The notes beneath the pieces were generated by a model. The model made no database searches. It saw only the letters and a program-made list of their open reading frames with translations, and was not told the DNA's origin. Shown piece after piece: positions 1 to 35,132 of a stretch of DNA of 35,132 nt. This stretch comes from a virus. The stretch lies in the IMG/VR virus record IMGVR_UViG_3300045993_000431, positions 1 to 35,132 of that record; one strand, given 5' to 3'. The position numbers were made by a program, and so were the translations under genes. Position 1 is the first letter of the stretch. Each line of letters begins with the position of its first letter.

Positions 1-127
1 TGCCTTCGCTCTTTAAATGGGTGCCAAACCCATCATACACGTCCCCTAATAGAGACCTTGTAGCTTTAGCTTCACTAGATGGGTCGCTTCTTAGACCCTT
101 AACAAAGTCATTGAATACACTTCTAGC
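1..127. repeat. Terminal direct repeat (circular-assembly overlap), left copy
   Basis: Bases 1-127 are identical to 35006-35132. A 127-base exact terminal overlap is what an assembler using a 127-base k-mer leaves on a circular contig. The repeat lies inside one open reading frame that stays in frame when the ends are joined. This makes a genuine T7-style packaging repeat unlikely, since those are normally intergenic. The biological genome would be about 35,005 bp. Confidence 0.93.
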
Positions 128-1396
128 TTTTTGTACTGCTTCAAACGCATCTTGTTTCGTTACGGCATTTTGCAAATCATCTGCTAGTTGTGTTTTTGTA
201 GTTTCAAGAACTTTGGCAAATCCTGGCTTGTATAGCCCTGGATTCTCAGTCATTTTTGCCATAGCATCGTTGATGGGAGTAACTACGTCTCTTGAGACGT
301 TGGAGACGTCTGGAACGTCTACCATTTCGGTGCCCTGCTTAAACTTTAAACGCGCCAATGGTTCTTCTGCTAATGGGGTTTTGTTTAACTCTCGCACTTG
401 CCCCATAATGCTAGCTTCATATTTTCCCGCGTCGTTCAAGCCTTTAATTGCTTGAAAACCCGCATCATAAAGCTGGTCTGGGTTACTTGCGAAATGGGCC
501 ACTTGCTTGCGTTGCTCTAGATTCGCCTTGGAGAAGAAGTCAACAAATCTCTGCTTTTCTTCTCCTTCTAAACCTTTTGCAGCAGCTGCGACCTTCCCAT
601 AAATCTCTGATGCGGTACCATTGGTTAGAACGGCCCCCATCGTTTTATTGTAAGCAGCGGTGGCACCCTTGCCCAATAAGTTAAGCCCCGCACCCGCAAC
701 GCCGCCGAATATCGTGCTTAGCCCCACCTCTGCAGCTGCCTTGCTGGCTGTTAGATTAGGGTCTCCGAGTGTCGCTTCTGACGCTACTTGACCCATCCCG
801 TAGGCCATGCCCTCAATGGCGCTTCCCGCCCCTTTAGCGACAAGTTCCCCGGCTAGACCACGGGCAACACCTGAGCCAGCTACAGCTGCTGCAGTAGCCT
901 CGCCCGTGCGCGCTGCCCATGCTGCAGGGCCTACACCGGTCACAGTACCTGCAATAGCCCCACCAATCTCACCCACGGTGGAAGCGACTGGGTTCTGTTC
1001 TTTTAAGTTGAGCAAAGCATCACGGGTGCCGGTTGGGGCTAGGCCGATTTGTTCCGCTGTGGAAGCGAGGATGTCAGACCCGCCGAAGGTCCCACCACGA
1101 ATGGCTCCAATGACCCCTGCTGCCAGTGGTTTGTCGAATGCCTCGGCACGGATCTCTTCAATTTGCTTGTTCGCCTCGGCTTGCTGTTCGGCCCGTGTGT
1201 GGAACCTCCATCCTTGTTGAAACGATTGCTGCGCTTCGGAAGAGTCAATGGTTCCTTGTGCCCCGTCTGGGCCCACAACGGGGATGCGCACACCTTTGCG
1301 AAAAGCTAGCTGGCCTTGGGCGACGCCATCAGTCAACTGCTCGTCCGGAGCACTTACTAGCTTATTATCGCTTGTAGACCATACTAGTTGACTCAT
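1..1396 (-). CDS. Large ejection/internal virion protein, N-terminal part (gene continues across the join)
   Basis: I translated this stretch from the ATG at 1396 and found no stop down to base 1, where it joins in frame with the coding sequence ending at 33738. The whole gene is 888 codons (887 aa). The start overlaps the stop of the upstream gene as TAATG. The N-terminal 70 residues are a soluble acidic segment (a PDG motif, then a Gln-rich run). Residues about 95-265 are rich in Gly and Ala with glycine-zipper-like hydrophobic stretches, the look of membrane-active podovirus ejection proteins (T7 gp14-16 or P22 gp7/16/20 role). No transglycosylase motif was recognised. It follows two other large Ala/Gln-rich proteins and precedes the fibre genes, the usual place for ejection proteins. 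The function is inferred from position and composition. Confidence 0.72.
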   Translation of the reverse strand, partial: MSQLVWSTSDNKLVSAPDEQLTDGVAQGQLAFRKGVRIPVVGPDGAQGTIDSSEAQQSFQQGWRFHTRAEQQAEANKQIEEIRAEAFDKPLAAGVIGAIRGGTFGGSDILASTAEQIGLAPTGTRDALLNLKEQNPVASTVGEIGGAIAGTVTGVGPAAWAARTGEATAAAVAGSGVARGLAGELVAKGAGSAIEGMAYGMGQVASEATLGDPNLTASKAAAEVGLSTIFGGVAGAGLNLLGKGATAAYNKTMGAVLTNGTASEIYGKVAAAAKGLEGEEKQRFVDFFSKANLEQRKQVAHFASNPDQLYDAGFQAIKGLNDAGKYEASIMGQVRELNKTPLAEEPLARLKFKQGTEMVDVPDVSNVSRDVVTPINDAMAKMTENPGLYKPGFAKVLETTKTQLADDLQNAVTKQDAFEAVQKARSVFNDFVKGLRSDPSSEAKATRSLLGDVYDGFGTHLKSEG

Positions 1397-3021
1397 TAGC
1401 GCTTACTCCCTTTTATGGGCTCAAATGAGGAAGGACGCGATTGACTGGTGAGGGGTTTTACACCTGTGGTCATTTGTAGCGTCGCTTGTTGCCGGTCTAA
1501 GTTTTCGAGCAATGGCTTTAAAAACCCTCGCACCTGGTCCGGGGTCTTAATGCCGCCAATCTGTTTTTGCGAGCGTTCAGCTTCAGGCTCGGTCATTGTT
1601 CCATTCACACCGGATAGCTGCTTAATCACGTTTTTCGCTTCTGTTTGCGCAGCTTCCAATTCTCCCTTCTCCTTTGTTCCCCACAGTCGAATGGTTCCTA
1701 GTCTGTCGATTGTGTCGCTAAACGCTTTGAGAGTGTCGCGGCCGTTCTTGATTGTCTCGTATTTTGTGCGGAACGTTTTGGCGCTATCTTCGTTTTGTGC
1801 ATTGCTAAACCCTTCCACGGTGCCGAGGGGGTTGTGGAAAAGTCCTTGCCTATTTGTTGTCTCGATGCTTTCCGAAGTGGAACCAGATGCCTGTGTCGTG
1901 ACCTGAGCGCTTGCCTCTGCATTTAGTAGGGCTTGCTGCTTTTGCACTTCAGAAATAGCAGTCTGAGCATTAGCCTGTATCTGTTTATTCTTTGTACCAA
2001 GCATTGCCTGGTTAAGTTGGGTTTTAACATTATCCAGTGCAGCTTCTTTGTATGCCAAATCGGCAAGGCGTTCATCCCCAAGCTGTGCGCGTAATGCTGC
2101 AATTTTGTTGCCTTGCATATTGACGCCTTCACCCATCTTCTGGATGTTGAACTTCTGAGCTGCAATGTCATTGTCAATTACGCGATTAATGGCATCAAGC
2201 GCCACGTTGGTATTTCCTTTGCTCATCACCTGCCCCACTGAGCCGAGGATGATGCCAATGCCCGCAGCTACCTTTTGCCCCGTACTTGAATCGTGCCACA
2301 GACGGTTGGCGTCCACCGTGGCTCCGCTGTATTGCTTCCAAGCTTGGTTGTATTCGTTTTGTGCAGTCTGTACTCGGGCTAGTCTTTGCTTTTCGTTCTC
2401 CAAGATCTGATTGCGCAGCTCTACGTCTTTGGCAGCAATGGCAGTTTCATTTGCCATCTGCTGCTGAGCCACCATGGACTCGGTTGCCACTTTGTCTTGG
2501 TATGCCGCTGCAAACTTCCCTTGCGCATCTAGCAATGCCTTCTTTTCTTCAGGCGAATAACTCTTAGTTTGCGTTTGCGAGCTTGGGCCGGTGACAGTTG
2601 TAGTGCCACCTAGTACAGCGCCATTCATCGGGTTAACAGGCTTCCCGCCGATTGTAGCCGTAGGCATTGCTATCTGCTGAGAAACGGGGGGAGGCAACGC
2701 ATAATCACTTGCCTGTGCCACCGCGGGGGCAGGAGCCATGGGTACCGCGGGGGCCGTTGGGGCCGCTTCCGGCGGCGCGAACAAGTCGGGCGTGGGCGTT
2801 GTCGCCATCACGGGGATGTCCGGTAGCGGCGTGGCGGCTGTGATTTGCTGAGCGGGGAACAAACTCAGCAACGGCCCAGCGTTTTGCGCGTTGTACTTGT
2901 CAGAGATTTGCTGGTCCATTTCTTTCGACAGAGCCCCACGGGCCACCGTCATGGACTTGCCATCTCCTCGGTCAATTACGAATGACTTATCATCCATCCC
3001 AGTTACGTTGTAATCAGGCAT
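1396..3021 (-). CDS. Coiled-coil ejection/internal virion protein
   Basis: 541 aa from the ATG at 3021. That start is preceded by a GGGGGAA ribosome site and lies just inside the 3' end of the upstream gene (8-base overlap). A longer frame opening at 3063 is less likely. The protein has an N-terminal folded segment, a Pro/Ala-rich linker (about residues 55-150), then a long Gln/Ala/Lys-rich helical region. In the middle is a small hydrophobic stretch 'VAAGIGIILGSVGQ' followed by repeated amphipathic helices. The composition, its place between two other large virion-type proteins, and coupling to the next gene through TAATG suggest an internal virion or ejection protein. No enzymatic motif was seen. 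Confidence 0.65.
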   Translation of the reverse strand: MPDYNVTGMDDKSFVIDRGDGKSMTVARGALSKEMDQQISDKYNAQNAGPLLSLFPAQQITAATPLPDIPVMATTPTPDLFAPPEAAPTAPAVPMAPAPAVAQASDYALPPPVSQQIAMPTATIGGKPVNPMNGAVLGGTTTVTGPSSQTQTKSYSPEEKKALLDAQGKFAAAYQDKVATESMVAQQQMANETAIAAKDVELRNQILENEKQRLARVQTAQNEYNQAWKQYSGATVDANRLWHDSSTGQKVAAGIGIILGSVGQVMSKGNTNVALDAINRVIDNDIAAQKFNIQKMGEGVNMQGNKIAALRAQLGDERLADLAYKEAALDNVKTQLNQAMLGTKNKQIQANAQTAISEVQKQQALLNAEASAQVTTQASGSTSESIETTNRQGLFHNPLGTVEGFSNAQNEDSAKTFRTKYETIKNGRDTLKAFSDTIDRLGTIRLWGTKEKGELEAAQTEAKNVIKQLSGVNGTMTEPEAERSQKQIGGIKTPDQVRGFLKPLLENLDRQQATLQMTTGVKPLTSQSRPSSFEPIKGSKR

Positions 3022-4183
3022 TTTTAATTCCCCCGCCGTATTTGTAGAACGAACTAGTGTCACCGCCTGAGAAATTCATCGCCGATGGGCCCGCATTTGG
3101 ATCGCCATACTGTGGCACTTCCATGGTCATTGTGTCCCCACCTCCACCGCCGGTTGTAGTGGCACCTGTAGTGCTGCCCGCTGTGGTGTTTTTGCTAGGG
3201 TCGCCTTGCATCTTATTTGCTGCTGCACCCATTGCACCCTGCGCGAGTCCACCGCCTACGCCTTGCACAAGTCCGCCCAGCATCTGCTGCCAGAAGGAAG
3301 GCTGCATGGAGTTCTGCAAACGTTGCCGTTCCAGTTCCGCCTGGGTTTGCATCTGAGCGATGGCCGTCTGTGTTGCTAATTGCTGCTGTATATCAGTCGT
3401 GCCATAGCGTTGAGCCAAAGCCGAGGCTAGCACCGTGTTGCCTGCAATGTTGCCCGATTGACCCATAGCCGCGGCACTCTGCAGGTTACTCAACCCCGTG
3501 GCACCCATCTGCTGCTGCTGTCCCATCAGGTTTGTTTGCTGATTTAAAAGCGCTGTGTTGGCGTTTCCATAGTTTTGGCCGTAGAGCTGAGCGCCCTGCA
3601 TTTGCTCATTGCTACGGAGCTGGCTTGCATTCATGGCGGCATTCTGTCGCGCTCCGGTGCCCGCTAGCATTGCAGCACGTGCCGTGGCTGGATTAGACCC
3701 ACGGGCCCATGCAGCTGCAGCTTGTTGTGCAGCGATTTGCTCGCCTTGTTGCTGTGCTAGTTGAGCTGCCGCACTGGGCCCTCGTCCTAGGGCCTGATTG
3801 CGCAAAAGAGCAAGGTCCTCGCGATTGCCTAGATTTTGTTGCTGAGCCGCAACGCTATTTAGCATTGCTTGGTATTGCGCGTTTTGGTTCTGTGTCCAAG
3901 CATTTGTTGCTTGGTTTAAAGACTGCTCACGTGCTCCGGCCCCGCCAATCATTCCGGCGGCAACGGCTGATTGCTCAGCTTCAATCTTTGCCTTCACAGC
4001 TGCATCTTGTTCGGCCTTTAGTTGCTCAGGGGTCTTCGGTGCATTTGCTGCTGCCGCCGCAGCTTCCGCCTCTGCAACCTTTTTGTCTTGCGCTTCAGAC
4101 GCAGCAATCACATCTGCAGGGACGCCTTCTGGCCCTCTTTTTTTCTTTTTGCTCGGACCAAATAAATCATCCAACCACGTCAT
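3014..4183 (-). CDS. Gln/Ala-rich internal virion protein
   Basis: 389 aa. It starts with 'MTWLDDLFGPSKKKKRG', then runs of Ala and a long Gln/Asn/Ala-rich helical body (residues about 40-290). A glycine-zipper segment follows ('MLGGLVQGVGGGLAQGAMG', about 300-318), then a Thr/Gly-rich tail. This is the composition of small podovirus ejection proteins (T7 gp14-like or P22 gp7-like role), not of an enzyme. The start is one base after the TGA of the nozzle-like gene and has an AGGGGG ribosome site. It is the first of three consecutive large helical proteins. Assignment is by position and composition. Confidence 0.6.
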   Translation of the reverse strand: MTWLDDLFGPSKKKKRGPEGVPADVIAASEAQDKKVAEAEAAAAAANAPKTPEQLKAEQDAAVKAKIEAEQSAVAAGMIGGAGAREQSLNQATNAWTQNQNAQYQAMLNSVAAQQQNLGNREDLALLRNQALGRGPSAAAQLAQQQGEQIAAQQAAAAWARGSNPATARAAMLAGTGARQNAAMNASQLRSNEQMQGAQLYGQNYGNANTALLNQQTNLMGQQQQMGATGLSNLQSAAAMGQSGNIAGNTVLASALAQRYGTTDIQQQLATQTAIAQMQTQAELERQRLQNSMQPSFWQQMLGGLVQGVGGGLAQGAMGAAANKMQGDPSKNTTAGSTTGATTTGGGGGDTMTMEVPQYGDPNAGPSAMNFSGGDTSSFYKYGGGIKNA

Positions 4184-4184
4184 A

Positions 4185-7121
4185 TCAAACCCCCTGTACT
4201 CGTTTGGTCATAGGCACACGTTGTTGTCCTGCGCGTATGCCTGCCTCAATGTTAAATCCGTTAAAATAGACTGCTCCAGTAATACTAGCACAGCTCAATG
4301 TTATCTGTATCGCCTCGCACTTTTGACGCGCAGGTTTAGCCTGGAATTGCCACGGGGTGCCAATAGATGTGGTGACGGTGAATTGTTCCACCGATGCCGC
4401 TGTGTAATCGTAAGCTACATTGAGGAGCACCGTGTTGGTGGAAGAGCCTAACCATTGAATAGAGCGGAATCGTTGGAATCCCATGATGTTTGCAAACGTC
4501 ACCCATCCGGTTTGCATCTGCAAAGAGAACGTAGTCCCTGCGTCATTGTAGGTCCCTGCGCTTTCCGATAGATAATATCCATCATCATAGCGTATTAATT
4601 GAGGATTACCGCGTACAGAGGAGAATGCGCGGGTAGAGAGTCCCGTGAACACATACCACATCTTAAAGAATTCATCATAAACTAATGTATTTCCCTCAAT
4701 GGTTGTGAACCATATTTGATGTCTATCTGCAAGATTTTCTGAGCCTGTAACGCTGTTAGTATTGTACTGTTCCACAGCACTGCCCACATACTCGGTTTGT
4801 AGGCCCCGGCTCAGGATATAAATCCCCTCATAGCTCATAAACATGAGCCCCGCATCTGCGAGCACGATTGAACGAGTATCCCTGCAACCAACGGAAGAAG
4901 TGATTAGTTGAGGTGTGGAGAAAGACCCCGTGCCGGTGTCGTCTGGTCCTTCTCCATAAAACATATAGATGGCGTACTCTTTAAAGACGATGATTTTCTC
5001 GTCCATTTCAGCCACGGCAACAACTTCTCCGTAGCCACCCGGTAATAGAACTTGAAGGGATTCATTAAAGCTTGGATATTCATTGCTGACAAGGTATTTG
5101 GAGAAGTATATTTTATTCTTTTCATCACCAGCCACCAAAAACAACCTATTGCGACAGAAGGCTACATAGTTCGCCAATGGTACATATCCAGACTCAAGTA
5201 GCGGCAACGGAAATGGGTATGGGGTATAGGTCGCAAGTGTTGCATCCGGAGTGCTGTTATCTACAAGTAGTGGGGTGGCACTAGTTGGGTACCACGTTAT
5301 ATTTTTCAAAAAATAATACTGAGAGCCGTTTACCTGAGTCCTGTAGACCTCAATTTCCACCTCTGGATAATTCAGTGGAGGCGTGAACACCCAAAGATTC
5401 ACTAGTGAATTGTTGACCGAAATAGTAACGCTAATAGTTCTGGGCGGACTTCGCCACACCTTGCCATTTTCAGAGTATTTATAGCAGAAAAGATAAGAAT
5501 AACTTCCGATAGAGCTTTGCCCGCCTGCCGCAACCACAGTGTGGTGGATGGTAGCAATAGAGCAGGGAGCCCCACACAAAGGCATCTGATTTCTCCATCC
5601 GTTGGCCGAAGATGGAACGCGGTCCGTAACCACGCTCAAAGAGCCCCCTGCGTTTGTTGCTACGTCTCCGAAGAAGTTTGCTAAGCTTGGTAATTCCGAG
5701 AGGTATGGCCTTAGCTGAATTCCATTCACTTTCACGGTGAAATAAGTACCATACCCGCTTGTTTTCAAGTCCTGTAATGACCAATCCATTAAGTAAAGAG
5801 AGTCTGTAGAATTCAATCGGGTGTAAACATTCTCTGTGCCCTTTTGTAATGCTATGGAGGAGACTCCTTTCCCTATTGATGCCACTATCCTTGCTGTCTT
5901 TATAAATGTCCTCTCAAAACTTAGCAGCATGCATGTTACAGAACTTGCATCAAAATTAGGTACGCCGATATTGTAGGGGTAAGTCTGTACAAGAATCTCA
6001 GCATTAGTACCACCACACATCCCGCTTACCGGATAGACCCCGTACATAACTGGCACCTGAGCGGCCCCACCAGAGTCATTTGACTGAGCGTAGAGGCAAT
6101 ACACGCTATTTAGAGCTGCCCCGCCTACGGTGTTGTCTAGATAATAGCTTAGCGCCACCAGAGTGCCGTCTGCTGCATATTCCCACCCGTAGGTGGTTAC
6201 AGGGGTGAATGCAACGCCTGGAGTATTCACAGTATATGTGGCTACAGTGGCGTTTGCGGTAGTAATTGAGCGGACATAGTTTTTGCTATTCGTCACATCA
6301 CAGCAAGAAATAACAAATCCAGAGTTGGCATTCCTTGCGCAGATTTTCGGGGCAACCGATGAGCCCACAGCATTAAGAACAGCGCTTGAAGTCCACACTC
6401 CACCGGAATAAACCCGATAGGTTGTAAGCCCCGCTGCCACATGTGCCGCACAAATCTCAAGAGTACCACGATTATTCACCGCAATGGCCTGCCCAGTGAA
6501 CGTAAGCCCTGTAGCTCCCAAGTCTGTCACAGTGCCATCAATCGCAATCTTTAGAAGCCTCTGATTTCCGAAAGACGTATTTTGAGCTACGGCGTAAAAA
6601 TCACTTGATGCGGGGTCAGGGGCTACCACTGCATAGGTAGTGCTTGCTATTGTAAACTCACTCTCCACTGTCCCTTTTGCACAGTTAACTATGCGTACAG
6701 TGAGAAATCCACTAGGAATACTAACGTAGTAGAATAATGCGTACCCCTGGGGGCTTGTTGCGCAATATGCGCCCAGGGACATTCCTAGACTATTAAACGA
6801 GTAAGATGCGAGCGCCCCAAGAGGAACGGGTTGATATACTCGTGGGTATGTTGCCATGCCGGTTGCTTGGTCTCGCTCGGGGGACGCTACAGTTCCATCT
6901 GAGCTGATGATAATATTCGCCGCATTAAATTGCGTTAATGCTATGGCATTTGCGAATGTACTTGAGGTGTATTTGCGCGTGTATCCGTATCGACTTTGTA
7001 GACGCCCAGACTTTTGCATAAACACGTTTTGTAGAGAAACGAATCGCCCATCTATTGCGTTGGTTGGGTCTGTTTTAGTATCAACGCCCGTGAGCTGCAG
7101 CGGTATAGATTGATATTGCAT
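4185..7121 (-). CDS. Tail nozzle / tail-tubular-B-like protein (beta-propeller type)
   Basis: 978 aa. The N-terminus ('SIPLQLTGVDTKTDP', then 'LQNVFMQKSGRLQSRYGY') is the pattern of large podovirus tail proteins that form the tube tip (T7 gp12 nozzle and phage stabilisation proteins). Most of the sequence is beta-rich with repeating short strands. Residues about 655-800 contain the propeller-like run 'VVAVAEMDEKIIVFKEYAIYM' through 'MWYVFTGLSTRAFSSVRGN'. It lies directly after the connector genes and before the ejection proteins, matching T7 and P22 order. I am confident that it is a tail structural protein, less so of the exact role. Confidence 0.78.
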   Translation of the reverse strand: MQYQSIPLQLTGVDTKTDPTNAIDGRFVSLQNVFMQKSGRLQSRYGYTRKYTSSTFANAIALTQFNAANIIISSDGTVASPERDQATGMATYPRVYQPVPLGALASYSFNSLGMSLGAYCATSPQGYALFYYVSIPSGFLTVRIVNCAKGTVESEFTIASTTYAVVAPDPASSDFYAVAQNTSFGNQRLLKIAIDGTVTDLGATGLTFTGQAIAVNNRGTLEICAAHVAAGLTTYRVYSGGVWTSSAVLNAVGSSVAPKICARNANSGFVISCCDVTNSKNYVRSITTANATVATYTVNTPGVAFTPVTTYGWEYAADGTLVALSYYLDNTVGGAALNSVYCLYAQSNDSGGAAQVPVMYGVYPVSGMCGGTNAEILVQTYPYNIGVPNFDASSVTCMLLSFERTFIKTARIVASIGKGVSSIALQKGTENVYTRLNSTDSLYLMDWSLQDLKTSGYGTYFTVKVNGIQLRPYLSELPSLANFFGDVATNAGGSLSVVTDRVPSSANGWRNQMPLCGAPCSIATIHHTVVAAGGQSSIGSYSYLFCYKYSENGKVWRSPPRTISVTISVNNSLVNLWVFTPPLNYPEVEIEVYRTQVNGSQYYFLKNITWYPTSATPLLVDNSTPDATLATYTPYPFPLPLLESGYVPLANYVAFCRNRLFLVAGDEKNKIYFSKYLVSNEYPSFNESLQVLLPGGYGEVVAVAEMDEKIIVFKEYAIYMFYGEGPDDTGTGSFSTPQLITSSVGCRDTRSIVLADAGLMFMSYEGIYILSRGLQTEYVGSAVEQYNTNSVTGSENLADRHQIWFTTIEGNTLVYDEFFKMWYVFTGLSTRAFSSVRGNPQLIRYDDGYYLSESAGTYNDAGTTFSLQMQTGWVTFANIMGFQRFRSIQWLGSSTNTVLLNVAYDYTAASVEQFTVTTSIGTPWQFQAKPARQKCEAIQITLSCASITGAVYFNGFNIEAGIRAGQQRVPMTKRVQGV

Positions 7122-7130
7122 ATATCCCCC

Positions 7131-7427
7131 TTAGTAAACTGTCACCGTCACATTCACGTCTGAGCCCGTTACCAGCGTTATAGTCGTAGCGTTCCATGCC
7201 GTCCTGTAAACAGTTACGGCCCCCTGCAAGTCTGTTAGCTGCCAATACTGAGGAGTGCGACCCAGCCCGTGAGTTATCACGTTTGGATTAGCACTTAGTA
7301 AGCTTACAGATATGCTCTTTCGCGAGTTCCAAGGGTCATTCAGTATTGGGTTCATAGCCGTGGCTATAGCATCTTGCAGCCGGTTTAACTCTTCATTGCT
7401 GCTGTAGAGCTTTTTAAAGCTTGTCAT
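7131..7427 (-). CDS. Small structural protein between connector and nozzle
   Basis: 98 aa. A helical N-terminus (residues 1-30) is followed by a beta-rich domain with 'NVITHGLGRTPQYWQL', a motif seen in small phage virion proteins next to tail and fibre genes. It overlaps the upstream connector gene by four bases (ATGA) and ends ten bases before the nozzle gene. A minor tail or head-tail joining role is likely from position. The exact function is unknown. Confidence 0.6.
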   Translation of the reverse strand: MTSFKKLYSSNEELNRLQDAIATAMNPILNDPWNSRKSISVSLLSANPNVITHGLGRTPQYWQLTDLQGAVTVYRTAWNATTITLVTGSDVNVTVTVY

Positions 7428-8098
7428 ATGCCAAACCAGCGGAAAAATGACCTATCATTGATTGCCGCGAGGTCTGTTACCCGTTTCGGGAATCCTGCAT
7501 CACGTCCCACCATAAGGGCATTGATTTGGTCCTCCATGTATTTACGCTCAACAAGTAGAGGTTCTATATTTCCCTCTTCCTTCAATACGCAACGGATGGC
7601 CGCGTCTAAAGCAATGTACTCATCAAACCCGTTGTACACCTCCACGGTCTGAGCTGAGCTTGTGATGGCAGTGGGGGAAGGTACATAATAGAGCTTCACG
7701 GTGGAGGCAAATGTGGTCTCTGGTAGCATGCTGATGTAATTCCCTTTTAGGATATACCTCACAGGTTTTCCTAACCACGTCTGCGATATTCTATTTCGTT
7801 CATTTAGCGAAAATGGGCGAAGCGTGAAAGCCCTTCCATCTGGATCAACTATGTCCACACCAAGCAATTTATACATGTCTGTCGGAAGCAAATAATCCTT
7901 CTGCCCTGGTACCAGAGAGAAAGTCGATTCTGTTACAAACCAGTTTTCATATTCACTCGTCAAGAGATTATAAAACTTACGATTTGCTTGGTCTAGATAA
8001 GTTATAATCTCGGCATCAGTGACAAACTGGGTGTTCTCCATGTTTGCCCTTCTGCGGACGGAAACAATTAAATCACTCACGTTCACCACGTCTGCCAT
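7424..8098 (-). CDS. Head-tail connector / adaptor (tail-tubular-A-like)
   Basis: 224 aa. The N-terminal helical region ('VSDLIVSVRRRANMEN...VTDAEIITYLDQANRKFYNLL') followed by 'YLLPTDMYKLLGVDIV' matches podovirus adaptor proteins (T7 gp11-like or gp4-like family). These form a ring between the portal and the nozzle. A C-terminal helical part ('ALDAAIRCVLKEEGNIEPLLVERKY') is also typical. The gene lies between capsid-associated genes and the nozzle-like gene, as expected. The family call rests on motif pattern and order. Confidence 0.75.
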   Translation of the reverse strand: MADVVNVSDLIVSVRRRANMENTQFVTDAEIITYLDQANRKFYNLLTSEYENWFVTESTFSLVPGQKDYLLPTDMYKLLGVDIVDPDGRAFTLRPFSLNERNRISQTWLGKPVRYILKGNYISMLPETTFASTVKLYYVPSPTAITSSAQTVEVYNGFDEYIALDAAIRCVLKEEGNIEPLLVERKYMEDQINALMVGRDAGFPKRVTDLAAINDRSFFRWFGI

Positions 8099-8101
8099 AG
8101 A

Positions 8102-8359
8102 TTAGTATCCTTCTTCAGCTTCTGGCTCATCACCAGACATTTCAAGAATTTCGTCGGCAATCTCATGCACGCGGACGTAGGCATCAAAAGCTCTTGCGGG
8201 CTCTTTTCCCTCGAATGCGTTCATAAATTCAAGCATGGCGATACGGCCAGCTTCATAAAGGTCGCCGTCTTTTTTATCATCAGTAGAGTTGTCCATGCTG
8301 CCAACAATCATAGCAGCAATGCTCTTCGGCTTTGATTTATCTGGTCCGATGATAGGCAT
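8102..8359 (-). CDS. Small acidic head-associated protein, unknown
   Basis: 85 aa. 'MPIIGPDKSKPKSIAAMIVGSM' is followed by a helical body ('LYEAGRIAMLEFMNAFEGKEPARAFDAYVRVHEIADEIL') and a very acidic C-terminus. It sits three bases downstream of the accessory head protein and three bases upstream of the connector gene. I do not recognise the family. Similar small acidic proteins occur between capsid and connector genes in podoviruses. It might be a minor head or assembly protein. Confidence 0.6.
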   Translation of the reverse strand: MPIIGPDKSKPKSIAAMIVGSMDNSTDDKKDGDLYEAGRIAMLEFMNAFEGKEPARAFDAYVRVHEIADEILEMSGDEPEAEEGY

Positions 8360-8362
8360 AGG

Positions 8363-8755
8363 TTATTCCCCCTTGCCTTTCACGCTAGAGTTTCGCAGGA
8401 CAAAGAAAGCTGCAACGGTGGCACCATTGGCAGGGTCCACAGCCGCACCGGTCTTGTCGTAGCACTGAATTGTTACCGCAGTGCCTGCGAGTACCGCAAC
8501 AGATGGGTCATTCGTCACTTCAATAGCAACAACACCGGACACAGTGGCGTTGCGCACCTTGAAATCACCCATGATGAAGCGGCTAAATTTATCATCAATC
8601 ACTACCGAATAAGCGCCGACACCGGTGCGGGTAACAGTCATGTTTCCCACGGTGGCGCCCACGGCTCCAACGGCTCCAACGGCAAAGGTGCCATCTGCGA
8701 AAACGATATCTTGCTGATAGCTGTAGATATGGTTTTTAAAATTTCTATTGGCCAT
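8363..8755 (-). CDS. Accessory head / decoration-type structural protein
   Basis: 130 aa from the ATG at 8755, which has a clear AAAGGAG ribosome site. An upstream in-frame ATG at 8782 lies in the terminator hairpin and is rejected. The sequence is beta-rich, with a Gly/Ala/Val repeat 'VGAVGAVGATVGNMTVTRTG' and a core of short strands, suggesting an immunoglobulin-like or jelly-roll head protein. It is the first gene after the capsid terminator, the usual place of decoration or head-completion proteins. No specific family was recognised. Confidence 0.6.
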   Translation of the reverse strand: MANRNFKNHIYSYQQDIVFADGTFAVGAVGAVGATVGNMTVTRTGVGAYSVVIDDKFSRFIMGDFKVRNATVSGVVAIEVTNDPSVAVLAGTAVTIQCYDKTGAAVDPANGATVAAFFVLRNSSVKGKGE

Positions 8756-8773
8756 TTTGTTCTCCTTTAGTGA

Positions 8774-8815
8774 GAAAAACAAACAAGCCTGATGAAATTA
8801 ATCACCAGACTTGTT
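8774..8815 (-). terminator. Intrinsic terminator after the major capsid gene
   Basis: On the minus strand the RNA can form a 12-bp stem (8815-8804 with 8793-8782, two G-U pairs) around a 10-base loop. It is followed at once by a U-rich run (UGUUUUUC). It lies only nine bases after the capsid stop codon. Partial termination here would give more capsid transcript than downstream tail transcript, as the T7 terminator after gene 10 does. Confidence 0.8.
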
Positions 8816-8823
8816 CGCTATGG

Positions 8824-10056
8824 TTATGCTAATTTAATAGCGCAATTGAAGCCGGGAGCCTGACAAGCCATCTGCAGGTATCCGAAGGTGCGGATATCTA
8901 CAGCGTCGGCCGTAGGAGAACGGAGCCATTTCAGGCCGTCGCCTTCGAACAACCGAACAGCGGAACCCAATGAGCTGAGCTTCCAGGTGTCCATTTGGAG
9001 CATGTATGCAGTGTTTACAGGGCAGTTTCTGTCACCGATTACTTTGATGCTTCCGTCAGCATAAAAGATTTCGATGCCCTGGAATCCGACAACACCCATC
9101 GACTTGCCGCCCTCTTTAATCTCAGCAGAAACTTGTACGCGCTGGACTTTCGAGCCCAGGGCCTTAACAAGGTCAGAGAAATTCTTGTGGTTGAGGAAGC
9201 AATAGTCGGGCGAGCCGCCTTCACGAGCGAGAAGGTTAGCGCCATCAATCAAGGCCTCTTCGATGGGTTGTGCGGACCCATCATAGATGACGCCGCCCAG
9301 ACGGGTAGCATCAGTCGAACGGGTGACGCCGAAATAGGATGCAGCAAGGGCAGCGGCGCGGCCGGAGCCTTGAGGAATCCATCCAGCGAGGCCGCTCATG
9401 GCCAAGTTCTTGTCGCCTGCAATGTAAATATAGTCACCAGCGGCATAGTCTGCATTCACGGTGGGGCTCACGGTGAGGATGCCAGTGCTACGGTCGATTG
9501 CAGTGATGGTGGGAACGGTAACGCGAGCAGCGCCGCCGCCATCGGTAGCCGATGCATTCAACTGCTGGCCAACTTCAAAGTTGGTCACGTCGCTGGCATT
9601 GGCCAACTCGATAGTGGTCGCAGGGGTAGTCGCGGCCTTGATGGTTCCACAAGAGCCTGTGCCCGAGCGGTACATCTTAACAGCGTGCGACCGAGCGAGG
9701 GCGCGAAGGGCACCATCAAGCTGGACTTTAGCGCCAGAAAGGAATGCGCCTTCGTCGCGGCTAGAAGCTTCCATGACTTCATTCGAGAGTGAAGCCAAAG
9801 AATAGTCGCTTACGCGAGTAATCAAAAAGCCTGCAACCTTGGCGTCAGAAGTGCCAGCAAGGGCAGTGCTGAAGGTGGCCGAACGGTTATTAGGGTTGGC
9901 ATAAATCAAAGGAAATTTCTTAGCTTCGCCATAGAACTCTTCATCTTTTGCCATCAAGGCATAAAGAGGGTTGTTGGCATAGGTCAGCTCATAAATCTTC
10001 CAATTAGGATACATTTGCTTGGTAGCACCGGCAAATTTCGTCATATCTAGCGACAT
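8824..10056 (-). CDS. Major capsid protein, HK97-like fold
   Basis: 410 aa, a usual length for HK97-fold capsid proteins of podoviruses and siphoviruses. The N-terminal helical part has 'ELTYANNPLYALMAKDEEFYGEAKKFPLIY'. A beta-rich insertion with Gly/Asp-containing strands (about residues 130-205) follows. The C-terminal P-domain-like region includes 'GSPDYCFLNHKNFSDLVKALG' and 'GFQGIEIFYADGSIKVIGDR', the form typical of this family. It lies directly downstream of the scaffold gene and upstream of a terminator. No protease gene is visible between portal and capsid, so assembly probably uses the separate scaffold without a dedicated maturation protease. Confidence 0.88.
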   Translation of the reverse strand: MSLDMTKFAGATKQMYPNWKIYELTYANNPLYALMAKDEEFYGEAKKFPLIYANPNNRSATFSTALAGTSDAKVAGFLITRVSDYSLASLSNEVMEASSRDEGAFLSGAKVQLDGALRALARSHAVKMYRSGTGSCGTIKAATTPATTIELANASDVTNFEVGQQLNASATDGGGAARVTVPTITAIDRSTGILTVSPTVNADYAAGDYIYIAGDKNLAMSGLAGWIPQGSGRAAALAASYFGVTRSTDATRLGGVIYDGSAQPIEEALIDGANLLAREGGSPDYCFLNHKNFSDLVKALGSKVQRVQVSAEIKEGGKSMGVVGFQGIEIFYADGSIKVIGDRNCPVNTAYMLQMDTWKLSSLGSAVRLFEGDGLKWLRSPTADAVDIRTFGYLQMACQAPGFNCAIKLA

Positions 10057-10063
10057 ACTGTGT

Positions 10064-10087
10064 CTCCATTTCTTTAATTAAATGGAG
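10064..10087 (-). promoter_or_regulatory. Hairpin overlapping the capsid ribosome binding site
   Basis: A perfect 8-bp inverted repeat (10064-10071 with 10080-10087, 8-base loop) lies between scaffold and capsid genes. On the minus-strand RNA the downstream arm ends in GGAG, the only good Shine-Dalgarno for the capsid ATG at 10056. The stem could limit or time capsid translation, or mark a processed 5' end. Function is inferred. Confidence 0.5.
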
Positions 10088-10098
10088 TTATGCTAGTG

Positions 10099-10950
10099 TT
10101 AGCTGGACTTCATCACAGCTAAGGCACGACGCAGTAACTCCTCGTCACTCACACGTTCAGGGCTATTTGGCCTGGTCGTTTGAGCTCCGATATTGCTGAG
10201 TGTCCGCTCACCATGAGGGATACTCGTTACATTGAATTGCGCCTGCGTCTCTGGCTGTGTCTCTTCAATCTTAGGCTGGGGTTGCGGAAAACGGCTCTTA
10301 ACCTTTTTCGCTTCCAGTATTTTTTCGAGTTTCGACTCTAGATGTTGCTCCACTTTATCAGCTGCCTCTTCGAAGGTCAGCCATTTATCATGAGCCTTGT
10401 GGGCCTCATGGATAACTTGGAACACTAAGTCTTGCGACTCGTTTAGCGTGATTAGTTCATATTTATCAGCGTTGCTTGTAATTAAATTATCAAGTTCACG
10501 CTTTGCCGACTGAAATGATTCCTGTAGTTTCTGCTCCTCATTCCGCTTTAAAGATTCCACTTTCTCTTGCTCAAATGCCTGCATCTTTTTCTTGATTTCG
10601 GCTAGTTCTTTTTGAGTAGGGTCTATGGGGTTGTCTAATATCCGGCGAGAGATTTGGTCATAAGTCAAACCTTTCTTTTCCAGATATGCGAGCGGGTCGT
10701 CTTCGCGTAGGCGCTCGGTCTCCTCGTATTCCTTAAGCTTCTGAGCTTGAGATTGATAAGATGATTCCTTTTCGCGCAAGGCTCGTTCTCGTCTCGCGAT
10801 ACGTGCCATATTCTCCGCAAAGCGTGGGTCAGAAAATTGCTCTGGCTTTTTCTCTGCCGGTACAGGATTAGTCGTTTCCAAAGCAGCGGCTTCCGCACTG
10901 GCCGGTGCGGTTGTCGTTCCTTGGCCTGTACTCAAATCACTCAGTTCCAT
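10099..10950 (-). CDS. Scaffolding protein
   Basis: 283 aa and highly charged. A disordered Ala/Thr/Pro N-terminus is followed by a long predicted coiled coil (residues about 45-170, dense in Glu, Lys, Arg and Gln) and a basic segment ('KKVKSRFPQPQPKIEETQP'). The C-terminus is a short helix ('DEELLRRALAVMKSS') of the kind that docks on capsid protein. It lies between portal and major capsid genes, the canonical scaffold place. No protease motif was seen. Confidence 0.82.
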   Translation of the reverse strand: MELSDLSTGQGTTTAPASAEAAALETTNPVPAEKKPEQFSDPRFAENMARIARRERALREKESSYQSQAQKLKEYEETERLREDDPLAYLEKKGLTYDQISRRILDNPIDPTQKELAEIKKKMQAFEQEKVESLKRNEEQKLQESFQSAKRELDNLITSNADKYELITLNESQDLVFQVIHEAHKAHDKWLTFEEAADKVEQHLESKLEKILEAKKVKSRFPQPQPKIEETQPETQAQFNVTSIPHGERTLSNIGAQTTRPNSPERVSDEELLRRALAVMKSS

Positions 10951-10978
10951 GGATTCCTCCGTTTATAGGGTACTCGAA

Positions 10979-12862
10979 TCACTGCATTTGTGGCAAGGCC
11001 AGCTGTGGGTTTAATCCAGCCTGGGGAGCGCCTTGCTGGATTTGCGCTTGTTGCATAGCCTGTGCGGGGTTTACGGGCTCTTGGGCTTGTTGCTGCGACT
11101 GACGACCCAGCTCTATTAATGCGCTGCATTCGTCAATCCACTGACGGATCATGTCTTGGCGTTCTTCGGGGTAGTCTTCAAGCTTGGCAAAGTTGAACAT
11201 CTGCTTTGCAATCAAGATAGCCTGGTCCAAGCTCATGTAAGGCTCAGGGCTTGAGTATTCTCCGTTAGCAAGCATCTTCTCCAAGGTTCGCTCAATCAAC
11301 CGCCGTGGGGCCAATTGCTGCGCAAACTGTCGCTCTAAATCGGGGAAGTTCAAGAGCTCCACAGAAGTCTCTTGGTCGATTAGCCCTGAGTTCTTCAGCT
11401 CCGTTACGTAGCTAAGGCGAGCGCTTGGGTGTTGCGGCAATGCAGACACAGGGAATACCTTTATGGTGTACTCGTCTTGTTCCACCGCGATATCTTTCCA
11501 AACCAACTTCTTTAGTCCTTGGTCTGTTTGAGCACGCACCTTGTAATTAGCGGGCATTTGCTCTGTGATGGATAGGCTACAATCCACGATAAAGTCTTCA
11601 TAGTCCTGGCTCAGGAGCATAAAGCGCTCAGACTCAATGTCTGCCATCTCGCGGATAGCTACAGCTGCATCAAGGCCCGGTTGTTTCTTCGATTGGGCAC
11701 TCATGGCAGAGACACCCACGATCTCATAAGCCTTCTTCCACAAGTTCTCTAACTGCTGAAACACTTCTGGGTGCACAGTTTGCGCAGTGTAGATTGTGGG
11801 GGGCTCGCCCGAATATGGGATGAAAGTACCAATGTCATTGACCCAATGATTAGGGTTGCTCTTGTTTCCCATCGGCATAAAGATGCGGGGCTGTTGTAGT
11901 AGCCTCATGCACTCTTGCACGTGAGTTAAGAGCCTGTTTATTTCAATCTGAATGCCTACAAGCTCTTCACAAACCCCTTGACCAAAGAACCCTAGCACAG
12001 GGGATGTAAAGTGCAGCTTGCGAATAGGGGACCGGGGCCGAGTCCAAGGCTCGTCTACTAAGTTCACGCCGTCTGCGCAAATGATGTGCCGCCCTGTGAT
12101 GCCTTTAACTTTGGGTAAGCGCCACGATTCAACCACCATGATGTTATCTGTCACACTGCCGTTAAACGGGTAGTCAATGGTACGTAGTACAGAGATGTCT
12201 TCTTTGCGCTCAGGATAATCCGCGCAAAGCACGTCTTTGCTGATAAACTTTCGTTGATATTCGGTCAAAGGGTTGCCGTAGTAGGCATCAGCCGGGTCCA
12301 CAAATATTTCATCTGGAAATATGCGGTCAAAGAATATCTCCCCGCCTTTGACGTAAGGCTTGACAAATCCAGTGCCAAAGATGCAAGCATCGCGCAAGGC
12401 TAGCTTAAAAGCAGAGTGCGCCTTTGTTTTCAATAGAAGACCGAATAGAAATTGATTCATTTCTTCGGCTTTTGTGCGTTGGTTCAGAGTTCCACCGGTA
12501 GTCAAGAACTTCGGCACTACCTTATTCTTAACTAATTTGTTGGTGATGGTATCAACGCAGCTTTTGCAAACATTGAGAGAGATTCGGTTGGTTTTAGACC
12601 CACTCATTGAGCCAGGATTGCCGCCGAATGTGCTATCTTGATTCTGCGAAAGCACATACTGAGCGATGTTTAAACTCTGAGTTTCTCTATTAGAATATAG
12701 GCGAAGATTGCGTAGATTAGTAGACTGCAAACCCGCCTGAGTTGTGTCCCAGTATCGCATCATGTTGTGGACGCTGGTAGCAGCATCATCGCTACCCGTC
12801 TCATGCTCCCACCATGGTGACTTGAGACTACCTTGGTCGGATGTGGGAATGAATTTTGACAT
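10979..12862 (-). CDS. Portal protein
   Basis: 627 aa, within the range of podovirus portals. Recognisable features are an N-terminal helical region and 'NRISLNVCKSCVDTITNKLVKNKVVPKF'. A clip/stem segment ('GQGVCEELVGIQIEINRLLTHVQECM', 'RIFMPMG') follows, then the crown-like helical C-terminus rich in Gln and Ala. Portals form the dodecameric DNA channel at the capsid vertex. The gene lies downstream of the large terminase and upstream of scaffold, as usual. The C-terminal Gln/Ala-rich tail (from about residue 590) resembles a barrel or low-complexity extension. Confidence 0.85.
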   Translation of the reverse strand: MSKFIPTSDQGSLKSPWWEHETGSDDAATSVHNMMRYWDTTQAGLQSTNLRNLRLYSNRETQSLNIAQYVLSQNQDSTFGGNPGSMSGSKTNRISLNVCKSCVDTITNKLVKNKVVPKFLTTGGTLNQRTKAEEMNQFLFGLLLKTKAHSAFKLALRDACIFGTGFVKPYVKGGEIFFDRIFPDEIFVDPADAYYGNPLTEYQRKFISKDVLCADYPERKEDISVLRTIDYPFNGSVTDNIMVVESWRLPKVKGITGRHIICADGVNLVDEPWTRPRSPIRKLHFTSPVLGFFGQGVCEELVGIQIEINRLLTHVQECMRLLQQPRIFMPMGNKSNPNHWVNDIGTFIPYSGEPPTIYTAQTVHPEVFQQLENLWKKAYEIVGVSAMSAQSKKQPGLDAAVAIREMADIESERFMLLSQDYEDFIVDCSLSITEQMPANYKVRAQTDQGLKKLVWKDIAVEQDEYTIKVFPVSALPQHPSARLSYVTELKNSGLIDQETSVELLNFPDLERQFAQQLAPRRLIERTLEKMLANGEYSSPEPYMSLDQAILIAKQMFNFAKLEDYPEERQDMIRQWIDECSALIELGRQSQQQAQEPVNPAQAMQQAQIQQGAPQAGLNPQLALPQMQ

Positions 12863-12875
12863 ATTGACCCTCCGT

Positions 12876-13079
12876 TTAGTCGTTTGAGCTCATAAAGAGA
12901 AGGTTATCATGTTCCTCTCGTTTTAGCTTGGCCAGGTCCTCGGCCGTCAATTTCGCGGGGGGCGTCTCCGGCAAGGGCTGGGTGGGGGAGAAGGTCACGG
13001 CCAAGTCTTCGTACTTAAAAGCGACCACGCCCATCTCTTTCATAAATTCAGTTAACTCTTTAGCCTGGGTTAGCAACAT
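12876..13079 (-). CDS. Small protein between terminase and portal, unknown
   Basis: 67 aa. An N-terminal helix ('LLTQAKELTEFMKEMGVVAFKYEDLAVTF') precedes a Pro-rich linker ('QPLPETPPAKL') and a charged C-terminal helix. The ATG is one base after the terminase TGA, with a GAGGAG ribosome site inside the terminase gene. Small proteins at this position are common in podoviruses but rarely characterised. No function is assigned. Confidence 0.6.
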   Translation of the reverse strand: MLLTQAKELTEFMKEMGVVAFKYEDLAVTFSPTQPLPETPPAKLTAEDLAKLKREEHDNLLFMSSND

Positions 13080-13080
13080 C

Positions 13081-14463
13081 TCACAGCTCCTCTATCCAAT
13101 TAGTTTGCTTTTGCGTATCACGTTCCACGATTTGTCGCACCATATCGCGCTCAGTCCTCTCTAACCACTCAGGAGACCCATACTTAGGCTCTGCAATCTT
13201 CGGTCTGTGTAAATAATGGTAGATGTACCTGCTAGCGTACAACACAGCGTCACATAAGTCATTTGGTAAGCTGGGATCTTCTCGCCTACGGTCATCGTAT
13301 TGTAGGGTATTCCATTGCTGAATTAGGTCCAAGTTGTCGTTAGTAATCACACAAAAGTTCTTCGCCATTAACTCACCATTAAAGCTAGCAATGAAGGCCA
13401 TCTTGTCGGTCTTCTCGGCGGGCTGTACAGGTAGGGAATAGCGTTGTCTGAACTCTTCTGTGATGCTTTTTCCAAGTCCACCAGTGTCACAGACTATTGC
13501 CTCAAATTGGTACTTATCGTTTAGCTTCATCACTATCTCAGCAATGGCGCTAGGTATAAGCTCACCTTTAGCCCATGACTTAACAACGTAAGCAGTAGGA
13601 CATTTGTCTGAATAAGCCATGATGGCAAAGGCTGTTTTGTCGTGCCAACCGTAATCCAGCCCCAGCACGTATTGCCAAGGTTCCACAGGGAGTGAGGCAA
13701 CCCCGTTGCGGGTCTCCTCATAGTGGTAGACCAGGGCATCCTGATCAACGCACCATTGCCCTAGGTACTCTCTACGGTATGTGGGGTTTGTATCGTCCCA
13801 CTGTTTGCGCCTTTTTAGTTCTTCAAGCCATTGGCCAGCGTGGGGCAGGTGCGGGTTTTGAAGCAAGGACCACGAGTGCTTAGAGAAGTGGGACTTTGGG
13901 CTTTGCATCGCATCATAGAATATCCCTGCGGGCACGGGCCCTGGGGTGCCGAGTAGGCAGAGGTCGCCTTGCAAGTCGAGTAGCGCGGGTTCCAGCACGT
14001 CATCTATTAGGTACTGGAGGTGGGTGCCAAAGGATTGGGCCTCGTCCACGATAACGCGCCTGTATTTATTTCCACGTAAGCGGTCGGATAGGTTCTCCAT
14101 GTCGGCCCCCATCACCCAGATGCGGGACTCGTTAGGCAGTACTACCAATAGCTCAGACTCTTTAAGAGAGAGTATTCCTCCTAGCAAAGTGCTGAGTTCT
14201 CTGAATTTAGGCCACATGATGGACTTGGCAGATCTGCGAGTGAGTCCCAGGTAAAGGGAGTCAGTGCCGGGGGCTTGCAGGCAGGCATCCACGAGCGCGG
14301 CACCGGCGGCGTGGGACTTGCCCGCACGTCGCGTGCAGCATGCGGCCTTTTGCGAAGACTTATCGTTAAAGAAGTCTTGCTGTGGTCCGAATAAGCTGCG
14401 CCTTAATTTATTTCTTGGGTCACGCATGCTCAGGATGCGGGCCGCAAGGTCTGCAATGCTCAT
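13081..14463 (-). CDS. terL: Terminase large subunit
   Basis: 460 aa packaging motor. Visible motifs are: Walker A CTRRAGKS (residues 43-50), Walker B VIVDEA (137-142, catalytic Glu141), coupling motif LLGTPG (170-175), and the RNase H-like nuclease with acidic residues Asp270 (GLDYGWHD), Asp326 (IVCDTGG) and Asp405 (NDLCDA). All expected catalytic residues are present. It overlaps the upstream small gene by ATGA. The protein cleaves concatemers and drives DNA into the prohead through the portal. The packaging type (cos, pac or DTR) cannot be read from the window. Confidence 0.95.
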   Translation of the reverse strand: MSIADLAARILSMRDPRNKLRRSLFGPQQDFFNDKSSQKAACCTRRAGKSHAAGAALVDACLQAPGTDSLYLGLTRRSAKSIMWPKFRELSTLLGGILSLKESELLVVLPNESRIWVMGADMENLSDRLRGNKYRRVIVDEAQSFGTHLQYLIDDVLEPALLDLQGDLCLLGTPGPVPAGIFYDAMQSPKSHFSKHSWSLLQNPHLPHAGQWLEELKRRKQWDDTNPTYRREYLGQWCVDQDALVYHYEETRNGVASLPVEPWQYVLGLDYGWHDKTAFAIMAYSDKCPTAYVVKSWAKGELIPSAIAEIVMKLNDKYQFEAIVCDTGGLGKSITEEFRQRYSLPVQPAEKTDKMAFIASFNGELMAKNFCVITNDNLDLIQQWNTLQYDDRRREDPSLPNDLCDAVLYASRYIYHYLHRPKIAEPKYGSPEWLERTERDMVRQIVERDTQKQTNWIEEL

Positions 14464-14687
14464 TTCTTTTTCTTGGTCTCAACTAATGGGGCGGGCTCTT
14501 CTGCAGGGGTCCACCAGGGCACGTTATAGTTTGTGACTACGACCCTAAACCCATCCGCTTTGCGAGTGATGAGCCAGCTATCTCTGTCAGAAAGCCATTC
14601 GAAGTCAAACAAGCTAGCTTGGAACCCGGTAATGAAGTCTTGCCCCACCTTTACGCCGGTAAATGCTTGCAGATATACTGGTTTCAT
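14460..14687 (-). CDS. Small protein between terminase genes, unknown
   Basis: 75 aa, beta-rich with many aromatic residues ('ASLFDFEWLSDRDSWLITRK', 'VVVTNYNVPWWTPAEE') and a Lys-rich end. It overlaps the upstream GNAT-like gene as TAATG and the large terminase as ATGA, so translation is coupled on both sides. I do not recognise the family. Location suggests an accessory role in packaging or a host-takeover role. Confidence 0.6.
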   Translation of the reverse strand: MKPVYLQAFTGVKVGQDFITGFQASLFDFEWLSDRDSWLITRKADGFRVVVTNYNVPWWTPAEEPAPLVETKKKK

Positions 14688-15076
14688 TAGGATATCCTTG
14701 CGATGAAGAAGGGGTTAAAAATGAGAGATAACTTCTCAGGCAGATACGAGAGACGTTTGTGTGAAAAGCAATACTGCACGTTCTTAGCGTCTGCATAATG
14801 CTTATCCCACAGGGCTGAAAATACCCCTTGCTTACGAAATGGCTCTTTAACATAGGCCCATAAAACACAATCAAGCTCGCCGTTGAAGCCACATATCCAT
14901 CCCACAAGAGACTCTTCGCCATCTATAAATATGGTCGCCATGGTCACCATTGGCAACATCTTTGGCATTAGCAGTGCTAGGTCAGCACTAGCGAGTGTTG
15001 TAAGTCCTGCGCTCTTGACCCACGAGTTGTGGATGAAGTTACGGTCTGAGTCTTTGGCCTGCCTGAATTTAATCAT
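14687..15076 (-). CDS. GNAT-fold N-acetyltransferase-like protein
   Basis: 129 aa. The N-terminus 'MIKFRQAKDSDRNFIHNSW' is the usual first strand and helix of GNAT enzymes. 'VLWAYVKEPFRKQGVFSALW' (residues 71-90) carries the acetyl-CoA-binding R/QxxGx loop (RKQGVFS, 81-87). The C-terminal half is shorter than in a full GNAT. Comparable proteins sit next to terminase genes in many podoviruses, with no established substrate. It overlaps small terminase by ATGA and the next gene by TAATG. The fold call is fairly sure, but activity is inferred. Confidence 0.65.
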   Translation of the reverse strand: MIKFRQAKDSDRNFIHNSWVKSAGLTTLASADLALLMPKMLPMVTMATIFIDGEESLVGWICGFNGELDCVLWAYVKEPFRKQGVFSALWDKHYADAKNVQYCFSHKRLSYLPEKLSLIFNPFFIARIS

Positions 15077-15723
15077 AATGAATTACCTGCCAATCTGGAC
15101 AAGTCGTCATCGCTCATCCCCATCAATTTCTGAATTACGTGGTCCGGAGTCACGTTTATAAATGATTCTTGCTCTTTATCTTCGCTCTTTGTTGTGATTT
15201 CTACAGCCTTCACTTCCGCGAATAGCTGTGGAAATATGCGTTCCAGGTAGGCCAATGCGGCACGCCAATCCTTTTCAGCGCCACTGCGAATCTTGCTAAT
15301 CCACCACAAGAGATTTTGGGCTTGCGCCTTGTTTATAGCTGCCGCAACCTCTTCATCATCTAGCATCCACTGCTTTAGTGTGGCGCGTTGAATATTAGCG
15401 ATGAGGCAGCAATAATCGAGAGGTAGACCGTTTCGAATTGCTTCACAGACCTCTTTAACAAGATCAGGCACAGTCTCCACGGGGACATCAATGGCTTTAC
15501 GCGCTACAGCGACCCTAGCCCCACTGTTGCCACGCCCAGATCTCATCTGTGCTAGCTTGATAGCCTCATCAAACATGGCATCGCCACGTCTCCACGCGTG
15601 TCCAGTGCCCACGGCAACGCCTGTGGTCATAATAGCGGCTCGGAATGATAACCCCTCAGCCATCCGAGTAAGAATCATCGTCTTTTTTTCATTCGCTTGT
15701 TCAGCAGTCAATGGTGCGGCCAT
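15073..15723 (-). CDS. Terminase small subunit (putative)
   Basis: 216 aa. It has two predicted helix-turn-helix units: residues about 18-45 ('RMAEGLSFRAAIMTTGVAVGTGHAW') and about 98-125 ('GLPLDYCCLIANIQRATLKQWML'). A helical oligomerisation part and a C-terminal acidic tail ('MSDDDLSRLAGNSL') follow. This is the architecture of small terminases that bind phage DNA and load the large subunit. The position upstream of the large subunit supports it. Identity is inferred from architecture, and another phage HTH protein is possible. Confidence 0.68.
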   Translation of the reverse strand: MAAPLTAEQANEKKTMILTRMAEGLSFRAAIMTTGVAVGTGHAWRRGDAMFDEAIKLAQMRSGRGNSGARVAVARKAIDVPVETVPDLVKEVCEAIRNGLPLDYCCLIANIQRATLKQWMLDDEEVAAAINKAQAQNLLWWISKIRSGAEKDWRAALAYLERIFPQLFAEVKAVEITTKSEDKEQESFINVTPDHVIQKLMGMSDDDLSRLAGNSL

Positions 15724-15742
15724 GGAGTCACACTAGCACGGC

Positions 15743-15776
15743 GAGTCTCACTATTCAATTATTCGTAGTGAGACTC
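15743..15776. promoter_or_regulatory. 11-bp perfect inverted repeat upstream of small terminase
   Basis: GAGTCTCACTA (15743-15753) and its exact complement (15766-15776) flank a 12-base loop. It ends about 20 bases upstream of the small terminase ATG on the minus strand. No U-run follows on either strand, so a simple terminator is unlikely. It may be an operator, a packaging-recognition site, or an mRNA 5' hairpin. Confidence 0.45.
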
Positions 15777-15841
15777 AAAGTAGTCATTTCTTCAACAAAA
15801 TCAACATACACGGCATGTCTAGGCGTGTGAAGGTGCTATAA

Positions 15842-15859
15842 CTGGCTCCTGAGAGCCAG
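15842..15859 (-). terminator. Possible weak terminator after the secreted Cys-rich gene
   Basis: CTGGCTC and GAGCCAG form a perfect 7-bp stem with a 4-base loop, 25 bases after the stop of the gene ending at 15885 on the minus strand. The sequence following on that strand is only mildly U-rich (TTATAG). Termination is therefore uncertain. The rest of the 15724-15884 gap holds no gene that I can see. Confidence 0.35.
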
Positions 15860-15884
15860 GTGCAAAACTTTTTGATCTTTGCCT

Positions 15885-16196
15885 CTAGCGTTTGAAGCAA
15901 TGGCCTTTGTACTCGCCTAGCCGCTTGAGGCAGCGGAAGCCCAAGCCGCATTGAGTATCCCACGAGCACATGGAGGTCCCGGTCTCAACCCCTGAGTTAT
16001 TGTTGACGTTTTGGGGTTTGAACTCACGTGTGCCGTATTGATTGACGGTCTGAAAGCACATGCCCATGGATTGATACATCCCTTTGACGCATTGTTCTCC
16101 GTATAAACATCCGTAATTATTAGCGCAGCTTTGCCCTGCGGCTAGTCCCATGGAAGAGGAGAGGGCGACGAGTAAAGCGAGTAGAGTTGTTTTCAT
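15885..16196 (-). CDS. Secreted disulfide-rich small protein with two identical cysteine modules
   Basis: 103 aa. Residues 1-20 form a signal peptide ('MKTTLLALLVALSSSMGLAA'), with cleavage likely after AA. The mature part has eight cysteines at 24, 30, 36, 47 and 77, 83, 89, 100. These are two modules with exactly the same spacing, Cx5Cx5Cx10C, joined by a polar linker. This implies four disulfides and an exported, probably periplasmic or surface location. The ATG has an AAAGGGG ribosome site that overlaps the stop of the membrane protein gene upstream. It is not a virion or replication family I recognise. A role at the host envelope (such as superinfection exclusion) would be inference. Confidence 0.78.
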   Translation of the reverse strand: MKTTLLALLVALSSSMGLAAGQSCANNYGCLYGEQCVKGMYQSMGMCFQTVNQYGTREFKPQNVNNNSGVETGTSMCSWDTQCGLGFRCLKRLGEYKGHCFKR

Positions 16197-16210
16197 AAGT
16201 GTGTTCCCCT

Positions 16211-16339
16211 TTAAAAAATACCCATATGGTGCCAGGCTAAATATCCGAAGATGAGCGTAAATATGGTGATGGCGGACTTTTCCCCCATAGCTCCGATAGC
16301 AAAGAAAGCGATGACGCCCCAGAAGATGTATCCCGTCAT
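16211..16339 (-). CDS. Two-helix small membrane protein, unknown
   Basis: 42 aa from the ATG at 16339 to a TAA at 16211, starting one base after the stop of the upstream gene. It is almost entirely hydrophobic: helix 1 residues about 4-18 ('YIFWGVIAFFAIGAM'), a short GEKS turn, and helix 2 about 23-36 ('AITIFTLIFGYLAW'). The hairpin topology fits a small inner-membrane protein. It lies between a soluble 76-aa protein and the secreted Cys-rich protein with no gaps, so the three probably act together or at least are expressed together. It is far from the endolysin, so a holin role is not favoured. Confidence 0.62.
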   Translation of the reverse strand: MTGYIFWGVIAFFAIGAMGEKSAITIFTLIFGYLAWHHMGIF

Positions 16340-16340
16340 G

Positions 16341-16571
16341 TTAGGCCACCTTTCGTTCGTTTCTTCGAGCATAGATAGCGAGCAGTTCCACCTTCAGATC
16401 TGGGTGTCTGCGCAGGTACTCATCAACCAGAACCTGCTTGGCTTTGAACGGTGGGAGGGCCTTAAGTACGGCAAAGAGGGTGTGGTTTTCTTCAAGGGAC
16501 ATGTCAAAGCTCATGTATGAGTAGACTTCTGTGAATAGGAATTCATTTCCGTCAATCATTACTGTGCTCAT
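16341..16571 (-). CDS. Small soluble protein behind a structured leader, unknown
   Basis: 76 aa. It opens with a beta-like N-terminus ('MSTVMIDGNEFLFTEVYSYMSF') and continues with two or three helices ('ENHTLFAVLKALPPFKAKQVLVDEYLRRHPDLKVELLAIYARRNERK'). The ATG has a very strong purine Shine-Dalgarno (GGGGAGGGG, four bases upstream). That site is the 3' arm of a 9-bp stem described at 16575-16670. I do not recognise a family. It is the first gene of a three-gene cassette with the membrane and the secreted protein. Confidence 0.62.
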   Translation of the reverse strand: MSTVMIDGNEFLFTEVYSYMSFDMSLEENHTLFAVLKALPPFKAKQVLVDEYLRRHPDLKVELLAIYARRNERKVA

Positions 16572-16574
16572 TTT

Positions 16575-16670
16575 CCCCTCCCCGAGAAAATTGGTGCCCT
16601 AGCAAAACCGGGGAGGGTTGAGCTAAGGCGTGGAACTTTTCCCCTCCCCCTATTTTAACTTATCGGAGGG
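16575..16670 (-). promoter_or_regulatory. Four-segment leader able to form alternative stems over a ribosome site
   Basis: In minus-strand RNA the order is: CCCUCCG (16670-16664), GGGGGAGGGG (16650-16641), CCCUCCCCGG (16617-16608), CGGGGAGGGG (16584-16575). Segment 4 is the Shine-Dalgarno of the gene starting at 16571. Segments 3 and 4 form a 9-bp stem hiding it. Segments 2 and 3 can form an 8-bp stem that would free it. Segments 1 and 2 form a third. The mutually exclusive topology resembles attenuators and translational riboswitches. A 9-residue open frame (16684-16655) overlaps segment 1 but has no clear ribosome site. Apart from this structure I see no gene in 16572-16700. Confidence 0.5.
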
Positions 16671-16700
16671 TTTTCATTTTCCATTAGCACTATTTTGAAA

Positions 16701-17084
16701 CTATTTTTGAAAAGCTATAGCTTTCGCAGCTCTACGAGCGAGGGTGCGTTGGTCTCGTTCGCGTGTGGTCTTAGCGTCATGGCATGCAGTGCACAGCACT
16801 TGCTGTGGGCCGTAGAACAGGCGGTCGATGAATTGGTCCCACCCCAAGAACCCGGCAACTGGATCAACAACGGGGTCAACATGATCCACGTGGACGGCCT
16901 CACGTTGGAAGTAGCAGAGGCATTCTTTGCACGCGAAGTGGACCCTGCGCATTGGAGAGCCGTGTTTGCTGGGAACGGTGTACTCTTCCTTGGCTGCTTC
17001 AAGAGCCTCGCGATAGCCCAGGGATGTGCGCCAGACGCGACGCAGAGCGCTCGTGATAGCGGCTCGGTCCTTTGTGCTAGTCAT
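16701..17084 (-). CDS. HNH endonuclease
   Basis: 127 aa. A zinc-ribbon-flanked HNH domain is visible: Cys52xxCys55 and Cys98xxCys101 surround the catalytic core 'VHVDHVDPVV' (residues 64-73, His68 general base), and 'CTACHDAKTTRER' (98-110) supplies the last His. This is the standalone HNH type often encoded near terminase genes, where it nicks DNA and can assist terminase (HK97 gp74-like role). Unlike many such phages, a three-gene cassette separates it here from the small terminase. The basic C-terminus ('RRAAKAIAFQK') could bind DNA. The start is three bases after the previous stop, with a GGAG ribosome site. Confidence 0.85.
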   Translation of the reverse strand: MTSTKDRAAITSALRRVWRTSLGYREALEAAKEEYTVPSKHGSPMRRVHFACKECLCYFQREAVHVDHVDPVVDPVAGFLGWDQFIDRLFYGPQQVLCTACHDAKTTRERDQRTLARRAAKAIAFQK

Positions 17085-17087
17085 TGC

Positions 17088-17291
17088 CTAGGTCTCCTCT
17101 GCGCTTTGCAGCAGGGACGTTATCCTTCGTTTCAGGTCCATCAGGTCGTCAAGTGCGGCCAGAGCCACGTTCCTGATAAAAAATTCCGTTGGCTCGCTAT
17201 TTGCTTCCAGTCTTCTCAGGTTTGCCGCCATGCATTCAGCGAGGGTTGCAGCTATTGCTAGGTCCATCTCTCTTTTAGCCTTACTATTCAT
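17088..17291 (-). CDS. Small helical protein, unknown
   Basis: 67 aa, predicted almost entirely helical ('KREMDLAIAATLAECMAANLRRLEANSEPTEFF', 'ALDDLMDLKRRITSLLQ'). The ATG has a GGAG ribosome site next to the upstream stop. The family is unknown. It is in a tight four-gene run (17934-16701) ending with the HNH nuclease, so a DNA-metabolism or host-takeover role is possible. Confidence 0.55.
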   Translation of the reverse strand: MNSKAKREMDLAIAATLAECMAANLRRLEANSEPTEFFIRNVALAALDDLMDLKRRITSLLQSAEET

Positions 17292-17294
17292 TTC

Positions 17295-17657
17295 TCAGTC
17301 TCCTTTTGAACGTTCCGGAACTTCCGGATAGTTGGTGGTGGTGTTGGGGTGTTCCCCTGTCCCACTTGGGAGAGCCCTCTCAGACAATCCCCCGAGGCGC
17401 CCTATGAGCTCGTCCACTTCGCGGTGGGCTGAGTGTAGCTCCTCCAGCATCTGGGTCACCTGAAGCATGACTTTGGCGATTCTGACCCGTGCCCTGAGCG
17501 TCGCGGTTTCAACATCATACCCGACCAATGCCGTGAGTCTTTTGTTTGGCCGGACAGACAAACGGGGGGAAACCTCTTCTGTGGTACTTGGTCCCACCTT
17601 GGAAAGGTCCACCAGAGCAGCAGGGGACGGGTCTACGATGTCCTGGTCAATAGTCAT
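17295..17657 (-). CDS. Small protein with central coiled coil, unknown
   Basis: 120 aa from the ATG at 17657, which has an AAGGAG ribosome site. A longer frame opening at 17777 overlaps the upstream gene heavily and is rejected. A polar N-terminus precedes a basic helical stretch (residues about 38-92, 'TLRARVRIAKVMLQVTQMLEELHSAHREVDELIGRL') and a disordered Ser/Thr/Pro tail. The start overlaps the upstream gene's 3' end by 11 bases. The family is unknown. Confidence 0.55.
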   Translation of the reverse strand: MTIDQDIVDPSPAALVDLSKVGPSTTEEVSPRLSVRPNKRLTALVGYDVETATLRARVRIAKVMLQVTQMLEELHSAHREVDELIGRLGGLSERALPSGTGEHPNTTTNYPEVPERSKGD

Positions 17658-17934
17658 TCTCGCTAGTCTCCTTTTTAACTTTGTGTTCATTGCAATGGAT
17701 GAAAGCTTCAAGCTCTCGCAAAACCCTAGCAGTTTCATAAACTTTCGAAGTGGTACGAGTAAACCACGCTTTTTCATGCTGTATTTTCATAAGGTTGAGC
17801 CAACCAGCAAAGCGCTTGTAGGCCGGGTCCTCGACAGAGGCTATCTCGCAAACACGGAAAAAGTCGTTGTTCCAATAGCTTAGCCTGTCCCACAAGAGGC
17901 GGGCCGTGGCAACGGTGGCATAGCGGTATGTCAT
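17647..17934 (-). CDS. First gene of the long minus-strand unit, unknown
   Basis: 95 aa, helical and rich in Arg, Trp and Tyr ('ATARLLWDRLSYWNNDFFRVCEIAS', 'RTTSKVYETARVLRELEAFI'). It is the first gene after the origin-like region and follows a candidate extended -10 promoter (18027-18035) and a leader hairpin (17957-17977). The ribosome site is weak (AAGGA, 13 bases from the ATG). No family was recognised. Confidence 0.55.
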   Translation of the reverse strand: MTYRYATVATARLLWDRLSYWNNDFFRVCEIASVEDPAYKRFAGWLNLMKIQHEKAWFTRTTSKVYETARVLRELEAFIHCNEHKVKKETSENDY

Positions 17935-17956
17935 AAGGGTTTGTCATCCTTTCCTT

Positions 17957-17987
17957 TTTGGTGGTTTTGCCACCAAACCTGCGCAGG
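17957..17987. promoter_or_regulatory. Leader inverted repeat and adjacent 10-bp palindrome
   Basis: TTTGGTGG (17957-17964) pairs exactly with CCACCAAA (17970-17977) around a 5-base loop. The perfect palindrome CCTGCGCAGG (17978-17987) is directly adjacent. Both lie between a candidate promoter and the ATG at 17934. Neither is followed by a U-run on the minus strand, so an operator or an mRNA 5' structure is more likely than a terminator. Confidence 0.4.
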
Positions 17988-18026
17988 AAAGGCGACAGAG
18001 GGGACCGTAACAGAGAAACGCGACAA

Positions 18027-18035
18027 AGTATAGCA
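18027..18035 (-). promoter_or_regulatory. Candidate extended -10 promoter for the long minus-strand unit
   Basis: On the minus strand, TGCTATACT matches an extended -10 element (TGnTATAAT, one mismatch). No convincing -35 hexamer lies 16-18 bases upstream, which is normal for extended -10 promoters. A start near 18020 would give an approximately 85-base leader before the first gene at 17934. Use of host sigma-70 polymerase is inferred because no phage RNA polymerase is visible. Confidence 0.4.
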
Positions 18036-18083
18036 GTGGAAGAGAGAGGGAGGTCGAGGGGTCAATGCTGATATCAGCATAAA

Positions 18084-18260
18084 ATCAGCATTCAATGCTT
18101 ACAGTTAAGTATATAATATTATTATATAATACTATATAATCAGCATAATCAGCATATCTAGCGGTCTAGAACTCCCGACGTCAGAGATATGCTGATTATG
18201 CTGATTGTTGTTGTTTCCTTAGAATCTTCGGAGGGTTAACTGTAAGCATTCAATGCTGAT
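18084..18260. repeat. Outer 25-bp inverted repeat (24/25 match)
   Basis: Arms 18084-18108 and 18236-18260 are reverse complements except for one central C/G position. Each arm contains an iteron and the segment CAATGCTTACAGTTAA or its near complement. They enclose 127 bases with the inner repeat and the AT-rich tract. Confidence 0.9.
18138..18206. repeat. Inner exact 22-bp inverted repeat
   Basis: Arms 18138-18159 and 18185-18206 are perfect reverse complements, each with two tandem iterons, separated by 25 bases. This could extrude as a cruciform or present four symmetric protein-binding sites. Confidence 0.92.
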
Positions 18261-18335
18261 CGAATGCTGATCATGCTGATCTGATTTGGTGTCAGATCAA
18301 ACCCATACCCACGTAAGATTGAGCACTTACAGAGT

Positions 18336-20603
18336 CTACGGCCTTTCCCTCCCCTGAGTCAAGCAAATGCTGCATGCGTTTGGCCACGCCCCAAATTTCT
18401 GAGCCGCCAATTCTCCACTTGGTCGTCTGATTTCGACCTGCCCCATTTCCACCAGGTCAAATAATCGAACGTCCAGTTCTTTGGCCGAAATGCGCAAATT
18501 ACAGAGCAAGGCCCTCCTCGTTGACTTGCCCCCCGATCGCTTGAGGGAGTCCACAATGCGGCACCTGTCCCGCTCTGCCATGTTGTCAGCCATCCAAGTG
18601 GTACTGATGGCAACCAGGTCAGCGACGCGGTCAGTCACCACAGACAGCGCCCACCGCACGTCGTAGGGTTCCACAGTCGTGCGATTGCATCCCAGAGCAT
18701 GCAGACAAGCGCACTTGAGTACGTTGGCGCTCCCTCGGTCTATGACTGCCGCCCCCGGCCCCTCCGGGTTCCCCAAATAGACCTTTTCGCAACTTCGCTC
18801 GTATTGTTTCACCATAGTGTCGGCATCATCAGTTATCTTCATCCGTTTTCGAGGGACAACCTGTGGATCTTGCTCGGACGCCTTACCTGCCTGGAACAAG
18901 TTTCTAGCCTCAAGCATCTTCGGCACCCCACCCTTGCCATTCTCAGTAATCCCCTGCGTCATAATTCTGCGCAGTTTACCAATAATCTCTTTGTCAATGC
19001 TTGATTTATCTTTAACTTTCTTCTCGCATGGCATTGGGATATCCCACACCATAAACCGACTCAGAAGACCGCCTCCAACGCTATCGCTGTTGATTGTTTC
19101 CTTGAACTTCTTAGGAGTCCCAAAGCCCAACCAGGTGACACGAGGGTATTTAACTGCAGGCACTGAACTCGACTTGATGATTTGGGAATCCCATACTTCA
19201 ATGCCATTGTGGAGCTCTTTTAAGTCCGACAGTAATTGCTTGAGGAATACATTGTCAGTGGAGCTAACTTTGGAGAAGAAGTCCTGCGCCTCGTCCACGG
19301 CCCAGAACCTAGAGTTGAAGCTATATAATTCACAACGAAGTCCATGACTAGAGCCTGGATGACTGCACACAATCCTTGCATCGACTTCGCGAAGGATGTT
19401 CCTAGCCCCCTTGATGTAATCCTCTTTCCCACCAGCAGCAGGTAATAGGCACACCTGATATAAACTCAAACATCTACCGTCTGGAGTTAAATAACTTCCT
19501 TGAGCCACTGAGCTCATAATCGATAGGCTTGTTGCAGTCGAGAAGTGTTCATAAGACCGTATCGCGTTGTTGTATAAGTGCGCAGATATCTCAGAAATTA
19601 ACCCTTGCGGATCTAGAATCTGTGTGGTAGCTTTTGGTTGTTCATTCATGCAAAATGAGGAACACCTTTCTTCTACATCAGCTTGCAGAAGCTTCTGCTC
19701 AGGCTCCACAGCCTGGGCTTCTTTTTTATCTGAGTTTTCTTCTCGTACAAACAACAACGGTGGGTCAATTGGCTCCCAACCCGCTTCCCTAGCCATATGG
19801 ATCAGAGTTCCCACGCCTAGCCCGTTCCCGTGGAATGAATTCCATTTTTTCGCCAGCGCCCTGCTGCCTGGATAGGTGGACCCTTTTGAGCTCCACTCGT
19901 CCCACACGCTAAACTCTAGCCCGGCGCTATGGATACCCATGCCGACAGTGACCCAATCCATGTAGCTCATGTTTGGATCCAGGTGCGCCACAGCCTGCAC
20001 AACCTCGTCCAGGGTGTACTCCGTGGGCTCGGTCTCTCCCCCTTGAGCATTGCGCTTGCCCTCGCGATGTACGGGCTTGCAAACGCTACCGACCCAATCG
20101 GGCAGTGGAGCCAACTCGCAATCGTAGGGGGAGACAAGCCATTCGTAATACTCCCCACTTACATGCAGAGAAGTGGGCCCCACGACGTAGCCACCCGCCC
20201 CTTTAAGCTCCACGCCCTTGTCTTTGTAGCGGAACGCGGAAGCATATGGGGCATGTGGTGGGGCAAAATAGTAGTGGTGGCCCCCGCCCCCTGTAGCTAC
20301 CAACCAGGTGCGAGGCAGGGGCTCATTCTCCGCAATCAATGCTGCCAGGGTCTCATTGCCCCCGTGTCGTGGGTCTATATCGAGGACCACAACATCGGTG
20401 CCGCATATCACTCCTATGTTCAAGCCTGCGAAATGGCACATGTCTGTGTATGCTTGCGGGCTCCAATCGTGGCTCGGGTGTTTCCCTTGCGACGTACAAT
20501 CGGGGTCCATACAATTGCACATGCCGTTGTCTGCCGAATGGAGCCTTATGAATGTAAAATGCTTTTCAATCAACGGTTTGAGTTCATCCTGCCTGATTAG
20601 CAT
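18336..20603 (-). CDS. Primase-polymerase / helicase-type replication protein
   Basis: 755 aa multidomain protein. Residues 1-170 form an archaeo-eukaryotic-type primase-polymerase: zinc-knuckle-like CNCMDPDC..GKHP (29-43), metal-binding VLDIDP with Asp75 and Asp77, nucleotide-binding GGGGHHYYF (105-113), and 'GVELKGAGGYVVGP' (130-143). Residues about 195-280 match a PriCT-2-like domain (W..VGMGIHSAG, W..F). Residues about 330-530 form a P-loop region like DUF3987 helicases: loop LLPAAGGKEDYIK (387-398, GKE instead of GKS/T) and Walker B FWAVDEAQDFF (433-443). The C-terminus is helical with a winged-helix-like end. It probably primes and unwinds at the downstream iteron region. It starts inside the HTH gene's 3' end (20-base overlap). 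Confidence 0.88.
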   Translation of the reverse strand: MLIRQDELKPLIEKHFTFIRLHSADNGMCNCMDPDCTSQGKHPSHDWSPQAYTDMCHFAGLNIGVICGTDVVVLDIDPRHGGNETLAALIAENEPLPRTWLVATGGGGHHYYFAPPHAPYASAFRYKDKGVELKGAGGYVVGPTSLHVSGEYYEWLVSPYDCELAPLPDWVGSVCKPVHREGKRNAQGGETEPTEYTLDEVVQAVAHLDPNMSYMDWVTVGMGIHSAGLEFSVWDEWSSKGSTYPGSRALAKKWNSFHGNGLGVGTLIHMAREAGWEPIDPPLLFVREENSDKKEAQAVEPEQKLLQADVEERCSSFCMNEQPKATTQILDPQGLISEISAHLYNNAIRSYEHFSTATSLSIMSSVAQGSYLTPDGRCLSLYQVCLLPAAGGKEDYIKGARNILREVDARIVCSHPGSSHGLRCELYSFNSRFWAVDEAQDFFSKVSSTDNVFLKQLLSDLKELHNGIEVWDSQIIKSSSVPAVKYPRVTWLGFGTPKKFKETINSDSVGGGLLSRFMVWDIPMPCEKKVKDKSSIDKEIIGKLRRIMTQGITENGKGGVPKMLEARNLFQAGKASEQDPQVVPRKRMKITDDADTMVKQYERSCEKVYLGNPEGPGAAVIDRGSANVLKCACLHALGCNRTTVEPYDVRWALSVVTDRVADLVAISTTWMADNMAERDRCRIVDSLKRSGGKSTRRALLCNLRISAKELDVRLFDLVEMGQVEIRRPSGELAAQKFGAWPNACSICLTQGRERP

Positions 20604-20793
20604 TTTTCCCGCTCTTTCTTTTTAGCTCATTATTTATGCGTGCAAGCTCAACAATTTCATTTTTTACATACCAATATCGCCTATCCCCTACCTGTGGTGT
20701 GACAATACCCCTTTTAGCCCATGCCCATAGTGTGGGTTTTGTTATCCCAAGAATTTCACAAGTTTCTTTTGTTGTTATAAGATGCGCACTCAC
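20584..20793 (-). CDS. Small helix-turn-helix DNA-binding protein (excisionase/MerR-like)
   Basis: 69 aa, starting at a GTG with an AAGGGAG ribosome site. The HTH_17-type motif 'TTKETCEILGITKPTLWAWAKRG' (residues 7-29) is followed by the wing 'DRRYWYVKNEIVEL'. Such proteins act as excisionases, replication-initiation accessory proteins or repressors. No integrase is visible, so excision is unlikely. Its place as first gene of the replication operon, beside two overlapping promoters, suggests autoregulation or binding at the origin. The target is not known. Confidence 0.8.
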   Translation of the reverse strand: MSAHLITTKETCEILGITKPTLWAWAKRGIVTPQVGDRRYWYVKNEIVELARINNELKRKSGKNANQAG

Positions 20794-20818
20794 TTTATAT
20801 TCTCCCTTTGGGTTTTTC

Positions 20819-20854
20819 TTGACAATCTTTAATCCGTATATTAAAAAAAGTCAA
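20819..20854. promoter_or_regulatory. Overlapping face-to-face divergent promoters
   Basis: Rightward: TTGACA (20819-20824) and TAAAAA (20842-20847) with a 17-base spacer. Leftward: TTGACT (complement of 20849-20854) with a weak -10 (TAAAGA) 17 bases on. The two promoters overlap, so polymerase binding at one should exclude the other. They serve the recombination operon (from 20876) and the HTH/primase operon (from 20793). The rightward -35 is a perfect match, but both -10 elements are poor. Confidence 0.5.
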
Positions 20855-20875
20855 ACCAGAGACGAAAGGGACCCA

Positions 20876-21586
20876 ATGCAGATAATTAAGAGCGGAGAAA
20901 GAACTAGAAACTCATGGGTTGTTGCACTTTATGGACCTCCAGGTGTGGGGAAAACAACGCTTGCAGCCCTAGCGCCAAACCCTGTGTTGATTGACTTGGA
21001 GGATGGGGCAGAGCGTGTGTTGTGTGACCGTACACCACGCATCAATACCGTTGCAGAGTTTAAAGACGTGATGAGACAATTTGTGCGAAGTGAGTACGAG
21101 ACTGCTATAATAGATACACTTGACATGTTGGAACAACTCGTCTTTAAGGACGTGCTTGAGTCCTGTAACTGGAAGTCTATAGAACAACCAGGATACGGCA
21201 AAGGTTACGAGGTAGCACGTGAGCGATGGGTTGACTTATTGAAAGTATTCGATGGATGCGTTCAACGTGGGAAAAACATCCTTTGCACATGCCACGATCA
21301 GATTAGAACATACACTACACCTGACACAGATAGTTATGAGAGATATGACTTGAAACTGCATAAAAAGGTTTCTGCTTTAATCATGGCACGAATGGATGCC
21401 GTTTTGTTCTGTCAAAAAGAGATGGTACTAGTCCGCGACCGAGTCAAAGAAGATAGACTTATTGGAAAGGGCACCGGCAACCGGGTGCTACGTACCACAG
21501 AAACGCCCGCTTGGATTGCTAAAAATAGATTCAATTTGCCTGATACCATGCCCATGACGGGCGATATATATAAATTATTCACGTGA
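20876..21586 (+). CDS. RecA-fold ATPase, Sak4-like single-strand annealing protein
   Basis: 236 aa from the ATG at 20876 (AAAGGG ribosome site). A longer in-frame extension from 20636 runs antisense through the HTH gene and is rejected. Walker A GPPGVGKT (residues 20-27), Walker B 'TAIIDTLD' (Asp80), and the rest matches AAA_24 phage nucleotide-binding proteins, the group that includes Sak4 annealing proteins. Sak4 proteins cooperate with phage single-strand-binding proteins, and a DUF669 gene follows immediately. Role: ATP-dependent annealing or strand exchange in phage recombination and replication. The AAA_24 call is firm, and the Sak4 function is inferred from context. Confidence 0.83.
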   Translation: MQIIKSGERTRNSWVVALYGPPGVGKTTLAALAPNPVLIDLEDGAERVLCDRTPRINTVAEFKDVMRQFVRSEYETAIIDTLDMLEQLVFKDVLESCNWKSIEQPGYGKGYEVARERWVDLLKVFDGCVQRGKNILCTCHDQIRTYTTPDTDSYERYDLKLHKKVSALIMARMDAVLFCQKEMVLVRDRVKEDRLIGKGTGNRVLRTTETPAWIAKNRFNLPDTMPMTGDIYKLFT

Positions 21587-21599
21587 AAGGAATAGATTC

Positions 21600-22097
21600 A
21601 TGAGTTTTTCTTATACCCCCGGTGCTAGCGAGTCCGACCAATGCCCCCCTGCAGGGAAGTACACCGTACTTATTGCGGATGTTGAAGACCGCGTAGCTAA
21701 AAGTGGAGCCAATTACCTGAGCATCAAGGCCCAGATAATTGGCCCACGCTTTCAGGACCACACGGTTACCGATATGATTACTTACGAAAACTCCAGCCCT
21801 GAAGCCATGAAAATCGGTCGACGCAAGGTTAGAAGTCTGGTGATGGCCGTGTTCGGCGAAGACAGGCCCTTTGTGGCACAGGACCTCATCGGCAAGGTTG
21901 TAGACGTCAACACAGAAGTGAATAGCTACAACGGCGAAGACAATGCTCGCGTTAAGTCTTACGTTGGCAAGGTTGCACAGACTGTGCAACCCACCGCTAC
22001 AGAGATTATGTCAAAGGTAGCACCGGCTAAAGGCAAGTTAATCGAGACGATGAAGGCAAATCCTAGCGAGCAAAATGATTCCGACCTTCCGTTCTGA
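21600..22097 (+). CDS. DUF669-type single-stranded-DNA-binding protein
   Basis: 165 aa. The N-terminal 'GKYTVLIADVEDRVAKSGANYLSIKAQII' and the middle strands 'IGKVVDVNTEVNSYNGEDNARVKSYVG' match DUF669 phage proteins, OB-fold-type SSB substitutes. The C-terminus is an acidic tail ending DSDLPF, the signature partner-recruiting tail of SSBs. It follows the ATPase by 13 bases with an AAAGGAA ribosome site. It likely coats single-stranded DNA during recombination or replication and recruits partners through the tail. Confidence 0.82.
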   Translation: MSFSYTPGASESDQCPPAGKYTVLIADVEDRVAKSGANYLSIKAQIIGPRFQDHTVTDMITYENSSPEAMKIGRRKVRSLVMAVFGEDRPFVAQDLIGKVVDVNTEVNSYNGEDNARVKSYVGKVAQTVQPTATEIMSKVAPAKGKLIETMKANPSEQNDSDLPF

Positions 22098-22127
22098 TAT
22101 ATAGACTATTTGGAGTATAATTCACCC

Positions 22128-22985
22128 ATGTCCAGAACATTTACAAGAGATGATTCCCTGCCGTGGGTGGGCTCCATCAGTGCACTCAGAAGCCTGATGA
22201 CGTGCCCACAGCAGTTCCAAAACAAATACATCCGCAAGGTGCCTCGGGATTGTGATTGGACCCGTCCCACATTCTTTGCGTTTGGCAGTGCAGCACATGC
22301 CTGCCTGGAGCTTTGCAGGCACGACGTTGCTCGTCTGAGCCAAGCTGATATCAAAACAGCATGCGACGCGGAAGGCCTCACCTGGGAGACCGATGGAGCC
22401 AAGGTTGCTGCATGCCTGCGCAGCTATGGAGCCAATGCAAAACGCATGACCGTGCTAGCCGTGGAGCTTGAGGTGTTGTGCCAAAACTGGGTTCGATACC
22501 TGGATGCAGTACTTGCGGATGAAACCCATTGGTACATGGCTGACACCAAATTTGTGGCCCTATTGGACCCACACATCAAACATAAGCTCAGAAAAGATAA
22601 CCAAATTTGGCTCTACATGTCGGCCCATGAGGCGATTGAAAAGCAAGGGCTGGTTCCACCGGGGCTCAAGTTCGGCGGGTTCTTTTATCGCGAGGTTGTG
22701 AAGCCCGCCATCAAAAAGAAGAAAAACCCCGAGACTTGGGAGGAGTTTACCCTGCGTTGTGGCACCCCGGACTATCGAGAAACCCATGTGCCCTATGACC
22801 CAGAGTCATGCAACACAAACCTACGTAACCTTGGCACCTGGCTCCAGGTTGCCCGAGGGATGAAGCCGGGGGATATCGTAGGACGCAACTACAATGCGTG
22901 CATCAACAACGGCGTGGTGTGCGAAACGTATTCGCAATGTCACGGATATGCGCACAGTAGTATTTCGATGGGAGCAGAAGAATAA
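22128..22985 (+). CDS. PD-(D/E)XK nuclease, Cas4/RecB-like
   Basis: 285 aa from the ATG at 22128 (GGAG ribosome site at 22112). An earlier TTG at 22110 overlaps that site and is rejected. 'SISALRSLMTCPQQFQNKYI', then FGSAAHACLE (His), and LDAVLADE..YMADTKF give the H...D...DxK pattern of PDDEXK_1 nucleases. Cys residues near both ends (the CP pair early, and Cys residues in the last 45 aa) could hold an iron-sulfur cluster as in Cas4/AddB, but the spacing is not clear. Next to an annealing ATPase and an SSB, it is likely the exonuclease that makes single-stranded ends for recombination. Confidence 0.72.
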   Translation: MSRTFTRDDSLPWVGSISALRSLMTCPQQFQNKYIRKVPRDCDWTRPTFFAFGSAAHACLELCRHDVARLSQADIKTACDAEGLTWETDGAKVAACLRSYGANAKRMTVLAVELEVLCQNWVRYLDAVLADETHWYMADTKFVALLDPHIKHKLRKDNQIWLYMSAHEAIEKQGLVPPGLKFGGFFYREVVKPAIKKKKNPETWEEFTLRCGTPDYRETHVPYDPESCNTNLRNLGTWLQVARGMKPGDIVGRNYNACINNGVVCETYSQCHGYAHSSISMGAEE

Positions 22986-22986
22986 C

Positions 22987-23613
22987 ATGAGCACAGATAT
23001 TCAGTTGGTGAAAAATGGGGATAGGTTTTTGGTCTCATCGAAAGAGATTGCTGCCAAATTCGGCAAAAAACACTATCATGTTTTAGAAGCTTACCGAAAT
23101 TTGATAACTGAGATACAAGACGCTGATTTCATTGAATCGAATTTTCGATGCAACGTTGTCAGTACGTTGCGAGGCGAGGAAACGACCGAGGTGCTATTCA
23201 GCCGCGATGGGTTTGTGATGCTCGTAATGGGATTCACGGGTGCCGCTGCTGTTCACTGGCGCATTAGATTCTTGGCTGCATTCAACTCGATGGAACAAGC
23301 CCTCGCCGAAGAAATGCCCCGGCTACAAAATCGTGTACGCGAACTTGAGACCCAGATCCATAGCAACCAACGCATGCTGAGCGAGGCTAAGCGGCCGCAT
23401 AAGAACAAGAACACTGTGTTGGTACCTACGTTTCGTCAAACCATTTTTGAAGACAATGAGCTGGTATTGGTAAGGGTTCCACGGAATGACCCAAAGTATT
23501 CAGAATCAAGTTACAAAGAAGCAGAAATGATGAGGCTTTCTTCTCTCATGCAGGGAATGGCAAGGAAAGTTGAGAACCTCACCCGCGAAATTGCTATATT
23601 AAGAAGGAAGTAA
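22987..23613 (+). CDS. rha: Rha-family phage regulatory protein
   Basis: 208 aa. The Rha domain is clear: 'FLVSSKEIAAKFGKKHYHVLEAYRNL' (DNA-binding-like N-terminus) and 'LFSRDGFVMLVMGFTGAAAVHWRIRFLAAFNSMEQAL' (residues about 77-114). A C-terminal coiled-coil extension follows (LQNRVRELETQI, and later heptads), with no antirepressor KilA-C domain recognisable. In lambdoid phages Rha interferes with infection of hosts lacking IHF. The exact mechanism is not established. Its start is two bases after the nuclease stop. Presence in a phage with no visible integrase is notable. Confidence 0.85.
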   Translation: MSTDIQLVKNGDRFLVSSKEIAAKFGKKHYHVLEAYRNLITEIQDADFIESNFRCNVVSTLRGEETTEVLFSRDGFVMLVMGFTGAAAVHWRIRFLAAFNSMEQALAEEMPRLQNRVRELETQIHSNQRMLSEAKRPHKNKNTVLVPTFRQTIFEDNELVLVRVPRNDPKYSESSYKEAEMMRLSSLMQGMARKVENLTREIAILRRK

Positions 23614-23616
23614 CCA

Positions 23617-23802
23617 ATGGATGTAGAAAATAAGATACTGGCACGGCTAGAAGCTTTCGACGCCTCCCTAGAAATAGCGAAGAGAATGACAGAAGAATTT
23701 GCAAAAGACCGAGGAACCGAGGGGTTTGTTACGGATGAGCTTTGGAAATCAATGATTGATTCAGCGATAGATATTTGGTTAAACGACGAGGTAGTGCAAT
23801 GA
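23617..23802 (+). CDS. Small acidic helical protein, unknown
   Basis: 61 aa, predicted helical and acidic ('NKILARLEAFDASLEIAKRMTEEFAKDR', 'ELWKSMIDSAIDIWLNDEVV'). The AAGGAAG ribosome site lies in the end of rha. It overlaps the next gene by ATGA. The family is not recognised. It is the first of seven small coupled genes. Confidence 0.6.
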   Translation: MDVENKILARLEAFDASLEIAKRMTEEFAKDRGTEGFVTDELWKSMIDSAIDIWLNDEVVQ

Positions 23803-24023
23803 ATATATACTCGCTCCTTTTAATAACAACAAATGTGTGCGCCCCTTACATATGTGACTCCTATGCTATCTGTGGCGGCAAGGACTCTAAAAAGGAATGC
23901 CTAGAGTATGTGAATAGGTGTCTAGTGAAAGAACGAAAGAATGGCACCGAGAACGATATTGCGTTTGAATGGTGTGCTGAGAAAGTGCCGCCTGCACTAG
24001 TCGTTGGGATTGTTAATCTATGA
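23799..24023 (+). CDS. Small cysteine-rich, possibly exported protein
   Basis: 74 aa from the ATG at 23799, overlapping the previous stop as ATGA. The N-terminus is hydrophobic ('MNIYSLLLITTNVCAPYIC') but has no positive charge before the core, so export is uncertain. Six cysteines occur at 14, 19, 25, 34, 41 and 59, enough for disulfides or a metal site. No family was recognised. Confidence 0.55.
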   Translation: MNIYSLLLITTNVCAPYICDSYAICGGKDSKKECLEYVNRCLVKERKNGTENDIAFEWCAEKVPPALVVGIVNL

Positions 24024-24229
24024 AACGCTACAGCAATGACACCTATGATGAACTAGTTGAGAGCGACAAAGGCGAGTGGGTTAGCTACAATGAGGCCCAG
24101 GCTGAGATTGCTGTTCTAGAAAAGAAACTAGACGCGGCAATGCGTATTACGAACACTTGCGCGCACATATCAAAATTCGATATGCCAGAAGATTTCTGGG
24201 ACAAAGTGTTTGCGGAGGCTTTGGCATGA
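24020..24229 (+). CDS. Small coiled-coil protein, unknown
   Basis: 69 aa. A coiled coil ('NEAQAEIAVLEKKLDAAM', residues about 24-41) sits between polar ends. It overlaps both neighbours by ATGA. The family is not recognised. It is probably expressed by translational coupling with the genes on either side. Confidence 0.55.
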   Translation: MKRYSNDTYDELVESDKGEWVSYNEAQAEIAVLEKKLDAAMRITNTCAHISKFDMPEDFWDKVFAEALA

Positions 24230-24510
24230 GCCAGGTGTTGAGGCAACGCACGCTTGAAGACTTGCGAGAGTCCACCCTGTACGGGAAACTCTACCGCATA
24301 GTGTCCAAGCACAACAACAAGTTCATTGCCCACCGCATCCGCCGCCGTGGTGAGACGCTGTGGATGATGAGGGGCGAGCGCGTTGTGATTGAGAAGACTC
24401 CACAAGCAAACTTGCCTGCGCGTGTTGGTGACTTTGTTTTTCAGGACGCAGATAAACGATACGCATTATGGGCGGCAATGATAGACATCGAGGTGAAAAA
24501 TGAGAGGTGA
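24226..24510 (+). CDS. Small basic protein, unknown
   Basis: 94 aa from the ATG at 24226 (ATGA overlap). An upstream in-frame ATG at 24157 lies deep inside the previous gene and is rejected. It is basic in the middle ('GKLYRIVSKHNNKFIAHRIRRRGETLWMMRGERVVIEK') with a strand-rich look, so RNA or DNA binding is possible. The family is not recognised. Confidence 0.55.
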   Translation: MSQVLRQRTLEDLRESTLYGKLYRIVSKHNNKFIAHRIRRRGETLWMMRGERVVIEKTPQANLPARVGDFVFQDADKRYALWAAMIDIEVKNER

Positions 24511-24733
24511 AAGAGAGGTCTCTGCGTTCTCTAAGCTCATGCTAGGAAAGCTTGCCATTCGTGAGCACCATGGGGATTGGCTGGCAATGACGCGAAGAGA
24601 ACTCATTGAATGGCTCGAAGATGAAATAGAAGAATTCGCATCAGCGCAGAGCAAAGAGGACGAAATTGCCGAGCTGGTCGATATCGCCAATTTGTGCATG
24701 ATGATTGTAGACAAGCACGGGGGACTTGAATGA
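24500..24733 (+). CDS. MazG-like nucleotide pyrophosphohydrolase (single domain)
   Basis: 77 aa, all-helical. 'SAFSKLMLGKLAIREHHGDW' and 'RRELIEWLEDEIEEFASA...DEIAELVDIANLCMMIVDKHGG' match short phage MazG-like proteins. The metal-binding pattern is present (ExxEE at about 40-45 and ELVD, Glu58/Asp61). Such enzymes hydrolyse dNTPs or ppGpp-like nucleotides to monophosphate. Some act as dGTP/dATP diphosphohydrolases in phages with modified DNA, but no PurZ homologue is visible here. The substrate is unknown. The family fit rests on motif spacing. Confidence 0.72.
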   Translation: MRGEREVSAFSKLMLGKLAIREHHGDWLAMTRRELIEWLEDEIEEFASAQSKEDEIAELVDIANLCMMIVDKHGGLE

Positions 24734-24930
24734 AAGCCACACTTGAGTTTGACCTAGACCACGAACGTGATGAATACACGAGTGCTATAAATGGTTGGCG
24801 ATATAAAGGCGTAATTGATGATCTGCTTGATTGGCTCAGAAATAAAGAAAAATGGGAGTCTACTTTTGAGATGAAAGTTGATGAAGCTAGACAAAAAATA
24901 ATGGAACTCATGAGAGATAACGAGGTATGA
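24730..24930 (+). CDS. Small acidic helical protein, unknown
   Basis: 66 aa. A beta-like start ('MKATLEFDLDHERDEYTSAI') precedes helices ('YKGVIDDLLDWLRNKEKW', 'MKVDEARQKIMELM'). It overlaps the MazG-like gene and the next gene by ATGA. Proteins with this 'F.D..D...Y..AI.G..Y......L...L' pattern are frequent in phage early regions, without a known role. Confidence 0.58.
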   Translation: MKATLEFDLDHERDEYTSAINGWRYKGVIDDLLDWLRNKEKWESTFEMKVDEARQKIMELMRDNEV

Positions 24931-25085
24931 ACATTTTTCTAGGCATCTGCATCGTAGTATTCTGCATTGGATGGGTTGGCACAGGCTTCCTGCTGGCCTG
25001 CGACGTGCGCGCAAATTGGTACAAAAGCCTGATTATTGTGGCCGTCTGGCCGCTGCTTTTGTTTTGTGATTGGTTAACAGATTAG
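24927..25085 (+). CDS. Small two-helix membrane protein, last gene of the plus operon
   Basis: 52 aa from the ATG at 24927, overlapping the previous TGA as ATGA. Two hydrophobic helices (about residues 3-24, 'IFLGICIVVFCIGWVGTGFLL', and 34-47, 'SLIIVAVWPLLLFC') are joined by a short CDVRANWYK loop. The stop codon TAG lies in the first base pairs of the downstream triloop hairpin. Likely an inner-membrane protein with unknown function; superinfection exclusion or host takeover are possibilities only. Confidence 0.62.
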   Translation: MNIFLGICIVVFCIGWVGTGFLLACDVRANWYKSLIIVAVWPLLLFCDWLTD

Positions 25086-25163
25086 CCCAAGGTGGGCTAC
25101 GGCTAGGCTGTTTGCGCTGCGAGTCGCAGCCTGGTTGCGATTATTTAGTCCATGGTGGACTAA
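25083..25163 (+). other. Three consecutive triloop hairpins
   Basis: TAGCCCA-AGG-TGGGCTA (25083-25099), GCTGCG-AGT-CGCAGC (25116-25130) and TTAGTCCA-TGG-TGGACTAA (25145-25163) are perfect stems of 7, 6 and 8 bp, all with three-base loops. The first and third are related in sequence. They lie between the last plus-strand gene and the terminator-like hairpin. Confidence 0.65.
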
Positions 25164-25165
25164 CG

Positions 25166-25200
25166 GCCCGTTGAGACATCTGCCAGCAACGGGCTTCGTT
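25166..25200 (+). terminator. Terminator-like hairpin ending the plus-strand operon
   Basis: An 8-bp GC-rich stem (25166-25173 with 25187-25194, 13-base loop) is followed by TTCGTTTCC on the plus strand. The U-run is imperfect. It sits in the 118-base gap between convergent transcription units, so termination here is expected. Confidence 0.6.
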
Positions 25201-25203
25201 TCC

Positions 25204-25350
25204 TTACTTAGCAAAAATGCTGATGACTTCTGCAGGCACGTCTGCCATATCTAGCGAAATGCTCAGCAAGATTTTGCCGTCTTTGTTTGGGTCCACACTG
25301 ATGATTACTTTGCCGTCAACGATTTCAAATTTCAGAACTTTATTTTCCAT
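25204..25350 (-). CDS. Small protein at the end of the minus-strand unit, unknown
   Basis: 48 aa from the ATG at 25350, preceded by an AAAAGGAG ribosome site. A longer frame that starts at 25461 inside the neighbouring gene is rejected. The sequence alternates short strands ('KVLKFEIVDGKVIISVDPNKDGKILLSISL') and ends in a helix. The family is not recognised. It is the last gene of the minus-strand unit, facing the plus operon. Confidence 0.6.
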   Translation of the reverse strand: MENKVLKFEIVDGKVIISVDPNKDGKILLSISLDMADVPAEVISIFAK

Positions 25351-25378
25351 GTCGAATCTCCTTTTGGGACGTTTTACA

Positions 25379-26134
25379 CTACATCGCACCCAATGCGCGA
25401 AGTATGGCAATGATAGCATCAAGTATCGTCTTACCCCAGCCAGGCAAGAACAAACCTGCAATAAAACTCAAACCACCAAGCACAGCCGCTGCAGTTTTTG
25501 CCCATGCCCAGCCTGAGCTTTTCTTGACTGGTTCCACAGGATGCGAAGGAATATTGTCGTGCGGCTCTAATACCACTGGCTCCTCGATAGGCTTGGGCGG
25601 AGGAGGCGGCGGAGGTGGCTTAGGCAAAGGTTCGCCAGTCGTTTGGCGAGAGACAATGCCTGCAGACACGGCCTCCCATTTCTGTACTAACATAAGCAAC
25701 ACTGCTTTTTCATCAGCGGAAAGTGGCAAATTTTCAACGGTCTGCCATTGTGCTGACTGTACATGCAGCGTTGCATTTATGGCCGTGTCCTCAGGGCTAC
25801 CGCCGAATCCGATGCCGAAAACATCTTCCTTCATGGCTCGTCCGAAGTCGTTCTTGAGCCAGTAGAACAATGCCAGTATATCCCACCTGATGTCTGTGCC
25901 AATGCAGGCTCGGTAGTAGTCATCTGCAATGAGAGGCGCACCGCGCCAGTACGCTGTGGAGGCCCACATGTTGAGGTTGCTCGGTGCTACTTTTACGCCG
26001 GGAGACTCGGTTCCGTGCAAAGAAAGAGCTATCATTGCTGCGCCCCTTAAAGAAAAAAGCCACTCAATTGCTTGAGCGGCCCGGTACACGTCATTTCCGC
26101 CGTCATTTGGAGTATGTTGTAGTGTACTCCACAA
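25379..26134 (-). CDS. Proline-hinged protein with C-terminal membrane hairpin, lysis region
   Basis: Up to 251 aa. The only frame opening is a TTG at 26134. A GTG at 26089 with a GGCGG ribosome site (236 aa) is a good alternative start. The N-terminal domain (residues about 16-165) is helical with many aromatics. An eight-proline run (173-180) begins a Pro/Glu-rich linker. The C-terminus has two hydrophobic segments (213-230 and 235-250) around 'PGWGK'. The layout is a soluble domain tethered to the membrane by a Pro hinge. Being downstream of the endolysin it may have a lysis or membrane role, but no family was recognised. Confidence 0.6.
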   Translation of the reverse strand: MWSTLQHTPNDGGNDVYRAAQAIEWLFSLRGAAMIALSLHGTESPGVKVAPSNLNMWASTAYWRGAPLIADDYYRACIGTDIRWDILALFYWLKNDFGRAMKEDVFGIGFGGSPEDTAINATLHVQSAQWQTVENLPLSADEKAVLLMLVQKWEAVSAGIVSRQTTGEPLPKPPPPPPPPKPIEEPVVLEPHDNIPSHPVEPVKKSSGWAWAKTAAAVLGGLSFIAGLFLPGWGKTILDAIIAILRALGAM

Positions 26135-26157
26135 CGAGCGGAAAGAGCAAATTCTTT

Positions 26158-26607
26158 TTACTCTACGGGAAGAGCTTCGCCAGCTTCGATCTGAATCGAG
26201 GCAGCGTCGCCTGCAAGCAGGTCCAAAGGCAGCTCGCCAAGAATCGTTTTCACGCCTTCGCCCAAGTCAGCGTCAGCCGAAACTTGTACAACGAGCGAGC
26301 CAACAACGCCAGCGGGAACAAACTCTGCGCTCAAGCCGCCTTCAGCAACCGTCAAGGTTCCCAAGGCAGGATTGGTCAAAGCCCAGACAGGTGCTCCGTC
26401 CACAGGGGCAAGATTGCCGAATTTGTCAACAAGTTTAATAGACAAAGGAAGCTTGAAAGAAACTTTTAATTGCATGTCCCGTACCCCTAACTTTAGTCCA
26501 AACAGTTTCGCTGTAAAAACCATTTTTACCGCTCTGCCTGGATACAAAAAACCTTCAATAATTGGACAGGCCCATTCATAGGCAATCCGTGCGAGTTTAT
26601 ACATCAT
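26158..26607 (-). CDS. Ig-like small protein downstream of the endolysin
   Basis: 149 aa from the ATG at 26607 (AAGGGG ribosome site). A frame extending to 26676 overlaps the endolysin and is rejected, and an internal ATG at 26475 would give 105 aa. After a short hydrophobic N-terminal region ('YEWACPIIEGFLYPGRAV'), the last ~105 residues are a bacterial Ig-like fold ('IKLVDKFGNLAPVDGAPVWALTNPALGTLTVAEGGLSAEFVPAG'), with the typical D..GN....G..V.W....P..G.L. Such small Ig-like proteins are common near phage fibre and lysis genes, with unknown roles. Confidence 0.65.
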   Translation of the reverse strand: MMYKLARIAYEWACPIIEGFLYPGRAVKMVFTAKLFGLKLGVRDMQLKVSFKLPLSIKLVDKFGNLAPVDGAPVWALTNPALGTLTVAEGGLSAEFVPAGVVGSLVVQVSADADLGEGVKTILGELPLDLLAGDAASIQIEAGEALPVE

Positions 26608-26645
26608 GTGCTCGCCCCTTGTTTTTCTGTAATGCCTAAAGTGTA

Positions 26646-27911
26646 TCAGCCAGGCATTCGAACTGCAAACTTCCACTCGCCTACTGGTCCGCCTGTCAAA
26701 TTTCTTTCACTGACGCCCCATGCCTGATTGTGCAGGACGTGCGCAGCGCGAGGCCCGAAGTAGTCAACGAAGGTGTAAACGTGGTCCAAGTCGGCGAGGT
26801 TTGCCGTTGGTCCACTGGTGCATACATCACCGGGACGCATTGCGCCGATGCTTGTGACCTTGGTCCAGCCATTGGCAAGTGCCCAGGTGAGGAACGCTCC
26901 GACGTTAATCGCTGCTGCTGTATTGTGTGCTGGAAAATTAAGGCCAGAAAGCTCAAGTGCGCTTACAGTGTGAGCCACGCAACCATTCTCTGTGGCTGTG
27001 GGGCTATAGACACCTGCAAACCACTCCTCTACACGAGCACGAACCTTGTCATAGTTGTTCTTGTAGAAGTTAAAGAACTTGTCCGCATTGTCGCCAGTGC
27101 TCACCACAGGCCCCGGCCCTCGCCCGCTTCCAGGAATGAATGGAATCGGCTTGTTTGCAGGTGCCACAAGGATATTGTGGATGCCGTAGATTTTGAACAA
27201 GTCCGCCAGAGTCTCACTGTTGTTGATATCAGCGATGAACTTAGCATGCTCCCCATCGTAGCCAATCAATACAGGCTTGCCATCGGCCTTATTGTTCATT
27301 TCGTACCAAGTAATCTTGAAAGGCGTTTCTATTACCACTGGTTTCTCCTCAAATGATACGGCACCTTTTTCAACGAGTTTCTTAAGCATGGCAACAACAC
27401 CAATCTGAGCAGACCATGCATCAGGCCCCCATACTCCGTCAGCCACATAGCGTCCAGCTTCCTCGATGTTGGTAAAGCTCCACACATATTGTGAAGGTTT
27501 TCCTTTGCCACGATATCCTAATCCATTGTAGCACTCAGCCAACCAGAGCGCATGGGCAAGGCTCCAATCTTTTTCGTTGTGGTATCCTTCGTGGCGCAAG
27601 GACACAATCGCACCATCAGGCCAGGTACCATTGCACACAAGGCCCTTTGGGACGCGCACAGTTGGCTTGGTTACATCGTCGCCGTTGGCTAACCATGTGG
27701 AAAAGTCGAAGTTGCTTTCCATCGAATGGATGCAACCAACGAACCACCAAGGCACACCTGTAGCGAATTCAATCTGTTTATAGATTCCCTTGCTCGCTAT
27801 GATTTTGTCGGCACATCTGTTGGCACCGTCCACACCGTTAACACGGATAACAGCACGGCCCCAGCGCTCAAGTATCTCTTCTTTAGCTTGAAGAAAGTCG
27901 AATGAACTCAT
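26646..27911 (-). CDS. Two-domain endolysin: lysozyme-like glycosidase plus CHAP/NlpC-like domain
   Basis: 421 aa. The N-terminal domain (1-185) has the pattern of phage lysozyme-family proteins (COG5526 type): 'FVGCIHSMESNFDF' with candidate catalytic Glu65, 'WSLAHALWLAECYNGLGYRGKG' (116-137), 'YVWSFTN', 'GRYVADG'. The C-terminal domain (about 275-421) looks like a CHAP or NlpC/P60 cysteine peptidase: Cys311 (ENGCVAHTVSALELSG), 'GAMRPGDVCTSG', His377 (LDHVYTF) and 'HNQAWG' (394-399). The two domains are joined by a ~90-residue region including a Gly/Pro-rich linker. There is no signal peptide, so a holin is needed. The enzyme would cut both glycan and peptide bonds of peptidoglycan. Confidence 0.78.
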   Translation of the reverse strand: MSSFDFLQAKEEILERWGRAVIRVNGVDGANRCADKIIASKGIYKQIEFATGVPWWFVGCIHSMESNFDFSTWLANGDDVTKPTVRVPKGLVCNGTWPDGAIVSLRHEGYHNEKDWSLAHALWLAECYNGLGYRGKGKPSQYVWSFTNIEEAGRYVADGVWGPDAWSAQIGVVAMLKKLVEKGAVSFEEKPVVIETPFKITWYEMNNKADGKPVLIGYDGEHAKFIADINNSETLADLFKIYGIHNILVAPANKPIPFIPGSGRGPGPVVSTGDNADKFFNFYKNNYDKVRARVEEWFAGVYSPTATENGCVAHTVSALELSGLNFPAHNTAAAINVGAFLTWALANGWTKVTSIGAMRPGDVCTSGPTANLADLDHVYTFVDYFGPRAAHVLHNQAWGVSERNLTGGPVGEWKFAVRMPG

Positions 27912-28150
27912 TTATTATCCTCCTCGTCCTCTCCCTTGCACCCATTGTGCAGACATGGCCGCGATGATATCAGTCTACGCACATGCGTTAAGTCGCTGTC
28001 TCTTTTCGCCTCACGTACCAACAAGTCCGAGATGTTCTTGTTTATCCCACTCAATTGCGAGACCATTGCTTGTAAAAAGTAGACAATTGCCGCAATGCCT
28101 CCGCCAGCGAGCCAACGTAGCCACTCATCCGTGAGCTGTACCGTGGTCAT
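27908..28150 (-). CDS. Small single-pass membrane protein, holin candidate
   Basis: 80 aa. One hydrophobic helix (residues about 13-31, 'WLAGGGIAAIVYFLQAMVSQL') near the N-terminus is followed by a charged helical domain and an acidic tail ('GCKGEDEEDNK'). It overlaps the endolysin start by ATGA, so it is expressed together with it. The topology suits a one-helix holin or a spanin-like partner. No sequence signature decides between the two. Confidence 0.62.
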   Translation of the reverse strand: MTTVQLTDEWLRWLAGGGIAAIVYFLQAMVSQLSGINKNISDLLVREAKRDSDLTHVRRLISSRPCLHNGCKGEDEEDNK

Positions 28151-28995
28151 TTCTGCACCAATCTCCCCAGTGCAACCAGGGCAAAACCGCTACCATTTCG
28201 CGAAAAGTGCGGCCCCTCTGTGTTTGGCTGCCACGCTCTCATCTCTGCTAAAACATCTTGCTGTAATGTACTATAGTCGCCCGTGGCCGTGAGCGCCACT
28301 ATGTAACGCGAATACAAGCTTGGGCTTGTTGTATCGCATGTTTTAGCGGCATTTATGTAGGTCGTTGTTAAGTTTCCCGTGTGGGCTTTGAGGTAGACGG
28401 TGTCGAGTACCAGCGAGCAGTCTCCGCCGGAATTCGCGTCGATGGTGATTTGTGCCTCTGCGACATAATCAGGTACGTTTGTGCCGAATGGACGCTTTTG
28501 GCCGAAGCGCGAAGCCACGTCTCCGAGAACGTTGAGCAACCCAGGGCTAAGTAAACATTTGTCGAGTCCACAAACTTTCCAATTATTTCTACTGGCATAA
28601 GCAATTACACTCCTTAAAGGGTTTGCGTCTCCATAAGCCAAGGTCCACATTGCCATACTTATCATGTGGTCCCTAGAGAAACTATCAATACCAGCTGCAC
28701 GGTGAGCAGGCGAGCGGAACGGTTTCCCGTCCTCTCGAATACTGGCCAAAGCGAAGGCATCGGCGGTTTGGTCGATAAAGCCAATGCGGAAGTAGGAATA
28801 CAGGCCCCAGTTGTCGCTCTGCCTCTCCACACTGTCGCATGGAAACTTGGCAGGTGCGCCATCACAGCGCACAAGCTCTGGCAGAATGCGGCCAATCTGA
28901 ACGTCTATTTCTTGGTTCGTTGTTAAAGGTGGGTAAGCCTCCACGCGCTTGCCACAGCTTAAAATCAACAAAAATGCTAAGTGGGACAAGCGCAT
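28147..28995 (-). CDS. Secreted or lipid-anchored protein, unknown function
   Basis: 282 aa. The N-terminus is a signal sequence with a possible lipobox (LILSC, Cys14), and a type I site near VEA-Y is an alternative. The mature part contains 'FSRDHMISMAMWTLAYGDANPLRSVI' and 'YASRNNWKVCGLDKCLLSPG', resembling helical phage proteins near fibre and lysis genes whose activity is unclear, perhaps an alpha/alpha-barrel enzyme. The ATG has an AAAAAGGAG ribosome site. It overlaps the holin candidate by ATGA. A role at the cell surface, such as lysis or superinfection control, is inferred. Confidence 0.65.
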   Translation of the reverse strand: MRLSHLAFLLILSCGKRVEAYPPLTTNQEIDVQIGRILPELVRCDGAPAKFPCDSVERQSDNWGLYSYFRIGFIDQTADAFALASIREDGKPFRSPAHRAAGIDSFSRDHMISMAMWTLAYGDANPLRSVIAYASRNNWKVCGLDKCLLSPGLLNVLGDVASRFGQKRPFGTNVPDYVAEAQITIDANSGGDCSLVLDTVYLKAHTGNLTTTYINAAKTCDTTSPSLYSRYIVALTATGDYSTLQQDVLAEMRAWQPNTEGPHFSRNGSGFALVALGRLVQK

Positions 28996-29046
28996 GATGG
29001 GCTCCTTTTTAATCTAGTCTTGGTGCCGATATCGCATTGACGTTTC

Positions 29047-32000
29047 TTAATCAATCAACATAGCCTCAAGAAACATCGATGACCCGGAGGTAGCAGGTGC
29101 CGTGCCTGTAAAAGTCATAGATCCACGGATGTAGACAGTGCCACCGCCCGCTGGAATTGTGATGACTCGACTCGGTAGTGCTACCCACGATGTGGTCGTG
29201 TTTTCCGTGCTCGAATTTCCTCCACTGTATTTAGTGTTGGCTGTGTCTGCGACATTAGATGTTATATTTCCAAGAATTCTTGTGCGAGTAGTACCAGCGG
29301 TCCCCGCTGCGATGTTGCCAGAACAAAGGTATGTCCCTTGTCCAAGTGCCAAAGATGCGAGAGTGTACGTGGTATCTGTCGCCGTGAAAGTCGTGTTGCT
29401 AATCGTCGCAGCTTGCATGTTCCCTAGATAACTAGACGCCACAGCAACGCCACTGCTTCCACCTTTGACTGGCCCTTGCATGTAAAATGATTGCGTATCT
29501 CTTGGTGATAGAGCAAGCCTCCATTTCCACGTTGTGTAGTTAGACCAAGGATCACCGCTTGATCCGTAGGTTGTATTACTCGCCCTTGCGCCACGGTTTC
29601 CAAAGAATATTTGAACATTTGTAGCACTAGACCATGCGTTGCTTACACCGTAGAACGCTGCACCCTGTCTAATTCCGTTGAATGACCTTAGATTAGAATC
29701 TGTCCAACCGTTTCCGTCATTGAGTTCCAACGTGATTTTTTGCCGGTTAGAGTCGAACGTTGGCACGGTGATATTGAACGTTGTTATATTATCAGACACG
29801 GAATCTATAGAAAGGACTGAAGCGCCAGTGGGCCCTTCCACCGTCAAACCAGCAGCATTGCTTCCGCCCGCTGTTGCTGTTGAGCCCGTGTTATAGAAGT
29901 ATCGAGTAAGACTAACTTCAGGTGTTGCGATATCCGTAGGCTGCCAGCCTGTAATTGGAACAGAAACTATAGTCGTAAATGTGTCGGAAGCGGCCCAAGT
30001 AAACGGCACCGTGGCATTCCAAGCTACGTTTGTTGTTGCTGCAAAGATAACTTCCAGCTGGGTGCGTACATTCGACCAGCGAACGAGTCCAGTAAAGTAT
30101 TGCGATGCGGAGCTGTCGATAGAATAAGCACTACCAAGCGGTGAATTGCTCAAATCTGCTAGCTTTGTCGTGTCTACTGAGATGCCTGCAGGTAACCCGA
30201 TGCCAATATTTCCAGTAAGAAGTCCACCAGTGCCAAGCTGAACAAATGCCTGAATCTCCACATTGGTACCAACGCGCCGCCATCTGCCTGCCACTGTAGA
30301 ACCCGAGCCGAGAGTAGTATTCGCGAAAGTCGGGGTGTAGCTAGTCCAATCTGTCGTAATCCCCCCGCTCGTCACGCTCACAGCCTGGCCGATATAAACT
30401 TGGTCTACAAATAAACCACCTGCATCAATCGCCGCCGTTCCTAGTATTCTCACTGTTAAAGTCGATGGAAGGGCAGGGATAGGAAACGTTCCGCCAGTCT
30501 TCACTGGCTTGGTGGCGCTTGTCAGTGTGCTGATATCTTTTTCAAATATCACATTGTTACTGCCATCCAATACCTGCAATTTTCCGCCCGTCACAGCAGC
30601 CCCTTGCAATACTACGGAAACTTCACCTAGTCGTGAGGACAAACCTAGGTCTAATGCGTTGGTGGCCCAGTCAACTCGCCATGCACCGGCAACGGCCTGT
30701 GTAAATTTGAAGGTGCCGCTTCCGAACAATTTAGCAGTGGTTTCCCTTGCCGCTGTTACGGTATTGGTTCCACCGTTTAGCGTGAGGTTAGAGGACGCGC
30801 TCACCTCTGCGTCTGGATTAATGACGTAGTTTGTGGCCCCCACAGGTGTGGCCCATTCCATCGCATTCGCTGCAAGATTCGTGCGCAGTTGCTGCAATGG
30901 CGTGCCGAGTGCTGTTAGCCCCGTGCCGCCCTTCGCAAATCCAACCGCTGCAGACAATGCCGCATCAGTTAACTGCCCGCCTTGTGCCGTTGTGGCGTGC
31001 GTATGTACTGCGTTGGTGCTACGCCCGATCTCGTCGTATCTATCAGCCACCGCGTTGTATGTAACGGAAAGCATCTGACCAGCGCCGAGGGTGCAGTTTC
31101 CGTTGAGCATCATGCCCTTTGTATTATTGTTGCTTGCATAGGTAACGGTAGCAACGTCGCTTGTTCCAATTAACCTGTAAATCTGGCCATCGTTTGGTGC
31201 CACTGTGCCGAAAGGTTGGACGTTCGCCGTGACCGGTGCCCCACCCGTTCCCGCCACTGGTATGGTTAACTCGCGACCTAACTGTGTAGGCAGAGAGCTG
31301 CCAGCTGCAGTGGTAATTGTGTACGTCGGTGTGATGGCGTGGTTATTCGCGTACCACTTGCCCGCTGCCCAGTCCGTCGCAAATGTACCTGATGTGTGCG
31401 CCGCCGCTGCAGGCACACGGTACAAAGTCCCGTTATTCACAACGTGATTGCCTACGCGGTAGTCCGTACCTGTTACCCAATCGGCGACATAATCGAAGCC
31501 AAAAAGCCTTTCATTCATGAGCTTTTGGTCTGTTTCTACCGTGGAATCGTATCCGCCTGCCGTGGTCGATGTGGTGTTTATGGCGCTATCAGGGTGCTGT
31601 GCCACGACACTTCTACCAGTTAAGGTGCCGTGCACCGTAGGTGTCACCGCTCCGATATTCACGCTCGAAATCTTGGTACCAGTGATGTTCTGGATGCCTT
31701 CAACACGTAGGCGGTAAACGTTGTTGGTAAAGGTGGACAAGAAACGCACAACCACCTTGTATATGCAGCAGAACTCGGTAAAGGGGAGGCCGGTCAAATC
31801 GAGAGAGGTGAAGGTCTCAGCTAGCGCAGAATCTCTTGCTGCCGTCCGCGTGGTGACGCTGAGCGGAGTCGCTGGGCTGTATTTGACTTGTCCTGGTATC
31901 CACACATACCTTAATTGCTGCGAACGCGTGCCAGAGGCCGCTGGAACCGCAAACAGATAGTAGCAAACGTAGTCCTCATTTATCATGATGGCTAGGGAGT

Positions 32001-32877
32001 CGCCGCCGCTTGATGGGTTGTATTGTGGCACACTTCCGCTTTGGAAATATGGTGCGTTCACGTCGCTTACATCCCAAACCCATTTATTGGATACGAATTG
32101 CTTCCTCATTTTTCCGTAGGAAACAATGCCATCCTGTGTGAATGCAGGGATGGTTGTGCGTAAGTCCTCGTCAGCCACAACGGTAGCTGCCACGTCTGGA
32201 TTGATACTTGCGAGTAATGGGTTTGTCACGTCACTTGGTGGCGTGTACACCGTGATGCCACTCACCGTCCCACCGCTTACGCGATATGTTCCAATGGTTT
32301 CATGCAATTCTCTATGTGATGTTCCGTCCATGGCTGCACCATGAGTCTCACGCACGGCAAATCCGTCAACTAGTACTGTATCCCAATAAACGTAAATCAC
32401 TGGCACATCTGCGGTCAAGTCCCAAGGGGTACTCTGCTCGCTCAGTCCGCTGCCAGCGGTATTAAGTATTACAAAATGGTCTCCCTGCACCGCGCCAATT
32501 GTGATGGTCAAAGGTGCCGAGAAGGTATACTTGGTACCACGCCGATATACTGCTTGAGTTCCCGTTGGCGTTACTGTGACAACACGTGTTGTGCTGTTAA
32601 AGTCTACCGTCCAGCTATCCGGATTCTGGAATCCCGTTGGCTCAGTTGTTATCGAACTAAAGTCTAATGGCTTCCAGTTTGTGCTGCTACCAGAGTCTTT
32701 TTTCTGATACAAATCCCCGGTTGTCGTATTCAGATACAGTGAGCCAATAGTGCCAGTGGTTGCCGTAAATGATGGGTCAACTGTGCCTGATTGAAACTGT
32801 GTCCCATCTTTAAACTCAATGCCAGAGGACGCTAACACCTTGGCAAAGGTGCCTTTAAAAATAGTTGGTGAGCCCAT
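29047..32877 (-). CDS. Large modular tail fibre / receptor-binding protein
   Basis: 1276 aa. The N-terminus ('SGIEFKDGTQFQSGTVDP', then 'GSLYLNTTTGDLYQKKDSG') is a virion-attachment type seen in fibres. A carbohydrate-binding-like module lies at about 459-510 (W.TGTDYRVGNHVVNNGTLYRV...HTSGTFATDW.AGKW). 'HTHATTAQGGQLTDAAL' (about 624-640) is a repeat typical of fibre shafts. A 'WTSYTPTF...GRWRRVGTNVEIQ' domain begins near 842. The last ~115 residues ('TYTLASLALGQGTYLCSGNI...GSMTFTG') form a C1q/TNF-like beta sandwich, a common receptor-binding tip. The gene begins with an AAGGGA ribosome site. Modularity suggests recombination-driven host-range change. Confidence 0.85.
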   Translation of the reverse strand: MGSPTIFKGTFAKVLASSGIEFKDGTQFQSGTVDPSFTATTGTIGSLYLNTTTGDLYQKKDSGSSTNWKPLDFSSITTEPTGFQNPDSWTVDFNSTTRVVTVTPTGTQAVYRRGTKYTFSAPLTITIGAVQGDHFVILNTAGSGLSEQSTPWDLTADVPVIYVYWDTVLVDGFAVRETHGAAMDGTSHRELHETIGTYRVSGGTVSGITVYTPPSDVTNPLLASINPDVAATVVADEDLRTTIPAFTQDGIVSYGKMRKQFVSNKWVWDVSDVNAPYFQSGSVPQYNPSSGGDSLAIMINEDYVCYYLFAVPAASGTRSQQLRYVWIPGQVKYSPATPLSVTTRTAARDSALAETFTSLDLTGLPFTEFCCIYKVVVRFLSTFTNNVYRLRVEGIQNITGTKISSVNIGAVTPTVHGTLTGRSVVAQHPDSAINTTSTTAGGYDSTVETDQKLMNERLFGFDYVADWVTGTDYRVGNHVVNNGTLYRVPAAAAHTSGTFATDWAAGKWYANNHAITPTYTITTAAGSSLPTQLGRELTIPVAGTGGAPVTANVQPFGTVAPNDGQIYRLIGTSDVATVTYASNNNTKGMMLNGNCTLGAGQMLSVTYNAVADRYDEIGRSTNAVHTHATTAQGGQLTDAALSAAVGFAKGGTGLTALGTPLQQLRTNLAANAMEWATPVGATNYVINPDAEVSASSNLTLNGGTNTVTAARETTAKLFGSGTFKFTQAVAGAWRVDWATNALDLGLSSRLGEVSVVLQGAAVTGGKLQVLDGSNNVIFEKDISTLTSATKPVKTGGTFPIPALPSTLTVRILGTAAIDAGGLFVDQVYIGQAVSVTSGGITTDWTSYTPTFANTTLGSGSTVAGRWRRVGTNVEIQAFVQLGTGGLLTGNIGIGLPAGISVDTTKLADLSNSPLGSAYSIDSSASQYFTGLVRWSNVRTQLEVIFAATTNVAWNATVPFTWAASDTFTTIVSVPITGWQPTDIATPEVSLTRYFYNTGSTATAGGSNAAGLTVEGPTGASVLSIDSVSDNITTFNITVPTFDSNRQKITLELNDGNGWTDSNLRSFNGIRQGAAFYGVSNAWSSATNVQIFFGNRGARASNTTYGSSGDPWSNYTTWKWRLALSPRDTQSFYMQGPVKGGSSGVAVASSYLGNMQAATISNTTFTATDTTYTLASLALGQGTYLCSGNIAAGTAGTTRTRILGNITSNVADTANTKYSGGNSSTENTTTSWVALPSRVITIPAGGGTVYIRGSMTFTGTAPATSGSSMFLEAMLID

Positions 32878-32904
32878 AAGTATATCCCTTCAGATATAGT
32901 TCTA

Positions 32905-33321
32905 CTATGTGTAGAAGTTAATGGCTAATGTTCCTACCGTGACCGCTACCGCTGCAAGCGGACGTATTGACACGCGACTATTTATTGGAATAAGTATCTC
33001 CACAGTGCCGTTCCCGCCTGGGAATATGGTGAATTGAACCACTTCGCTTGCCGCAGCACCTACCGCCAATTCCAAGAATTCTCCTGAGCTGTCAAAGATT
33101 TCTAGCTTAGTTGCTTTCGCCGTGGTACTCGCCACAATTTGGGTCCAAGTAGGCGAGGCCGGAAGATTTGATGAGGCATAGGCTCGTGTGTACGGAGCAT
33201 TTGCCAACGAACGAGAAAGCGCCGTGGGTGCATTCAATGCCGCTAATACCGATACTAGCGTAGCCTCTGTCGCGAGTCCCGTGGTGTTTACGTTAATGGG
33301 TGGGTAAACGTATAGTGTCAT
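32905..33321 (-). CDS. Small virion protein upstream of the tail fibre
   Basis: 138 aa from the ATG at 33321 with an AAAGGAAG ribosome site. A frame extending to 33348 overlaps the upstream gene and is rejected. It opens 'MTLYVYPPINVNTTGLATEATLVSVLAALNAP', a pattern of small phage proteins next to fibres, then a beta-rich body with 'SPTWTQIVASTTAKATKLEIFDSSGE'. It begins one base after the previous stop. Likely a minor structural or fibre-associated protein. The family is unnamed. Confidence 0.65.
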   Translation of the reverse strand: MTLYVYPPINVNTTGLATEATLVSVLAALNAPTALSRSLANAPYTRAYASSNLPASPTWTQIVASTTAKATKLEIFDSSGEFLELAVGAAASEVVQFTIFPGGNGTVEILIPINSRVSIRPLAAVAVTVGTLAINFYT

Positions 33322-33322
33322 A

Positions 33323-33685
33323 TTAGCCTTCCTTTCCAAGGATATCACAGGTTACATTTGCTGCACCGCTTGCCGTTACAAAGGTAACCCGCAACTTGGT
33401 GAAGGGGCTATCGATGAAGATTTGATGGGCTCCACTGGCACCAGAGATTGTAGGTGTGGCAGCGAGGTCTAGGGCCATCCAGACGGGCACCCCGCCGTTC
33501 GCCTCGGCCTCTTGCTGCACGGCTTCCACTGTGATGGTAGCTGATGGGACTACGCCCCCGGACCATGCAATGTTGAGAAAAATGGTGTCTAGGCCGCGCA
33601 CATCTGTTTCTAAAGATGTTTGCGTGCCCGATAATGCGCCTGAAAAAATACGGTACGGTTTAAGTACCTTTTTCGTGGAACTCAT
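33323..33685 (-). CDS. Small beta-rich virion protein
   Basis: 120 aa. The beta-rich sequence ('FSGALSGTQTSLETDVRGLDTIFLNIAWSG', 'SPFTKLRVTFVTASGAANVTCDILG') suggests a small jelly-roll. It is similar in layout to the next gene, and the two may be paired structural proteins between the ejection genes and the fibre. The start is 52 bases after the large ejection gene and has an AAGGGGG ribosome site. The family is unnamed. Confidence 0.65.
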   Translation of the reverse strand: MSSTKKVLKPYRIFSGALSGTQTSLETDVRGLDTIFLNIAWSGGVVPSATITVEAVQQEAEANGGVPVWMALDLAATPTISGASGAHQIFIDSPFTKLRVTFVTASGAANVTCDILGKEG

Positions 33686-33737
33686 AAAATCCCCCTTATG
33701 GGTTAGGTTTGTACGCCTGGGACTCTATGAGCTTACA

Positions 33738-35132
33738 CTACCTCATCCCGAGGCGCACCGAGTTGGGGGCTAGGTCACCGCCAAGGTTCCCACTGATAGG
33801 CCTTTCTGCCTGGTGTGCCATCTGAGGTTGGATGCCTGCAACAGTGGCCATGTGAGAGATTCCAGGTACCGCTGGGATGCCGAATGCTAGACTGATTTGC
33901 AGTTTGTTTTGATGAGAAACGTTCTTTGCTTCTGGAATCTTCTCAATCAATTTCTTTTGCAAGTCTGCATACAATTCTGGGTGCACTGTACGCACCGCCT
34001 CAACCATCCTTGGGTCCACTCGGCCTTGCCCGATTTGGTCTAAGAGCTTGCCGGGGTTGAAAGCGCCATTGGCGTACACCTGCATTTCCATGCGCTCGCT
34101 AGAAGAGAGTTTAGCGGGGGCAGTAAACACGGTGGCCGTGTTGTCCTTTTGTGGCCATTTAGTACGTAAGAAGTTCAGAGCATCATAGCTTTTATTCACC
34201 AATGCCGCATACGTCTGTGGAGCTACACTATCCAGGTGTGGATTATTTTGCCCCATGCGTTGGTCTATCAAGTTAGGGTCGTTTATGTATGGCGCGATGT
34301 TTTCCAGGGTTTTGTTGTGGTCAGTTCCACCTGGCCCATCCAAATGCTCGTTCAATTGCTGTAGCGAGAAGTTTGCCGCTGTGGAGGAAACAAGAGAGCT
34401 TCCCGCCTCTTTTGCGGTCTGGGTCTGTAATAGTCTGCCCAGCATACTGTTCGCTTTGCCGTCAAAGGCGTTGCCCATCCGCTCTAATTTACCCAAGTAG
34501 CGCACAGCCAGGTTAGGGTTTGCAATAGCCGCACCAATGAGTCCACCAGCTCCACGGACCCACCCAGGGTGTTCTGATTCTCCCATGTCGGCACCAATTT
34601 CCCCTAGGGATTGACCCACCAGGGCCCCTACTAAGATTTTCCCTGTATGGCTCATATTCCTATTTAATAGCAAGTTTGCCATTCTTAACTGCTTCAAAGT
34701 GTCCATTGATTGCAATGCTTGCTGCATATCTATTTGCGGTGGCACACCGTACTTAGTAGATATGTCTTGCATTTTCTGGATAGCATTTTGTATGTTATCC
34801 AGATTTTCAGACTTCAAAGCATTAGATACCCCTTCTGGGTTCTTCCAGAATTGCTGAGATTTTGCCTGCGATATTACCTTAACATCCCCCTCATATGGCT
34901 TTGCTACCTTAGTAGTAAACGCCTTTTCAAAGTTCCCCTTGTAGGTAATATACTGATGAAAAGCATCATCCATCTCAGCAAATTGCTTTGCATAAGATCC
35001 ATAATTGCCTTCGCTCTTTAAATGGGTGCCAAACCCATCATACACGTCCCCTAATAGAGACCTTGTAGCTTTAGCTTCACTAGATGGGTCGCTTCTTAGA
35101 CCCTTAACAAAGTCATTGAATACACTTCTAGC
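33738..35132 (-). CDS. Large ejection/internal virion protein, C-terminal part (same gene as 1396-1)
   Basis: This is the remainder of the 887-aa protein that starts at 1396. The join is in frame, because the codon at 35045 equals base 40 and lies a multiple of three from 1396. The C-terminal portion contains another small-residue-rich stretch around 'GKILVGALVGQSLGEIG', then helical and Asn/Gln-rich segments, ending at a TAG at 33738-33740. A GTG at 35045 could be mistaken for the start, but the upstream frame is fully open. The role is inferred as DNA ejection or inner core. I do not recognise a catalytic domain. Confidence 0.72.
   Translation of the reverse strand, partial: ARSVFNDFVKGLRSDPSSEAKATRSLLGDVYDGFGTHLKSEGNYGSYAKQFAEMDDAFHQYITYKGNFEKAFTTKVAKPYEGDVKVISQAKSQQFWKNPEGVSNALKSENLDNIQNAIQKMQDISTKYGVPPQIDMQQALQSMDTLKQLRMANLLLNRNMSHTGKILVGALVGQSLGEIGADMGESEHPGWVRGAGGLIGAAIANPNLAVRYLGKLERMGNAFDGKANSMLGRLLQTQTAKEAGSSLVSSTAANFSLQQLNEHLDGPGGTDHNKTLENIAPYINDPNLIDQRMGQNNPHLDSVAPQTYAALVNKSYDALNFLRTKWPQKDNTATVFTAPAKLSSSERMEMQVYANGAFNPGKLLDQIGQGRVDPRMVEAVRTVHPELYADLQKKLIEKIPEAKNVSHQNKLQISLAFGIPAVPGISHMATVAGIQPQMAHQAERPISGNLGGDLAPNSVRLGMR
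35006..35132. repeat. Terminal direct repeat, right copy
   Basis: Exact copy of bases 1-127. It should be removed once when closing the circle, which fuses the coding sequence 1396-1 with 35005-33738. Confidence 0.93.

Follow-up and report, generated by a model that had tools for sequence, protein, structure and literature searches.

The window, that is, the whole 35,132-nt stretch of IMG/VR virus record IMGVR_UViG_3300045993_000431, contains a dense cluster of one 8-bp word in the non-coding gap between two minus-strand open reading frames (ORFs). One is a primase-polymerase (Prim-Pol) gene for a 755-aa protein (18336–20603, −) whose stop lies at 18336, and the other starts at 17934 (−). The cluster, at 18065–18280, fills this gap; it begins 55 bp past the stop of the Prim-Pol gene and lies approximately 130 bp upstream of the co-oriented ORF. 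A genome-wide 8-mer count gave 12 occurrences of ATCAGCAT/ATGCTGAT, 10 of which fell within these 216 bases, while the other two (7728 and 25217) were solitary. ATCAGCAT is the most frequent 8-mer in the window, and no other 8-mer shows comparable clustering. The ten exact copies start at 18065, 18073, 18084, 18139, 18148, 18189, 18198, 18253, 18264, and 18273 with the orientations − ++ ++ −− −−− and form a nested inverted order. At its center, two iterons 9 bp apart in a left arm (18138–18159, +) face two inverted iterons 9 bp apart in a right arm (18185–18206, −), and the arms constitute a 22-nt inverted repeat (100%) separated by a 25-bp spacer (18160–18184). Three copies flank this core on the gene-distal side (18065–18091; the copy at 18065 on the minus strand, those at 18073 and 18084 on the plus strand) and three on the gene-proximal side (18253, 18264, and 18273; 18253–18280, −), largely within an outer inverted repeat of 36 nt with 89% identity (18073–18108, +, and 18236–18271, −). 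An earlier note on this DNA had described ten exact copies in 216 bases, an exact 22-bp inverted repeat, and a non-coding position after the primase-polymerase gene, and the 8-mer count, the repeat coordinates, and the ORF positions agree with all three. The 25-bp near-perfect outer repeat in the same note is present, but it is only the inner part of the 36-nt repeat.

We searched for the central arrangement as a pair of copies of one word, spaced 8–12 bp, that faces a pair of inverted copies in a span of approximately 320 bp. In the window, this 2+2 pattern was found only in the array, and it appeared in 0 of 600 shuffles. The array strand also folded far more stably than shuffled sequences (z −10.8); this value was discarded as evidence because inverted repeats give such folding by construction. 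Promoter-like matches in the region were at about chance level. A direct DNA search for the region among phage records gave no match, and a search of viral contigs with the 17-mer ATCAGCATAATCAGCAT returned 26 scattered single matches, none of which carried a ATCAGCAT cluster in an 8-mer scan.

Based on duplex stability, an A/T tract at 18109–18138 is proposed to be the DNA unwinding element. Within it, 22 consecutive bases starting at 18110 are A or T, a run longer than any other in the genome; a single C and further A/T come next. The 30-bp segment at 18110 has the lowest duplex stability among all genome positions (−0.81 against a mean of −1.414 with s.d. 0.118, z 5.1; the next best value was −1.047). 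The AT-only tract of the earlier note was thus confirmed, and the melting profile places the weakest duplex of the genome there. The tract has iterons on both sides and is situated between the gene-distal outer and inner arms.

The 755-aa product of the gene at 18336–20603 is the proposed initiator. Prim-Pol and PriCT-2 domains were identified in it, along with a DUF3987 helicase-like region, whose match is slightly below the family cut-off; relatives of the C-terminal half of the protein exceed this cut-off. Because structure prediction of the whole protein was poor (pLDDT 47), the C-terminal 116 aa (18339–18686, −), the proposed iteron-binding domain, were modeled alone. The model, built from five sequences, had a pLDDT of 82.6 and the element order H-E-H-H-E-E. 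Its strongest Foldseek matches were mostly winged helices of the MarR, ROK, and Z-alpha types, all sub-threshold (E-values 0.04 or worse), and the best sequence matches of the domain were likewise sub-threshold winged helices. The C-terminus of the protein is therefore predicted to be a winged helix. A small HTH_17/MerR-like protein, a possible accessory binder or regulator, is encoded at 20584–20793 (−), overlapping the start of the initiator gene. In the nearest relative of the phage, an ORF across the array (L093:9024–9635, −) contains a second copy of the C-terminal winged-helix domain of the initiator, and its product is perhaps a competitor or copy-control protein.

Bases 1–127 of the record are exactly repeated at 35006–35132 as a 127-bp direct terminal repeat, and an 889-codon open frame spans the junction once the ends are joined there; the contig is therefore probably a complete genome of 35,005 bp, circular or circularly permuted. 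No tRNA was found, and Rfam matched nothing. The phage had been called a lytic podovirus; the "lytic" part is unproven, as the window encodes a Rha-type regulator, while Pfam and PHROG searches of its main ORFs gave no match for an integrase. The cumulative GC-skew minimum, which had been suggested as a check on the origin, was located at 20,857 and coincides with the switch in gene orientation. The skew test is non-discriminating, speaking neither for nor against an origin at the array and giving no independent support. A metagenome bin of Acidiferrobacteraceae contains one capsid relative, which may be contamination.

With the capsid protein as a query, we collected 56 related loci; Prim-Pol or terminase used as single-protein queries in viral contigs gave no matches. 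The relatives are mostly environmental contigs, which may be incomplete. The same nested layout was found directly 3′ of a homologous helicase gene in three related lineages, each with different iteron words. In the nearest relatives, G002 and G003 (capsid 80%, portal 60%), an outer inverted repeat of 46 nt (89%) surrounds an exact 18-nt inner repeat made up of two GATCACA sites 9 bp apart, and an A/T tract lies between the gene-distal outer arm and the inner arm. TGTCGCA sites occupy the same nest beside the 441-aa helicase of G007, and GTCGCCA sites do so in G031; the helicases of G007 and G031 share 67% identity. The outer-to-inner distances are near symmetric in the window and the three relative lineages (55/55, 42/42, 42/43, and 52/45). 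Each of the three relatives that share the nest likewise has the least stable 30-bp duplex of its fetched DNA within the array, in the gene-distal part that separates the outer from the inner sites. A conserved layout with a changing word would be expected of a site and its binding protein changing together.

Some further features of these relatives were noted. The outer sites of the nearest relative (L093:9629–9660) read GTTCACA and resemble the type 1 repeat of phage P4, TGTTCACC. The same locus carries two glycine/tyrosine-rich tandem-repeat ORFs (L093:15065–16030), each adjoining a copy of a near-identical 113-aa ORF. A related 37.9-kb record has dense clusters of CCAAGTCG/CGGCGAC repeats at both ends (L109:19141–19811 and L108:9–339).

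In a comparison with open-access literature, the arrangement in the window resembles several known origins. As in P4/SaPI/PICI-type origins, the site lies directly 3′ of the gene for a putative initiator helicase, here and in the three related lineages, and short iterons, ten in the window, stand on both sides of an AT-rich tract that melts readily. In the P4 record, crr, annotated as cis-required for replication, is directly 3′ of the alpha primase gene; it contains 8-bp type 1 repeats, one pair of which is 9 bp apart, together with inverted copies, and the repeats in the ori region are 10 and 11 bp apart. The alpha protein is described, in a passage of PMC4234260 citing Yeo 2002, as binding the origin repeats via a winged helix. 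However, the sites of P4 are divided between crr and a distant ori, the inverted copies within crr are spaced 18 bp apart, leaving only half of a 2+2 pair, the weakest duplex of the genome is outside crr, and alpha has a TOPRIM primase rather than a Prim-Pol (PMC4234260). The C-terminal domain of SaPI Rep recognizes iterons directly downstream of its own gene, apparently as two hexamers (PMC7581432), and PICI origins consist of an AT-rich region flanked by two iteron sets, an arrangement that the authors described as common to no other known bacterial replicon (PMC6092414). The present array shares with SaPI/PICI origins, where the initiator is Rep or Pri-Rep, both the placement of iterons immediately past the gene for the helicase (PMC7581432, PMC6092414) and their position around an AT-rich region, but its palindrome is fully nested and includes an additional half without an AT tract, the helicase is of the DUF3987 type, and the element is a complete phage. 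A large inverted repeat 3′ of a Prim-Pol gene is also shared with plasmid pRN1, which requires a stem-loop 3′ of the gene for its Prim-Pol/helicase/winged-helix protein; among pRN plasmids the stem-loop structure is kept and the sequence is not, and the pRN1 authors noted a similar stem-loop in phages BIP-1/BPP-1 (PMC4234260). Although both pRN1 and BPP-1 were described as having a stem-loop without iterons, the BPP-1 stem arms (L130:2608–2711) consist of two tandem 9-bp TTGCCTCGT repeats and their inverted copies, like the inner pair here; the outer sets are absent from BPP-1.

Taking these results together, we consider the array likely to be the replication origin of the phage, one akin to those of P4, SaPIs, and PICIs, at which the neighboring initiator would bind. 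An iteron-based origin next to the primase-polymerase had been proposed in the earlier note, and it is well supported by the match to known origins and by the comparison with relatives, in which the nested layout recurs at the same place in three lineages with a different motif. In a mechanism of this kind, the product of the directly upstream gene (18336–20603) would act as the initiator, with its predicted C-terminal winged helix binding each 8-bp ATCAGCAT site. The inner 2+2 inverted pair would set two initiator/helicase assemblies facing each other in opposite orientation, and the outer 3+3 sets may recruit or stabilize additional protein on both flanks. ATP-driven helicase action would then melt the A/T tract that separates the outer from the inner arm on the gene-distal side, after which the Prim-Pol domain of the same protein could prime synthesis. 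The array may in addition have a regulatory role, being upstream of the co-oriented gene that starts at 17934.

A purely regulatory function, in which the array serves as an operator of the downstream operon towards the terminase genes and is bound by the small HTH protein (20584–20793) or another regulator, is unlikely. Its position between the Prim-Pol gene and the ORF starting at 17934, the promoter-like matches, though near chance level, and the HTH genes that lie upstream of the initiator genes of the window and of G002 would suit an operator, but no HTH protein was seen beside the G007 helicase. An origin better accounts for three observations: the least stable duplex of the genome falls within the array, G002, G007, and G031 preserve its nested symmetry, and it matches the P4 crr, SaPI/PICI, and pRN1 origins. 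The Prim-Pol domain of the neighboring protein raises another explanation, namely that Prim-Pol recognizes the 8-mers in the template and starts primers there. NrS-1 polymerase offers a precedent: this phage Prim-Pol/helicase protein recognizes the 8-nt template sequence TTTGGTTA, two copies of which lie at the genome center (PMC7102993, PMC8718748) and were proposed to mark the origin (PMC7102993). In NrS-1, however, the sequence is a priming site present as two single copies and not as an array, and the strict geometry and double-strand symmetry seen here suit duplex binding better than single-strand priming. Moreover, no Prim-Pol domain was found in the G002, G003, G007, and G031 records, which are possibly incomplete; since their arrays lie beside helicases without Prim-Pol, the sites appear to go with the helicase/winged-helix part rather than with primer starts. 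We therefore regard primer-start sites as quite improbable.

There is very little probability, in our judgment, that the array is a pac/cos-like packaging start site for the small terminase. The terS gene is 2.3 kb from the array, and Bordetella phage BPP-1 and Burkholderia phage BcepC6B likewise have terS close to their arrays, but the array follows the helicase gene even where the annotated neighbors are not terminases, as in Mycobacterium phage Yuna and Lacticaseibacillus phage R24.1. It is equally improbable that the array belongs to a phage-plasmid, the lifestyle that the earlier note had raised on account of the iterons, and serves there in plasmid-type incompatibility or partition. Iterons are indeed known from many plasmid origins, and the terminally repetitive contig is consistent with a circular or permuted genome. 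However, Pfam and PHROG searches of the main ORFs of the window found no partition protein, plasmid Rep, or integrase, and elements of the P4 and SaPI types normally have iteron origins; as such origins occur in P4, SaPIs/PICIs (PMC7581432, PMC6092414), and several phages, an iteron origin does not imply a plasmid, and the phage-plasmid idea was not upheld.

The array extends a known kind of origin, and the interesting part is the recurrence of its 9-bp geometry across different helicases. Within the window and its relatives, the 2+2 pattern was confined to the arrays, and shuffling a single locus 494 times reproduced a relaxed version no more than 4 times. Seven other phages, whose hosts are Bordetella, Burkholderia, Acinetobacter, Mycobacterium, Lacticaseibacillus, Acidithiobacillus, and Microcystis, also have the inner 2+2 pair 3′ of the gene for their primase-helicase. 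The paired words differ, being TTGCCTCGT in BPP-1, AGTGACGTT in Acinetobacter phage 4316, GGGACGAT in BcepC6B, and GGCACAGAT in Mycobacterium phage Yuna. The search parameters were fixed after the first cases had been seen; only a small sample of eleven phages with BPP-1-type primases, one per host genus, was chosen before looking. Three of these eleven had the layout (Lacticaseibacillus phage R24.1, Acidithiobacillus phage AcaML1, and Microcystis phage Mae-JY02), and in most of the eight without it, the gene was separated from its next neighbor by at most about 125 bases. A 9-bp spacing was present in at least one arm of 10 of the 11 tabulated arrays, the spacing in G007 being 8. None of nine phages whose Prim-Pol proteins are more distantly related had the paired layout, and the portions read of G009 and G029 contained Prim-Pol but no array. 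An AT-rich GAGAAAATA cluster in locus L123 looked alike and was rejected, as it did not show the paired layout.

When the BPP-1 protein was compared with that of the window, the alignment was confined to PriCT-2 and a short piece of Prim-Pol, and the helicases had no BLAST similarity; therefore, the common geometry is not explained by a recognizably common helicase domain. We tentatively propose, at somewhat less than even probability, a geometric rule in which self-loading primase-helicases with unrelated helicase domains recognize two iterons 9 bp apart that face two inverted ones, located just past the 3′ end of the gene that encodes the protein and surrounding the least stable duplex nearby, with the iteron sequence varying freely with the initiator and the geometry fixed. 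If this rule is true, a single winged-helix domain could suffice to read origin specificity, and the natural pairs of motif and initiator would offer a route to how a winged helix picks its iteron. To our knowledge, the origins of most phages are unmapped, and a layout that is geometrically strict and independent of sequence would make it possible, where the initiator is a primase-helicase, to locate phage origins from the sequence alone. The BPP-1 stem-loop could likewise be reinterpreted as paired iterons, and an organization said to be peculiar to PICIs would be extended to ordinary phages. A different iteron layout was observed in Pseudomonas phage Torfinnsbu, which has four direct CAAAGCAA repeats past its primase gene (L126:5497–5608).
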